Origin: Burkholderiaceae bacterium
GTDB taxonomy: Bacteria; Pseudomonadota; Gammaproteobacteria; Burkholderiales; Burkholderiaceae_E
Reading direction: 5' to 3'
Assembly (NCBI GenBank): GCA_021166725.1
Contig: JAJPES010000010.1
Location: 1 to 61,834, forward strand
Length of the DNA: 61,834 nucleotides
Part shown: one piece after another, positions 1-61,834 of the stretch
How the letters are laid out: every line of letters starts with the position of its first letter
Position numbering within the stretch: position 1 is the first letter of the stretch
Position numbers and translations under genes: made by a program
Notes under the pieces: model-generated
What the model was told of the DNA's origin: nothing
The model's database searches: none
What the model saw: the letters and a program-made list of their open reading frames with translations, nothing else

Positions 1-139
1 ACCCCTTGCCGGGCCAACACCCGTATCTCCACTGCTTGCTCCTGGGTCAACATCCGCGGCGGCCAAAAAGCCGCCATCGTCGGCCAGGTGGGTCAGATTT
101 ACTCCGACGAAGTGGGTCAGTATTACTGCGGCGCTAACA
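1..139. mobile_element. Probable terminus of an IS21-family insertion sequence
   Basis: Two copies of a 24-bp unit lie head to tail at 88-111 and 112-135, each beginning GTGGGTCAG, and the sequence then runs into GCGGCGCTAACA ending at 139. IS21-type elements typically carry multiple terminal repeats and end in CA, which fits here. Base composition before position 139 is less GC-rich than the gene that follows. No transposase reading frame can be confirmed in the short stretch available. The element appears to sit inside, or to be assembled against, the glycosyltransferase gene that begins abruptly at about 140. Confidence 0.4.
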
Positions 140-941
140 TCCAGCGAGCGGCATCGTTCGACGTCGTCCACTTCCACGTCGAATACCTGCATTTCCCGTT
201 CGCGCGCGCGCGACCGATCGCGCACGTGGGGACGCTGCACGGACGGCTCGACCTGCCGGAACTGCACCCCTGTTCGACGAATACGACGACATGCCGCTGG
301 TCTCGATCTCCCGCGCGCAGCGCACGCCGCTTCCCGCATTGAACTGGCAGGCCGTCGTCCACCACGGCCTGCCGCCCGAACGCTTCCGCTTCCACCCCGA
401 CGGCGGCGACTACCTGGCATTCCTCGGCCGGATCTCGCCCGAGAAGCGCGTGGATCGGGCGATCGACATCGCCACCCGTGCCGGACTGCCGCTGCGCATC
501 GCCGCCAAGGTCGACCGCGCCGACCGTGAGTACTTCGAGAACGTCATCGAGCCACTGCTCGACGCACCCGGCGTGGAGTTTCTCGGCGAGATCGGCGACG
601 ACGAGAAATCCGACTTCCTCGGCAACGCGCACGCGCTGCTGTTCCCGATCGACTGGCCCGAACCTTTCGGCCTGGTGATGATCGAGGCAATGGCCTGCGG
701 CACGCCGGTGATCGCCTACCGCAACGGGTCGGTGCCCGAGATCGTCGAGCACGGCGCGACCGGCTTCATCGTCGAGCGGCGCGAGGACGCGATCGCCGCC
801 GTTCGTCGCATCGGCTCACTGAGCCGCGCGCGCTGTCGCGACGCTTTCGAGCAGCGCTTCACCGCGCAGCGAATGGCGCGCGACTACCTGCAGCTGTACG
901 AGCGTCTTGCCGAAGCGATGCCGCACGCATCGACCGCCTGA
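140..941 (+). pseudogene. Glycosyltransferase family 4, 5'-truncated and frameshifted
   Basis: This is a GT-B-fold glycosyltransferase remnant. One frame (to about 265) reads through FDVVHFHVEYLHFPFA and HVGTLHGRLDLPEL; a second frame then continues FDEYDDMPLVSISRAQ and runs to the stop at 941. Adding one C to the CCCC run at about 266-269 would join the frames, so this is either a real 1-nt deletion or a homopolymer sequencing error. The C-terminal nucleotide-sugar domain looks intact: FLGRISPEKRVDRAI, then PEPFGLVMIEAMACGTPVIA with the family's EX7E-type region. The N-terminal acceptor domain is lost where the putative IS end begins. It ends 9 bp before the debranching-enzyme gene, a common pairing in glycogen or trehalose-type carbohydrate operons. 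Confidence 0.75.
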
Positions 942-950
942 CCGAGAACC

Positions 951-3215
951 ATGCCCGACGAAGCAATCCTGATCCACGACCAGTACTACATCCGCGCCGG
1001 CTCGTCGCGGCTCGACGATCGCACGCGAGTGCTGAAGCACGGCGACAGCTTCGCGGTATTCGACCGCTTCGGCGACATCGACCCGCTCGGTTCCGGCGAA
1101 CTCGGCCTGTACCACACCGATACGCGCTTCCTGTCGCGCCTTGCTCTGCGTCTCGAGGGCAAGCGACCGTTGCTGCTCGAGTCGATGGTCAAGCAGGACA
1201 ACACGGTGTTTCGCGTCGACCTGATGAACGCGGATACGCAATGCGACAACGGACAGACGATCGCGCGCGGTTCGGTGCACGTGTTCCGCTCGAAGGTCCT
1301 GCTCGACGACGCCTGCCATGAACGGCTGCGGCTGCACAACTACTCGCTGGCGACGATCGAATTCGATTTCAGCGTCCAGTTCGACGCCGATTTCGCAGAC
1401 CTGTTCGAGGTGCGCGGCATGCCGCGTGCGCAACGCGGGCAAGTGCTGGAGCCGCACGCCCACTCCCGCGAGCTGGAACTCGGTTATCGCGGCCGCGACG
1501 GACGCACGCGACGAACGCGCATCGTGTTCGACGCCGAGCCCCGTTGGGACGGCACGTACGCGACCTTCCATCTTCGCCTCGCAGCGCACGCGGAAGCGAC
1601 GTTCTCGTGGGCGATCGCCTGCGAGATCGACGAACCGCACGGCAACGGCGATTCCCCTGGTCCGGCGAAGGGGCCCGCGCAGCGCACGACGCGCGGCGAT
1701 ACGGAGAAGGCACCGGCCGGACGCGAACAGCGGACCGAGCACCCCGAGGCCGGGTATCAGGCGGCAGCCGATCGCGTAGCCCGGTCCGTCGCCCGCAACC
1801 GGGAGCGAGACCCGCAGATCGAGAGTTCGAACGCGCAATTCAACGACTGGCTCGACCGCTCGCTGGCCGACCTGCACCTGCTGTGCACGTCGACGCCGCA
1901 CGGGCCCTACCCGTACGCGGGCGTGCCCTGGTACAGCACGGTATTCGGACGCGACGGCATCATCACCGCCCTCGAGTTCCTGTGGATGAACCCTTCGATG
2001 GCGCGCGGCGTGCTGTCGTACCTGGCCGCCACGCAGGCCGACGCCGACAACCCCGAACGCGATGCGCAGCCGGGAAAGATCCTGCACGAAACGCGCGGCG
2101 GCGAAATGGCCGCGCTCGGCGAGGTGCCCTTCGGCTGCTACTACGGGTCGATCGACGCCACGCCGCTGTTCGTCGTGCTGGCCGACGCCTATCACCGGCG
2201 CACCGCCGACACCGACTTCGTTTCGGCGCTGTGGCCGCACGTCGATCGCGCACTCGACTGGATCGATCGCTACGGCGACATCGACGACGACGGCTTCTAC
2301 GAATACGCGCGCCGCTCGGGCACCGGGCTGCGCAACCAGGGCTGGAAAGACTCGCAGGACGCGATCTTCCACGCCGACGGATCGCAGGCCGAAGGCCCGA
2401 TCGCGCTATGCGAGATGCAGGCGTACGTCTACGCGGCGAAGCTCGCCGGCGCCCGCCTGTCGAGGCTGCTCGGCGGAAACGATCGCGCGCAAGCGCTCGA
2501 GCGCGAGGCAGCGGAATTGCGCGATCGCTTCGCGCAGACGTTCTGGTGCGAGGAGCTCGGCATCTACGCGATGGCGCTCGACGGCGACAAGCGCCCGTGC
2601 CGCGTCGTCTCGTCGAACGCCGGTCAGTGCCTGTTCACCGGCATCGCGCTGCCCGAGCACGCCGAACGCGTCGCGCGCACGCTGACCGGTGACGAGTGCT
2701 TCTCGGGCTGGGGCATTCGCACCATCGGCAGCGCCGAGAACGGCTACAACCCGATGTCGTACCACAACGGATCGGTCTGGCCGCACGACAATGCGCTGAT
2801 CGCCGCCGGCTTCGCGCGCTACGGATTGAAGGACGCCGCGCTGCAGGTCCTCGAAGGGCTGTTCGCCGCCGCGAGATTCGTCGAAATGCATCGCTTGCCC
2901 GAGTTGTTCTGCGGCTTTCGACGCCGCACGGGAGAAGCGCCCACGCTCTACCCGGTCGCCTGCTCGCCGCAGGCATGGGCAGCGGGCGCCGTGTTCCTGT
3001 GCCTGCAGGCCTGTCTCGGCCTCGAGGTGCGCGGGCCGACCGCCACCGTGAAGTTCTCCGACCCGGTGCTGCCGGCGTTCATGCGGCACATGCACGTGCG
3101 CAATCTGCGCATCGGCGACGCCAGCGTGGATCTGCTGCTCGCGCGACGCGGCGGCGACGTCGGCATCAGCGTGCCGAGGCGCAGCGGGCCGGTGAGCGTG
3201 GTGACGGTGAAGTGA
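951..3215 (+). CDS. Amylo-alpha-1,6-glucosidase / glycogen-debranching-type glycoside hydrolase
   Basis: A 754-residue cytoplasmic protein with the two-part architecture of bacterial amylo-alpha-1,6-glucosidases. The N-terminal beta-rich domain (about 25-220) contains the recognisable GDIDPLGSGELGLYHTDTRF segment. A linker of charged residues (about 225-290) follows, then an (alpha/alpha)6 barrel (about 295-740) with PYAGVPWYSTVFGRDG, GLRNQGWKDSQDAIFH and NPMSYHNGSVWPHDNALIA. Family members hydrolyse alpha-1,6 branch points or related alpha-glucans; the exact substrate cannot be read from sequence. The gene starts just after a glycosyltransferase remnant in the same direction, suggesting a former operon. 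The start is ATG at 951. Confidence 0.85.
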   Translation: MPDEAILIHDQYYIRAGSSRLDDRTRVLKHGDSFAVFDRFGDIDPLGSGELGLYHTDTRFLSRLALRLEGKRPLLLESMVKQDNTVFRVDLMNADTQCDNGQTIARGSVHVFRSKVLLDDACHERLRLHNYSLATIEFDFSVQFDADFADLFEVRGMPRAQRGQVLEPHAHSRELELGYRGRDGRTRRTRIVFDAEPRWDGTYATFHLRLAAHAEATFSWAIACEIDEPHGNGDSPGPAKGPAQRTTRGDTEKAPAGREQRTEHPEAGYQAAADRVARSVARNRERDPQIESSNAQFNDWLDRSLADLHLLCTSTPHGPYPYAGVPWYSTVFGRDGIITALEFLWMNPSMARGVLSYLAATQADADNPERDAQPGKILHETRGGEMAALGEVPFGCYYGSIDATPLFVVLADAYHRRTADTDFVSALWPHVDRALDWIDRYGDIDDDGFYEYARRSGTGLRNQGWKDSQDAIFHADGSQAEGPIALCEMQAYVYAAKLAGARLSRLLGGNDRAQALEREAAELRDRFAQTFWCEELGIYAMALDGDKRPCRVVSSNAGQCLFTGIALPEHAERVARTLTGDECFSGWGIRTIGSAENGYNPMSYHNGSVWPHDNALIAAGFARYGLKDAALQVLEGLFAAARFVEMHRLPELFCGFRRRTGEAPTLYPVACSPQAWAAGAVFLCLQACLGLEVRGPTATVKFSDPVLPAFMRHMHVRNLRIGDASVDLLLARRGGDVGISVPRRSGPVSVVTVK

Positions 3216-3246
3216 GTCGTGCAGCGCCTGCTTGCGTCGACGAAGC

Positions 3247-4473
3247 TCAGCGCGTCCCCAGCACCGCGAAGTCCGACCGCTCGAGCAGCAGCGAGACGAT
3301 CACTCCCGCCACCAGCCCCCAGAATGCCGCGCCCACGTTGAAGATCGCCAGGTCGGTGACGGTGACGAGAAAGGTGACCAGTGCGCCGAGCGTGAAACGC
3401 CCACCGAAGGAAGTGACGAAAGCGACCTGCAGCACGCGCAGCATCGCCAGCCCGGCCAGCGTGGCGATGAACGCCGGCGGCGTGGCGAGCATCAGCCGCG
3501 TGAAGAACGGCGACAGCAGCCCGAAGGCGAGCGCCAGCGCGCCGACCACGATGCCGCCCGTGTAGTGCCGTTCGCGTTCGCCCGCCGACGAGATGATCGC
3601 GTTCGTGGGTCCGGTCAGGCAGGTGGAGACGGTGCCGACGAAAGCGGTAACGATCGAGCCGACGCCGCAGGCGAAGGTCGCTGCGTTGATCGGCGCAGCG
3701 TGTCCCGCCGCCTGCAGCACGGCGACGCCCTGCCCGTTCTGCACGACGAGCACGGTGACGACCAGCGGCAGCACGAGTTCGACCATCGCCTGCACCGACC
3801 ACTCGGGCGCGTACAGGTTCGGGTGGGCGAGCACGCTTGCCGCCGACAACTCGGGCGTGAAGCGGCCCGACAGCGCGACGGCGATCGCGCCGACGACGAG
3901 CGCGCCGAGCATCGGCGGCATGCGCTTGCCGAGCCGCGGCGACGCATTGAGCAGCAGGAAGGCGATCACCATCGGCGCCGCGACGGCGGCATCGTCGTGC
4001 AGCGAGCGCACGAGGTCGGTGCCGAAGCGCAGGAACACGCCGGCCACCATGCCCATCACGATCGGCATCGGCACCGCCGCCATCGCGCGCCGCACCCAGC
4101 CGCTCAGGCCCAGCAGCAGCATCACGACGCCCGACGCGACGAAGGCGCCGATCACCTGCGGGAAACTCAGGTGATCGAGTGCGGGTCCGACGAGGACGGT
4201 GCCCGGAATCGTCCAGAAGAACGCCAGCGGCTGCCGGTACAGCCAGCAGAACAAGAGCGTGATCAGGCCGTTCAGGAAGAAAGCGCCGAAGATCCACGAC
4301 GCGAGGTCCGACTCCGACAATCCACCGCGCAATCCCACCGAGAGAATCACCGCTACCGGCCCGGTGGCGGCGAAGATGAAGCCGATCAGTCCGTTGACCG
4401 CGTAGACGGTTCCGGAATCTCGCAGCAGGTCGCGCCAGCGTGTGTGCGGCCGGAGGGGGGCTTCGAGCGGCAT
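3247..4473 (-). CDS. benE: BenE-family benzoate/H+ symporter
   Basis: A hydrophobic protein of about 408 residues with roughly a dozen membrane segments, matching the BenE family of proton-coupled benzoate importers in the inner membrane. Family-like stretches include YAVNGLIGFIFAATGPVAVI near the N terminus and FWTIPGTVLVGPALDHLSF after the third membrane span. A TTG at 4500 would add nine residues; the ATG at 4473 is preferred because it brings the start next to the conserved region. It stands alone between the debranching enzyme and oxyR. Benzoate import would fit the 4-hydroxybenzoyl-CoA reductase genes at 33.6-37.5 kb, which feed benzoyl-CoA metabolism, but no benzoate-activating gene is in view. 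Confidence 0.85.
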   Translation of the reverse strand: MPLEAPLRPHTRWRDLLRDSGTVYAVNGLIGFIFAATGPVAVILSVGLRGGLSESDLASWIFGAFFLNGLITLLFCWLYRQPLAFFWTIPGTVLVGPALDHLSFPQVIGAFVASGVVMLLLGLSGWVRRAMAAVPMPIVMGMVAGVFLRFGTDLVRSLHDDAAVAAPMVIAFLLLNASPRLGKRMPPMLGALVVGAIAVALSGRFTPELSAASVLAHPNLYAPEWSVQAMVELVLPLVVTVLVVQNGQGVAVLQAAGHAAPINAATFACGVGSIVTAFVGTVSTCLTGPTNAIISSAGERERHYTGGIVVGALALAFGLLSPFFTRLMLATPPAFIATLAGLAMLRVLQVAFVTSFGGRFTLGALVTFLVTVTDLAIFNVGAAFWGLVAGVIVSLLLERSDFAVLGTR

Positions 4474-4548
4474 CGCGCGAAATGGTACGCGACGCCGCAA
4501 GCGTCGTCGCCGCTCCTTCGCGCCGAAGTCGCCACGGAACGCGTCGCG

Positions 4549-5490
4549 TCACCGCGACTTGCGCGATGCGTGGCCGGTCGAGGCGTGCGGAGCGAGCCCG
4601 GCCGACACCTCGGCGAGGAACTCGAACTCCTCGACGCGCGTCGTGCTCGTACGCGCCACCAACGCGATGCGCCGGGTGGGCACCGGCGGCGCGAAACGCT
4701 TCGGCAACACCGACGCGCCGGACAGCAAGCCCGAGTCGATCGCCATCTGCGGCAGCAGCGCGTCGCCCAGCCCCGACTCGACCATCTGCACCAGCGTCAC
4801 CAGGCTCGTCGCCTCGATGCCCGAGGCGTTGGCGCGCTCGGCCAGGCCGCAGGCCTCGATCGTGTGCTCGCGCAGGCAGTGTCCTTCCTCGAGCAACAGC
4901 AGCCGCTCGGGGTCGAGATTGCTGATCTTCGGACGCCGCGAGCTTTCGCGCTCGTCACCGCGCATCGCGCTGATCAGCCACAGTTCCTCGACGAAGAGCT
5001 CGCGCACGAGCAGGCCCCGCGTGTCGTAGGGCAGAGCGATCAGCGCGAAATCGAGTTCGCCGCGGCGAAGCCGCTCGAGCAGCGTTGCCGTGCGGTCTTC
5101 GCGCAACACGAGTTCGAGGGCGGGATGCGAAGCGCGCGTCCTGCGAACCAGCCCCGGCAGCAGGAACGGGGCAATCGTCGGGATCGCCCCGAGGCGCACC
5201 ATGCCGGTCATCGGAGCAGCGCAGGCGCGTACGAGCCCGACCAGGTCGCGCGCCGCGCCGAGCAGCGCGCGGCTGCGCTCCACGACCTTCTCGCCCAGCG
5301 GCGTCATGCGTACCGACTGGCGGTCGCGCTCGACCAGGCGCGCGCCCAGCGCGGTCTCGAGCTCCTTCAGGCCGGACGACAGCGTCGACTGGGTCACGAA
5401 GCAGTCCTGCGCGGCCTGCGTGAAGTTCAGCCGCTCGGCGACCGCGACGAGGTACGCGAGCTGGCGCAGCGACGGGAGCGCGTTGGACAT
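4549..5490 (-). CDS. oxyR: OxyR, LysR-type hydrogen peroxide sensor
   Basis: A 313-residue LysR-type regulator. The winged helix-turn-helix occupies residues 5-65 (LRQLAYLVAVAERLNFTQAA, then STLSSGLKELE). The C-terminal sensor domain has EEGHCLREHTIEAC, in which two cysteines nine residues apart match the redox pair (Cys199/Cys208) of E. coli OxyR. Peroxide forms a disulfide between them and turns on defence genes. It is transcribed divergently from the rubrerythrin operon with a 121-bp intergenic region, so rubrerythrin, rubredoxin and the reductase are likely targets. The two cysteines make OxyR much more likely than a generic LysR protein. Confidence 0.9.
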   Translation of the reverse strand: MSNALPSLRQLAYLVAVAERLNFTQAAQDCFVTQSTLSSGLKELETALGARLVERDRQSVRMTPLGEKVVERSRALLGAARDLVGLVRACAAPMTGMVRLGAIPTIAPFLLPGLVRRTRASHPALELVLREDRTATLLERLRRGELDFALIALPYDTRGLLVRELFVEELWLISAMRGDERESSRRPKISNLDPERLLLLEEGHCLREHTIEACGLAERANASGIEATSLVTLVQMVESGLGDALLPQMAIDSGLLSGASVLPKRFAPPVPTRRIALVARTSTTRVEEFEFLAEVSAGLAPHASTGHASRKSR

Positions 5491-5519
5491 GGGAAGCCGA
5501 AGACGCGATATCGAGTTAA

Positions 5520-5533
5520 TCGATCTACATCAA
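5520..5533. promoter_or_regulatory. FNR/CRP-like palindromic site in the oxyR-rubrerythrin intergenic region
   Basis: TCGAT-CTAC-ATCAA matches the FNR consensus TTGAT-N4-ATCAA at nine of ten positions. It sits in the unusually AT-rich 121-bp gap between divergent oxyR and the rubrerythrin gene, 79 bp upstream of the rubrerythrin ATG. Oxygen-responsive control of a rubrerythrin would be sensible. No convincing -10 hexamer lies at the expected class II distance, so this is tentative. Confidence 0.35.
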
Positions 5534-5611
5534 AGTAATAATTCGTTGGATCGATTGTACGCGCTGACCGACACTTCGCTCGCACGATACAACCCGAAGC
5601 GGAGAACCAGG

Positions 5612-6106
5612 ATGAACGGCAGGTCGATCACGATCCGGAATCTCGAGTCGGCTTTCGCCGGCGAGTCGATGGCGCACATCAAGTACCGGTACTTCGCGCG
5701 CGTGGCCCGCGCCGCCGGCGACGAGGAGACGGCGCGGCACTTCGAGGCCACCGCCGAACAGGAGGTGCAGCATGCCTTCGGCCACCTCGACCTGCTGTAC
5801 CCGGCGGGCAAGCTCACCCCGGCGCGCGCGCTCGAACTGGCGATCGAGGGCGAAACCTACGAGTACACCGAGATGTATCCGAAATTCCGCCACCTGGCCA
5901 TCGAGGAAGGCAACCAGGCAGCGGTGGCCGAATTCGACGAGCAGATCGCCGAATCGAAGGAGCATGCCGACGCGTTCCGCGCGGTGCTCGAGAAGGCCGC
6001 CAGGCGCTTCGCCGCGCTGACGAAGGTCGAGCACAAGCACGCGAACGCGTATCGCGAGGCGCTCGAGCGGGTGAATGCGGCAGCGAAGGCGACCGAAGCC
6101 GCTTGA
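5612..6106 (+). CDS. Rubrerythrin-type di-iron peroxidase without rubredoxin domain
   Basis: A 164-residue ferritin-like four-helix protein. The di-iron ligand pattern is visible as two ExxH motifs, EQEVQH at about 50-55 and ESKEH at about 112-116, plus helix glutamates in FAGES and EGETYEY. Rubrerythrins reduce hydrogen peroxide to water in the cytoplasm of anaerobes and microaerophiles. The usual C-terminal rubredoxin domain is absent: there is no CxxC in the protein, and it ends in an alanine-rich helix. A separate rubredoxin follows 96 bp downstream, so electron donor and peroxidase are split. The ATG at 5612 is used; GGAG lies 11 bases upstream of it (GGAGAACCAGG). Confidence 0.88.
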   Translation: MNGRSITIRNLESAFAGESMAHIKYRYFARVARAAGDEETARHFEATAEQEVQHAFGHLDLLYPAGKLTPARALELAIEGETYEYTEMYPKFRHLAIEEGNQAAVAEFDEQIAESKEHADAFRAVLEKAARRFAALTKVEHKHANAYREALERVNAAAKATEAA

Positions 6107-6202
6107 AGCGACAGCGGCGCGGCGGGGAGCGGAAACGCCGCCCGGGCCGCGCGCATCCAACGAAACACCGACCGACATACCACACGGGAAACGGAGAACG
6201 AC

Positions 6203-6373
6203 ATGAAGAGCTGGCAATGCATCGTCTGCGGTTTCATCTACAACGAGGCCGACGGTCTGCCCGAGGACGGGATCACCGCCGGAACCCGCTGGGAGGACAT
6301 CCCCGACGACTGGTCCTGCCCCGACTGCGGCGTGGCGAAAGCCGACTTCGAGATGATCGAGATCACTGCCTGA
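6203..6373 (+). CDS. Rubredoxin
   Basis: A 56-residue rubredoxin. It contains the paired iron-binding motifs CIVCG (residues 6-10) and CPDCG (39-43) separated by the typical acidic segment [20 protein letters not shown]. Rubredoxin carries single electrons on one Fe(Cys)4 centre. It lies between the rubrerythrin gene and a rubredoxin-reductase-like flavoprotein, which together make a complete NAD(P)H-to-peroxide chain. The ATG is preceded by GGAGAACGAC. The stop is 8 bp before the reductase start. Confidence 0.93.
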
Positions 6374-6381
6374 GCTGCACG

Positions 6382-7539
6382 ATGAGCGATCCGATCGTCG
6401 TCGCCGGCAGCGGATTGGCCGGCTATACGCTGGTGCGCGAGTTGCGCCGGCTCGACGCTTCGACGCCGATCGTCGTCGTCACGCGCGACGACGGAGCGAT
6501 CTACTCGAAGCCGATGCTGTCGAACGCGCTCGCCGCCGGCCGCACGGCGGCAACCCTGTCGACGGCCGACGCCGCCGGCGCCGCGGCGCAATTCGGAGCG
6601 ACCGTGCTCGCGGGCCAGCGCATCGAGTCGATCGACGCAGCAGCGCGCACGTTGCACCTCGCGAACGGCGAGCGCATCGCCTACCGGGCGCTCGTGCTCG
6701 CGCTGGGCGCCGATCCGATCCGCGTCCCGCTGGAAGGCGCCGGTGCCGCGGACGTGCTGACGGTGAACGACCTCGCCGACTACGCCCGCTTTCGCATGGC
6801 GATCGAGGCGGCCAGCGACGTTACCATCCTCGGTGCCGGCCTGATCGGCTGCGAGTTCGCCAACGATCTTCGACTGTCCAAGCGCAGCGTGCGCGTCGTC
6901 GAGCCCGCCGCCTGGCCGCTGGCGCGACTCGTGCCGCAGGCGGTAGGCGACGCTTTCGCCCAGCGCCTGCGCGAAGCCGGCGTCGAACTGCTGCTCGGGC
7001 AAGCCGCGACGTCGATCGTGCGGCGCGAAGACGGCGGATGCCGCGTGAGGCTGACCGGCGACGCATCGATCGATACCGGCGTGGTGCTGTCGGCGATCGG
7101 CCTGCGGCCGCGCACCGCGCTCGCTGCAGCGGCCGGCCTGCGGACGAATCGCGGAATCGTCGCCGATCGGTCGCTGCGCACGAGCGACCCGGCAATTTAT
7201 GCGCTGGGCGACTGCGCCGAGGTCGACGGACTGGTGCTGCCCTTCGTGATGCCGCTGATGCACGCGGCGCGCGCGCTCGCGCGCACCTTGTCCGGCGACG
7301 AAACGCGCCTGCGTTATCCGGCGATGCCGGTCGTCGTGAAGACGCCGGCAGCGCCGCTGACGGTTGCGCCGCCGCCGCCGGGCGCCAGCGGCGCCTGGGA
7401 GTGTGTCGATGCCGCCGATGGCAGCCTCGAAGCGTCGTTCGTCGACGCGCACGGAAAGCTGCTCGGCTTCGCGCTGCTCGGCGGCACGCCTGCCGCACGA
7501 CAGGCGCTCGCTCGGCGCCTGCCGGCCGTCCTTGACTGA
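6382..7539 (+). CDS. FAD-dependent rubredoxin reductase
   Basis: A 385-residue pyridine nucleotide-disulfide-oxidoreductase-fold flavoprotein. The FAD Rossmann motif is at residues 5-11 (VAGSGLAG), the NAD(P)H motif GAGLIGCEFAND is at about 153-164, and the second FAD contact IYALGDCAEVDG is at about 273-284. This matches rubredoxin/ferredoxin reductases. A C-terminal domain of about 75 residues (DGSLEASFVDAHGKLLGFAL) is typical of the NADH:rubredoxin reductase group. The gene follows rubredoxin by 8 bp, so its partner is clear from context. It probably passes NADH electrons to rubredoxin and on to rubrerythrin under OxyR control. Confidence 0.88.
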   Translation: MSDPIVVAGSGLAGYTLVRELRRLDASTPIVVVTRDDGAIYSKPMLSNALAAGRTAATLSTADAAGAAAQFGATVLAGQRIESIDAAARTLHLANGERIAYRALVLALGADPIRVPLEGAGAADVLTVNDLADYARFRMAIEAASDVTILGAGLIGCEFANDLRLSKRSVRVVEPAAWPLARLVPQAVGDAFAQRLREAGVELLLGQAATSIVRREDGGCRVRLTGDASIDTGVVLSAIGLRPRTALAAAAGLRTNRGIVADRSLRTSDPAIYALGDCAEVDGLVLPFVMPLMHAARALARTLSGDETRLRYPAMPVVVKTPAAPLTVAPPPPGASGAWECVDAADGSLEASFVDAHGKLLGFALLGGTPAARQALARRLPAVLD

Positions 7540-7592
7540 AGGGCGGAAAGGACAAGACGCCGGCGAACGCGCGGGCGCGATCGCCGGCCGAA

Positions 7593-8168
7593 TCAGAACG
7601 GCCGCACGCCGATCAGCGGCCCGTGCAGGTACATCGCGAAAACGTACCAGGCAACCGTGCCGACGACCACCGACGTGAGGTCGTTGCCCCAGACGCCGCG
7701 CCGCTGCACGCCCCCGGCTCGATCGCGCCGGCGCGACGCGACGAAATCGATCGTCGACCAGACGAGGAAGGCACCGAACAGGACGAGGTCGGCCGCGCCG
7801 GCGTTGGCCAGCAGATGCGCCAGCGACCACAACGCAACACCGAGCAGCATCGGGTGCCCGATGAGCGCGCGCAGGCGGCTGCGCGGAACGTAGGCGGCGA
7901 CAATCAGAATGAAGGCGACCAGCGTCAGCGGCGAGGCAAGGTGCCGCGACCAGGTCGGCGGCGCCCACAGCGGCGCGCCCTGGCTCGCACGCGCCAGCCC
8001 GTAGCCCCAGACGACCAGCGCGAGTCCGATCAGCGAGACGAGCGAATACAGGCCCTTCCAGCGGCCCTCTCCCATCGACTCGATGCGCTCGCTGCGCCAG
8101 CCGTCGGCGACCAGCCGCACCGAGTGCGGACCGAGGAACAGGAGCAACCCCACGACGAGCACGACCAT
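7593..8168 (-). CDS. NnrU family membrane protein
   Basis: A 191-residue integral membrane protein with about five or six hydrophobic segments. Its N terminus (LLFLGPHSVRLVADGWR) and GHPMLLGVALWSLAHLLANA in the middle are characteristic of NnrU. NnrU was first noted near nitrite and nitric-oxide reductase genes and resembles isoprenylcysteine-methyltransferase-fold membrane proteins. Its biochemical role is not settled, and no denitrification gene lies nearby. It is convergent with the reductase gene and divergent from carbonic anhydrase with an 80-bp gap. Confidence 0.8.
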   Translation of the reverse strand: MVVLVVGLLLFLGPHSVRLVADGWRSERIESMGEGRWKGLYSLVSLIGLALVVWGYGLARASQGAPLWAPPTWSRHLASPLTLVAFILIVAAYVPRSRLRALIGHPMLLGVALWSLAHLLANAGAADLVLFGAFLVWSTIDFVASRRRDRAGGVQRRGVWGNDLTSVVVGTVAWYVFAMYLHGPLIGVRPF

Positions 8169-8248
8169 GATTCGCCTCCCCGAGCCTGCGCTGCCGGAAG
8201 GCTACCCGATGCGCCGGCAGCACGCCGCGATTCGTCGGATAATGGGTG

Positions 8249-8896
8249 ATGCGCGTACTTCAACCGCTGTTCGAAAACAACCGCGAGTGGTCCGAGCGCC
8301 TGCGTGCGTCCGACCCCGAGTTCTTCCAGCGCCTGTCGCGGCAGCAAAGCCCGAAATATCTGTGGATCGGGTGCTCCGACAGCCGAGTGCCGGCCAACCA
8401 GATCATCGGATTGCCGCCGGGCGAGGTCTTCGTGCATCGCAACGTCGCCAACGTGGTCGTGCATACCGACCTGAACTGCCTGTCGGCGCTGCAGTTCGGC
8501 ATCGACGTACTGCAGGTCGAGCACGTGATGGTGGTCGGCCACTACGGTTGCAGTGGCGTGCGTGCGGCGCTCGACCAGCAGCGCATCGGCCTTTCCGACA
8601 ACTGGCTCGGTCATGTGCGCGACGTCGCCGAACGTCACGAGGCGCGCATCCGGCCGCTGGCGCGCGACCTCGAACGGGCCAACCGGCTGTGCGAGCTGAA
8701 CGTCATCGAGCAGGTGCGCAACGTGTCGCGCACGACGATCGTGCGCGACGCCTGGACTCGCGGCCAGAAGCTGTCGCTGCACGGCTGGGTGTACGGCTTG
8801 TGCGACGGCCTGTTGCGCGACCTCGACGTCACTGCGCAGAGCCTCGACGAATGCAACGAACGATACCAGGCCGCGCTGCAGGCGTTGCAGCCGTGA
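8249..8896 (+). CDS. can: Beta-class carbonic anhydrase
   Basis: A 215-residue beta-carbonic anhydrase that interconverts CO2 and bicarbonate in the cytoplasm. The zinc ligands are recognisable in GCSDSRVPANQ (first Cys and the Asp-Arg dyad at about 42-46) and in VVGHYGCSGV (His and second Cys at about 98-101). The length matches E. coli Can. A GTG three bases upstream (8246) could also start translation. Bicarbonate supply is relevant to the biotin carboxylase genes elsewhere in the window, but there is no direct linkage. Confidence 0.93.
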   Translation: MRVLQPLFENNREWSERLRASDPEFFQRLSRQQSPKYLWIGCSDSRVPANQIIGLPPGEVFVHRNVANVVVHTDLNCLSALQFGIDVLQVEHVMVVGHYGCSGVRAALDQQRIGLSDNWLGHVRDVAERHEARIRPLARDLERANRLCELNVIEQVRNVSRTTIVRDAWTRGQKLSLHGWVYGLCDGLLRDLDVTAQSLDECNERYQAALQALQP

Positions 8897-8912
8897 GGTC
8901 CGTCCCCGTCGG

Positions 8913-10217
8913 ATGAAAGTCCTCGTCGTCGGCGCCGGCGTCGTCGGCGTCACCACCGCGTACTTCCTCAGCCGCCAGGGATTCGAGGTCGTCGTCGTGG
9001 ACCGCGGCCAGGAACCGGCCTCGGAAACGAGCTTCGCCAACGGCGGCCAGATCTCGGTGAGTCATGCCGAGCCCTGGGCTAACCCCAAGGCGCTGCAACG
9101 CGCGGCGCGCTGGCTGCTGCGCGCCGACGCGCCGCTGCGCGTGCGGCTGCGCGCCGATCCGCGCCAGTGGGCGTGGCTGGCCGGTTTCGCGCGCGAATGC
9201 ACGAACGAGCGCACGCAAAGCAACATCGGCGAGCTCGTGCGGCTCGGCACTTACAGCCGGAAAGTGCTGCAACTGCTGCGCAGCGACACCGGCATCTCTT
9301 ACGACGAACAACTGCGCGGCATCCTGCATTTCTACACCGACGCGCGCGAGTTCGACGCCGCGCACGAGCCCGCGCGTCTGATGCGCGAGTTCGGTTGCGA
9401 GCGCAGCATCGTCTCGGTGGACGAGGCGGTCGCGATCGAGCCGGCGCTGCGCCCTGCCCGCGCCTTGCTGGTCGGCGCCACCTTCACGCCGGCCGACGAG
9501 TCGGGCGATGCGCACGCGTTCACCGTGCAGCTCGCCCGGCTGTGTCGCGCAAGCGGCGTCGAGTTCCGCATGGGACGGCAGGTCACCGCCCTGCACGCGA
9601 GCGGCGGGCGTATCGACCACCTGGAGACGATCGCCCCGGACGGCGGCTACGAGACGATGCGCGCGCAGCGCTACGTGCTCGCTGCCGGCAGCTTCAGTCC
9701 GCTGCTCGCCGCGCCAGTGGGCATCCGGCTCGCCGTCTATCCGGCCAAAGGCTATTCGGTAACGATGCCGGTGCGCGACGCGGCGCGCGCCTACCAGGTG
9801 TCGCTGACCGACGACGAGCGCAAGCTCGTCTTCTCGCGGCTCGGCGATCGCCTGCGCATCGCCGGTACGGCCGAGCTGGCCGGCTATGGCCGCGCGCTCG
9901 ACCTGAACCGCTGCCGAGCCATCCTGCGCCGCATCGAGCAGCTGATGCCTGGCGCCGGCGACACCACGGCCGCCACGTTCTGGTCCGGGCTGCGTCCGTC
10001 GACGCCGTCGAACCTGCCATACGTGGGCGGCACGCAGCTGCCGAACCTGTTCCTGAATACCGGACACGGCACGCTGGGATGGACACTGGCTTGCGGATCG
10101 GCGAAGGCGCTGGCCGACCTGATCGCCGGTCGCCAACCGGATGTCGATTACGCGTTCTGCGGGCCGGCGCCCGTCAGCGGCAAGTCCAACGTCGTTCCCG
10201 AGACGATCTCGTCATGA
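8913..10217 (+). CDS. dadA: D-amino acid dehydrogenase (small subunit)
   Basis: A 434-residue FAD enzyme of the DadA group. The dinucleotide-binding motif VLVVGAGVVGVTTAYFLSRQ opens the protein. FANGGQISVSHAEPWANP, YPAKGYSVT and the C-terminal GHGTLGWTLACGSAKALADL are diagnostic DadA segments. It oxidatively deaminates D-amino acids, chiefly D-alanine from racemised L-alanine, and passes electrons to the membrane quinone pool. No alanine racemase (dadX) is adjacent. The gene follows carbonic anhydrase by 16 bp and overlaps the next gene by 4 bp (ATGA), so it is co-translated with the metallo-beta-lactamase-fold hydrolase. Confidence 0.92.
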   Translation: MKVLVVGAGVVGVTTAYFLSRQGFEVVVVDRGQEPASETSFANGGQISVSHAEPWANPKALQRAARWLLRADAPLRVRLRADPRQWAWLAGFARECTNERTQSNIGELVRLGTYSRKVLQLLRSDTGISYDEQLRGILHFYTDAREFDAAHEPARLMREFGCERSIVSVDEAVAIEPALRPARALLVGATFTPADESGDAHAFTVQLARLCRASGVEFRMGRQVTALHASGGRIDHLETIAPDGGYETMRAQRYVLAAGSFSPLLAAPVGIRLAVYPAKGYSVTMPVRDAARAYQVSLTDDERKLVFSRLGDRLRIAGTAELAGYGRALDLNRCRAILRRIEQLMPGAGDTTAATFWSGLRPSTPSNLPYVGGTQLPNLFLNTGHGTLGWTLACGSAKALADLIAGRQPDVDYAFCGPAPVSGKSNVVPETISS

Positions 10218-11266
10218 AAACCGCAGAAAAGCCGCTGGATGTCCCGTCCTACCCTTTCGACGCCGCACCACGACACGGATCGGCGGTCGAAGTCCGGCGC
10301 GGGCTGCTCTGGATGCGCAAGCCGCTTCCGCCGCCGCTGTCGCACATCAACACGTGGGCCATAGACGACGGCGCCGGTTGGGCCGCCGTCGATACCGGAC
10401 TGCAGAGCCCGGAGACGGCAGCCGCGTGGTCGGAAGCGATCGCCGGACCGCTCGGGCAGCGGCCGATCACGCGCGTGTTCGGCACGCACATGCACCCCGA
10501 TCATATCGGCATGGCCGGGTGGCTGACGCGCCGCTTCGATTGCCGGCTGTGGATGACACGGCTCGAATACCTCACCTGCCGAGTGCTCGTTGCCGACACC
10601 GGTCGCGAGGCGCCGCTCGAAGGCGTCGAGTTCTACCGGCGCGCCGGCTGGGACGACGACGCGATCGACCAGTACCGGGCCCGCTTCGGCGGATTCGGCA
10701 AGGCCGTCTACCGATTGCCGGACAGCTACCGGCGCATCGTCGACGGCGAGCGCGTAGCGATCGGCGAGCACGAATGGGTCGTCGTCGTCGGCAGCGGGCA
10801 TTCGCCCGAGCACGCGAGCCTGTACTGCGCCGAACTGCGCGTGCTGATCTCGGGCGACCAGGTGTTGCCGCGCATCTCGTCGAACGTCTCGGTGTTCCCC
10901 ACCGAGCCCGACGCGGACCCGCTCGGCGACTGGTTCGATTCGCTGGCGCACTTCGAGCGCACGGTACCCGACGACGTACTGGTGCTGCCGTCGCACAACG
11001 AGCCGTTCACCGGCCTGCATTCGCGCCTGCGCTCGCTCGAGCACGGGCACCAGCGCGGACTCGACCGGCTGAGGAAGTCGCTCGCCGAACCGCGGCGCGT
11101 GGTCGACCTGTTCGGCGCGCTGTTCGCACGCAACGTCTATGCCGACCCGCACCTGCTGGGGATGGCCACCGGCGAATGCATCGCACACCTGAACCATCTT
11201 GAGCGGCGAGGCGAAATCTCGTCGGACGCCGACGAGCACGGAGTCGCCTGGTATAGCCGGCGCTGA
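10214..11266 (+). CDS. Metallo-beta-lactamase-fold hydrolase
   Basis: A 350-residue MBL-fold enzyme. Metal ligands appear in THMHPDHIG (the HxHxDH motif at about 94-99), GSGHSPEH and SGDQVLP. The C-terminal quarter, a helical region with HGHQRGLDRL, is typical of MBL proteins of about 350 residues whose substrate is unassigned. It overlaps dadA by 4 bp, indicating a two-gene operon. Possible roles include hydrolysis of a thioester or of a product of amino-acid turnover; nothing in the sequence decides. Confidence 0.8.
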   Translation: MKTAEKPLDVPSYPFDAAPRHGSAVEVRRGLLWMRKPLPPPLSHINTWAIDDGAGWAAVDTGLQSPETAAAWSEAIAGPLGQRPITRVFGTHMHPDHIGMAGWLTRRFDCRLWMTRLEYLTCRVLVADTGREAPLEGVEFYRRAGWDDDAIDQYRARFGGFGKAVYRLPDSYRRIVDGERVAIGEHEWVVVVGSGHSPEHASLYCAELRVLISGDQVLPRISSNVSVFPTEPDADPLGDWFDSLAHFERTVPDDVLVLPSHNEPFTGLHSRLRSLEHGHQRGLDRLRKSLAEPRRVVDLFGALFARNVYADPHLLGMATGECIAHLNHLERRGEISSDADEHGVAWYSRR

Positions 11267-11337
11267 GCCGTCGAGCGAACGCAGCAGCGTCGACGAGCGG
11301 GCGCGATCGACCTGCCCGGACATTCCGCGTACAGACC

Positions 11338-11373
11338 TCCCTACAGACGAACACCCGGCGGGTTCGTAGAGTC
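11338..11373 (+). promoter_or_regulatory. Promoter-like element A upstream of the degenerate GGDEF gene
   Basis: TCCCTACAGAC, 16 bases, then CGTAGAGTC. A nearly identical pair of boxes with a 17-base spacer (15928-15964) precedes the diguanylate cyclase gene. Both lie about 52-55 bp upstream of their start codons. The spacing is that of a bipartite bacterial promoter, but neither box resembles sigma-70 consensus, so an alternative sigma factor or an activator site is likely. A second TACAGACC copy overlaps the left box at 11330-11337. Confidence 0.5.
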
Positions 11374-11424
11374 CTCGGTCAAGGCCGGGCGCGACCGCGC
11401 ACCGCAGCGGGGAGGAGGAGAGCG

Positions 11425-12222
11425 ATGTACCTGTTCCAGCAGGAAGGCCCACGGACACGCACCGGCGGCGCTCGCCATCGCGAAGTGCTCGCACGTCTGC
11501 TTGCAATCACGCGCCGTCAGTTCAACGCGCCGCAGCCGGCGACCCGGCCGTCTGCCGCGCCGCTGCTCGTCTGCGACGGCGCCGGATTCGAAGACCGACT
11601 GCACCTGAGCCTGGCGGCGCTCCGTCGCAACGACGCGCGCGTCGCGGGAGTCCCGGCTTTCGGCCGCGCGCCGCTGCGCGCGTTCCAACGCGACCGCGAA
11701 GAAAGCGCGTCGCCGGGGCCGAACGGCGGCCTCGTCGCATGGATCGAGTTCGATGCGCTCGGAGCCGTCGAACCCGAGCAGACGGAGCGGGCGGCCGACG
11801 AAATGCGCGCGATCGTGCGGGAGAGAATCGACGAGTGCGGCGGCGACGGTTTCGTCGGGCGTTACGGCGTCGGATCGTTCGCCTGGGCGCGAACGGGCGC
11901 GATGCCGCTCGAGCAGGCGGTGGCGCTGGCCGATGCGATGCTCGAATCGCTGTCGGTGCCGGCTCGCGTGGCAGCCACCGACGTGAACCTTCGTCCGAAC
12001 CTCGGCTTCACCTGGTTTCCCGAGGACGGCACGAGCCCGGCGATACTGCTGTCGCGCGCCTGCGCAGCGATGCGCCGCGCACGGCATTACGGAATGGGCT
12101 ATGCCTTCTACAGCCCGATGCTGGATACCGCCTTCGCGTCGCCGGTCGGGATCCCCTACGGCAGGGCGCACGGTTCCCGCCGCGCAGGGGCCGGCGTCGC
12201 GACGAATGCGGCGGTGGCATGA
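11425..12222 (+). CDS. Degenerate GGDEF-domain protein
   Basis: A 265-residue protein whose second half (about 95-250) has the layout of a GGDEF domain: VAWIEFDALGA in place of the first metal-binding strand, GRYGVGSFAWA at about 145-155 where the signature should be, and LGFTWFPEDG followed by LLSRACAAMRRARHYG for the final strand and helix. The signature reads GVGSF, so catalytic residues are lost and cyclase activity is unlikely. It may act as a c-di-GMP or protein-interaction module. The start ATG follows GGGGAGGAGGAG. It opens a signalling island and shares its promoter-like element with the intact cyclase at 16 kb. Confidence 0.6.
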   Translation: MYLFQQEGPRTRTGGARHREVLARLLAITRRQFNAPQPATRPSAAPLLVCDGAGFEDRLHLSLAALRRNDARVAGVPAFGRAPLRAFQRDREESASPGPNGGLVAWIEFDALGAVEPEQTERAADEMRAIVRERIDECGGDGFVGRYGVGSFAWARTGAMPLEQAVALADAMLESLSVPARVAATDVNLRPNLGFTWFPEDGTSPAILLSRACAAMRRARHYGMGYAFYSPMLDTAFASPVGIPYGRAHGSRRAGAGVATNAAVA

Positions 12223-12279
12223 TGCGCGCGAGCCCGTGACACTCGTAGCGCGGGCGCCCGCCAGCCCGAAGGACGACGC

Positions 12280-13788
12280 GTGAGGTCGCTGCCACTCGAT
12301 CGAAAGGTTCTGCTCGGATTCGGATTCGCGGTACTGGTGGTGCTGCTGGTCGGCGCGTTCTCGTACCTGACCACCGTCCGCTTCGTCGGCAGTGCGCGCG
12401 AGGCGCTGCTGAATGCCGAGCTCGTCACGCCGCTCAAGCGCGTGCTCGCCTTCACCTACGAGACGGAGGCAGCCCAGCGCAGCTTCCTCTATACCGGTGA
12501 ACGCTCGAACCTGGCGCAGCGCGATGCCGCGATCGAATCGACGCGGCGCACGCTGGACGAACTGCGCCGGCTCGCGCGCAACGATCCTGCACTGCTCGCC
12601 CGCATCGATCGACTCGTTCCGATCGTCGAAGCGCGATTGCGCATGCTCGACGAAGTGCTCGCCGCACGCGAGCGATCGGACGCGGAGTCGCGAACGCTCG
12701 TCGCGCGGGGTCTCGGCCGCGAGGAGATGGCGATTCTCGCCCACGAGGTGAACGCAATCGCCGACGAGCAACACGCGCAGCTTCGCGCGAACGCGGAAGC
12801 AGCGCGCAGCCAGGGCAATCGCATCTACTCGATCTTCTTCGTCGCACTCGCCGGCGTCGTCGCGCTGCTGCTGTTCCTGCAACACGCGATCCGTCGGGAG
12901 ATCGCGTCACGACAGGCAGCGCACGCCGAACTCGCAGCGAGCGAGGCGAAACAGGCGCAGTTGCTGCGCGAACTGCAGGCCGCCAACGAGGAACTCGCCA
13001 ACTTCGCGTACATCGCGTCGCACGACCTGAAGGCGCCGCTGCGCGCGATCGCTTCGCTCGCGCAGTGGATCTCCACCGATTACGCCGATCGCTTCGACGA
13101 CGCGGGGCGCGAACAGATCGCGCTGCTGCTCGGCCGCGTCAAGCGGATGGACCGGCTGATCGACGGCATCCTGCAGTACTCGCGCGTCGGGCGCGTGCGC
13201 GAGGCGCGCACCGTCGTCGACCTGAACGAGATCGTCGCCGAGACGGTCGACCTGCTCGCGCCGCCGGCGCACGTACACGTGAAGGTGGGCCGCCTGCCGA
13301 CGCTGACGATCGAGCGCACGCGCGCGCAGCAGTTGTTCCAGAACCTGATCGGCAACGCGATCCAGTACAGCGACAAGCCCCAGGGCGAAGTGAGCGTGGA
13401 CTGCCGACGCGTGGCCGGCGAATGGCAGTTCACCGTGCGCGACAACGGCCCCGGCATCGAGTCGCGGCACTTCGATCGCATCTTCCAGATGTTCCAGTCG
13501 CTCGCGCCGCGCGATCACCGCGAAAGCACCGGCATCGGCTTGTCCCTGGTCAAGAAAATCGTCGAAACCCATGGCGGTCGGATCTGGGTAGAGTCGAAAA
13601 TCGGCTCGGGGAGCGTCTTCCACTTCACGCTCCCGCTTTCCGCCACGGTCGCTTCAAGTGAGGAACAAGGGCTTGCACCTGACGAACAGCTCGATCCTTC
13701 TGGTCGAGGACGACGACGTGGACGCGATGACCGTGCGCCGCGCGTTCCGCGAATTGAAGGTCACCAATCCGCTGATCCAGCATGTTAA
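12280..13788 (+). CDS. CHASE3-domain sensor histidine kinase
   Basis: A membrane histidine kinase starting at GTG 12280. Transmembrane helix 1 (about 9-30) and helix 2 (about 183-201) flank a CHASE3-type helical extracytoplasmic sensor with ETEAAQRSFLYTGERSNL. A coiled linker leads to the phosphoacceptor FAYIASHDLKAPLRAI (His248) and an HATPase domain with NLIGNAIQYSDKP, DNGPGIESRHFDRIFQMF and STGIGLSLVKKIVETHGG. The kinase proper ends near residue 460; the final 40 or so residues are arginine-rich and are simply the following receiver gene read in another frame. The reading frame therefore overlaps the next gene by 131 bp. The CheY-like receiver just downstream is its likely partner. Confidence 0.85.
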   Translation: MRSLPLDRKVLLGFGFAVLVVLLVGAFSYLTTVRFVGSAREALLNAELVTPLKRVLAFTYETEAAQRSFLYTGERSNLAQRDAAIESTRRTLDELRRLARNDPALLARIDRLVPIVEARLRMLDEVLAARERSDAESRTLVARGLGREEMAILAHEVNAIADEQHAQLRANAEAARSQGNRIYSIFFVALAGVVALLLFLQHAIRREIASRQAAHAELAASEAKQAQLLRELQAANEELANFAYIASHDLKAPLRAIASLAQWISTDYADRFDDAGREQIALLLGRVKRMDRLIDGILQYSRVGRVREARTVVDLNEIVAETVDLLAPPAHVHVKVGRLPTLTIERTRAQQLFQNLIGNAIQYSDKPQGEVSVDCRRVAGEWQFTVRDNGPGIESRHFDRIFQMFQSLAPRDHRESTGIGLSLVKKIVETHGGRIWVESKIGSGSVFHFTLPLSATVASSEEQGLAPDEQLDPSGRGRRRGRDDRAPRVPRIEGHQSADPAC

Positions 13789-14098
13789 CGGCGAGGCCGC
13801 GCTCGAATTCCTCGGCAGCGCGGCCGCGCACGAGCTGCCGTGCCTGATCCTGCTCGACCTGAACATGCCGGTGATGAACGGCATCGAGTTCCTGCAGGTG
13901 GTCAAGCAGCATGAGCGGTGGCGCCGCATCCCTGCCGTGGTGCTCACTACCTCGCAAGAGGAACAGGACAAGATCGACAGCTTCGACCTGAGCGTGGCCG
14001 GCTACATGACCAAGCCGGTCGACTATCGCAAGTTCGTCGACGCAGTGCGCACGATCGACGCGTACTGGACGCTCAGCGAAGTGGCGCCCACCGACTGA
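13658..14098 (+). CDS. Single-domain CheY-like response regulator (Rcp1 type)
   Basis: A 146-residue stand-alone receiver. Acidic pocket residues EDDD follow the first strand (ILLVEDDDVDAM), the phospho-accepting Asp is in LILLDLNMPVMNG, and the conserved Lys is in GYMTKPVDY. The long loop around the phosphorylation site (FLGSAAAHELPC) and the overall length match Rcp1-like receivers that pair with phytochrome-type or CHASE3-type kinases. The start is GTG 13658 or possibly TTG 13673. It has no output domain, so it probably relays phosphate or acts by binding. Confidence 0.85.
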   Translation: MRNKGLHLTNSSILLVEDDDVDAMTVRRAFRELKVTNPLIQHVNGEAALEFLGSAAAHELPCLILLDLNMPVMNGIEFLQVVKQHERWRRIPAVVLTTSQEEQDKIDSFDLSVAGYMTKPVDYRKFVDAVRTIDAYWTLSEVAPTD

Positions 14099-14150
14099 CG
14101 CAATCGAGGGCGAACCGACCCCGCCCGCGCGGGAGCGCTCGCACAACCGC

Positions 14151-15248
14151 ATGGAACATGCGCTGCGGATCCTGATCGTCGATGACGACATCGTCGATCG
14201 GCGCATCTGCCGGCGCGCCCTCGGGCGGCTCGATCCGCCGCCGATCTTCGTCGAGGCCGAAACCGGTGCGCAGGCGCTCGACGAACTGGCCCGATACCAC
14301 GTCGATTGCGTGCTGCTCGACTTCCGTCTGCCCGACAGGGACGGCCTCGAGCTGCTCGCCCAACTGAACGAACGCGGCGTCGAGCAGCGCGTTCCGGTCG
14401 TCATGCTCACCGGCGCCGACGACGTCTCGGTCGCGGTGGAGGCGATGCGCTGCGGAGCGAGCAACTACGTCGTCAAGGACATGGACGGCCGCTACCAGGA
14501 ACTGATGCCAACGATCGTGCAGCATGCGTTGCGAGATCGCGAGTTGCAACTGGCCCGCTGGCGCGACGAGCAGGCGCTTGCGCGTTATCGCAGCGACCTC
14601 TCCGAGCTCGCGCAACGGTTGATGGACACCGAGAAGACGACGACGCGTCAGCTCGCCCAGGTGCTGCACGACCAGCTCGGACAGACGCTGGCAGCGATAC
14701 GGCTCGGTTTCGATGCCGTCTGCGCGAACTGCGCGTCGCTGTCCAGCGAATCGGCGCGGCGGCACGCGACCCGGGTGAGCGCGTTGATCGACGAGGCGGT
14801 GCGCGAGGTGCGGCAGGTGCTCGTCACGCTGCGTCCGCCGCTGCTGGACGGACGCGGCCTGCTCGACGCGCTCGACAACGAGCTGCGCATGCAGCCGCTG
14901 GCGCGCGACGACGTCGAGCTGCAATTCGAAGCGGCGCCCGGCATCACCGGCATCCGCTGGCCGGCGGACGTCGAATATGCCGCGTTCATGATCGCGCGCG
15001 AGGCGATCGGCAATGCGCTGCGACACGCGAACGCGACCCTCGTGCGCGTGACGATCGACGGCGACGAGCGTTCGCTGCACGTGCGCGTGATGGACGACGG
15101 CAGCGGAATCCCGGCCGACGTCAGCTGTCCGGGCCATCTCGGCATCGTCGGCATGCGCGAACGCGCGCTGGCGATAGGCGCACGCTTCGCGCTGGAAACG
15201 ACGGCCGGGCACGGTACCGCCGTGCTGCTCGACTGGATCGCACCATGA
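14151..15248 (+). CDS. Receiver-histidine kinase (REC-HisKA_3-HATPase)
   Basis: A 365-residue soluble protein. An N-terminal receiver (residues 5-125) has the phospho-Asp at 57 in CVLLDFRLPDRDG. A NarX/DegS-type dimerisation helix has His173 in LAQVLHDQLGQTLAAIR, and a compact ATPase has REAIGNALRHANAT and GHLGIVGMRERA. HisKA_3 kinases normally phosphorylate NarL-type regulators, and just such a regulator follows with a 4-bp ATGA overlap. The receiver at its N terminus lets an upstream kinase control it, so the island may be a phosphorelay: CHASE3 kinase, receiver, this kinase, NarL-type output. Confidence 0.9.
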   Translation: MEHALRILIVDDDIVDRRICRRALGRLDPPPIFVEAETGAQALDELARYHVDCVLLDFRLPDRDGLELLAQLNERGVEQRVPVVMLTGADDVSVAVEAMRCGASNYVVKDMDGRYQELMPTIVQHALRDRELQLARWRDEQALARYRSDLSELAQRLMDTEKTTTRQLAQVLHDQLGQTLAAIRLGFDAVCANCASLSSESARRHATRVSALIDEAVREVRQVLVTLRPPLLDGRGLLDALDNELRMQPLARDDVELQFEAAPGITGIRWPADVEYAAFMIAREAIGNALRHANATLVRVTIDGDERSLHVRVMDDGSGIPADVSCPGHLGIVGMRERALAIGARFALETTAGHGTAVLLDWIAP

Positions 15249-15877
15249 GTCGCCTGTATCTCGTCGACGACCATGCGATCGTTCGGGAAGGCCTGCGCGC
15301 CGTACTCGAGGCGGCCGGTCACCGCGTGATCGGCGAGTCGGCTGACCCGCGTCGCGCCGTCGCCGATCTGGTACGCGACCCGCCCGACCTGGTACTCGTC
15401 GATCTGAGCCTGGGCGAGCACTCGGGGCTCGAGGTGCTCGCCGAACTGCAACGGCGCGCGCTGCCGGTGCGCTGCATCGTATTGACGATGTCGGCGCAAC
15501 CGCACCACGTGGGCGAGGCGCTGCGCAGAGGCGCGCTCTCGTACGTACTCAAGGGATCGCCCACCAGCGAGTTGCTGCGTGCGATCGACGCGGCGATGCA
15601 GGGACGCCGCCACCTGTCCCCGGAAGTGGCCGAGCTCGCCGTCGAAGCGCTGACCGTCGACGGCAACGACGGCGGCTTCGGACAGCTGTCGCCGCGCGAG
15701 CGACAGATCGTCGCGATGGTCGTACGTGGACAAAGCAGCGCAGCGATCGGCCGGACACTGCATCTGTCGCCGAAGACGGTCGACACCTACCGCAGCCGGT
15801 TGATGAACAAGCTCGGCGTCGGCGACGTTCCCGCGCTGGTGCGGCTGGCGATCCGGCACGGGGTTATCGAGGCCTGA
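15245..15877 (+). CDS. NarL/LuxR-family response regulator
   Basis: A 210-residue two-domain transcription factor. The receiver has DDH at residues 8-10, the phospho-Asp at 53 (LVLVDLSLGEHSG) and Lys in SYVLKGSP. The C-terminal LuxR helix-turn-helix (about 145-205) is intact: LSPRERQIVAMVVRGQSS, then LHLSPKTVDTYRSRLMNKLG. Its start overlaps the kinase stop by 4 bp, which points to a cognate pair made in equal amounts. Target promoters are not evident; the shared element upstream of the two GGDEF genes is one candidate. Confidence 0.92.
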   Translation: MSRLYLVDDHAIVREGLRAVLEAAGHRVIGESADPRRAVADLVRDPPDLVLVDLSLGEHSGLEVLAELQRRALPVRCIVLTMSAQPHHVGEALRRGALSYVLKGSPTSELLRAIDAAMQGRRHLSPEVAELAVEALTVDGNDGGFGQLSPRERQIVAMVVRGQSSAAIGRTLHLSPKTVDTYRSRLMNKLGVGDVPALVRLAIRHGVIEA

Positions 15878-15927
15878 ACGCCGCATTCGCCGGCGATCGG
15901 CGACACCGGACAGGAGGTGTCGAGACG

Positions 15928-15964
15928 TCCCTACAGACTGTCGTTCCGGGACGGACGTAGAGTC
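15928..15964 (+). promoter_or_regulatory. Promoter-like element B upstream of the diguanylate cyclase
   Basis: TCCCTACAGAC, 17 bases, then CGTAGAGTC, ending 54 bases before the proposed GTG start at 16019. The two boxes are identical to element A at 11338-11373; the spacer sequence is not conserved. Conservation of boxes but not spacer argues for a functional bipartite site rather than a duplicated gene fragment. Confidence 0.5.
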
Positions 15965-16018
15965 GCTTTCACCAGGTTCCCCGGACCGTCGAGGGAATCG
16001 TGTCGCGGGGAGAAGGCT

Positions 16019-16807
16019 GTGGCGGACTTCGGCAGCAGCGGGTCGGGGACGCCGATTCGCAATCGGCGCTTGCATCGGGCGACGCATTCGTCGGCCCCGG
16101 TCGCAGCGGCGAGCGGGCCGAAGCCGATGCACACGCTGCGACGCCGCGAAGCCGCACGCGAGCTCGATCTGCACGCCTCGCGCAACGAAGTGGCCGCCTT
16201 GCGCGCGCAACTGGCCGAATCGCTCGTGCGCGAAGCGCAGGCTCGTGCGCTGGCTCGCACCGACTCGCTGACGCGACTGGGCAACCGCGCGGCCTTTCTC
16301 GAGCAACTGGACGAGGCGGTGGCCGACGGCGCAGCGAAGCCGGCCGGCTTCGCGGTACTGTTCATCGATCTCGACGGGTTCAAGGCGATCAACGACCATC
16401 ACGGTCACCGGATCGGCGACGAACTGCTGCGCCTGGTCGGCGAGCGGCTGTGCGCCAGCGTTCGTTCGAGCGACGTCGTCGCGCGCCTGGGGGGAGACGA
16501 GTTCGCGTGTCTGGTACACGGCGGCGGGCCGCAGGAGCGCATTGCGCAGGTGGCCGGCAAGCTGTTCGATACGCTGAACGGTCCATACCAGCTGGGCTCG
16601 CTGAGCGTGACCGTCCAGGCCAGCGTCGGCATCGCAATGCCCGAGGGCGGCGCGAGCGCGATGGCACTGCTCGAGCGGGCCGATGCGGCGATGTATCGCG
16701 CCAAGCGGCTGCGCACCGGCTGCGAGTTCTACGGGCCCCATCCAGACGACTGCAGCGCCGACGCCGGCGAGATCTGGGCGCTGGGGGCACCGCAGCTTTC
16801 GCGATGA
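16019..16807 (+). CDS. Diguanylate cyclase (GGDEF)
   Basis: A 262-residue soluble protein that should make cyclic di-GMP from GTP. An N-terminal coiled coil (about 40-80) precedes a complete GGDEF domain (about 80-245): LTRLGNRAAF, FIDLDGFKAIND for metal binding, and the active-site LGGDEF at about 157-162. An RSSD inhibitory-site motif lies five residues before the signature, so product feedback is expected. No sensor domain is present. GTG 16019 is chosen because GGGGAGAAGG sits just upstream and the distance from promoter-like element B then matches that of the sister gene at 11425. An ATG at 16129 is the alternative. It overlaps the next gene by 4 bp. Confidence 0.85.
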   Translation: MADFGSSGSGTPIRNRRLHRATHSSAPVAAASGPKPMHTLRRREAARELDLHASRNEVAALRAQLAESLVREAQARALARTDSLTRLGNRAAFLEQLDEAVADGAAKPAGFAVLFIDLDGFKAINDHHGHRIGDELLRLVGERLCASVRSSDVVARLGGDEFACLVHGGGPQERIAQVAGKLFDTLNGPYQLGSLSVTVQASVGIAMPEGGASAMALLERADAAMYRAKRLRTGCEFYGPHPDDCSADAGEIWALGAPQLSR

Positions 16808-17508
16808 TCGACCAGCAACTGCTGGCAGTGGTCGCGCACGAGCTGCGCAAGCCGTTGTCGCCGATCGCGATCGCCGCGTCCCTGTTGCACGAGGCAGCCG
16901 GGGACGAGCAGAAGATCTTGCACCTGCAATCGGTGATCGAGCGGCAGGTCGAGCACCTGGCGCGCGTCGTCGCCGACCTGACCGACACGACCCGGCTGCG
17001 TACGGGAAGCCTGTCGATCGAGCGACGAACCATCAGCTCCACCGACTTCGTCCAGCAGGCGGCCGACGCCTGCCGCGCCTCGCTGGCCGCGCGCGAGCAG
17101 CTGCTCGTGCTGCGGCTTCCCCGACGGCCGTTCCGGCTGCACGCCGATCCGGGCCGTCTGGCCCAGATCCTCATCAACCTGATCGACAACGCGTCGAAGT
17201 TCAGCGAACGCGGAGCCAGGATCGTGGTATCGCTCGCGATCGGCTCCGGCACGGCCGAGCTTGCGGTGGAAGACGCGGGCATCGGCCTCGCACCCGAGGC
17301 ACTTGCTACGCTATTCGACGTGTCGGCGCAGCAGGCACGCAAGGTGCGGCCGCGCGGGGCCGGGATGGGACTCGGACTGTCGATCGTGCGCGCGCTGGCC
17401 GAAGCGCACGGCGGACGCGTCCGCGCGACGAGCGCGGGGGAGGGACGAGGCACGCGCTTCGTGGTGCGCTTGCCGAACGAGGCGGCGGCCCTCCCCTTGG
17501 CATGTTGA
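16804..17508 (+). CDS. Soluble histidine kinase
   Basis: A 234-residue kinase consisting only of the HisKA dimerisation domain (phosphoacceptor in LLAVVAHELRKPLSPIAIAA, His13) and an HATPase domain with the N box LINLIDNASKFSE, the G1 box VEDAGIGLAPEAL and the G2 box GMGLGLSIVRALAEAHGG. It has no sensor, receiver or membrane segment of its own. Its start overlaps the diguanylate cyclase stop (ATGA), so the two are co-expressed, and the cyclase protein could itself provide a signal or scaffold. It ends 42 bp from convergent gyrB. Confidence 0.82.
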   Translation: MIDQQLLAVVAHELRKPLSPIAIAASLLHEAAGDEQKILHLQSVIERQVEHLARVVADLTDTTRLRTGSLSIERRTISSTDFVQQAADACRASLAAREQLLVLRLPRRPFRLHADPGRLAQILINLIDNASKFSERGARIVVSLAIGSGTAELAVEDAGIGLAPEALATLFDVSAQQARKVRPRGAGMGLGLSIVRALAEAHGGRVRATSAGEGRGTRFVVRLPNEAAALPLAC

Positions 17509-17550
17509 TCCCGACCGGTACGGTCCGAGCACCCTGCGTCTTGACTGCCT

Positions 17551-23137
<5,587 letters not shown>

Positions 23138-24586
23138 TCAGCCACGAAGCGTCTGCTCGAGCACGTGCAACTGCCGGTTCCATTCGGTGTCGTGCTGGCG
23201 CAATTCGGCGATGCGCTTGACCGCGTGCATCACCGTGGTGTGGTCGCGCCCGCCGAACGCCTCGCCGATCTCCGGAAAGCTCTTCTGCGTGAGTTCCTTC
23301 GCGAAGTACATCGCGATCTGGCGGGCGCGCGCGATGTGCGCCGGACGCCGCTTGCTGTACATGTCGGCGACCTTGATCTTCAGGAAGTCGGCCACCGTCT
23401 TCTGGATCGATTCGATCGAGATCGGCGGACGGTTCAGTTCGAGCAGGTCCTTCAGCGCCTCCTTGGCGAGCTCGGCGGTGACCTGCTTGCTGCGAAAGCG
23501 CGCGAAGGCGATCACGCGCAGCAGCGCGCCTTCGAGTTCGCGCACGTTCGAGCGCAGGTTCTTGGCGACGAAGAAGGCGACCTCCTCGGGCAGCTTCTCG
23601 CCCGACTGCTCGGCCTTCTTCAGCAGGATCGCCACGCGCATCTCGAGCTCGGGTGGTTCGATCTCGACAATGAGGCCGGAGCCGAAGCGCGACACGAGCC
23701 GGTCTTCGAAGGCCGACAGCTCCTTCGGATAGGTGTCGCTGGTGATGATCAGCTGCTTGCGCGCGGTGAGCAGCGCCTCGAAGGTGTAGAAGAACTCTTC
23801 CTGCGTGCGGTCCTTGCCGCCGAGGAACTGGATGTCATCGACGAGCAGCAGGTCGAGCGACTGGTATTTCTGCTTGAACTCCTGCAGCGACTTGCGCTGG
23901 ATGCCGCGCACCATTTCGTCGAAGTAGTCCTGCGCGTGGATGTAGCGCACGCGCGCTCCGGGCATCCGTTCGCGGATGGCGTTGCCTACCGCGTGCAGCA
24001 GGTGCGTCTTGCCCAGGCCTACGCCGCCGTACAGGAACAGCGGGTTGTAAGAGGTGCCGGGGCGTTCGACCACCTGCAGCGCTGCCGACCAGGCGATCTG
24101 GTTCGCCTTGCCGTGCACGAAGTTCTCGAAGGTGAGCTCGGGGCGCAGTCGGGTGCGGGCGTCGGGCGCAGCGATCGGGAAGGCGGCGGGCGCCGGCGCT
24201 TCGCCGCTCGCTGCGGTGACGACCTCGGCATCGTCGGTGCGCAGTTCTTCGGCGGCCGGAGCCGAAGCGCCTGCGGGAGACCACGCTCGCGCGCCGGACA
24301 GTGCGTCGAGATTCGGGTGCATTGCGGCCGAGGGCGCCGGTGCGCGATGGATCTCGAAGCTCACGCGCAGCTCAGGCTCGATCGTCTCGCGCGCCACCGT
24401 CTCGATCTGCGACTGGAATTGCGAGCGGACCCAGTTCAGCTTGAAGTGGTTCGGAACGCCCAGGCGAAGCAGGTGTTCGGCTTCTTCGTATCCGAGAAAG
24501 ACGAGCGGCTTGATCCAGGGCTTGAACTGCTGAGCGGGAATCTCGTTCTGTAGCCTTGCCACGCAGGCGAGCCAACGGTCCATCAT
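23138..24586 (-). CDS. dnaA: Chromosomal replication initiator DnaA
   Basis: A 482-residue DnaA. Domain I is residues 1-90 (WLACVARLQNEIPAQQFKPW), and a low-complexity domain II follows (about 95-145). The AAA+ domain III has Walker A LYGGVGLGKTHLLHAVGN, Walker B LLLVDDIQFLGG and the SRFGSGL sensor region. The DNA-binding domain IV has the signature GEAFGGRDHTTVMHAVKRI. Two adjacent ATGs (24586, 24583) precede domain I; a TTG at 24616 is less likely. A possible -10 box TAAAAT lies at 24628-24623 on this strand. Confidence 0.97.
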   Translation of the reverse strand: MMDRWLACVARLQNEIPAQQFKPWIKPLVFLGYEEAEHLLRLGVPNHFKLNWVRSQFQSQIETVARETIEPELRVSFEIHRAPAPSAAMHPNLDALSGARAWSPAGASAPAAEELRTDDAEVVTAASGEAPAPAAFPIAAPDARTRLRPELTFENFVHGKANQIAWSAALQVVERPGTSYNPLFLYGGVGLGKTHLLHAVGNAIRERMPGARVRYIHAQDYFDEMVRGIQRKSLQEFKQKYQSLDLLLVDDIQFLGGKDRTQEEFFYTFEALLTARKQLIITSDTYPKELSAFEDRLVSRFGSGLIVEIEPPELEMRVAILLKKAEQSGEKLPEEVAFFVAKNLRSNVRELEGALLRVIAFARFRSKQVTAELAKEALKDLLELNRPPISIESIQKTVADFLKIKVADMYSKRRPAHIARARQIAMYFAKELTQKSFPEIGEAFGGRDHTTVMHAVKRIAELRQHDTEWNRQLHVLEQTLRG

Positions 24587-24660
24587 GTTTTTCGATCGGT
24601 TCGCGCGTGCGGACAAACGGGCATTTTACCCCGCAACGCCCGGGGGAGGCTATCGCCAAA

Positions 24661-24689
24661 TTGACAGGCGCCTCGGTAATGCGTTGTAA
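24661..24689 (+). promoter_or_regulatory. Sigma-70-type promoter for rpmH-rnpA-yidD-yidC
   Basis: A perfect -35 hexamer TTGACA (24661-24666), a 17-base spacer and TTGTAA (24684-24689) as the -10, followed by AT-rich sequence. It lies 49 bp upstream of rpmH, a strongly expressed ribosomal protein gene, and no other promoter candidate is nearby. Confidence 0.6.
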
Positions 24690-24737
24690 TGAAAGGCTTT
24701 TCGCTTTACTTCGAGTTCTACGCCGAGGCACTCGCCG

Positions 24738-24872
24738 ATGAAACGCACCTATCAACCTTCCGTCGTGCGCCGCAAGCGTACGCACGGCTTTCTCGTACGC
24801 ATGAAGACCCGCGGTGGACGAGCCGTCATCCGTGCGCGCCGCGCCAAAGGCAGGAAGCGCCTCGCCGTCTGA
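24738..24872 (+). CDS. rpmH: 50S ribosomal protein L34
   Basis: A 44-residue, highly basic protein beginning [20 protein letters not shown] and ending GRKRLAV, which is the standard L34 sequence and length. It is a small structural protein of the large ribosomal subunit. The gene heads the rpmH-rnpA-yidD-yidC series that diverges from dnaA. The proposed rnpA reading frame starts inside it. Confidence 0.97.
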
Positions 24873-25326
24873 GCGGCCGGTCTCGCAGGCCGGCTCGAAT
24901 GATGGTTCGGGCTCGCACTCGCGCTCCGGCTCGCATCCGCGTCTCTCCTCGCGCGTGCCGCCGGGCATCGTACCGATGCTGTTGCGCACTCGTCCAGTAG
25001 CTTCCGGACGGCATTTCGGAGTGCACGTGAACTGCGTCGCGGACAACGACCGGGCGGTCCGAGGCCGGCTGATCGTTGCGGCGCCGAAACGCGTCATCAA
25101 GCGGGCCGTCGAACGAAACGCGATGCGACGCGTGGCGCGTGAAGCCTGGCGAGCGGCCGGGCTGGATCGAACGCCGCTGGTCGGTTTGCTGCGCGTGCGC
25201 GCTGCAATCGTGCCGCCCGATTCGGCAGCAGGCCTGCCGGCGCGCAAGCGGCTGGCGCGCGAGGAACTCGATCGGCTGTTCGTCGCCACCGGCGTTGCGC
25301 TGCGCAAGCGCGGGGTGCTGCGATGA
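24814..25326 (+). CDS. rnpA: Ribonuclease P protein component
   Basis: The protein subunit of RNase P, which trims tRNA 5' leaders with the RNA subunit. The diagnostic basic helix is [19 protein letters not shown] (the RNR-type motif), preceded by the strand [12 protein letters not shown] and followed by a C-terminal helix ending [11 protein letters not shown]. The open frame begins at 24814, inside rpmH, giving 170 residues, about 50 more than usual. The N-terminal extension is serine-rich. Alternative in-frame starts are GTG 24955 and ATG 24976, but these would cut into the region that normally aligns with the first helix. The stop overlaps yidD by 4 bp. Confidence 0.85.
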
Positions 25327-25649
25327 GCGACGGTTCCGCGGGCGCGGTCGGCCGCGGTCTATCCGCCGTGGTTCGTATGCTCCTGATCGGCGCGATCGGT
25401 ATCTATCGGGTGGCGATCAGCCCGTTGCTGGCGCCGCGCTGCCGTTTCCTGCCCACCTGTTCCGATTACGCGGTGCAGGCCATCGAACGCCACGGCGCGC
25501 TGCGGGGCGGCTGGCTGGCACTGCGGCGCCTCGCACGTTGCCACCCGTTCCACGCCGGCGGCATCGACGAAGTGCCGCTTCATCTGTCCTCGCGCTGCCG
25601 GTGCCGATGGCCCGCGTCGATGCGCGACGACCCTCCCGTCGAATCCTGA
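25323..25649 (+). CDS. yidD: YidD membrane protein insertion efficiency factor
   Basis: A 108-residue protein of the YidD family, which assists YidC-dependent insertion of inner-membrane proteins. The amphipathic N-terminal helix [19 protein letters not shown], the cysteine cluster [11 protein letters not shown] and the later [10 protein letters not shown] are all present. It overlaps rnpA by 4 bp and ends 10 bp before yidC, the conserved order in proteobacteria. The C-terminal 30 residues, arginine- and cysteine-rich, are less conserved. Confidence 0.92.
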
Positions 25650-25659
25650 TTTCCGAGCC

Positions 25660-27387
25660 ATGCAGACCCAACGAATGATCCTGTGGATCGTGTTCTCGAT
25701 GTCGCTGCTGTTCCTGTGGGACTCCTGGCAGCGTCACCAGGGACACGCGTCGCTGTTCGGCGGCCCCCCGCCCGCCGAGCAGGGTGTTCACGAAGGCCCC
25801 GGGGGTCGTTCCGGCACGGGTTCGTCCGCCAGGGGCGGAGCCGGGTCCGACGCGGCGATTCCGCCGCCGACGGCCGCATCCGGCACTGCGGCGAGCGGCA
25901 CGGGGGCGCCGGCGCCGGCAACGAGCGGCGCCGCGGTCGCATCCGACCAGACGATCCGTCTCACCAACGATGTCCTGTCGATCGACATCGACCTGATGGG
26001 TGGCCAGGTGCGACGCGCCGAGCTGCTCGGGCATCGCGAGGAGAACGGCGAGGAAGCGCAGAACCTCGTCCTGCTGCAGTACGCGCCCGGACGCATCTAC
26101 CTGGCACAGAGCGGGCTGATCGGCGACACCACGCCCGGTGCCTCGTTCCCGACGCATCGCACCCCGATGACGCCGGTGGGTGGCGATGCGTCGCCGCGAA
26201 CGCTGGGCGCGGGCAACGCGGTGCAGCTGAAACTGGCGGCCGAGAGCGGCGGCGTGCGGCTCGTTCGCACCTACACGCTCGAACGCGGCGAATACGTCGT
26301 GCAGGTGAAGGACGAGGTGACGAACCTGAGCAATGCACCGCTCAGCCCGGTGCTGTACCTGCAGCTCACGCGCGACGGCGATGCGCCTCCCGGCGGCTCG
26401 AAGTTCTACAGCACCTACACCGGCCCGGTGGTCTACACGAACGAGGAGAAGTTCCAGAAGGTGTCGTTCAGCGACATCGAGAAAGGCAAGGCGAACTACG
26501 CGAAGTCGGCCGACGACGGCTGGGTGGGCATCATCCAGCACTACTTCGTCGCCGCGTGGATCCCGCAGCAGGGCGTGCAGCGCGACTACTACGTGCGCAA
26601 GGTCGACAACAACCTGTATTCGGTGGGCATCAAGGAACCGCTGGGGACGCTCGCGCCGAACGCGACGACGAGCGCCGAATCGCAATTGCTGGTCGGCCCG
26701 CAGAAGCAGCAGATGCTCGAGTCGATCGCGCCGGGCCTGGATCTCACGGTGGACTATGGCTGGCTCACCGTCATCGCCAAGCCGATCTACTGGCTGCTCG
26801 AGAAGCTGCACGGGCTCGTCGGCAACTGGGGGTGGGCGATCGTGCTGCTCACGCTGCTGATCAAGACGATCTTCTTCCCGCTGCAGGCGGCGAGCTACAA
26901 GTCGATGGCGCGGATGAAGGCCGTCACGCCGCGGCTCACGGCGATCCGCGAACGATACGGCGACGATCGCGTGAAGATGAACCAGGCGATGATGGAGCTG
27001 TACAAGACCGAGAAGATCAATCCGCTCGGCGGCTGCCTGCCGATCGTCGTGCAGATCCCGGTATTCATCGCGCTGTACTGGGTGCTGCTCGCGTCGGTGG
27101 AGATGCGCAACGCGCCGTGGATCGGCTGGATCCACGACCTCTCCGCGCCCGATCCCTACTTCATCCTGCCGCTGGTGATGGCCGGCACGATGTTCATCCA
27201 GGTGAAGCTGAACCCCCGGCCGCCCGATCCCATCCAGGCGAAGATGATGATGATCATGCCGCTGGTGTTCTCGGTGATGTTCTTCTTCTTCCCGGCAGGG
27301 CTGGTGCTGTACTGGCTGGTGAACAACGTGTATTCGATCGCGCAGCAGTGGGTGATCAACAAGAAGCTCGGCGTGTTGAATAAGTGA
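25660..27387 (+). CDS. yidC: Membrane protein insertase YidC
   Basis: A 575-residue inner-membrane insertase/chaperone. An N-terminal anchor (about 4-20) is followed by a glycine/alanine/proline-rich linker (about 30-95), a large periplasmic beta domain (about 100-350), and five conserved membrane helices from about 365 on. KTIFFPLQAASYKSMARM, YKTEKINPLGGCLPIVVQIP and FFFPAGLVLYWLVNNVYSIA match the conserved core, including the cytoplasmic hairpin. It works alone or with SecYEG. The length and the periplasmic domain are typical of Gram-negative YidC. Confidence 0.97.
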   Translation: MQTQRMILWIVFSMSLLFLWDSWQRHQGHASLFGGPPPAEQGVHEGPGGRSGTGSSARGGAGSDAAIPPPTAASGTAASGTGAPAPATSGAAVASDQTIRLTNDVLSIDIDLMGGQVRRAELLGHREENGEEAQNLVLLQYAPGRIYLAQSGLIGDTTPGASFPTHRTPMTPVGGDASPRTLGAGNAVQLKLAAESGGVRLVRTYTLERGEYVVQVKDEVTNLSNAPLSPVLYLQLTRDGDAPPGGSKFYSTYTGPVVYTNEEKFQKVSFSDIEKGKANYAKSADDGWVGIIQHYFVAAWIPQQGVQRDYYVRKVDNNLYSVGIKEPLGTLAPNATTSAESQLLVGPQKQQMLESIAPGLDLTVDYGWLTVIAKPIYWLLEKLHGLVGNWGWAIVLLTLLIKTIFFPLQAASYKSMARMKAVTPRLTAIRERYGDDRVKMNQAMMELYKTEKINPLGGCLPIVVQIPVFIALYWVLLASVEMRNAPWIGWIHDLSAPDPYFILPLVMAGTMFIQVKLNPRPPDPIQAKMMMIMPLVFSVMFFFFPAGLVLYWLVNNVYSIAQQWVINKKLGVLNK

Positions 27388-27582
27388 AGGAAGTGAAGGG
27401 TGACGGGTGAAGGGCTCGGACCCGTGCGGTCCGCGCCCGACGTCTTTCAGCTTCCGCGCCCGCTTGTCTTTCTCATTGACGCGGGGAGACGCTGCCCCGA
27501 ACGACGCGAGCGAAAGTGCGGGTTCTCGCGCATCTTCCACCGCGCGCCGGTTGACGCGTGACGCCGGCGTGAAGAGGCTCCG

Positions 27583-29049
27583 ATGAACGAACCCATTGCC
27601 GCCATCGCCACCGCGCCCGGACGCGGCGGGATCGGTGTGGTTCGTGTTTCCGGTCGCGCGCTGGAGCCTCTGGCCGGCGCCGTTCTGCGGCGCTCGCTCG
27701 CGCCGCGCCATGCCAGCTACGGTTCCTTTTTCGCCGACGATGGTTCGGTGATCGATCGCGGCATCGCGATCTTCTATCCGGCGCCGCATTCGTACACCGG
27801 CGAGGACGTGCTCGAGTTGCAGGGGCACGGTGGACCCGTCGTGTTGCAGTTGCTGTTGCGGCGCGTGCTCGACGCAGGCGCCTCGATCGGCGTGCGGCTG
27901 GCCGAGCCCGGCGAGTTCACGCAGCGCGCGTTCCTGAACGACAAGCTGGATCTCGCGCAGGCCGAGGCTGTGGCCGACCTGATCGACGCGAGCACCGAGC
28001 AGGCGGCGCGCTCGGCGGCGCGCTCGCTGTCGGGCGAATTCTCCGACTCGGTGCACGCGCTGGTCGAAGGCCTGATCGCGCTGCGCACGCTGGTCGAGGC
28101 GACGCTCGATTTTCCCGAGGAGGAGATCGATTTCCTCGAGGCGTCCGACGCGCGAGGGCGCTTGGCCACGCTGCGTTCCTCGCTCGACGAGTTGCTCGCG
28201 CGGGCGCGTCGCGGCGCGTTGCTGCGCGAGGGGTTGAACGTCGTGTTGCTCGGAGAGCCGAACGTCGGCAAGAGCTCGCTGCTCAATGCGCTGTCCGGCG
28301 CCGAAGTCGCCATCGTCACCGAGGTGCCGGGGACGACGCGCGACCGCATCGCGCAGGCGATCCAGATCGAAGGAGTTCCGCTGAACATCGTCGACACCGC
28401 CGGGCTGCGCGACACCGAGGACGTCGTCGAGCGGCTGGGTATCGCGCGCACCTGGCAGGAGGCGGGCAGGGCGGACGTCGTCGTGCATCTGCTCGATGTG
28501 CGGGACGGCGACGCAGCGGGTGCGGCGGCGATCGAAAACGAACTCGAAGGGATACTCGCGCGACGCGTGCCGATCGTGCGGGTGCACAACAAGATCGACC
28601 TGGTGGGCGCGCAGCCGCGCGTCGAGCGTGCGACTTCGTCGCGCGGCGAGCTGAACCGCGACGGGGGGACGCGCGGGGAGCGCGCGCCGCACGGGGCGAA
28701 GCAGGGCGCCGCGTCGCTTCCCGGACGATCAATGGAGGCGTCGATCTGGCTGTCGGCGAAGACCGGCGAAGGCATTGCGCTGTTGCGCACGCTGCTGCTC
28801 GAACTCGCCGGCTGGCAGTCGGACGGCGAGTCGACGTTCATGGCGCGCGAGCGGCACCTGGTTGCGTTGCGCGCGGCGCGCGAGCATCTCGAAGCGGCAT
28901 CGATGCGAGCCGATGCGGGCGATCTTCAGCTCGATCTGTTCGCCGAGGAATTGCGGTTGGCGCAGGAGCGGCTGAACGAGATCACCGGGGAGTTCGGGGC
29001 GGACGATCTGCTGGGGGTGATCTTCAGCAGGTTTTGTATCGGGAAGTAG
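27583..29049 (+). CDS. mnmE: tRNA uridine-34 modification GTPase MnmE (TrmE)
   Basis: A 488-residue GTPase that with MnmG makes the 5-carboxymethylaminomethyl modification of wobble uridine. The N-terminal tetrahydrofolate-binding domain begins [20 protein letters not shown]. The G domain has P-loop [14 protein letters not shown] (about 225-238), [14 protein letters not shown] and SAKTGEG. The C terminus ends FCIGK, providing the zinc/formyl-binding cysteine. An extra glycine- and arginine-rich insert of about 35 residues (about 347-383) lies between NKID and SAKTG, making the protein longer than the usual 450 or so. A 195-bp gap separates it from yidC. Confidence 0.96.
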
Positions 29050-29075
29050 GTCGAGGCCCTTTGCGGGGACTCGAC
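29050..29075. terminator. Stem-loop between convergent mnmE and the helicase gene
   Basis: GTCGAG and CTCGAC pair as the stem base, with CCC/GGGG above them, around a short TTTGC loop. It begins immediately after the mnmE stop. No U-tract follows on either strand, so it would be an atypical terminator at best. Confidence 0.35.
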
Positions 29076-29116
29076 GATGCCCGCGCATTGGCTTCGTCGT
29101 AGTCGTCGATAGTCGG

Positions 29117-31555
29117 CTATCGCTCCCGCAGAACCATCAACATCTCGGCGACGACTGCAAGACTTTCTTCGGCGTCTTCCACCTCCAGGACGATCGGCTC
29201 GAATTCCGGCCGGTCGGAATCGGGGTGCAGCGTGATTCGCCGATGTCGCCAGCCGCCGTCCGCCACGGGTACCTTTTCGCTCGAGTAGACCTTGATTGTG
29301 TATTGCCCTCCGGTCTCCGGGTCGTCGATGCTGCGATGCTGCACCACCACGACCTTGCCTTCGCGCGTTCCCGTGGGGTTCGCGCGGAACAGGCACCACG
29401 CTCCGCTGGGGATGCGTCGGTTCATCGATTCGCCCACGACCTGCGCAACGAAGAGGCCGGGTTGCAGAGACACCGTGTCGGGCAATTCGACCCAGTCGGT
29501 GGCCTCTGGTTCCACCGTCTGCGGATCGGAGAACGCGCCGGCGGCGAAGCGAAGGTCCCAGACCGGCACCGCGGCCATGCCCGCCCTGCGCTCGGCGTTC
29601 GAGACCCGGCGGAGCGGAATCACTTTCGACGTTTGCGGCCACGCCGCCGTTGTCGCTGCCGGGCGCTCCTCTCCCGCGTCGGGCAACTCGCTGGTCGACC
29701 GTAGCCGTCCACGCAAATAGGCCGCCAGCGGTTCATCGGTGCAGTACACGTAGCAACCCTTGATGCCGCGGGTCATCAACGTGCGGTACGTGTTCTTGAT
29801 GATCGCGTCGGCCAGCCTGCGAGCGCGGTCCGGATCGTCCTTCAGCATTTGCTTCAGGCCCCGGATCGACCGGTCCGATGGCGCGCGCTTCGCGACGTCC
29901 GTGACGATGCGTCCATCGCGGTAGACGAGATCCGGACCGATGATCACGCCGACGTAATCCAGCTCCAGCCCCTGACAGGTGTGTATGCAGCCCACCTGTT
30001 CCACGGACCCGGGCGTCACGATCCAGAGACTGCCGTCCTTGTCTAGGTTCCACCGGCGCCGGTAGTCGAACGCCGGCAGCTCGATGTCCCAGGCCAACGC
30101 GTTGCGCTTGCTCGGCCATGACCAGCAGTACCCGGCGACGACGCGCGAACGGTTGTCGGCGCGATTCTTCCGTCTGATCAGGTCGTGCAACTCGGCAGGG
30201 CTGTCGAAGACACGAAAGTCGAACTCGTCGGTGTCGAACATGTTGTTCGCGGTGGCGCGGATATCGAGCGTGTCGTCGAGCCACGCCAGATAGCCGTCGG
30301 CCCCGTTGCAGCGAAACTGCGACGAGAGTTCGAGCTCGGTCACCTCGGCGTCGAGCTCACGCGCACAGGTGCGCAGTTCTTCGGTGTGTCCGATGTCGTC
30401 CACGGTCACACGCTGATCGTCGTCGACGAAGAACACGGTGCAGCGCGCCGAGCGGATCAGTTCACGGACCTGGTTGTCGCCCAGGTTGCGGTACAGGCCG
30501 CTCTTTTCGTTGAGGCGGTGTGCTTCATCGACGATCAGCGCGTCGAAAGTGTCGGGCGCGTCGTCGACGAAGGCGCCCGAACCGCTGAACAGATTGCCGA
30601 TCCGCGTCCTGGTGAATGTGCCGGCGAGCCGGGCTTCGTAGACTGCGCGCGGCGCTGCGTTCTTGGATACGTAGCGCGCATTTCGCCGGCGCTGGACGAG
30701 CGTACCGAGGAGGTTGACGGCGACCACGGATTTCCCGGTCCCCGGTCCTCCCTGCACGATGATGACCTGCTTGCGCTGTTCCGATGCTGCTTCGACCTGC
30801 AGGATGGTTTCGTAGACGACCTTCTGGTCGTCGATCAACACGAACTCGGGCTTGCCTTGTAACAGGCCTGCCACCGCGTCGGCCAGCATCCTGGATGGCC
30901 GAATCTGTCCGTGCTCGATCGTGTAGAGCGCGCCTCGGCGGTCGCCGTATCGCACATGCTTGCGGATGAACGCCTGTAGCTTGGCGCGTTCGCGGGCGAG
31001 AAACAGCGGCGCACGCTCGATGTGCTCGCGATAATGGGGATGATCGATCTCGCCGTCGCGCGGGTGGTTGTGCAGGTACGCGCAGGGCTGCAATCTCATC
31101 GTGCCTTGCTGCACCGATTCGTTGAAGTCCTCCAGGTAGGCGGCGTAGGACCATGCCTGGTACGAAGGATGCAGCCCCTCGGTTTCGCCCGAGCGACCGC
31201 CGCGCCGCGCCCACAGGACCGCATCCTTTTCGCTGCGGCGGGACTGTGACCATTGCTTGAGTTCGACGATCACCACTTGCGTGCGTGCGGCGGCGTCTTC
31301 TCCGGTTATCACGAAGTCGATGCGCCTGGAGCTCTGCGGCAATTGATACTCGATGGCTACGCCGGCGTCGGACGGAATCTCCTCGTCCTGCAGCACCTTG
31401 GCCATTTCGAGCAGCGAGTGCTTCCAGGCCTGGATCTCGGAAGGACCGGCGCGGTGGCCCATGCGATCGAGAAACTGGCGTGAAACGATCTCCTCGATGT
31501 CGTCGCGTAGCGCGTGATGGAGGAACTGGCTCTTGTCGGCCTGATAGATGATCAC
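29117..31555 (-). CDS. PD-(D/E)XK-like nuclease / DUF2075 helicase / LexA-type S24 peptidase fusion
   Basis: An 812-residue three-part protein starting at GTG. Residues about 60-130 hold a PD-(D/E)XK-like pattern, RRIDFVI (Asp80) and VVIVELKQW (Glu98, Lys100). Residues about 230-620 form a superfamily 1-type helicase of the DUF2075 group: Walker A GGPGTGKS (269-276), Walker B IVDEAHRL (Asp343, Glu344), FVDDDQRV, SSQFRCNG and CQGLELDYVGVIIGP. Residues about 660-812 resemble the C-terminal half of LexA/UmuD: a potential self-cleavage site FAAG (between Ala672 and Gly673), Ser710 in VVGESM and Lys755 in YTIKV. The Gly-to-Ser distance (37) is close to that of LexA (34). A MazG-like gene lies 10 bp upstream. 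The exact function is unknown. Confidence 0.75.
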   Translation of the reverse strand: MIIYQADKSQFLHHALRDDIEEIVSRQFLDRMGHRAGPSEIQAWKHSLLEMAKVLQDEEIPSDAGVAIEYQLPQSSRRIDFVITGEDAAARTQVVIVELKQWSQSRRSEKDAVLWARRGGRSGETEGLHPSYQAWSYAAYLEDFNESVQQGTMRLQPCAYLHNHPRDGEIDHPHYREHIERAPLFLARERAKLQAFIRKHVRYGDRRGALYTIEHGQIRPSRMLADAVAGLLQGKPEFVLIDDQKVVYETILQVEAASEQRKQVIIVQGGPGTGKSVVAVNLLGTLVQRRRNARYVSKNAAPRAVYEARLAGTFTRTRIGNLFSGSGAFVDDAPDTFDALIVDEAHRLNEKSGLYRNLGDNQVRELIRSARCTVFFVDDDQRVTVDDIGHTEELRTCARELDAEVTELELSSQFRCNGADGYLAWLDDTLDIRATANNMFDTDEFDFRVFDSPAELHDLIRRKNRADNRSRVVAGYCWSWPSKRNALAWDIELPAFDYRRRWNLDKDGSLWIVTPGSVEQVGCIHTCQGLELDYVGVIIGPDLVYRDGRIVTDVAKRAPSDRSIRGLKQMLKDDPDRARRLADAIIKNTYRTLMTRGIKGCYVYCTDEPLAAYLRGRLRSTSELPDAGEERPAATTAAWPQTSKVIPLRRVSNAERRAGMAAVPVWDLRFAAGAFSDPQTVEPEATDWVELPDTVSLQPGLFVAQVVGESMNRRIPSGAWCLFRANPTGTREGKVVVVQHRSIDDPETGGQYTIKVYSSEKVPVADGGWRHRRITLHPDSDRPEFEPIVLEVEDAEESLAVVAEMLMVLRER

Positions 31556-31565
31556 GACCGTGCGC

Positions 31566-31922
31566 TCAGAGTTCGTCGTACTTCCTGCTGTTGCCGCGAG
31601 CGCGATCGACCGGATACCGCAGCTCGTTGCGCTCCAGCTTTTCCTGCGCCGCGTGGATGGGGTCGATGCCGAGAGCGCTCGATAGCTGGATCAGATACAG
31701 CAGGACGTCTGCGACCTCGTCGGCGACGGCACCGCGTTTCTCCGGCGCGAGCGATCGGCTTTGCTCTTCGGTCATCCACTGGAAGTGTTCCAGCAATTCG
31801 CCGGATTCGACGACGAGGGCCGATGCGAGATTCTTAGGCGAGTGGAATCGCTGCCAGTCGCGCTCCCGCGCGAACCGGTCGAGTCGAAGAGCGAGATCGT
31901 GCAGGGAATCGGTGCTTTCCAT
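31566..31922 (-). CDS. MazG-like nucleotide pyrophosphohydrolase
   Basis: A 118-residue all-alpha NTP pyrophosphatase. The metal-binding pattern ExxE followed by ExxD is visible in LVVESGELLEHF and ADEVADVLLYLIQLS. Enzymes of this group hydrolyse NTPs or dNTPs to the monophosphate and pyrophosphate. ATG 31922 is chosen because AGGAGG lies 7 bases upstream; the frame extends further without support. The stop is 10 bp from the GTG of the nuclease-helicase-peptidase gene, so the two are one operon. A nucleotide-depleting or nucleotide-sanitising partner would fit a stress or anti-phage role. Confidence 0.85.
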   Translation of the reverse strand: MESTDSLHDLALRLDRFARERDWQRFHSPKNLASALVVESGELLEHFQWMTEEQSRSLAPEKRGAVADEVADVLLYLIQLSSALGIDPIHAAQEKLERNELRYPVDRARGNSRKYDEL

Positions 31923-32042
31923 TCGGTGCCTCCTGGCGCTCGGCACGGACGGCACGCCGGAGCGAAGGGTTCTTGGCGCGTGGCCGCAGGCTCCGGGACT
32001 CTACAACGAGGCAACCGCCACATCCAGGGCGCGGGTGTGCCG

Positions 32043-32414
32043 CTACAGCTGGACGCCGAGCCGGCCGAGCACCCGGACAAGACCGAAGTACAGCCCCACC
32101 GTCACCAGACACGATGCCCCGAGCGCCGGCCAGAACCACACGCCGTTTCGCAGCAAGGCCGGCAGGACGAGAAACATCGGCAGCGATGCGAGGACGAGCC
32201 AGAAGATGGCGTGCGATAGCGAGGCGATGGCTTCGGTATCGCCCGTACCCCGGTAGAGCCAGACGAACGCAAGCAGCGACGTGAGCGGCAGCGAAGCCAG
32301 GACCGCGCCCCAGAACGAACTGCGCTTGCCCAATTCCGAGACGGCGACCACGACGATCGCCGTGACGAGAACCTTGATTGCGTATTGCAGCACGACGTCC
32401 TGGTCCCGTTCCAT
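32043..32414 (-). CDS. DUF3147-family small membrane protein
   Basis: A 123-residue protein with four hydrophobic helices: LVTAIVVVAVSELGKRSSF, a GAVLASLPLTSLLAFVWLY segment, IFWLVLASLPMFLVLPALL and a last one near LGASCLVTVGLYFGLV. The pattern matches the DUF3147 family of unknown function. The start is ATG 32414; an in-frame GTG seven codons later is also possible. The upstream reading frame continues into the repeat region but looks spurious. It is separated from the mazG-like gene by 120 bp. Confidence 0.75.
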   Translation of the reverse strand: MERDQDVVLQYAIKVLVTAIVVVAVSELGKRSSFWGAVLASLPLTSLLAFVWLYRGTGDTEAIASLSHAIFWLVLASLPMFLVLPALLRNGVWFWPALGASCLVTVGLYFGLVRVLGRLGVQL

Positions 32415-33135
32415 GCACGCTTCATCCACGCGGCGACGCTCGATTCGTGGCCGCTCTTGCGGCAGCCGTCGGCGCGCGCGCGGTGGCCGGCTGCGGCGCG
32501 CGGTGGCCGGCTGCATCGAGTGCCGCTGCAAAAAGCGGCGTTTTCGCGTCTGGCAAGAATTGCACAAGCCGGAATGCTGCGCTTCGCAGCGTTCTGCCGA
32601 CTTCGGGCAAGCGTGCGCAGCAGGACGTCGGGCAGGCCGCCGTAGCAGGACGTCGGGCAGGCGGCCCGGGAGGTCGAAGACTTCGGTCCGCCGCGGTGGC
32701 GGCTCGAGTGCGTCCTGTGGACGCCGGAGCGAGCCGGCGCGGCGGAAATTGCGCGGATCTCGCGCGTTTCCGCGCACCCGTTCGACAGGGCGCAGGAAAA
32801 TGCGCGGGGAGCCAACGAAACCGTTCGAGATAGCGAAGCGACCCCGAGGAATGTGCGGTACACGCGCCTTCTCGGACGCGTGGTCCGCGTCGCGTGCGTC
32901 GCGTGCGTGGTGGCGCGGGGTGCGCGTGGTGAGCGTGGTGAGCGTGGTGAGCGTGGTGCGCGACGAAATCGCGCGACGAAACCGTGGGTCTGACCCCGTT
33001 TTCTCGCGACGAAACCGTGGTCTGACCCCGTTTCCCGCGTGCGTTTCCCGCGCGGTGGTGAAACCGTGGTCTGACCCCGTTTTCGTCCCGTTTTCGTCCA
33101 AACCGTGGTCTGACCCCGTTTTCCGTCCACGCCTC
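32415..33135. repeat. Repeat-rich non-coding island between DUF3147 and MarR genes
   Basis: About 720 bp without a credible gene. It holds several local duplications: a 20-bp unit containing CGCGCGGTGGCCGGCTG twice (32471-32490, 32491-32510), AGCAGGACGTCGGGCAGGC twice at a 25-bp period (32619-32637, 32644-32662), and four GCGTGGT units at a 9-bp period (32924-32957). The right part carries dispersed GGTCTGACCCC repeats, listed separately. Long open frames here are arginine/proline-rich and end in the neighbouring genes, so they are not called. The region looks like an insertion hot spot or decayed intergenic repeat cluster. Confidence 0.7.
32976..33124. repeat. Four copies of a GGTCTGACCCCGTTT repeat
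   Basis: Four copies of AAACCGTGGTCTGACCCCGTTT occur at about 32979-33001 (one extra G), 33012-33033, 33061-33082 and 33099-33120. They all lie in the same orientation, with unequal spacers of about 10, 27 and 16 bases. The reverse complement AAACGGGGTCAGACCACGG resembles short dispersed intergenic repeats of the REP/RAYT type. No RAYT transposase is in this window. Confidence 0.7.
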
Positions 33136-33651
33136 CTACCGCCCCCCGTGCAACCTCGCCAGCAGTTCGATCAACTGCCGCCGCTCCTCCTGCGTCAACA
33201 CCGCCGTGAACTCGTCCTCGTGCCGCAGCATCAGCGTCTTCATCTTGCTCAGCGCCGAAGCGCCGGCGTGCGTCAGCCGGATGCTGTAGCTGCGCTTGTC
33301 GTGTGGCGAGGGTTCGCGAACGATGAGGCCGCGGCCTTCGAGCTGGTCGACCACCTTGACGATCGCGGAGCGATCCACTTCCATCGCTTCGGCCAGACGG
33401 CTCTGCGCCAGGCCGGGGTTGGCTTCGATCACCTGCAGCATGCCGAGCAGGCCCGGCGTGATGTCCATCTCGGCGCCCACGGTGCGCGAGAAGTGGCGGA
33501 AGATCGCAACCTGCGTTCGCCGCAGGTGGTAGCCGAGCACCTGCGGCAGGAGTCCGAACGACACTTGCTGGCCGGGGCGGAGCTCCGCGCCGGCGGTGCG
33601 CGAATCGGCGCCGGCCGTGCGCGCTTCCGCCGTTTCCGCCGCCCTTTTCAC
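33136..33651 (-). CDS. MarR-family transcriptional regulator
   Basis: A 171-residue winged-helix regulator starting at GTG 33651, overlapping the hcrB stop by 4 bp (GTGA). An alanine-rich leader (1-28) precedes the MarR fold. The recognition helix region is QSRLAEAMEVDRSAIVKVVDQLEGRGLI and the wing follows in REPSPHDKRSYSIRLTHAG. MarR proteins usually repress and release DNA on binding a small aromatic ligand. As the last gene of the 4-hydroxybenzoyl-CoA reductase operon, it probably controls this operon; a palindrome at 37587-37603 is the proposed operator. Confidence 0.9.
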   Translation of the reverse strand: MKRAAETAEARTAGADSRTAGAELRPGQQVSFGLLPQVLGYHLRRTQVAIFRHFSRTVGAEMDITPGLLGMLQVIEANPGLAQSRLAEAMEVDRSAIVKVVDQLEGRGLIVREPSPHDKRSYSIRLTHAGASALSKMKTLMLRHEDEFTAVLTQEERRQLIELLARLHGGR

Positions 33652-34649
33652 GCGCCTGCCGCGCCGCCGGCCTGCGCCGCTTCGTTCCACAGCCGGTCGA
33701 TCAGCTGCCGGGCGATCGCGCGCATCACGCGCCGACGATACTTGGCGCCGACCACCGTCGTCTTCAGCGGGTTGCCGGTCTTCAGCAACACGGCGACGAG
33801 ATCGGATGCAGCGGAGTCGTCCCACGGGCGCCCGGCCAATTCGGCCGTCGGTACGACCAGCGGCGCCGAGTTGGTGCCGGTGACCGCCACGCGCAGTTCG
33901 CCGATGCGGTCGCCGTCGCGCTGCAGCGCCGCTGCGATGCCTACCAGCGGAAAATCGACCGCGTCGCGCTCGCGCATCTTCGCGTAGCCGGCGCGGCACC
34001 CGAGCGCCGACGGCAGGACGACCGCGGCCAGCGCTTCGCCGGGCGCGAGCGTCAGGTGCGCGGCGCCGTCTTCGCGATAGAGGTCGGCGATCTTCGCGCG
34101 GCGAGCGGCGCCCTGCGTGGCGATCACCGCTTCCGCGCCGAGCACCATCAGCACCGGCGCGATGTCGCCGTGATAGGTGGCGTAGCAGCGGTCGCTCTTG
34201 ACGACGACGTGGCACTTGTCGCCCTTGTACTTCAGGCAGTAGCCGTTGCCCTTGCGCCACCAGTCGCTTTGGTTGAAGAAGACGCAGCGCGTGTCCTGGC
34301 ACAGGTTGCCGCCGAGCGTGGCGGCCGCGCGATGGTTCGGGCCGGCGACCTGCAACGTTGCGTGCGCGACGGCAGGGTAGTGCGCGAGCACCTCGGGGTG
34401 GCGCGCGAGATCGTCGAGCGTGACGCCGGCGCCCAGCCACAGCGCGCCCTCGACACGCCGGATCGAAGCGAGATCGGCGACCGCGCCGAGGTCGATCAGG
34501 TCGGAGGGCTCGCCCAGGCCGCGGCGCAGGTTGACGAGCAGGTCGGTGCCGCCGTTGACGAAGCGTGCGCCGGAGAGTGTGGCTTTCAGGCGCACCGCTT
34601 CGTCGAGCGTCTCGGGGCGATGCAGTCGAAGTTCGGGTAGCAGGTTCAT
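33648..34649 (-). CDS. hcrB: 4-hydroxybenzoyl-CoA reductase beta subunit (FAD, [4Fe-4S])
   Basis: A 333-residue FAD-binding subunit of the xanthine dehydrogenase family. [15 protein letters not shown] and [10 protein letters not shown] are the FAD loops. An extra loop, residues about 117-155, carries five cysteines (117, 122, 138, 146, 155) in [20 protein letters not shown] and SDRC. An inserted [4Fe-4S] cluster in this loop distinguishes 4-hydroxybenzoyl-CoA reductase from other family members. The enzyme removes the ring hydroxyl of 4-hydroxybenzoyl-CoA to give benzoyl-CoA in anaerobic phenol and 4-hydroxybenzoate degradation. ATG 34649 overlaps the hcrA stop by 4 bp. Confidence 0.92.
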
Positions 34650-36964
34650 GCGTTCGCTCCTTCGCGCGCGTCGAGCAGATCGCTGACGCACTCGGGGCTC
34701 AGCGGCATCGTGTAGGCGCGCACGCCGACCGCTTCGTGCACCGCGTCGGCCAGCGCCGGCAGGAAGCCGGCGAGCATGCCTTCGCTCGCTTCCTTGGCGC
34801 CGTAGGGTCCGTTCGGGTCCATGCTCTCGACGATCAGCACTTCGATGTCGGGGCTCTCGACCATCGTCGGCACGCGGTAGTCGAGCAGGTTGCCGTGCAT
34901 CATCCGGCCTTCGCTGTAGTGTGTCTTCTCGGACACGGCCTGGCCCATGCCCATCCAGACGCCGCCCTGCACCTGGCCTTCGACCGCCAGCGGATTCAGC
35001 GCGCGGCCGACGTCGACGGCGACCCAGACTTTCTCGGCGGTGACCTTGCCGGTGATCTCGTCCACCGCGCACTCGACGACCTGCGCGGCGTAGCAGAAGC
35101 CCATCGTCGCGCCGATCGCACTCGCCTTGATCGCCTTGCTGCCCATGAATTCCTTCGGGCAGGTGAAGATTCCCTTGACGGTGATCGGCCCGGTGTCGAC
35201 GAGCGCTGCCTTGACGACGTCGTGGAAGTGCAGCTCCTTGTCGGTGCCGGCGACGCGGAACATCTCGCCTTCGCGTTCGATGTCGTTCGCGCTCGCTTCG
35301 AGCTTGTTCGCCGCCGCGTCGATCAGGATGCGTTCGAGCTGGCGGGCCGCGTCGATCGCGGCGTTGCCCACCATGAACGTGACGCGCGACGAATAGCTTC
35401 CGTTGTCCTTCGGCGTGAGCGCGCTGTCGGCCGATACGACGCGGATTCGCTGCCAGTCGACGCCCATCGTTTCGGCGATCATCTGCGCGGCCATCGTGTT
35501 CGAGCCCTGGCCGATGTCGGCGGCGCCGGTGAGCACGGTGATGGCGCCGTCGAAGTCCAGGCGCAGGTTGACCGTTGCGTGCGGCTCGCCGGTCCAGTGC
35601 TTCGGCGTCGAAGTGCCGGAGACGAAATGCGAGCAGGCGATGCCCAGGCCGCGGCCCCGGGGCATCTTTCCGCGTCGCTCGTCCCAGCGCGAGGCTTTCT
35701 TCACCTTCTCCAGGCATTCGGGCAGCCCATAGCTCATGATGCGCTGCGCGTAGGCGGTGACGTACGGGACGGTGGGCAGCAGGTTGCGCTGGCGCACCTC
35801 GATGTGGTCGATGCCGAGTTCGTCGGCCATCTCGTTCATCAACGATTCGAAGGCCGCGCGGGCGTCGACGGTGCCGTGCCCGCGCTGAGCGCCGCACGGC
35901 GGCAGGTTCGTATACACGCGCCAGGCATCGTGCTTGATCGCCGGGATCTCGTAGATGCCGTGCAGCAGCGAACCGGTGTACAGGATCGTGATGATCCCGT
36001 AGCCGGCATAGGCGCCGCCTTCCTGCGTGGCCTGCAGGTGGCAGGCGGTGAGCTTGCCCTCGCGCGTCATGCCGAGCTTGACGGTGATCTTCGTGTCGGG
36101 TCGGCCGCGGTGCGCGAGGAAGGTTTCCTCGCGCGTCTGCAGCAGGCGCACGGTGCCGCCGGCCTTGCGCGCCAGCAGCGCTGCGATGATCTCGAAGTGC
36201 AGCGCCTCGGTGCGCTGGCCGAAGCCGCCGCCCAGGAAGGGCTTGACGACGCGGATGTGCGACTGGTCCATCTCCAGGCACTGCTCGAACTTCAACATCA
36301 CTTAGTAGGGGACCTGCGTGGTCGTGTGCAGCGTCAGGTGGCCGCGCTCCGGGTCGTATTCGGCGAGCGTCGCGTTGGGTTCCATCTGCGCGTGGCAGAC
36401 CTCGGCGTAGTCGAAGCTTTTTTCGCGCACGAGATAGGCCGCAGCGAAGCCGGCTTCGGTGTCGCCGAACTCTGCGTGCACTTCTCGCAGGATGTTGTTG
36501 GGCTTCTCGGCGTGGATCGGCTCGGCGCCGGGCTTCATCGCCTTCTTCGCGTCGAAATAGGCGGGCAGCTTCTCGTACTCGACGCGGATCAGCTCGAGCG
36601 CACGCGCCGCGGTGGCTTCGTCGATCGCGGCTACCGCGGCGACCGGGTCGCCGCGGTAGCGCACCTTCTCGCGCGCGAGCGGAAACTCGTTCTCGGCGAT
36701 CGGCAGCACGCCGAACGGGATGCGGCAGTCGTCGCCGGTGACGATCGCGACCACGCCGGGCAGCGCCTGCGCCGCGGAAGTGTCGACGACGAGCACGCGT
36801 GCGTGCGGCACGGTGGAGCGCAGGATGCGCCCGCACAACGCGCCCACCGCGGGCAGGTCGGCCGTGTATTTCGCGCGGCCGGTGACCTTGTCGACGCCGT
36901 CGATCAGCGGCGTGCGCACGCCGACCGTGCCGACGCGCGCCTTCTCCAGTCGGGCGACGCTCAT
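34646..36964 (-). pseudogene. hcrA: 4-hydroxybenzoyl-CoA reductase alpha (molybdenum) subunit, split by an in-frame stop
   Basis: A 773-codon gene for the molybdopterin subunit, in one frame except for a single TAA at 36302-36304. Before the stop it reads to LHTTTQVPY (220 residues); after it, [38 protein letters not shown] and [16 protein letters not shown], which are the substrate and Mo-cofactor regions. A tyrosine codon (TAC) expected there would need one base change to become TAA. The rest, including both overlaps with hcrC (ATGA) and hcrB, is undamaged, so this is either a very recent nonsense mutation or a base-call error. A GTG directly after the stop could restart translation of a C-terminal fragment. 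Confidence 0.85.
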
Positions 36965-37518
36965 GGCGCCTCCTTGCGGGCGGCAGCGGCCGCTTGCACC
37001 GACTCGATGATCTTCACGTAGCCGGTGCAGCGGCACAGGTTGCCGCCGAGCGCGGCCTTGATCTCGTCGCGCGTGGGATCGGGATTGCGCCTCAGCAGCG
37101 CTTCGGCGGTGGTGATCATCCCGGGCGTGCAGTAGCCGCATTGCGCGCCCAGCTTCTCGTGGAACGCCTGCTGCAGCGCGTTCATCCGGCCGCCGTGCGC
37201 CAGCCCCTCGACGGTTTCGATGCGCCGGCCTTCCATCTGCGCCGCCAGCGTCGAGCACGACAGGCGGGGCTTGTCGTCCACCAGTACCGTGCAGGCGCCG
37301 CACTCTCCGCCGTCGCAGCCCTGCTTGGTACCGGTGAGGCCTACCACTTCGCGCAGGTAGTCGAGCAGCAGCATGCCGTCGGGGACGACGTCCTCGCGTT
37401 CCCGGCCGTTGACGACGACGCCGAGGATCGAGCGCGCGCGCTTGCGCTTCTTCGGCACCGATGCGGCGGCGCCCGGGGCGTCCGCCAACGAAACACGTTC
37501 GGCGAGATGCGATGACAT
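36961..37518 (-). CDS. hcrC: 4-hydroxybenzoyl-CoA reductase gamma subunit (two [2Fe-2S])
   Basis: A 185-residue iron-sulfur subunit of the xanthine dehydrogenase family. The plant-type [2Fe-2S] site is [15 protein letters not shown] with a later Cys in RLSC. The second, all-alpha [2Fe-2S] site is QCGYCTPGM with [13 protein letters not shown]. Electrons flow from ferredoxin through HcrB and these clusters to the molybdenum site in HcrA. An N-terminal extension of about 30 basic residues is unusual. AAGGAGG precedes ATG 37518. It is first in hcrC-hcrA-hcrB-marR, all joined by 4-bp overlaps. Confidence 0.93.
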
Positions 37519-37586
37519 CGGCTGCCTCCTTCGAGTGAGCGCCGGCTGGACGCTGCGGCAGCGCAAAGCGGCGCTGCCGGAAATAT

Positions 37587-37644
37587 TGTTGATCAGGTAA
37601 ACATTTTGTACGCGGCGAAAATCGCGCCCCTTGATGTGCGTCAA
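37587..37644 (-). promoter_or_regulatory. Promoter region of hcrCAB: FNR-type site and MarR-like operator
   Basis: TTGAT-GTGC-GTCAA (37631-37644) matches the FNR/Anr consensus at nine of ten bases and overlaps the last codons of the neighbouring CheB-CheR gene. On the hcrC strand, TACAAA at 37610-37605 is a plausible -10. If FNR sits at -41.5, transcription would start near 37596, agreeing with this -10. The 17-bp near-palindrome TGTTGATCAGGTAAACA (37587-37603) covers that start, where a MarR repressor would block. Both sites are 69-125 bp upstream of the hcrC ATG. Confidence 0.5.
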
Positions 37645-40600
37645 GAGTGCCGTGACGACTGTCGGCTGTCGGGTTCGCCTTCGGGCGGCATTTCCCGCAA
37701 CACCCGCGCCAGCGTGCGCAACAGCGCATCGAGGTGCAGCGGCTTCGTGAGGTGCGCGTCGAAGCCCACTTCGATGCTGCGCTTCGCATCGGCGCCACGT
37801 CCTGCGCCGGTGAGCGCGATCACTTTCAGGTCTTTCAGCTTCGGATTCGTCCGAACGCGCTCGAGGAGCTGATAGCCGTCGAGCCCGGGCATCGCGATGT
37901 CGGTGACCAGCACGTCGAAGGGCTGGTTCTCGAGCGCAGCGAGGGCCGCCTGCGCCTCGTTCGCCTGCACCACGCTCGCGCCCTCGATCTGGAGCAGGTG
38001 CAGCAGCGCCTGCGCGCTCGACTCGTCGTCGTCGACGACGAGAATCCGCTTGCCTATCAGCGTTTCGCGGTGGGCGCTCGCCTGAAAAGACGACGACGTC
38101 GGTGCGTTCAGGGGCAGCCAGACGCGAAAGACGCTTCCCTTGCCTACTCCGTCGGAGTGCACCTCCACGCGTCCGCCATGCGCGTCGACCAGATGCCGCA
38201 CCACTGCCAGCCCCACGCCGAGTCCTCCCTGGCGGCGTGTTGCGGCCGGCTCGGCCTGAACGAACATCTCGAAGATGTGCGAGAGCATGGCCGGTTCGAT
38301 GCCTGCGCCGGTGTCGCGCACCTCGAGGCAGAGCTCCCGGTCGTGCGCGAGGAGGCGCACGTCCACCCGGTCTCCCGCGGAGGAGAACTTCAGCGCGTTG
38401 CTCAGCAGATTCCAGATGATCTGCTCGACGCGCAGCGGATCGCCCTCGATGCGCAGCGGCTCGTCGGGCACGTCCATCGACAATGCGATCTGCTTGCCGG
38501 CCGCCTCGTCGGGCATCGTCGCGACGATCGAGCGCACCGTTTCGCCGACGTCGAACTCGCGCAGGTGCAGGCGCAGCTTGCCGGTGTTGATGCGCGAGAG
38601 GTCGAGCAGGTCGTCGATGATCTGCGCCTGCCCGAGCACCGACTGGCGAATCGCCTGCGCCGCGCTCGCCACCTCGGGAATGGCGCGCGCCTCGGGCAGG
38701 CGAGCGAGCAGCTCGGCTTTCAGCTGGATCAGGTTCAGCGGGTTCTTCAGCTCGTGCGACATCACGGCGAGGAACTCGTCCTTCATTTCGCTGGCCGATT
38801 GCGCTTCGGCGCGAGCCGCGCTTTCGCTGCGCAGCAGGGTATCGCGCGCGGTCTCGGCGGACTTGGCCAGTGTGACGTCGCGGGCGATCTTGCCGTATCC
38901 GCACAGATCTCCGCCCTCGTACATCGGCGCGAGAATGCCGCTGACGTAGATGGACGTGCCGTTCTTGCGGATCATCCATCGCTCGTCGGATGCACGGCCC
39001 TCGTTGCGCGCGGTGCTCATTTGGCGCTCGACGACGCCGCGCTCGGCGTCTTCGGCTGAGAACAGCAGCGCCAGCGGCTGGCCCTGCATCTCGGACGCGG
39101 TGTAGCCGAAGACGCGCTCGGCACCGACGTTCCAGGTGGTGACGCGCCCTTCGAGGTCGGTGGTGATCATCGCGAAATCGCGCGTGCTTTCCGACAGGCG
39201 TCGCACGCCCTCTTCGGCGCGTCGGCGCATCGTGATGTCGATGAAGCTGAACACGGCACCGTCGATGCGGTCTTCGATCGTGCGATAGGGCAGCACGCGG
39301 GCGAGATACCAGCGCCCGTCCTCCGCACCGACCTCGCGCTCGATCACGCGCAGCGACTGGAACGCTTCGGCGGCGTCGGCGACCAGCGACTCGTAGTGCA
39401 GGCGATGGCGGATGTCGAGCAGCGAGCGGCCGACGTCGCCGGGGATCAGGTTGAACAGCCGCGTGGACTGCGGCGTGAAGCGCTTGATCGTCATCGCGCG
39501 GTCGACGAAGATGGTGGCGATGTCGGTGGCGCTGACCAGATTCTGCAGATCGTCGTTGATCTTGCCCTTTTCCTCGATCTTCGTCTTCAGTTCGGCGTTG
39601 ACCGTCAGCAGTTCCTCGTTGATCGACTGCAGCTCTTCCTTGCTCGTCTCGAGCTCTTCGCTGGCCGCACGCAGTTCCTCGTTGATCGCCTGCAGCTCTT
39701 CGTTCGACGCCTTCAGCTCCTCGGTGGAGGTGTCGGACTGCTCGATGGTCGTCTGCAGCTGCTCGCGAGTGCGGCGCAACTCGTCCTCGAGATGGGCGAC
39801 TACCGGGTCTTCGTCGGCGCGTTCGGCAACCGCGACGCGGCCGGCATCGTCCACTTCCTCGAAAGCGACGAGCAGCAGGCGCGAGCCTTCGTCCGTTTCG
39901 CCCACCGCGCGAGCGGTGACCCCGACGAGACGGCTGCGACCGTCGCGCTCGACCTGCACGCTGCTCGATCGCACTTCGCCGCCTTCGGCGAGCGCCCCGA
40001 GCATCGCGGCGCGCAACTCGACGCGCAGCTCGGGCTGCACGAGGTTCGCCAGATGCCGCGACGGTTCGCCGCCGGCGATCCGCAGATAGTGCGCGGCCTC
40101 CGGGGCGACATCGAGCACGTCACCGCCGGCATCGACGAGGATGGTCGGTGCGTAGCGTGCCATCAGCCGCTGGTGCAGTTCGCCCGGCGAATGCCGGCGC
40201 GGCGTGGCGCTCGTGTCGAGCGCGCTGAGCGTTCGGACCGGGACCGGGGTGGTGTCGAGCTGCGGCAGCGGACGCGGCGCCCGCATCGCGGCCGTCGAGC
40301 GGAAGACGCGATGTTTCTTGTCGACCGCGGCGTACAGTTCGCTGGCCGTGTCCACCGACTCCGAGCTGCCGAGGAACAGGTATCCGCCGGGGCGCAGCGC
40401 GAAGTGGAAGCCCTCGAGCACGGATGCGTGGGTGGAGCGGTCCAGATAGATCAGCAGGTTGCGGCAGCTGATCAGGTCGAGCTTCGAGAACGGGGGGTCG
40501 CGCAGCAGGTTGTGCGGCGCGAACATCACTTTCTCGCGCACTTCCTTGCGGATACGGTACTGGCCGGCTTTGTCGCGATCGAAGAAGCGGCGTAGCCGGA

Positions 40601-41777
40601 TCGGGGTGACGTCGGCCTCGATCGCCGCCGGGTACTGGCCGACGCGCGCGATTTCGATCGCCACCTCGTCGATGTCGGTGGCGAACACCTGGATACGCGG
40701 CGGGTTCTGCAGTGTGGCGGCGTGCTCGCACAGCTGGATCGCGATCGAGTACGCTTCCTCGCCCGACGAGCAGCCGGCGACCCACGCGCGCACCGCGCCG
40801 TCGCTGGCGCGCTCGAAGATCTTCGGGATCGCCTCGGCCATCAAGGCGTCGAACGCGTCCGGGTTGCGAAAGAAATTCGTCACACCGATCAGCAGGTCCT
40901 TCAGCAGCGCGTGCGCCTCGTCCGTTTCGCGCTGCAGCAGCTGCAGGTACGCCGGCAGCGTCGGCACGCCGTGTACCTGCAGCCGCCGCTCGAGGCGGCG
41001 CAGCAGCGTCGCTCGCTTGTACTTGCGGAAGTCGTGCCCGGTGCGCGCGCGCAGCAGCAGCAGGATCTCGCGCAGCGTGGATTCAGCGAGGCGGGTGGCG
41101 TGCGGGTCGCCGATCGGCGCCTGCTCGACATCGTCGTCGATCGGCGGCAGACGGATCTCCCGCGTCGTGCGCACGAGTTCGCCGATGCGCGCGGGCATCG
41201 CCGATACCGGCAAGATCCAGTCGGCGCAGCCGCTGGCGACGGCGGCGCGCGGCATGCCGTCGAATTCGGCCTCGTCGGGCTGCTGGACCAGGCACAGCCC
41301 GCCGTGCTCGCGGATGGCACGCAGTCCCAAAGCGCCGTCGGAGGCTGCGCCGGAGAGCACTATGGCGACTGCGTGGTTGCGGTGCACGCTGGCGAGCGAA
41401 CGGAAGAAGCGGTCGATCGCCAACCCGCGTTCGTTCGCCGGCATCTCGCTCGGGTGCAGGAAATTGTCGTTCATCGTGAGCAGCCGGTTCGGCGCGATCA
41501 CGTAAACGTGGTTCTTTTCGATCGGAACGGGCTTCTCGATCGCGACCACTGGCATCGAGGTTTTCGCCTGCAGCAGGCTGGGCAAGGAACTGAGGTGCGT
41601 GGGCGAAAGGTGGACCACCACGACGAAGGCCGCGTCCGGTTCGGCGGGCATCGCGTCGAAGAAGGTCTGCAGCGCATGCAACCCGCCGGCCGACGCGCCC
41701 AGTCCGACGACGAGGAAGTCGAGCGACGACGGGATCACCGAGCCGTGGGAGGGAGAACTGGCGCGTTCGCTGCGCAT
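37641..41777 (-). CDS. CheB-CheR-PAS-histidine kinase-receiver fusion
   Basis: A 1378-residue cytoplasmic signalling protein. In order: CheB methylesterase (about 20-205; [25 protein letters not shown] hold the Ser-His-Asp triad), CheR methyltransferase (about 220-500; [31 protein letters not shown]), a coiled coil (about 645-740; [17 protein letters not shown]), two PAS domains (about 745-990), HisKA with His in [16 protein letters not shown], an HATPase ([29 protein letters not shown]) and a C-terminal receiver (phospho-Asp in [10 protein letters not shown]). This architecture recurs in proteobacteria, and its targets are mostly unknown. It is divergent from a second CheB with a 100-bp gap, and no chemoreceptor or cheA lies nearby. 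Confidence 0.92.
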
Positions 41778-41877
41778 CTGGCGTATCGACTCCGGTCGGG
41801 AGGGTCGCTTGCTGCCCGCAATGGGAGGTTTGCGCCGGCCAGGGCGAACCGCCGTTCGAGACGAACTGCTGCGCCCG

Positions 41878-43005
41878 ATGGACTACCGCAAACCAGACTT
41901 CCTTCTACCCGTTCGCGACACCGTGGTGATCGGGGCGTCGGCCGGAGGAATACAGGCACTGCGAACGATCGTGCGCGAGCTACCGTCGCCGTTCCCGGGA
42001 GTCGTTCTCATCGTACTCCACATCGGAAACCATCGGAGCGCACTGAGGACAATCCTGCGCGCGGAGAGCCGCCATCCGGTGATCGAGCCGCGCGACGGCG
42101 AGGCGGTGCGCGCGGGGCACATCTATGTCGCCGTCCACGATCGCCATATGCTGCTCGAGTACGACCGGATCCGGCTGTCGCGCGGGCCGCGCGAGAACCA
42201 CACCCGCCCGGCGATCGATCCGCTGTTCCGCTCGGCGGCGCTCACGCGCGGCCGGCGCGTGATCGGACTCCTGCTTACCGGCCGGCTCGACGACGGCGTC
42301 GTCGGACTCCAGGCGATCAAGGAGTGCGGCGGGCTCGCCGTCGTGCAGGATCCGGCGAGCGCCGAGGAGCCGTCGATGCCGGCGAGCGCGCTGCGCAGTG
42401 TCGTCGTCGATCGGGTCGTTCCGCTCGATTCGCTGGCCGCGGTGCTCGCAGAGCTGGTGACGGAATCGGGGCAGGCGCAGACGGAGGCTGCACCCGGTTC
42501 CCGCGAGGCTTCCGGCGCTGCGAGTTCGGCGGCGATCGCGCCGGGAGCGCCAGCGCACGCGCCGCAGGAAGCCGCCTCGCCGGTTGCTTCGCGCATCCCT
42601 GTCCACCTCGCGCGCGAGCATGCCATTGCATCGGGGGAAGGCGACGTCGTCGGCGAGCTCGATTCGTTGGGTCGGGTGTCGAGGTATTCGTGTCCCGATT
42701 GCGGCGGCACGATGTGGCAGATCCACGCACCCGGGCCGACGCGATTTCGCTGCCATACGGGGCACGGCTATTCGATACAGTCGTTGATCGCCGCCCAGTC
42801 CACGCGGATCGAACAGGCGCTGTGGGAAGCGATCCGCGCGCTGCAGGAGAAAGTGATGATGCTGCGGCAGGCGTCCGGGTCGGAGCGGCGCGCGGGTGAC
42901 GCGAGCGGAGCCGAAGAGAGCGAGCGGCGCGCGGGACAGTACGAGGAGCAGGTGCGCGCGCTGCGCGAGCTTGCCGTTGCGGCGCGCGGGTCGAAGGACG
43001 CGTGA
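41878..43005 (+). CDS. CheB-type methylesterase with C-terminal zinc ribbon
   Basis: A 375-residue protein. The CheB catalytic fold covers residues about 10-200: the serine is in VIGASAGGIQALR, the histidine in VLHIGNHRSA and the aspartate in GLLLTGRLDDGVVGL. There is no receiver domain, so it is not the classical chemotaxis CheB. After an alanine/proline-rich linker comes a zinc-ribbon-like segment, YSCPDCGGTMWQI and FRCHTGHGYS, then a coiled coil (about 300-370). Stand-alone CheB plus this C-terminal region is found near CheB-CheR-kinase fusions. ATG 41878 is chosen as the first start before the conserved domain; the frame is open further upstream. Confidence 0.82.
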   Translation: MDYRKPDFLLPVRDTVVIGASAGGIQALRTIVRELPSPFPGVVLIVLHIGNHRSALRTILRAESRHPVIEPRDGEAVRAGHIYVAVHDRHMLLEYDRIRLSRGPRENHTRPAIDPLFRSAALTRGRRVIGLLLTGRLDDGVVGLQAIKECGGLAVVQDPASAEEPSMPASALRSVVVDRVVPLDSLAAVLAELVTESGQAQTEAAPGSREASGAASSAAIAPGAPAHAPQEAASPVASRIPVHLAREHAIASGEGDVVGELDSLGRVSRYSCPDCGGTMWQIHAPGPTRFRCHTGHGYSIQSLIAAQSTRIEQALWEAIRALQEKVMMLRQASGSERRAGDASGAEESERRAGQYEEQVRALRELAVAARGSKDA

Positions 43006-43080
43006 GCATCGAGTGCGGCGTGTACGATTCCGGCGCGCGTCGTCTTTGCGCGCACGTTGCCATTCGCCGAGCTGCCGACG

Positions 43081-44109
43081 ATGACGGATTCTTCCTTGCC
43101 CGACGCCGAGCGCCTGCTCGGGCTTTATCGCACGCTGTGCCGCATCCGCGCCTTCGAGGACGCCGCCGAGGAGGCGAGCCGCGGTGGCGTGGCCGCCTTC
43201 GGCCAGACGGCCGGTGGGCGCGCGAACGTGCGTGGGCCGCTGCATCTGTCCACCGGGCAGGAAGCGGTGGCCGCGGGCGTCTGCGCGCATCTGCGCGCCG
43301 GTGACTGGCTCACGTCCACGCACCGCGGCCACGGCCATACGATCGCCAAGGGCGCGAACATCGAATCGATGATGCACGAGTTGTTCGGCCGCGCGACCGG
43401 TTTCTGCCGCGGCAAGGGCGGATCGATGCACATTGCCGATTTCTCGGTAGGCATGCTCGGCGCGAACGGTGTCGTCGCCGCCGGCATTCCGATCGCCGTC
43501 GGTGCCGCGCAGTCGATGCGCGTGCAAGGCCGCGACGCGATCGCGGTCACGTTCTTCGGCGACGGTGCGCTCAATCGCGGGCCCTTCGCCGAGGGACTGA
43601 ACTGGGCGGCGGCGTTCTCGTTGCCGGTGCTGTTCGTCTGCGAGGACAACCAGTGGTCGGCGACGACGCGCACCGCGGAGATGTCGGCGGGCGAAGGAGC
43701 GGCGGCGCGTGCGCGCGCCTTCGGCGTTCCGGCCGTCGCGGTCGACGGCATGGAAGTGGTCGAGGTCTGGCGTGCCGCGCGTGAACTCGTTGGCGAGGTG
43801 CGCAGCGGAGCCGGCCCGCGCTTGCTGCACGCGAAGACCTATCGTTTCAAGGGGCACGTATCGGTCGATCCGGCCGCGTACCGCGACGCGTCCGAACTCG
43901 AAGAGGCGATGCGCGGCGATCCGCTGCTCGTCGCGCGTGCACGACTGGTCGAGCAGGGGGTCGCCGCCGATCGCATCGAGGCATGCCAGCGCGAAGCGCG
44001 CGACGAAGTGGCGCACGCGCTGGCATCGGCGAGCGATGCGCCGTGGCCGGCCGAGGCGTCGGCTTTCGAGGACGTGCAGGACATCGGGAGCGGGCGGTGG
44101 TTCAGCTGA
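43081..44109 (+). CDS. Thiamine-dependent 2-oxoacid dehydrogenase E1 alpha subunit
   Basis: A 342-residue E1 alpha of the pyruvate/acetoin dehydrogenase type. The TPP/Mg motif starts at FFGDGALNRGPFAEGLNWAA and ends at CEDNQW. STHRGHGHTIAKGANIESMM and GRATGFCRGKGGSMH are the phosphorylation-loop and substrate regions of the family. It decarboxylates a 2-oxoacid with the beta subunit and passes the acyl group to a lipoyl E2. No E2 or E3 gene is adjacent, so these must lie elsewhere. An N-terminal insert (RGGVAAFGQTAGGRANVRG) is longer than usual. ATG 43081 is used; a TTG at 43057 is less likely. Confidence 0.88.
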   Translation: MTDSSLPDAERLLGLYRTLCRIRAFEDAAEEASRGGVAAFGQTAGGRANVRGPLHLSTGQEAVAAGVCAHLRAGDWLTSTHRGHGHTIAKGANIESMMHELFGRATGFCRGKGGSMHIADFSVGMLGANGVVAAGIPIAVGAAQSMRVQGRDAIAVTFFGDGALNRGPFAEGLNWAAAFSLPVLFVCEDNQWSATTRTAEMSAGEGAAARARAFGVPAVAVDGMEVVEVWRAARELVGEVRSGAGPRLLHAKTYRFKGHVSVDPAAYRDASELEEAMRGDPLLVARARLVEQGVAADRIEACQREARDEVAHALASASDAPWPAEASAFEDVQDIGSGRWFS

Positions 44110-44216
44110 ACGGCGGCGCGGGAGCGAGCGGAGCGGTGCCAACGCGCGAAGCGGCGCCGACGGGCGAAGCGGCGCGCACGGGCGAAGCGGCGCGCACGGA
44201 CGGAACTGCGGCCACG

Positions 44217-45185
44217 ATGACGTACGCGCAGGCGGCTGCGGCTGCGCTTGCATACGAGATGGAACGTGACCCGCGCGTCGTCGCGCTCGGCGAGGACCTC
44301 GGGCGCGGCGGCATCTTCGGACAGTATCGCGGCCTGCTCGAGCGTTTCGGCGCCGAGCGCGTTATCGACACGCCGATTTCCGAGGCGACGATAGCGGGCG
44401 CCGCAGTAGGCATGGCGCTCACCGGCCTGAAGCCGATCGTCGAGATGCGCGTCGTCGATTTCGCGCTGTGCGCGATGGACGAGATCGTCAACCAGGCGGC
44501 GAAGAACCGCTTCATGTTCGGCGGGCAGGGCCGCGTGCCGATGGTGGTGCGCATGCCGATCGGCATCTGGAGCGCATCGGCGGCGCAGCACTCGCAGTCG
44601 CTGGAAGCGTGGTTCGCGCACGTGCCGGGGCTCGTCGTCGCCTGCCCGGCTACGCCGCAGGACAATTACGCACTGCTGCGCGCGAGCCTGGCCAGCGGCG
44701 ATCCGGTCGCGTATCTCGAGCACAAGGAGTTGTGGGGGCTGGAGGGCGAGGTGGATTTCGGTGAGGAGGTACCGCTCGGGCGCGCGCGCATCGCGCGCGA
44801 GGGGCGCGACCTGACGATTGTCTCGTGGAGCCGCTGCGTGCACGAGTCGCTGGCGGCGGCGCGGGCGCTGGCCGACGACGGGATCGACGCCGAGGTGGTC
44901 GACCTGCGCACGATCTGGCCGTGGGATCGCGAGACGGTGGAGGCGTCGGCGCGCCGCACCGGCCGCGTGCTCGTTGCGCACGAGGCCGTGCAGGTAGCGG
45001 GCTTCGGCGCCGAGATCGTGGCAACGCTTGCCGAGCGCGGCATCGGACGGGTTGCGCGCATCGGTGCACCCCGTGCGCCGGTGGGATATTCGGCGCCGCT
45101 CGAGCAGGTGGTGCGGGTGGATGCAAGCAAGATCGCGGCCGCGGCGCTCAGGTTGGTGCGCAGCTCGCCGTGGACCGGCGCGTAA
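44217..45185 (+). CDS. Thiamine-dependent 2-oxoacid dehydrogenase E1 beta subunit
   Basis: A 322-residue E1 beta, partner of the gene just upstream. [59 protein letters not shown] and [21 protein letters not shown] are typical. A GTG at 44097 overlapping the alpha stop would add 40 residues made of a sixfold-base (18-bp) tandem repeat (EAAPTGEAARTGEAART). Because family members begin at the conserved TY motif, ATG 44217 is preferred, though the GTG would give translational coupling. Acetoin, pyruvate or branched-chain 2-oxoacids are possible substrates. Confidence 0.88.
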
Positions 45186-45291
45186 CGCACGAATTCCGCT
45201 GCACGCTGCGGAAAACAGCATTTCCGCTCGCAGAACGGTTTGCTCGGCTCGAAACGCAGTGTTTCGCAGCGTGTCAGTGCGCGACCGACTG

Positions 45292-45780
45292 TCAGCCGAG
45301 CGACTCGAACACGCCGGCGACACGATTCTTGCGCACGTCGGACCACGGGCGTGCGAGGCCGTTCATCGCGACCCATACGCCGGACGGCAGCGCACGCGCG
45401 AAGGCCACGGCTGCGCCCAGGTTGAAGCTCGCGTCGGAGTCGCCGACCGAGAACGGCACCATCGCGCCGGTGAGCACGATCGTCTTGTCGAGCGCGGCCC
45501 CGGCGAGCACGGCGGCGGTCTCGACCATCGTGTCGGTGCCGTGCACGACGACGATCGATTTCTCGGGTGCCGCACGACATGCATCGAGCACGCGTCGGCG
45601 GTGTTCGTCGAGCATCTCGAGGCTGTCGATCAGCATGACGATCTGCACGCGCACTTCGCTACCCAGGCGCGCGCGTTCGACGATCGACGGGAGATGCGAC
45701 TCGCCGAAGCCGAGCTTTCCGGTGACCGGGTCGTAGCGTTTGTCGAAGGTACCGCCGGTGGCGAGAATGCGCAGCGACAT
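45292..45780 (-). CDS. Single-domain asparaginase-like protein
   Basis: A 162-residue protein equal to the N-terminal domain of bacterial type I/II asparaginases. The catalytic threonines are present in [12 protein letters not shown] and [12 protein letters not shown], and [20 protein letters not shown] is the conserved strand-loop. The entire C-terminal domain is missing, but the gene is not obviously broken: it ends cleanly with ESLG and a stop. Short asparaginase-domain proteins of about 160 residues are a recognised group with unproven activity. It is convergent with the E1 beta gene. Confidence 0.8.
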
Positions 45781-46035
45781 GATGCGATCAGTGTAGCGCG
45801 GCGCCGCGCGCCGGCGCCTCGGGGGAGCGGCGCGTCGAAGAGGAGGTGTTGTGCGCCGGCGCGGCAAGTTCGTTCTCCAGGCGGGACGACGCGGTGCCAG
45901 CGACGTATTGGCAGACGTGGCCGCGGGGGAGGGGGCGCGCGGCCTTCCTGGAAATCATCCTCCGATGCAGCATCGAGTCGGCGTGCGGGCTATCCTGAAC
46001 AGCGAACTGCATCAGCCAGCGAGGGAGGGCCGGAA

Positions 46036-47024
<989 letters not shown>

Positions 47025-47031
<7 letters not shown>

Positions 47032-48494
47032 CTGGGCTGCCCGGTCGCGCCGAGCTCGAGCCGGTCGCTTCCCTTCGTCACCACGATCCGCGCCTTCCGC
47101 GGGCGCTGCGACAGCTCGCGCAGCAGCCGCACGACCGGCTTCTCGAAGTGGTAGGTCGTGGCCGTCGGTCGCTGCGCGAGCATCTCGTCGACCTGCGAGC
47201 CCGGGAACATGAAGCGAAGCAGCCGCTCCTCGTCGCTCATGTTCGGGTACGCCTTGCGCAGGGCCGGAACGACGGGGTCGGGCGGCGTGGGCGTCATCGC
47301 GATCGCCGGCGAGCCGTTCGTGATGATCCGGTCGAGCACGTCGGGCTTCACGGGCGCAAGCAGGCGGCCGTAGTAGCCGAGCGCGTACTTCTTGACCGCG
47401 TCGGGCACGACGCTGTACCGGTCGCCCCGGATGACGTTCAGCAGGGCCTGCGTGCCCACGAGCTGCGCGAAGGGCGTGATCAGCATCGGCCAGCCGAGCT
47501 CCTCGCGCACGCGCGCGCACTCCTCGAGCACTTCCTGCAGGCGGTGGCCGAGGCCCGCCTCGGCCAGCGACGACTCGAAGTTGCTGCGCATGCCGCCCGG
47601 CACCTGGTGGTGATAGTGGGTGGCGTCGTACTCGAGCGGTACGCCGACCGGCTTGCCCTCCTGCTCGGCGACACGCTGGAAGTGGCGGCTGACCTCGTCG
47701 ACGAGCGCGTCGTCGATCGGCACGTCGAACCCCATCGACCGCAGGTCGCGAGCCATCGCCTGCGTGGACGGCTGCGCGATGCCATTGGCGAGCGGGGCGA
47801 TCGACGTGTGTATCTGGTCGACGCCGAGCTTGGCACCCTCGAGGTAGACCAGCGGCGCGAGCCCGGTGATGCAGTGGCTGTGCAGCTCGAGCGTCGTCGA
47901 GCCGATCGCCTTGCGCACGGCGGGCACCAGCGTACGGATGCGATCGACGGTGAGCAGCCCGCCGGAGTCCTTGATCATGATCGCGTCGACCGCGTTCCTG
48001 CGCACGAGCTCCTCGGCCATGCGCACGTACAGCTCGTCCGTGTGCACCGGACTGAGGCTGTAGGCGAGGCAGCCGATCGCTCTCGCACCGAGCTTGCGGG
48101 TGAGCAGCAGCGTGCGCACGATGTTCTCGGGGTCGCTCAGCCCGTCGAAGGCGACGATCGCGCCGAACCCGTTGGCGACCATCCGTTCGACCATCAGGTC
48201 GTTCAGGTCGTCGGGCATGATGTCGGTGAAGCTGTAGCCCTTGCTGCGCATGAAGCCGCGCAGCGGCGCGTTACGGACCCGCTCTCGCATCAGCCGCACG
48301 CGTTCCCACGGATTCTCCTTCAGGTAGCGGATGCACACGTCGAACTGCACGTGTCCCGCGAGATCGATCGTGTCGAACCCGATCCGGTCCATTGTCTCCG
48401 CGACGGGCAGCATCATCGCGGTGGTCATGCGCGTTGCCCACAGGCACTGGTGTGCGTCGCGCAGCGTCGTGTCGACGATCCTGATTTCCTTCAT
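47025..48494 (-). CDS. Carboxyltransferase of the pyruvate carboxylase / oxaloacetate decarboxylase alpha type
   Basis: A 489-residue protein of the HMGL-like carboxyltransferase family. [20 protein letters not shown] opens the barrel (Asp and Gln of the active site), [14 protein letters not shown] carries the lysine, and [20 protein letters not shown] holds the metal-binding HxH. The C-terminal conserved domain is present, but the biotinyl domain of classical OadA/PycB is absent. A separate biotin carrier and biotin carboxylase are encoded immediately upstream (ATGA overlap and 8-bp overlap). With them it could carboxylate pyruvate or another 2-oxoacid, an anaplerotic step. No sodium-pump subunits are present, so a carboxylase direction is favoured. 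Confidence 0.85.
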
Positions 48495-49879
48495 GGCGAT
48501 TCGGGTCCCTGGTTGGCCGGATGCATGAGCACGTTCTCCACCCAGCGGGTCGTGACGCGGTTCTCGCGGAAGTCCGGGTGCGACAGCACCTTCCGATGGA
48601 ACGGAATGGTCGTCTCGATTCCCTCGATGACGAACGCTTCGAGCGCGTCGCGCATCTTCTCGATCGCCTGCGCGCGGTCGTCGGCGTGCACGAGCAGCTT
48701 TCCGATCATCGAGTCGTAGAACGGCGGGATCCGGTAGCCGGCGTAGCAGTGCGAATCGAGCCGGATTCCCGGACCGGAAGGCGGGCTCCACGCGCGCAGC
48801 TGCCCCGGCGAGGGGCGGAAGCCGGCGCGGAAGTCCTCCGCGTTGATCCGGCACTCGATCGAATGGCCGCGGATCGAGACGTCGTCCTGCGAGAACGACA
48901 GCGGCTCGCCGGCGGCGATCCGGATCATCTCGGCAACGAGGTCCCTGCCGGTGATCATCTCGGTGACAGGATGCTCGACCTGGATCCGCGTGTTCATCTC
49001 GAGGAAGTAGAACGACTTCGTGTCGAGGTCGACGATGAACTCGACCGTGCCGGCGCCCTCGTAGCCGACGTGGCGCGCGAGCTTGACCGCCTCGGCCGCC
49101 ATCTGCCGGCGCACGCTCTCGGCGAGGATCGGCGACGGGCCCTCCTCGAGCAGCTTCTGGTGCCGGCGCTGCGTCGAGCAGTCGCGCTCTCCCAGGTGGA
49201 CGACGTTGCCGAACGAATCGCCCAGCACCTGGACCTCGACGTGCCGTGCGCGCTCGATGTAGCGCTCTATGTACAGCGTGGGATCGCCGAAGGCTGCGGC
49301 CGCTTCGGCCGACGCGCCCGCGTGCGCCGCATCGACCTCCGCCGCGTCGCGCACTATGCGCATCCCGCGGCCGCCGCCACCGGCGCTGGCCTTGAGCAGG
49401 AACGGGTAGCCCTCGCGCTCGCCAAAGCGACGCGCATCGGCGGCCCACTCGACGTGGTCGGACCCGGGAACCGTGGGCACGCCGAGCGACTCGGCGATTC
49501 GTCGCGCGCGCAACTTGTCGCCGAGCTCGCTGATCGCCTGCGCGCTCGGCCCGACGAAGACCAGGCCGTGCTCCGCGCAGTAGCGCCGGAACGCCGCGCG
49601 CTCGGAGAGAAAGCCGTAACCCGGGTGGACCGCGTCGCAACCCGTGCCCAGCGCCGCGGCAACGATCGCTTCCTTGCGCAGGTAGCTGTCGGTGGCTCGC
49701 GCCGGGCCGATGCAAACGGCGCGGTCGGCGCGAAGCGCGGCGAGCGTGTCGCGATCGGCATCCGAGACGCCGACGACGGCCTCGATGCCCAGCCGGTGGC
49801 AGGCCTCGACGATGCGGACCGCGATTTCGCCGCGATTGGCGACGAACACGCGGCGGATCGGCCGACCCACGTCAGGCAC
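48491..49879 (-). CDS. Biotin carboxylase subunit
   Basis: A 462-residue ATP-grasp biotin carboxylase. VFVANRGEIAVRIVEACHRLG, HPGYGFLSER, KASAGGGGRGMRIV (ATP-binding glycine loop), FLEMNTRIQVEHPVTE and ECRINAED are all present. It carboxylates the biotin on the carrier protein using ATP and bicarbonate. It has the AccC fold, but its place between a carrier and a pyruvate-type carboxyltransferase suggests it serves that enzyme rather than fatty-acid synthesis. It starts at GTG 49879, overlapping accB-like by 8 bp. Confidence 0.9.
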   Translation of the reverse strand: MPDVGRPIRRVFVANRGEIAVRIVEACHRLGIEAVVGVSDADRDTLAALRADRAVCIGPARATDSYLRKEAIVAAALGTGCDAVHPGYGFLSERAAFRRYCAEHGLVFVGPSAQAISELGDKLRARRIAESLGVPTVPGSDHVEWAADARRFGEREGYPFLLKASAGGGGRGMRIVRDAAEVDAAHAGASAEAAAAFGDPTLYIERYIERARHVEVQVLGDSFGNVVHLGERDCSTQRRHQKLLEEGPSPILAESVRRQMAAEAVKLARHVGYEGAGTVEFIVDLDTKSFYFLEMNTRIQVEHPVTEMITGRDLVAEMIRIAAGEPLSFSQDDVSIRGHSIECRINAEDFRAGFRPSPGQLRAWSPPSGPGIRLDSHCYAGYRIPPFYDSMIGKLLVHADDRAQAIEKMRDALEAFVIEGIETTIPFHRKVLSHPDFRENRVTTRWVENVLMHPANQGPESP

Positions 49880-50396
49880 CGGTGCGCCCGGCGTCGGGGC
49901 GAAGGATCATCAGCACTTCGCCGAACTCGACCAGCGCGCCGTTCTGTGCGCGGATCTCCTCGATGACGCCTGCCTGCCCGGCGGGCACCGAGTTGAACAG
50001 CTTCATGACCTCGACGAGGCAGACGCTATCCTCGGCGCCGACGCGCGAACCGACTTCCACGAACGGCGCCTTTTCGGGCGAAGGCGCGCGATAGAAGGTG
50101 CCGAGGATCGGGGAGCGGATCGCGACGCAGCCATCGGGGATGCGGTCGTCGGCGGGCCTGGCCTGCACCGTCGTGCCCGGCGGCGGTGCTGCCGGCGCGT
50201 GCCGTGCATCGGGCTGCGCCGGGGCGGGTGCGGATGCCGCCGGCTCGGCGGGCGCGATCCGGCGCGGCGTGGCGTCTTCGCCGACCGACCTGCGTACCTC
50301 GATCTTGAAGTCGTCGAACTCGAGCTTGATCTCGTCGTAGCCGGAGCCTTCGATGAGCGACAGAATCGTTTCGACGTCCTTGTGCGTCAATCCCAT
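49872..50396 (-). CDS. Biotin carboxyl carrier protein (AccB-like)
   Basis: A 174-residue carrier. An N-terminal helical part (LTHKDVETILSLIEGSGYDE) and an alanine/proline-rich linker (about 45-80) lead to the biotinyl domain with the target lysine in VEVMKLFNSV (Lys132). SPILGTFYRAPSPEKAPFVEVG is the AccB-type thumb region. It begins 52 bp after the ABC transporter ATPase gene and is first in carrier-carboxylase-carboxyltransferase. TCTACAGAC just upstream resembles half of the signalling-island promoter element, probably by chance. Confidence 0.9.
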   Translation of the reverse strand: MGLTHKDVETILSLIEGSGYDEIKLEFDDFKIEVRRSVGEDATPRRIAPAEPAASAPAPAQPDARHAPAAPPPGTTVQARPADDRIPDGCVAIRSPILGTFYRAPSPEKAPFVEVGSRVGAEDSVCLVEVMKLFNSVPAGQAGVIEEIRAQNGALVEFGEVLMILRPDAGRTGA

Positions 50397-50448
50397 TGCC
50401 TTTCCATTGTCTGTAGAGGTCGAACGCGAGCGGCGGAGCGCCGCGCGC

Positions 50449-51228
<780 letters not shown>

Positions 51229-51230
51229 CT

Positions 51231-52076
51231 TCAGGCCTTGCCTTGCCAGTGCAGCAGTCGGCGTTCGATTCGCGAGATCAGCAGTTCGATCGCCAGGCCG
51301 ATCGCGCCGACGATGATGATCCCGATGAACACGTCGGAGATCCGGAAGAAGGTTCCGGCGTCCATGATGATGAAGCCGACGCCGGCCTGCGCGGCGATCA
51401 GCTCGGCGGCGACCAGGATCGCCCAGCTCACCGCTGCCGAGGTCTTGACCCCGGTGAGGATCGACGGCAGTGCCGCCGGAAGCATCACGTCGGTGAACAG
51501 CTGGCGTCGCGTCAGTCCCAGGTTGATGCCCGCGCGCACGAGCTGGACCGGCACCGAACGCATTCCCGCCGCGCTGTTGAGAACGGTGTAGTTGAACGCG
51601 GCGGCGAAGATCAGCAGGATCTTGCTCAGCTCGCCGATGCCGAACCACATGATCATCAGCGGAATGAACGCGATCGGCGGAATCGGACGGAAGAATCCGA
51701 AGATCGGCTGCAGCGCCGCGTCGATCGTGCGGCTGTAGCCCATCAGCAGGCCGACCGGTACTGCGAGTGCGACGCCGAGTGCGAAACCCGACAGTGCGCG
51801 AAACAGGCTCCACCCGATGTGCACGTGCAGCGGATGGTCCGCGTACCCGTTCTCCCAGAGCTTCTGCAGCTGGCGAAAGAACTCGGGCGGCGACGGGAGC
51901 ACGCGCTCCGGGACGCCGAGTACCATCGTGACGAACGCCCACAGGAGCAGCATCCCGACCACGGCGAGCAGGCTGATCAGCGGATACCTCGACTCGCCCA
52001 GCCGCTCGCCCCAACCGCAGCGGCGCGCCGGCGCTGCCGGCGCACCCCCCTCGGTTGCGCGAGCGCCGGTCGACAT
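51231..52076 (-). CDS. ABC importer permease (SsuC/TauC family)
   Basis: A 281-residue inner-membrane permease with about six helices. The EAA-type cytoplasmic loop is recognisable in NLGLTRRQLFTDVMLPAALPSI. PIPPIAFIPLMIMWFGIGELSKI is typical of the sulfonate/nitrate/taurine group. The start ATG at 52076 is preferred; an upstream in-frame start would overlap the substrate-binding protein gene. It forms a transporter with the neighbouring ATPase and periplasmic protein. Confidence 0.9.
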   Translation of the reverse strand: MSTGARATEGGAPAAPARRCGWGERLGESRYPLISLLAVVGMLLLWAFVTMVLGVPERVLPSPPEFFRQLQKLWENGYADHPLHVHIGWSLFRALSGFALGVALAVPVGLLMGYSRTIDAALQPIFGFFRPIPPIAFIPLMIMWFGIGELSKILLIFAAAFNYTVLNSAAGMRSVPVQLVRAGINLGLTRRQLFTDVMLPAALPSILTGVKTSAAVSWAILVAAELIAAQAGVGFIIMDAGTFFRISDVFIGIIIVGAIGLAIELLISRIERRLLHWQGKA

Positions 52077-52086
52077 GGCGGCCTCG

Positions 52087-53127
52087 TTAGCGCCCGGCAC
52101 TTCCGAGGACCCTGCGGATGAACGAGTCGTCGAAGGCGCTGGAGAGGTCGGCCTTCTTGTCAATGATCTTCTCCTCGAAGAGGAACGACGCCATCTTCTG
52201 CGCCTCCATCGGGAACGGCGAACCCGGCACGACCGAATACTGGTAGTCCGCGTCGGTCCAGCGCGGAACCTTCGGCGCCGGTGCCTCCTCGTACATCGTC
52301 CGCGCCAGCTCCTTCGAGATGCCCATTGCGTCGGCGACGGCGGTAATGGCGACGTCGGGGCCGTTCTTCTCGATGTGCTGGTAGGCGAGCAGGAGCGCCT
52401 CGAGGAAGCGATCGACCGCTTGGCGATTCTTCTCGGCGAACTCGCCGTGCACGGCGTAGACGGCGAGTGCCGTGTGTACGCCGTAGTCGGCTTCCATTCC
52501 GATCAGGCGCGCGCCGGTTTCCTTGATCTGTCGCTGGATCCAGGGCTCCCAGACGGCGACTGCGTCGACGTTGCCGTTGCTCATCGCGCCGATCTGCTCG
52601 GGAGGCCCCATCAGCAGCAGCTTCACGTCGTCCTTGGTGATGCCCTTGCCCTGCAGCGCGGCGAGCAACCCGTAGTACGAAGTCGACCCGCGCGCAACGG
52701 CGATCGTCTTGCCTTTCAGGTCTTCGAGCTTGCGGATCTCGGTGTCCTTGCGCGCGACGAAGCCCTCGGCATTCGGCAGCGTGGTGTCGATGCCGATGAT
52801 CTTCCAGTTCACGCCCTGCGCCAGGCCCGCGGCGAACGGCGTGACGCCGGGCGATGCGATGTCCAGGCTGCGGCTGGCCATCGCGGCGATCGATTGCGCG
52901 CCGGTGGTGAGCCGAACGTACTGCGGGTCGAGCCCGACCTTCTCGAACAGCTTCAGGTCGCGCGCGGTGTAGAGCAGCCAGGAGGTCTGCGCCTGCAGGC
53001 CGATGCGCACGGGAATGGGCTTCGTGTCCTGCGCCGCTGCGGGCCACGCGAGCCCGAGCGCGAGCGGCATTGCGACGAGGGCGGTCAGAGCCTTTCTTCG
53101 CAATGCTCTCCGGGGGTCGTAGGTCAT
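52087..53127 (-). CDS. Periplasmic substrate-binding protein, sulfonate/nitrate/taurine type
   Basis: A 346-residue protein with a cleavable signal peptide (RRKALTALVAMPLALGLAWP, cleavage after AAAQ near residue 33). The mature part has the two-lobed NMT1/SsuA fold: TSWLLYTARDLKLFEKVGLD, GSTSYYGLLAALQGKGI and GNVDAVAVWEPW. The family binds alkanesulfonates, taurine, nitrate, bicarbonate or pyrimidine precursors, so the ligand cannot be read directly. AGGAGAGAGG precedes the ATG. It begins 58 bp after the acetoacetate-decarboxylase-like gene and heads the transporter. Confidence 0.9.
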   Translation of the reverse strand: MTYDPRRALRRKALTALVAMPLALGLAWPAAAQDTKPIPVRIGLQAQTSWLLYTARDLKLFEKVGLDPQYVRLTTGAQSIAAMASRSLDIASPGVTPFAAGLAQGVNWKIIGIDTTLPNAEGFVARKDTEIRKLEDLKGKTIAVARGSTSYYGLLAALQGKGITKDDVKLLLMGPPEQIGAMSNGNVDAVAVWEPWIQRQIKETGARLIGMEADYGVHTALAVYAVHGEFAEKNRQAVDRFLEALLLAYQHIEKNGPDVAITAVADAMGISKELARTMYEEAPAPKVPRWTDADYQYSVVPGSPFPMEAQKMASFLFEEKIIDKKADLSSAFDDSFIRRVLGSAGR

Positions 53128-53185
53128 CCTCTCTCTCCTTTGTTTGCTCGGCCGCTCCCGTCGGGCGCGGTACGAGGGAAACCCG

Positions 53186-54007
53186 TCAGCGGGTCAGGCA
53201 ACGCGTGTCGCTCAGGTCCTTTCCGCCGAGAGATTCGACGACCGTGAGCCGGGAGAAGTCGTCCAGCGGCAGCCCGGCCAGGCGCTCGACGATGTGATGC
53301 AGCGTGGGCAGGTCTTCCCAGCGTCCTGGGCGAAACCGGGCTTGACCGCGCCCGACGCGACGCCGGACGATGCGTGCTTCGGGATTCGCCGCGGGCGTGA
53401 AGGTGACCCGCGCGACGTCGGACTTTCCCGGTTCGCCGACGCGAGGAAAGTAGCGGAAGTGGAAGACTCCCTCGGGGGCCTGCGCGCCGCCGGTCTCCGG
53501 TTCGGGCGACGGCTCCAGGCACTCGGCGAGCAGATGGAAGAAGTCGAAGCCGAGCCAGCCGCACGAGACCTCGAGCGATTCGTCGGCAAGCCGTGGAAAC
53601 GCGATCTCGCAGTAGAGCTTGCTGAAGCCGAGTTCCTCGCGACCGGTGATGATCGGATCGGCGAGATTCTCGAAAAGCACGATGAGCAGGTGTCCGTGCA
53701 TCGGGCCTGCATCGGCCTCGTAGCGCACGGGGATCTTCACGCCGAAGGTGTCGTATCCGCGTCCGGCGAGCCAGTCGACGTCGGCGAGGCGCTGCGCTTC
53801 GAGTACGACACGCGGCTCACCCCAGAGCGAGAAACCGAACGGCAGCAGCGGGCGGAGACGGGAAGCGTCGGAGCGGCAGACCAGGCTGACGAGCGTGCGT
53901 CGCGGCGAGTTCTTCGAGTCTGCGCGCCCGGGCGGCATCTGCCTGGGTCCGGGTGCAGGCCCGAAGAACACCGGCATGCGATAGCGCTGGCCTTCCTCGA
54001 AATTCAC
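53186..54007 (-). CDS. Acetoacetate decarboxylase-like protein
   Basis: A 273-residue protein of the acetoacetate decarboxylase superfamily. Its Schiff-base lysine is Lys130 in TGREELGFSKLYCEI, matching the family EExGxxK pattern. It may decarboxylate a 3-oxo acid, though many family members catalyse aldol or hydration chemistry instead. The start is GTG 54007, chosen because GGAGGAGGACC lies just upstream. It is the first gene of the leftward set, divergent from the ROK regulator, and shares the control region with the sulfonate genes. Its natural substrate could be the unknown compound handled by this cluster. Confidence 0.78.
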   Translation of the reverse strand: MNFEEGQRYRMPVFFGPAPGPRQMPPGRADSKNSPRRTLVSLVCRSDASRLRPLLPFGFSLWGEPRVVLEAQRLADVDWLAGRGYDTFGVKIPVRYEADAGPMHGHLLIVLFENLADPIITGREELGFSKLYCEIAFPRLADESLEVSCGWLGFDFFHLLAECLEPSPEPETGGAQAPEGVFHFRYFPRVGEPGKSDVARVTFTPAANPEARIVRRRVGRGQARFRPGRWEDLPTLHHIVERLAGLPLDDFSRLTVVESLGGKDLSDTRCLTR

Positions 54008-54233
54008 AGGTCCTCCTCCGTCTTCGAGACGCGGCAATTCTTTTTTTTCAGTGTACAAGATTGATATCTCAACGCAAGCAATTATTTTTGACGCACTGCA
54101 AAACAAATGAAGAATCATGAATCTCCCTCTAGAGAATGCGTGAACACATTTCTTGCGGATCGCAAGGAAAGCTCGTATTATTTCGGCAAAAGGCGTATGC
54201 CCCGCCGCCGGCGGGGTGCCGGTGGGGAGGCCA
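54008..54233. promoter_or_regulatory. AT-rich divergent control region between the two catabolic gene sets
   Basis: A 226-bp region much richer in A and T than its surroundings. Rightward, TTGCGG (54153-54158), a 17-base spacer and TATTAT (54176-54181) form a fair sigma-70 promoter for the ROK gene. TTGATATCTCAA (54061-54072) is a near-palindrome with TTGA/TCAA arms and a candidate operator. CTCTAGAG (54127-54134) is a perfect 8-bp palindrome. The leftward promoter is not obvious. Confidence 0.5.
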
Positions 54234-55445
54234 GTGTCAGCAGTCGCGATGTCGGCGAGGGAGCGTGCGCTCGCGGCGATCCGTTCGCCCAATGCGCGCG
54301 CGATCCTGCGCGAGTTGTTGGAGAAGGGGCCGCGATCGCGCTCGGCGATCGCGCAAGCCACGCGGCTCACCGAAACGGCGGTATCCCGCGCCGCACAGCG
54401 ACTGATCGTCGAGGGGGTGCTCGCCGAGGGCAAGCAACTGCTCGAGCGCTCGGGCCCCGGGAGGCCGTCGGTCGAGCTCGAGTTCGGCTCCAGTTTCTAC
54501 GTGGCCGGCATCGGGATTCGCGGCTATACGCAGTGGGTCGAGCTGCGACGCCTGGGAGGCGAGCCGATCGTCTCCGAGCAGTTCGCCTGCGAGGACCTCA
54601 CCGACCCCATTGCGGTGCTCCGTCGGTGCTGCAACGAGCTCGATGCGCTGCTGCGCAGCCGGCGCGTGCCGCGCCACCGGGTGCTGAACGTGGGCGTCCT
54701 GATCGTCGGAGTCGTCGACCCGGCGATGGGTACCGTGCTGCGCGCCGAGAATCTCGGCTGGCGCCGTGTCGAGGTCAAGCAGATCCTCGAGGAGCTGACC
54801 GATTTCCCGCTGACGATCGAGACGATGCTCAACGGGATGAACCTGCAGCAGCGGGTGCAGGCGTCGGTGCCCCTGGCGAACTCGCTGCTCGTGAGCGTCG
54901 CGCTCGGCATCGGGGCGAGCGTGATTGTCGACGGCCGGATCACGCGCGGTTGCGGCTTCGCCGCAGGCCAGCTCGGCCACCTGCGCAGCCGCAGTTCGAC
55001 GATGCGATGCGTGTGCGGCCGCGTCGGCTGCCTCGACACGGTCGCCTCGGGTCGCGCTATCCTGCAGGCGAACGGCCTTCTCGAGGCCGGCGCGCGATTC
55101 GGCATGCGTGAGCTCGCGGGGCGATTCCGCAAGCTCTCGTCGGCCGCGCAGTCGCGTCCTGACCTGGCGGGCGCCCTCGCCGCCGCCGGCCACGAGCTGG
55201 GCAACGCGATCGGCGGCGCCATTGCGCTGCTCGACCCGCGCGAGATCGTGTTCACGGGTTTCGTCATCGACGACGACCACTATTTCGATGCGGTGTGCGA
55301 CGAGCTGTCGTGGTACCGGACGGGCACCTCTGCCCAGCGCGTCGATTTCGTTCGCCGACAGCAGGGCGGCGAGGGAGCGCCGTCGATGAGCGCCGCATTG
55401 AGCCTGGCGGCCGAAGTCGCGGGCAAGGCGGAGTCGCTCGATTGA
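54234..55445 (+). CDS. ROK-family transcriptional regulator
   Basis: A 403-residue regulator. The N-terminal winged helix (about 10-70; ARAILRELLEKGPRSRSAIA, then LTETAVSRAAQRLIVEGVL) precedes a sugar-kinase-like ROK domain with VSVALGIGASVIVDGRI, the zinc-binding CVCGRVGCLDTVASG motif and GNAIGGAIALLDPREIVFTG. ROK regulators sense sugars or sugar phosphates, so an unusual carbohydrate-like or sulfosugar-derived ligand is possible. GTG 54234 is chosen because GGGGAGG lies 6 bases upstream; ATG 54249 is the alternative. A TTG at 54153 coincides with the proposed -35 box and is rejected. The stop overlaps the next gene (TTGA). Confidence 0.88.
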   Translation: MSAVAMSARERALAAIRSPNARAILRELLEKGPRSRSAIAQATRLTETAVSRAAQRLIVEGVLAEGKQLLERSGPGRPSVELEFGSSFYVAGIGIRGYTQWVELRRLGGEPIVSEQFACEDLTDPIAVLRRCCNELDALLRSRRVPRHRVLNVGVLIVGVVDPAMGTVLRAENLGWRRVEVKQILEELTDFPLTIETMLNGMNLQQRVQASVPLANSLLVSVALGIGASVIVDGRITRGCGFAAGQLGHLRSRSSTMRCVCGRVGCLDTVASGRAILQANGLLEAGARFGMRELAGRFRKLSSAAQSRPDLAGALAAAGHELGNAIGGAIALLDPREIVFTGFVIDDDHYFDAVCDELSWYRTGTSAQRVDFVRRQQGGEGAPSMSAALSLAAEVAGKAESLD

Positions 55446-56479
55446 CTTCGCGGATCAACCTGCAGGTGCGGATGCGGCGCTTTCCGCAGGGGCGCGTCGA
55501 TCCCGCGGACTTCGAACTCGTCGAGTTCCCGGTTCCCGAGCCCGGCGAGGGTGAAGTGCTCGTGCGCAACGAGTGGCTGTCGCTCGACCCGTACATGCGC
55601 CTGCGCATGGATCCCCGGCGCTCGTACGTAGAGGGGCTGCGGCTGGGCGACCTGATGCCCGGTGGCACGGTCGGCGTCGTCGTTGCCAGTCGCGATCCGA
55701 CGATTCCGCCCGGCGCCCGCGTGGTCGGCACCCGCATGGGGTGGCAGCTCTGGTCCTGCGTTCCCGGCTCGGCGTTGCGGACGATCGCCGACAACGGCGT
55801 GCCCTTGTCGACTGCGCTCGGCGTCTGCGGCATGCCGGGGGTCACCGCACACTACGGCCTGTTCGTCGTCGGCCGCCTGCGACGCGGCGAGACAGTCGTC
55901 GTCTCGGCCGCCTCCGGCGCGGTGGGTTCCGTCGTCGGCCAGCTCGCCCGCATCCGCGGCGCGCGCGCGATCGGCATCGCCGGCGGCGCCGCGAAGTGCC
56001 GCTACGTAGTCGAGGCGCTGGGCTTCGACGACTGCATCGATCATCGAAGCCCCGACTTCGAAGCGCGCCTGGCAGACGCCACCCCGCAGCGCGTCGACGT
56101 CCAGTTCGAGAACGTCGGCGGCACCGTGATGGACGCGGTGCTCGCCCGGCTGAACGAGCACGCGCGCATCGTGCTCTGCGGGCTGGTCAGCGAATACGAG
56201 CAGGGCCCCGCTTCGGGCTTGCGCAACACGCGCGAGCTGCTGGTGAACCGCGCGACGCTGCAGGCGTTCATCGTCTCCGAGCACCTCGACTACTGGCCCG
56301 GCGCGCTCGAAGAGCTCGCGCAGTGGGTTCGCAGCGGCGAGCTGCGCTATCGCGAGGACGTCACCGAAGGGCTCGAGAACGCGCCGGCAGCGTTCGCATC
56401 GATGCTGCAAGGCGGAAACTTCGGCAAGAAACTCGTTCGGCTCGATGACGATCCGGTCATCGAACAGGGAGTGCAATGA
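55442..56479 (+). CDS. NADP-dependent MDR oxidoreductase (curcumin/prostaglandin-reductase type)
   Basis: A 345-residue zinc-free medium-chain reductase. EWLSLDPYMRLRMDPRRSY is the typical N-terminal motif, VCGMPGVTAHYGL follows, and the NADP Rossmann motif is SAASGAVGSVVGQLARI with ALGFDDCIDHRS after it. Relatives reduce alpha,beta-unsaturated ketones or aldehydes with NADPH. The start TTG 55442 overlaps the ROK stop by 4 bp and is the only start near the conserved region. Its stop overlaps the CoA-transferase alpha start by 4 bp. An enone or unsaturated keto intermediate in the pathway is implied. Confidence 0.87.
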   Translation: MTSRINLQVRMRRFPQGRVDPADFELVEFPVPEPGEGEVLVRNEWLSLDPYMRLRMDPRRSYVEGLRLGDLMPGGTVGVVVASRDPTIPPGARVVGTRMGWQLWSCVPGSALRTIADNGVPLSTALGVCGMPGVTAHYGLFVVGRLRRGETVVVSAASGAVGSVVGQLARIRGARAIGIAGGAAKCRYVVEALGFDDCIDHRSPDFEARLADATPQRVDVQFENVGGTVMDAVLARLNEHARIVLCGLVSEYEQGPASGLRNTRELLVNRATLQAFIVSEHLDYWPGALEELAQWVRSGELRYREDVTEGLENAPAAFASMLQGGNFGKKLVRLDDDPVIEQGVQ

Positions 56480-57156
56480 TCGACAAGACAGTGGCTTCGC
56501 CCGCAGCGGCGGTGTCCGACATCCCCGACGGTGCGACGGTGATGATCAGCGGCTTCGGCGACGCGGGAATGCCGCACGAGCTGGTCGACGCGCTGGTGAC
56601 GCACGGCGCGTCCGATCTCACGATCGTGAGCAACAACGCCGGCAACGGCGAGCGCGGAATCGCGGCGCTGCTCGAGGCAGGACGCGTCCGCAAGGTCGTC
56701 TGCTCGTTTCCCCGCCAGGCCGATTCGCACGTCTTCGACGCGCTCTACCGCAGCGGGCGCGTCGAGCTCGAACTGGTTCCGCAGGGCAACCTCGCCGAGC
56801 GGATCCGGGCGGCCGGCGCCGGCATCGGCGCGTTCTACACGCCCACCGGGTTCGGGACGCAGCTGGCCGAGGGCAAGGAGACGCGTCGGATCGGCGATCG
56901 CGACCACGTTCTCGAGTATCCGATCCACGCCGACGTCGCGCTCGTGAAGGCGTTGCGCGGTGACCGCTGGGGCAACCTGGTCTACCGCAAGACGGGGCGC
57001 AACTTCGGACCGATCATGGCGACCGCTGCGAAGTGCACGATCGCCCAGGTACGGGAGGTCGTCGCGCTCGGCGAACTCGACCCCGAAGCCGTCGTCACGC
57101 CCGGCATCTTCGTCCGGCGCGTCGTGCGAGTGCCGGCGGGGAGGTCGGTGCGATGA
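56476..57156 (+). CDS. 3-oxoacid CoA-transferase subunit A
   Basis: A 226-residue alpha subunit of family I CoA-transferases. IPDGATVMISGFGDAGMPHE, FYTPTGFGTQLAEGKE and KALRGDRWGNLVYRKTGRNF are characteristic of PcaI/ScoA/AtoD-type proteins. With subunit B it moves CoA from succinyl-CoA or acetyl-CoA to a 3-oxoacid such as 3-oxoadipate or acetoacetate. The start overlaps the MDR gene by 4 bp and the stop overlaps subunit B by 4 bp. Presence beside an acetoacetate-decarboxylase-like gene supports a 3-oxoacid intermediate. Confidence 0.92.
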   Translation: MIDKTVASPAAAVSDIPDGATVMISGFGDAGMPHELVDALVTHGASDLTIVSNNAGNGERGIAALLEAGRVRKVVCSFPRQADSHVFDALYRSGRVELELVPQGNLAERIRAAGAGIGAFYTPTGFGTQLAEGKETRRIGDRDHVLEYPIHADVALVKALRGDRWGNLVYRKTGRNFGPIMATAAKCTIAQVREVVALGELDPEAVVTPGIFVRRVVRVPAGRSVR

Positions 57157-57803
57157 AACGCTTCAACCGCGAAGAGATGGCCGCTCGCGTGGCGCGCGAC
57201 ATCCCCGACGGTTCATACGTCAACCTCGGCATCGGGCTGCCGACGCTCGTCGCGAACCATCTCCCCCCCGAGCGGGAAATCGTTCTGCATAGCGAGAACG
57301 GAATCCTCGGTATGGGTCCTGCGCCCGCGCCGGGCGAGGAAGACTGGGACCTTATCAACGCCGGCAAGCAACCCGTTACGCAGCGGCCGGGCGCGGCCTT
57401 CTTCCATCATGCCGATGCTTTCGCAATCATGCGCGGCGGGCACCTCGACTATTGCGTGCTCGGCGCCTTCCAGGTTTCGTCGCGCGGCGATCTCGCGAAC
57501 TGGCACACCGGAGCGCCGGACGCGATTCCCGCGGTCGGCGGGGCGATGGATCTGGCAATCGGCGCGCGCCACGTGCTCGTCATGATGGAGCACGTGACCA
57601 AGTCGGGTGCCAGCAAGCTGGTCGAGCGATGCACCTACCCGCTGACCGGCATAGGCTGCGTATCGCGCGTCTACACCGACCTGGCGGTGATCGACGTCAC
57701 GCCGTCGGGATTCGTCGCCCGAGAGTGGGTGGATGGACTCTCGTTCGATGAGCTGGCGAGGCTGAGCGCCGCGCCGCTTTGGCCGCCCGGCCAGGCGAGG
57801 TGA
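57153..57803 (+). CDS. 3-oxoacid CoA-transferase subunit B
   Basis: A 216-residue beta subunit. The catalytic glutamate is in [13 protein letters not shown], the family's SENG motif. [19 protein letters not shown] precedes it, and [22 protein letters not shown] follows. The protein pairs with the gene upstream (ATGA overlap). The carboxylic-acid acceptor cannot be assigned from sequence alone. A GTG at 57800, overlapping the stop, may start the next gene. Confidence 0.92.
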
Positions 57804-57907
57804 ACGAACCGGAACGCAGGACCGATTGCCACCCGGCCGTCTCTCCTCGTTCGCGTTCCGGCGGACGCAAGCGACAATCGCGCGGAGCCGGACCTCACGA
57901 GATCGCG

Positions 57908-58945
57908 ATGACGTCGACCGAAACAGAGGACACCGAGGATTCCACCCTCGAACGAATCCTGGCACGCGCACTCGCCGACCCCAGGCGCATCGTGCTGTGC
58001 GAGAGCGACGACCCGCGGGTGCTGCAAGGAGCCGCACGCGCTGCGCGCGAGGGCATCGCACGGATTGCGATCGTCGGACCGTGCGAGGGAGCCGCTGCGC
58101 TCGCCCGGCGGGAGTCAATCGACCTGGCTGGCGTCGAGATGATCGATCCGTACGACGATCCCCGTCGGACTGCTTTTGCCGAGGCGTTGCTCGAATTGCG
58201 CCGCGCGAAGGGGATGACGCGCGGAGAGGCTGAAGCCGCCGTGCTCGACCCGCTGTGCTTCGCGCACCTGATGGTGCGACTCGGTGACGCCGATGGGTGT
58301 GTCGCAGGCGCGGTGCGCACGACTGCCGACGTCGTTCGCAGCGCGCTGCAGATCATCGGCGTCGCGGCGTCGTCGCGCCTGGTTTCGAGCTTTTTCGTGA
58401 TGGTCTTCGAGCAGCGATGGCACGTACCGCGGCGCTCGATGCTGTTCGCCGATTGCGGGCTCGTCGTCGATCCCGACGCCGATGCGCTTGCCAGCATCGC
58501 GGAGGCGACGGCCGACAGCGCGCGCAACCTGCTAGGCGAGGAACCGCGGGTGGCGATGCTGTCGTTCTCCACGAACGGCAGCGCGCGCCACTCGAGGGTG
58601 AGCAAGGTGATCGAGGCCACCGCGCGTCTGCGCTCCCGGCGTCCGAGCCTGGCTGTCGACGGCGAGGTGCAACTCGACGCGGCGTTGGTTCCGGAGATCG
58701 CCGCCCGCAAGCTGCCGGGCTCGCGGGTGCGCGGCGACGCCAACGTGCTCGTGTTCCCCGATCTCGACGCGGGCAACATCGGCTACAAGCTCGCCGAGCG
58801 CTTCGCCGGCGCGGTCGCGATCGGGCCGCTGCTGCAGGGGCTGAACCGGCCGGCCAACGACCTCTCGCGCGGGTGCAGCGCCGACGACGTATTCAACGTG
58901 GTCGCCGCCACGGTCGTGCAGGCGTGCGCGGCCGACGGGCGATGA
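57908..58945 (+). CDS. pta: Phosphate acetyltransferase
   Basis: A 345-residue single-domain phosphotransacetylase that converts acetyl phosphate and CoA to acetyl-CoA. [63 protein letters not shown] and [17 protein letters not shown] are diagnostic. The position between a CoA-transferase and TauE/Xsc matches xsc-pta modules, in which Pta takes the acetyl phosphate made by Xsc. ATG 57908 is used; an in-frame GTG at 57800 overlapping the previous stop would add 36 poorly conserved residues. The stop overlaps the exporter gene by 4 bp. Confidence 0.93.
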
Positions 58946-59724
58946 CGCGGCCGATGGGCATCGACGTCGTCTCGCTCGCGCTCTTCCTCGCCACGGTTGC
59001 GCTCGGTTCGTACTTCCAGTCGGTGACCGGCTTCGGATTGTCGATGATCGTCATGGGCCTGGCTGGCGGACTCGGTGTCGCTTCGGTCGCGCAGCTCGCC
59101 GCGACGATCAGCCTGATGTCGGTGGCGAACGCGGCTTTTTCGCTGCCGGGGAACCTGCATCGCATCGACTGGCGCACCATCCGCGCGACGATGCTCGGCA
59201 GCGTCCCGGCGATCGGAGCGGGCGTTGCGCTGCTCACCTGGCTGAGCGGCTCGGCGACGGCCCTGCTGCAGCTGCTGCTCGGCGCGTTCATCATGACGGG
59301 CGGCCTGCTCCTCGTGTGCAATCCGAGTCGTCTGGCCAGGCCGTCGCGCGCGCCGGGCTTCCTGCTGGCTGGCTTCTTTTCCGGCTTCACCAACGGCCTG
59401 TTCGGCATGGGCGGGCCGCCGCTCGTCTTCCACTTCTACCGGCAGCCGATCGACGTGCGCGTGGTGCGCGACATGCTGCTGATGCTGTTCGCGATCACTT
59501 CGAGCACCCGAACGGTGATCGTTGGCGTCCAGGGCGGGCTGACGGCTACCGTCTGGCTGCTCGCAGCCCTCGCGCTGCCCACCGTCGGCCTGGCTTCGAC
59601 GGCGGCGCGCCGTTGGCCCCCGCCGCTCGCGCCCACTACGACGCGCCGCCTCGTCTTCTTCATCCTCGTCGGCATCGGGGCTTCGCTGGTCATCACGAAG
59701 CTGCCCGGGGTGCTCGGGCGTTGA
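58942..59724 (+). CDS. TauE/SafE-family sulfite/anion exporter
   Basis: A 260-residue inner-membrane protein with about eight hydrophobic segments. Both half-repeats carry the TauE motif: [21 protein letters not shown] in the first and [19 protein letters not shown] in the second. The family exports sulfite, sulfoacetate and related anions, and members often sit beside xsc and pta to remove the sulfite released. It overlaps pta by 4 bp, which makes that role likely here. A direct substrate cannot be read from the sequence. Confidence 0.9.
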
Positions 59725-59764
59725 GCGGCACCCGCAACGCTGACACCGTGAGATTGCCGATTTT

Positions 59765-59828
59765 CTGGAATATTGAGTACCAGTTTCCGAAACTTTCGTT
59801 GACTACGCGCGCGCTTTCCCGCTATCGT
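59765..59828 (+). promoter_or_regulatory. Probable promoter and operator of xsc
   Basis: TTGACT (59799-59804), an 18-base spacer and TATCGT (59823-59828) make a plausible sigma-70 promoter about 95 bp upstream of the Xsc ATG. An imperfect inverted repeat CTGG-N11-CCAG (59765-59783) lies just before it in unusually AT-rich sequence and may be a regulator site. The 199-bp gap suggests xsc can be expressed separately from the upstream genes. Confidence 0.45.
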
Positions 59829-59923
59829 CGGTCTGTTCGAACTGTTTCAGCTGCGGCGCCGCGCCGATATTTCCCGGCCACCTCCGTTCCTCGCCGCCCC
59901 ACTTCTCCGGAGGATTCACAGCA

Positions 59924-61732
59924 ATGAACGATCACGCGGTGCGCGAGACGCGCAAGGCGATCAGCGGCGTGCAGAAGATGACGCCCTCGGAAGCGTTCGT
60001 CGAAACGCTCGTCGCAAATGGCGTCACCGAGATGTTCGGGATCATGGGGTCGGCGTTCATGGACGCGATGGACCTCTTCCAGCCGGCGGGAATCCGCTTC
60101 ATTCCGGTGGTGCACGAGCAGGGCGCGGGGCACATGGCCGACGGCTATGCGCGGGTCTCCGGCCGCCCGGGCGTGGTCATCGGACAGAACGGGCCGGGCA
60201 TCAGCAATTGCGTGACCGCGATCGCCGCCGCCTACTGGGCGCACACGCCGGTGGTCATCGTCACTCCCGAGACCGGGTCGACGACGATCGGACTCGGCGG
60301 ATTCCAGGAAGCGAACCAGCTTCCGATGTTCGAGGAGTTCACCAAGTACCAGGGCCACGTCACGCATCCGGCGCGCATGGCCGAGTTCACCGGCCGCTGC
60401 TTCGATCGCGCGATGTCCGAGATGGGCCCGACGCAGCTGAACATTCCGCGTGACTACTTCTACGGCGAAATCACCGCCGAAATCCCGCAGCCGTCACGTC
60501 TCGAGCGCGGGCCGGGGGGCGAGAAGAGCCTCGACGAGGCCGCCGATCTCCTCGCAAACGCGAAATTCCCGGTGATCCTCTCCGGCGGCGGCGTCGTGAT
60601 GGGCGACGCCGTCGAGGAGTGCAAGGCACTCGCCGAGCGGCTCGGCGCCCCGGTGGTCAACAGCTACCTGCACAACGACTCGTTTCCCGCCAGCCACCCG
60701 CTGTGGTGCGGCCCGCTCGGCTACCAGGGTTCGAAGGCGGCGATGAAGCTGATCGCGCAGGCCGACGTCGTCGTCGCGCTCGGCTCCCGACTCGGGCCCT
60801 TCGGCACGCTGCCGCAGCACGGGCTCGACTACTGGCCGAAGAACGCGAAGATCGTCCAGATCGACGCGGACAACAAGATGCTCGGACTGGTGAAGAAGAT
60901 CTCCGTGGGCATCTGCGGAGATGCGAAGGCCGCCGCTAAAGCGCTGATGCAGCGGCTCGCGCAGCGCAAGCTCGCCGCGGACGCGACCAAGGCCGAGCGC
61001 GCCGCCCGCATCGCGGCGGAGAAGGCCGCGTGGGAGAAGGAACTCGACGAGTGGACGCACGAGCGCGATCCGTACAGCCTCGCGATGATCGAGGAGGCGA
61101 AGGCCGAGGGCGGCAAGTGGCTGCACCCGCGGCAGGTGCTGCGCGAGCTCGAGAAGGCGATGCCCGACGACGTGATGGTGTCCACCGACATCGGCAATAT
61201 CAACTCGGTGGCGAACAGCTACCTGCGCTTCGAGAAGCCGCGCAGCTTCTTCGCGGCGATGAGCTTCGGCAACTGCGGCTATGCGTTCCCGACCATCATC
61301 GGCGCGAAGGTGGCGGCACCGCATCGCCCGGCGATCTCGTATGCCGGCGACGGCGCCTGGGGCATGAGCCTGATGGAGACGATGACCTGCGTGCGCGAGC
61401 GCATCCCGGTCACCGCGGTCGTCTTCCACAATCGACAATGGGGCGCCGAGAAGAAGAACCAGGTCGACTTCTACGATCGTCGCTTCGTCGCCGGTGACCT
61501 CGACAACCCGAGTTTCGCGGGCATCGCGAAGGCGATGGGCGCCGAGGGCGTCGTGGTCGACCGCCTCGAGGACGTAGGTCCGGCGCTCGAGCGCGCGATC
61601 GACCTGCAGATGAACGCCGGCAAGACCTGCGTGCTGGAGATCATGTGCACGCGCGAGCTGGGCGATCCCTTCCGTCGCGACGCCCTGTCCAAGCCGGTGC
61701 GCCTGCTGGAGAAGTACAAGGACTTTTCCTGA
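59924..61732 (+). CDS. xsc: Sulfoacetaldehyde acetyltransferase
   Basis: A 602-residue thiamine diphosphate enzyme of the acetolactate synthase superfamily. It converts sulfoacetaldehyde and phosphate to acetyl phosphate and sulfite. The TPP-activating glutamate is Glu65 in VVHEQGAGHMADGYARVSG. The TPP/Mg motif starts at GDGAWGMSLMETMTC (about 475) and ends with the Asn of VVFHN. PRDYFYGEI, YLHNDSFPASHPLWCGPLGY and NRQWGAEKKNQVDFYDRRF distinguish Xsc from acetolactate synthases. Its length fits the family. It is the terminal enzyme of taurine, isethionate and other C2-sulfonate pathways, and Pta and TauE lie just upstream. Confidence 0.95.
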   Translation: MNDHAVRETRKAISGVQKMTPSEAFVETLVANGVTEMFGIMGSAFMDAMDLFQPAGIRFIPVVHEQGAGHMADGYARVSGRPGVVIGQNGPGISNCVTAIAAAYWAHTPVVIVTPETGSTTIGLGGFQEANQLPMFEEFTKYQGHVTHPARMAEFTGRCFDRAMSEMGPTQLNIPRDYFYGEITAEIPQPSRLERGPGGEKSLDEAADLLANAKFPVILSGGGVVMGDAVEECKALAERLGAPVVNSYLHNDSFPASHPLWCGPLGYQGSKAAMKLIAQADVVVALGSRLGPFGTLPQHGLDYWPKNAKIVQIDADNKMLGLVKKISVGICGDAKAAAKALMQRLAQRKLAADATKAERAARIAAEKAAWEKELDEWTHERDPYSLAMIEEAKAEGGKWLHPRQVLRELEKAMPDDVMVSTDIGNINSVANSYLRFEKPRSFFAAMSFGNCGYAFPTIIGAKVAAPHRPAISYAGDGAWGMSLMETMTCVRERIPVTAVVFHNRQWGAEKKNQVDFYDRRFVAGDLDNPSFAGIAKAMGAEGVVVDRLEDVGPALERAIDLQMNAGKTCVLEIMCTRELGDPFRRDALSKPVRLLEKYKDFS

Positions 61733-61739
61733 GCCGGGC

Positions 61740-61834
61740 CGGGGGGGGGGGGGGGGGGCGGGCCCCCCCCCGGCCCCCCGGGGCACCCGCCCCCCCCCCC
61801 GCCCCGCCCCCCCCCCCCCCACGCCGGGGGGGGG
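61740..61834. other. G/C homopolymer tail, likely assembly artefact
   Basis: The last 95 bases are almost entirely runs of G and C (for example an uninterrupted G run near 61741-61758), unlike any other stretch in the window. No gene or structure is inferred. It most likely reflects low-quality sequence at a contig end. Confidence 0.8.

Follow-up and report, generated by a model that had tools for sequence, protein, structure and literature searches.

The locus described here encodes, in a single chain, a nuclease, a helicase and a peptidase domain of the LexA type, and thereby raises the question of whether the last of these would arm the other two or take them out of action. The protein, of 812 residues, is encoded in the window, by which we mean the whole stretch analyzed (61,834 nucleotides of contig JAJPES010000010.1, from a Burkholderiaceae bacterium), and its gene is separated by 10 bp from an upstream gene for a MazG-like protein on the same strand (Table 1). 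A preliminary description of this DNA had proposed the three-part fusion with a MazG-like neighbor, and both are confirmed as real. The locus is most likely a two-gene module for defense.

Table 1. Features of the locus, with positions given in the window
Feature	Position	Strand	Basis
Gene for the 812-residue nuclease-helicase-S24 protein (P0001)	29117..31555	-	domain matches, alignment, predicted fold
PD-(D/E)XK-like nuclease region, N-terminal, about residues 1-215, boundary approximate	30911..31555	-	conserved residues, weak NERD match
Nuclease residues D80 to K100	31256..31318	-	alignment
SF1 helicase, Schlafen group 3, residues 262-607; Walker A K275, DEAH 343-346	29735..30772	-	
Linker from helicase to S24, residues 622-643, low-confidence	29627..29692	-	pLDDT <50
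S24 domain, LexA-like, residues 662-811	29123..29572	-	domain match, predicted fold
Ala672-Gly673, predicted scissile bond	29537..29542	-	alignment of 52 rows
Ser710, S24 dyad	29426..29428	-	52/52 rows
Lys755, S24 dyad	29291..29293	-	52/52 rows
MazG-like nucleotide pyrophosphohydrolase, 118 residues, dCTP-pyrophosphatase type	31566..31922	-	domain and PDB profile matches, invariant acidic residues

The N-terminal region displays the D...(D/E)xK active-site pattern of PD-(D/E)XK nucleases, with D80 and E98-L-K100 kept in 78 of 81 aligned homologue rows and the other three gapped. Its NERD match is weak, below the cut-off, and the fold-comparison rows mostly cover residues 136-620, so that no nuclease family is excluded by them. 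The helicase matches Schlafen group 3 (PF09848, DUF2075) at 354 bits against a cut-off of 24 (E = 1.1e-105) and carries the Walker A and DEAH motifs of SF1 enzymes, K275, D343, E344 and H346 being present in 81/81 rows; by predicted fold it resembles UvrD and RecD2. The AbiO and Nhi families match residues 237-417 only (E = 2.2e-11 and 3.6e-11), and no named PADLOC or NCBIfam system matches over the full length.

The C-terminal domain is predicted to adopt the LexA-like S24 fold and combines a Ser-Lys dyad with an Ala/Cys-Gly site. The scissile A-[A/C]-G, the Ser and the Lys are present without exception in the 52 S24-bearing rows, where residue 672 is A in 38 and C in 14, and residue 673 is always G. 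The LexA/UmuD-like character originally ascribed to this domain is thus borne out, as is the conservation of its key residues among homologues. In the fold comparison, the prediction superposes on LexA and CI in their RecA-filament-bound forms (8gms, 8gmu), a likeness of fold only. We consider it likely that the domain is a LexA-type self-cleavage switch. It is of the same type as the S24 domains of LexA, UmuD and lambda CI; however, it is attached here to DNA-cutting enzymes rather than to a helix-turn-helix repressor or a polymerase subunit.

Other proteins, too, carry a C-terminal S24 domain of this subfamily, dyad included. These include GIY-YIG Schlafen helicases, which are likewise accompanied by MazG, and SauUSI-type type IV enzymes, which have a NUDIX gene upstream. 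The three SauUSI-type proteins scanned share the PLD-helicase-DUF3427 domain order of SauUSI; whereas SauUSI itself ends in DUF3427 according to the accessible part of PMC3874153, these relatives add the S24 domain. Further C-terminal hosts, represented by one to four examples each, are HsdR, HsdS, type III Res, AlwI, HNH and methyltransferase-HNH proteins. Carriers without an assigned host comprise L242 (272 aa), L258 (196 aa), L252 (169 aa), L091 (split frame) and the short or cut pieces L110, L236 and L245. Across the unrelated host proteins, Ser is kept in 110, Lys in 111 and the scissile Gly in 108 of 111 rows, a set that lacks L236, L239, L252 and L258; the scissile site deviates in L251, and the open frame of L258 has the Ser and Lys motifs and lacks A-A-G. 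A tree of the domain was built from 55 of the 111 rows, with L245 and L091 omitted and the PD-(D/E)XK rows thinned to 23. In a class-level search, the S24 profile scored 156 bits or more in six matches and 28-32 bits in three others from open reading frames of 180-256 aa; the subfamily has no sharp boundary, because matches in another phylum descend to 53 bits.

This distribution suggests that the S24 domain is a cassette able to move between proteins, present on many DNA-cutting enzymes rather than particular to the nuclease-helicase/MazG system, and its occurrence on so many unrelated restriction-type enzymes leads us to propose a transferable safety switch. In its widest form, to which we give slightly less than an even chance, the proposal is that unrelated DNA-cutting defense enzymes (restriction types I, II, III and IV by Pfam included) have time and again acquired one and the same LexA-like self-cleaving cassette, and with it a built-in cut-out responsive to DNA damage, hence restriction alleviation without the host SOS regulon. 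With the Schlafen and SauUSI types, the cassette would usually be joined by a nucleotide pyrophosphohydrolase; two unrelated folds are represented among these partners.

We propose that the nuclease-helicase loads on foreign DNA, perhaps modified or replicating, translocates and cuts. Host DNA damage, self-inflicted or otherwise, would then give rise to a signal, for example the RecA filament, that induces cleavage at A672-G673, detaching the S24 domain and leaving a fragment that ends in Phe-Ala-Ala. Such an end presumably resembles the tails recognized by ClpXP; in 18 of 108 rows, the tail at the predicted cut is AAC, which is not degron-like. The cleaved enzyme would be disarmed or degraded, amounting to built-in restriction alleviation. 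Disarming after host damage is our first choice for the direction of the switch, on which we judge the balance to be even, and the explanation as a whole, a defense module with a self-cleaving disarming switch, has in our view about the same chance of being right as of being wrong.

The close rival is activation, in which the S24 domain restrains the nuclease-helicase until phage-induced damage brings about self-cleavage and releases active enzyme, as in the conversion of UmuD to UmuD'. The cut would fall C-terminal of the helicase, and residues 1-672 come near the size of natural homologues without the domain. The S24 domain is absent from the row used in 29 of 80 loci (L018 and L043 of these are cut by contig ends); the 27 uncut homologues span 610-648 aa (median 620), and the S24-less loci are likewise paired with MazG (22/29). 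Because these homologues resemble the product 1-672, cleavage could equally free an active enzyme. On the other hand, activation is hard to square with S24 domains on HsdS and on HsdR, type III Res and AlwI-type enzymes, the last three of which are needed at DNA entry. Since the module sits on such ordinary restriction subunits, SauUSI-type enzymes included, disarming fits at least as well, and we regard activation as possible but doubtful.

A real switch could also answer to a trigger other than RecA, whether translocation along DNA, an anti-restriction protein or some different signal, which would be compatible with either direction. This reading is favored by plasmid-induced alleviation of EcoKI restriction, described in the accessible part of PMC11109961 as independent of SOS activation, a finding that counts against our preferred explanation; the overlay with filament-bound LexA and CI, as far as likeness of fold can tell, points the other way, and we think a non-RecA trigger unlikely. 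It is improbable that the S24 domain no longer cuts and serves as a dimerization or docking module: the C-terminal domain of LexA also dimerizes, yet unrelated hosts retain both the dyad and the scissile Gly. Finally, a housekeeping repair helicase, for which the resemblance to UvrD and RecD2 might speak, is very improbable because presence is patchy (10/101 genomes, its own included; 5/18 of the genus) and because of the genomic context, with defense-rich flanks, versions of the nuclease-helicase on the mnmE side in the window, G016 and G012 where G005 has HsdR, and relatives on plasmids and in one phage record. The open-access literature searched yielded no characterized housekeeping role for the family.

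Around the homologous loci, PADLOC families number 59 vs. 3 in control stretches, a count of families rather than proteins in which one protein may match several, with 25 of the 59 among the matches listed. The loci thus lie in defense islands, as the view of an antiphage system had anticipated; the window itself has no defense island, only the mnmE site. The flanks comprised 100 of 108 proteins from 14 loci, omitting eight outer-edge proteins of L001, L006, L007 and L011; the controls comprised 100 of 122, omitting L157, L158 and L165 wholly and the last three of L171, and represent 11 of the 14 flank genomes, in two cases on the contig that bears the locus. Five of the intended control stretches were nonexistent, and L168 was removed for lying at the locus itself. 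Among nine further neighbors, HsdR in G005 and SspH in L014 matched PADLOC families and the other seven matched none. N6_Mtase was present in 23 of 50 genomes (50 of the 80 loci), on contigs not tied to the loci and hence giving no measure of distance, and two single-sequence queries for HsdM near the loci, an insensitive search, retrieved only one query itself. Judging from this context, the 812-residue protein is probably part of phage defense.

By profile, the MazG-like partner is of the RS21-C6/DCTPP1 type, closest to dCTP pyrophosphatases: the first PDB match is the pyrophosphatase 4qgp (E = 1.9e-33) and the second dCTP pyrophosphatase 1 (RS21-C6; E = 9.5e-32), although this partner is encoded beside a defense-type nuclease. 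Its ExxE and ExxD acidic residues are invariant (E39 and E42 in 62/62, E69 and D72 in 63/63 aligned residues). MazG lies directly upstream at 59 of 77 assessable loci, and the pair is found across phyla, so the pairing first noted in the window is conserved elsewhere. When the 18 loci scored as nonadjacent by script were rechecked with the MazG profile, L038 proved adjacent after all, its MazG gene lying next to a helicase gene that is split; in L055 and L079, MazG was present but not directly upstream, and the other 15 had none in the stretch examined. G016, which occupies the same site and is the closest relative there, has no neighboring MazG. In the six annotated regions taken from plasmid and phage records, the helicase has MazG next to it in L093, L095 and L096 but not in L091, L092 and L094. 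The preliminary suggestion that MazG limits nucleotides calls for qualification: cleaning of the nucleotide pool or elimination of modified dNTPs is no less likely than starvation, because the partner is of the dCTP-pyrophosphatase type and its counterpart beside the SauUSI-type enzymes is an unrelated NUDIX hydrolase. The enzyme probably removes dCTP or modified dCTP, which would either starve the phage or keep modified bases out of host DNA.

The open-access literature searched contained no report of the S24 module on such enzymes, of DUF2075 together with MazG, or of MazG in defense. One E. coli defense survey lists PF09848 among Abi proteins, and neither MazG nor S24 occurs in the accessible part of its text (PMC10121019); the same holds for LexA and S24 in the accessible part of a 2025 restriction-modification review. 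A parallel in mechanism would be the alleviation of EcoKI restriction by ClpXP, which, as far as the accessible source text goes, is likewise proteolytic control of a helicase-nuclease that spares the host; there the protease is external, whereas the S24 enzyme would have a self-cleaving domain built in.

For a few type I systems, it is known how a restriction enzyme spares its host once DNA has been damaged, with outside proteases among the means. If our reading is true, a self-cleaving domain shared by many types of restriction and defense enzymes would be a general and testable answer to that problem; the S24 module would couple defense directly to a DNA-damage signal and offer a sequence handle for finding damage-coupled defense enzymes. 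Were activation true instead, it would be a new way of arming a nuclease only during infection. The recurring link with dNTP hydrolases poses a second testable question, on modified nucleotides, and the spread of the module suggests that enzymes otherwise able to damage their own host have been fitted with a safety switch that can be transferred.

We examined the domain composition of the nuclease-helicase and its MazG-like neighbor (table below), which occur in single copy in the source assembly (3.57 Mb, 88 contigs, 89% complete). Pfam assigns residues 262–607 of the 812-aa protein to SLFN-g3_helicase (E = 1.1e-105) and also returns Peptidase_S24 at residues 664–741 (E = 7e-5, 0.3 bits below the cut-off), along with a NERD nuclease match that falls below threshold. 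Scanning of the two-gene pair gave no NCBIfam match near the cut-off, and PADLOC matched the helicase part only partially, the strongest matches being to PDC-S41 (E = 1.7e-16) and AbiO (E = 2.2e-11).

One scan of genome contigs confirmed at least 232 relatives, of which 80 loci were retained; by record title, the matches listed come from Burkholderiales and other Pseudomonadota, Planctomycetota, Acidobacteriota, sulfate-reducer groups, Verrucomicrobia, Kiritimatiellota, Omnitrophota, and Bacteroidota. Alignment of these loci with the window (81 rows, split genes represented by their largest piece; 76 clusters at 90% identity) reveals the helicase residues K275, D343, E344, and H346 in 81/81 rows and the nuclease residues D80, E98, and K100 in 78/81, the remaining three being gapped. 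The LexA-like S24 region is present in 52 rows and absent from 29, two of which (L018 and L043) end at a contig edge. A671, G673, S710, and K755 are found in 52/52 S24-bearing rows; a lack of conservation of the S24 residues, which the preliminary description named as a refuting result, did not occur. Residue 672 is Ala in 38 of these rows and Cys in 14; in LexA/CI and UmuD, Ala or Cys precedes the Gly at the cleavage site. Judged from the alignment, the cross-phylum invariance of the nuclease, helicase, and S24 residues is unlike chance motif matches. In three genomes (G049:C314, G092:C67, G052:C82/C171) the helicase gene appears fragmented, either between two reading frames of a single contig or between separate contigs.

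The proposed pairing with MazG extends to other genomes: MazG lies directly upstream in 59 of 77 assessable loci (those with at least 450 bases upstream, or a MazG match there; three loci lack the room), comprising 37 of 48 S24-bearing loci and 22 of 29 short, S24-less homologs. L038, scored as a miss, does have an adjoining MazG, beside a split helicase gene. The pair also occurs on an archaeal plasmid (Halalkalicoccus), a Priestia plasmid, and a Microcystis phage record (L095), while three other plasmid regions examined (L091, L092, L094) have no MazG beside the helicase. Among the aligned homolog rows, the acidic residues of MazG do not vary, and the nearest solved structures are the pyrophosphatase 4qgp and dCTP pyrophosphatase 1 (DCTPP1); on the basis of the DCTPP1 relationship, our guess at the substrate is dCTP or modified dCTP. 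A TPR-type protein of ~550–680 aa (a cluster from 11 loci, assigned by Pfam on two members) stands, in several loci, directly upstream of a MazG-like or nucleotide pyrophosphohydrolase gene and is a possible third component of the system. In plasmid region L092, the TPR and pyrophosphohydrolase pair stands away from the helicase.

The helicase is present in 10 of 101 genomes, counting the source genome. Within the genus, 5 of 18 genomes have the helicase and 4 of the 18 have the S24 domain. It lies beside mnmE in the window, in G016 (full version, 82% identical, with no MazG match within the stretch read around it), and in G012 (short version, 52% identical, with MazG); in G005, the mnmE neighbor is a type I restriction enzyme, HsdR (PADLOC E = 5.3e-177). 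This side of mnmE is therefore a variable site able to hold defense genes. Window genes beyond this site were not found there in the other genomes read. Defense-gene enrichment around homologous loci, the expectation for an antiphage system, is evident: 100 proteins flanking 14 loci matched 59 PADLOC families at E ≤ 1e-20, vs. 3 for 100 control proteins, which cover 11 of the 14 genomes concerned. Recurring neighbors (Pfam) include Fic, HNH, HIT, Mrr, NO VEIN C-terminal, TPR, and DUF3427-helicase proteins; of nine further neighbors, PADLOC matched two (HsdR and SspH) and left seven without a match.

Whole genomes were searched with a profile of the S24 domain (A1, later A6), some genomes entering more than one search. 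The domain was found in 9/274 genomes of the class at E ≤ 1e-6 (six at ≥156 bits, three at 28–32 bits); at E ≤ 1e-12 in 5/398 genomes of the phylum, 7/74 of the family, 22/377 in the phylum of G787, and 10/385 in that of G784; and at E ≤ 1e-15 in 1/2 genomes in the order of G300 and 11/296 in the phylum of G798. Since the host proteins belong to unrelated families, the S24 domain must have joined hosts more than once. Two unrelated folds, MazG beside Schlafen-type hosts and NUDIX beside SauUSI-type hosts, occupy the same place, and this hydrolase partner therefore suggests a nucleotide step.

Features of the window, S24 host proteins, and associated loci (the host list covers S24 carriers assigned to a host protein; several other carriers are short or cut)
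Feature	Location	Strand	Remarks
MazG-like gene, 118 aa	window 31566-31922	minus	PF12643 MazG-like, E 3.9e-15 (Pfam)
Nuclease-helicase-S24 gene, 812 aa	window 29117-31555	minus	GTG start; 10 bp beyond MazG-like gene
Variable site	window 29049-29117 and genus mnmE loci		downstream side of mnmE, near replication origin genes
GIY-YIG + Schlafen helicase host	L109, L120, L121, L184-L188, L192		nine; 8/9 with MazG directly upstream (not L120); Pfam cut-off 22.6 bits: L184, L188 above, L109 (22.2) and L120 (18.6) below; other five by similarity to L109
SauUSI-type host, PLD-helicase-DUF3427	L189, L190, L191, L193		four; NUDIX gene upstream of each; Pfam on three, L191 nearly identical to L189
HsdR host	L108, L183, L256, L239		L108 with hsdM + hsdS; L183 with hsdM; L256 HindI-like; L239 weakly
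Type III Res host with endonuclease domain	L250		
AlwI-type host	L238		
HsdS host	L243		
HNH host	L246		
TnsA-like host	L248		match just below cut-off
Other ResIII helicase hosts	L247, L257		plus L240, L260 by similarity
DEAD + MZB host	L241		
Methyltransferase-HNH host	L032		plus L244, L251 by similarity
Methyltransferase-HNH and nuclease-helicase, both S24-bearing	L032 4279-6567 and 8001-10388		1.4 kb apart
Free-standing S24, 164 aa	L259 5249-9307		between SauUSI-like genes; NUDIX behind second one
Open frame, 196 aa	L258 3808-4398		S24 Ser + Lys motifs, without A-A-G
TPR-type protein	L041 5726-7393; L042 5864-7678; L072 5680-7674; L075 5687-7678; L092 20215-22269; L095 3629-5647		upstream of pyrophosphohydrolase gene
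TPR-cluster, MazG-like, short helicase genes	L095 (Microcystis phage Mwe-JY31) 3629-7863		consecutive; all annotated hypothetical
Same-strand genes after S24 nuclease-helicase	L014 5323-15902		last = SspH protein (PADLOC E 0)

Across hosts, an alignment of 110 S24 hits and the window (111 rows, repeats included) retains Ser in 110 rows, the exception being the fragment L245, and Lys in all 111. The P1' Gly is aligned in 108; in L032 the A-A-G is present but offset from its column, L251 deviates, and L245 begins past this position. The L258 frame, outside these rows, may have decayed, may reflect a changed frame, or may be a relative that does not cut. In a tree of 55 rows, the S24 domains mostly cluster by host type: the 18 labels, which include free-standing, cut, and unknown cases that are not true hosts, require 18 changes (the minimum plus one) vs. 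30.9 in shuffles. SauUSI-type and GIY-YIG domains form one starred clade (100/95), and AlwI and HsdS domains are sisters (99/89). The host types lie among the PD-(D/E)XK Schlafen rows; these rows by themselves account for 6 changes, of which 4 are forced. Long branches (L250, L251, L110) leave individual placements uncertain.

The predicted cut at 672/673 would separate the helicase from the S24 core. In 86/108 rows the resulting fragment would have a hydrophobic-Ala-Ala or Ala-Ala-Ala C-terminus, resembling the LexA and ssrA tails, which are ClpXP substrates. Cleavage could disarm the host protein: enzymes that cut DNA at entry have to be restrained when host DNA becomes damaged or lacks modification, and ClpXP is known to brake type I enzymes (PMC11109961, PMC12707154). 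The opposite direction, activation as proposed in the preliminary description, is a close rival: self-cleavage would free an active enzyme, and the fragment 1–672 resembles the natural S24-less homologs of 610–648 aa. We moderately favor disarming over activation because a single logic then covers all hosts. By inference from LexA and CI, RecA would be the trigger of cleavage; an exception to a RecA trigger, IrvR, is on record (PMC7101444).

Every component of the S24/nuclease-helicase/MazG module is of a known kind; in the open-access papers searched, the MazG pair, the Schlafen-S24 fusion, and an S24 domain on restriction enzymes were not found. Demonstrated cleavage in at least two hosts would make the S24 module a new kind of regulation.
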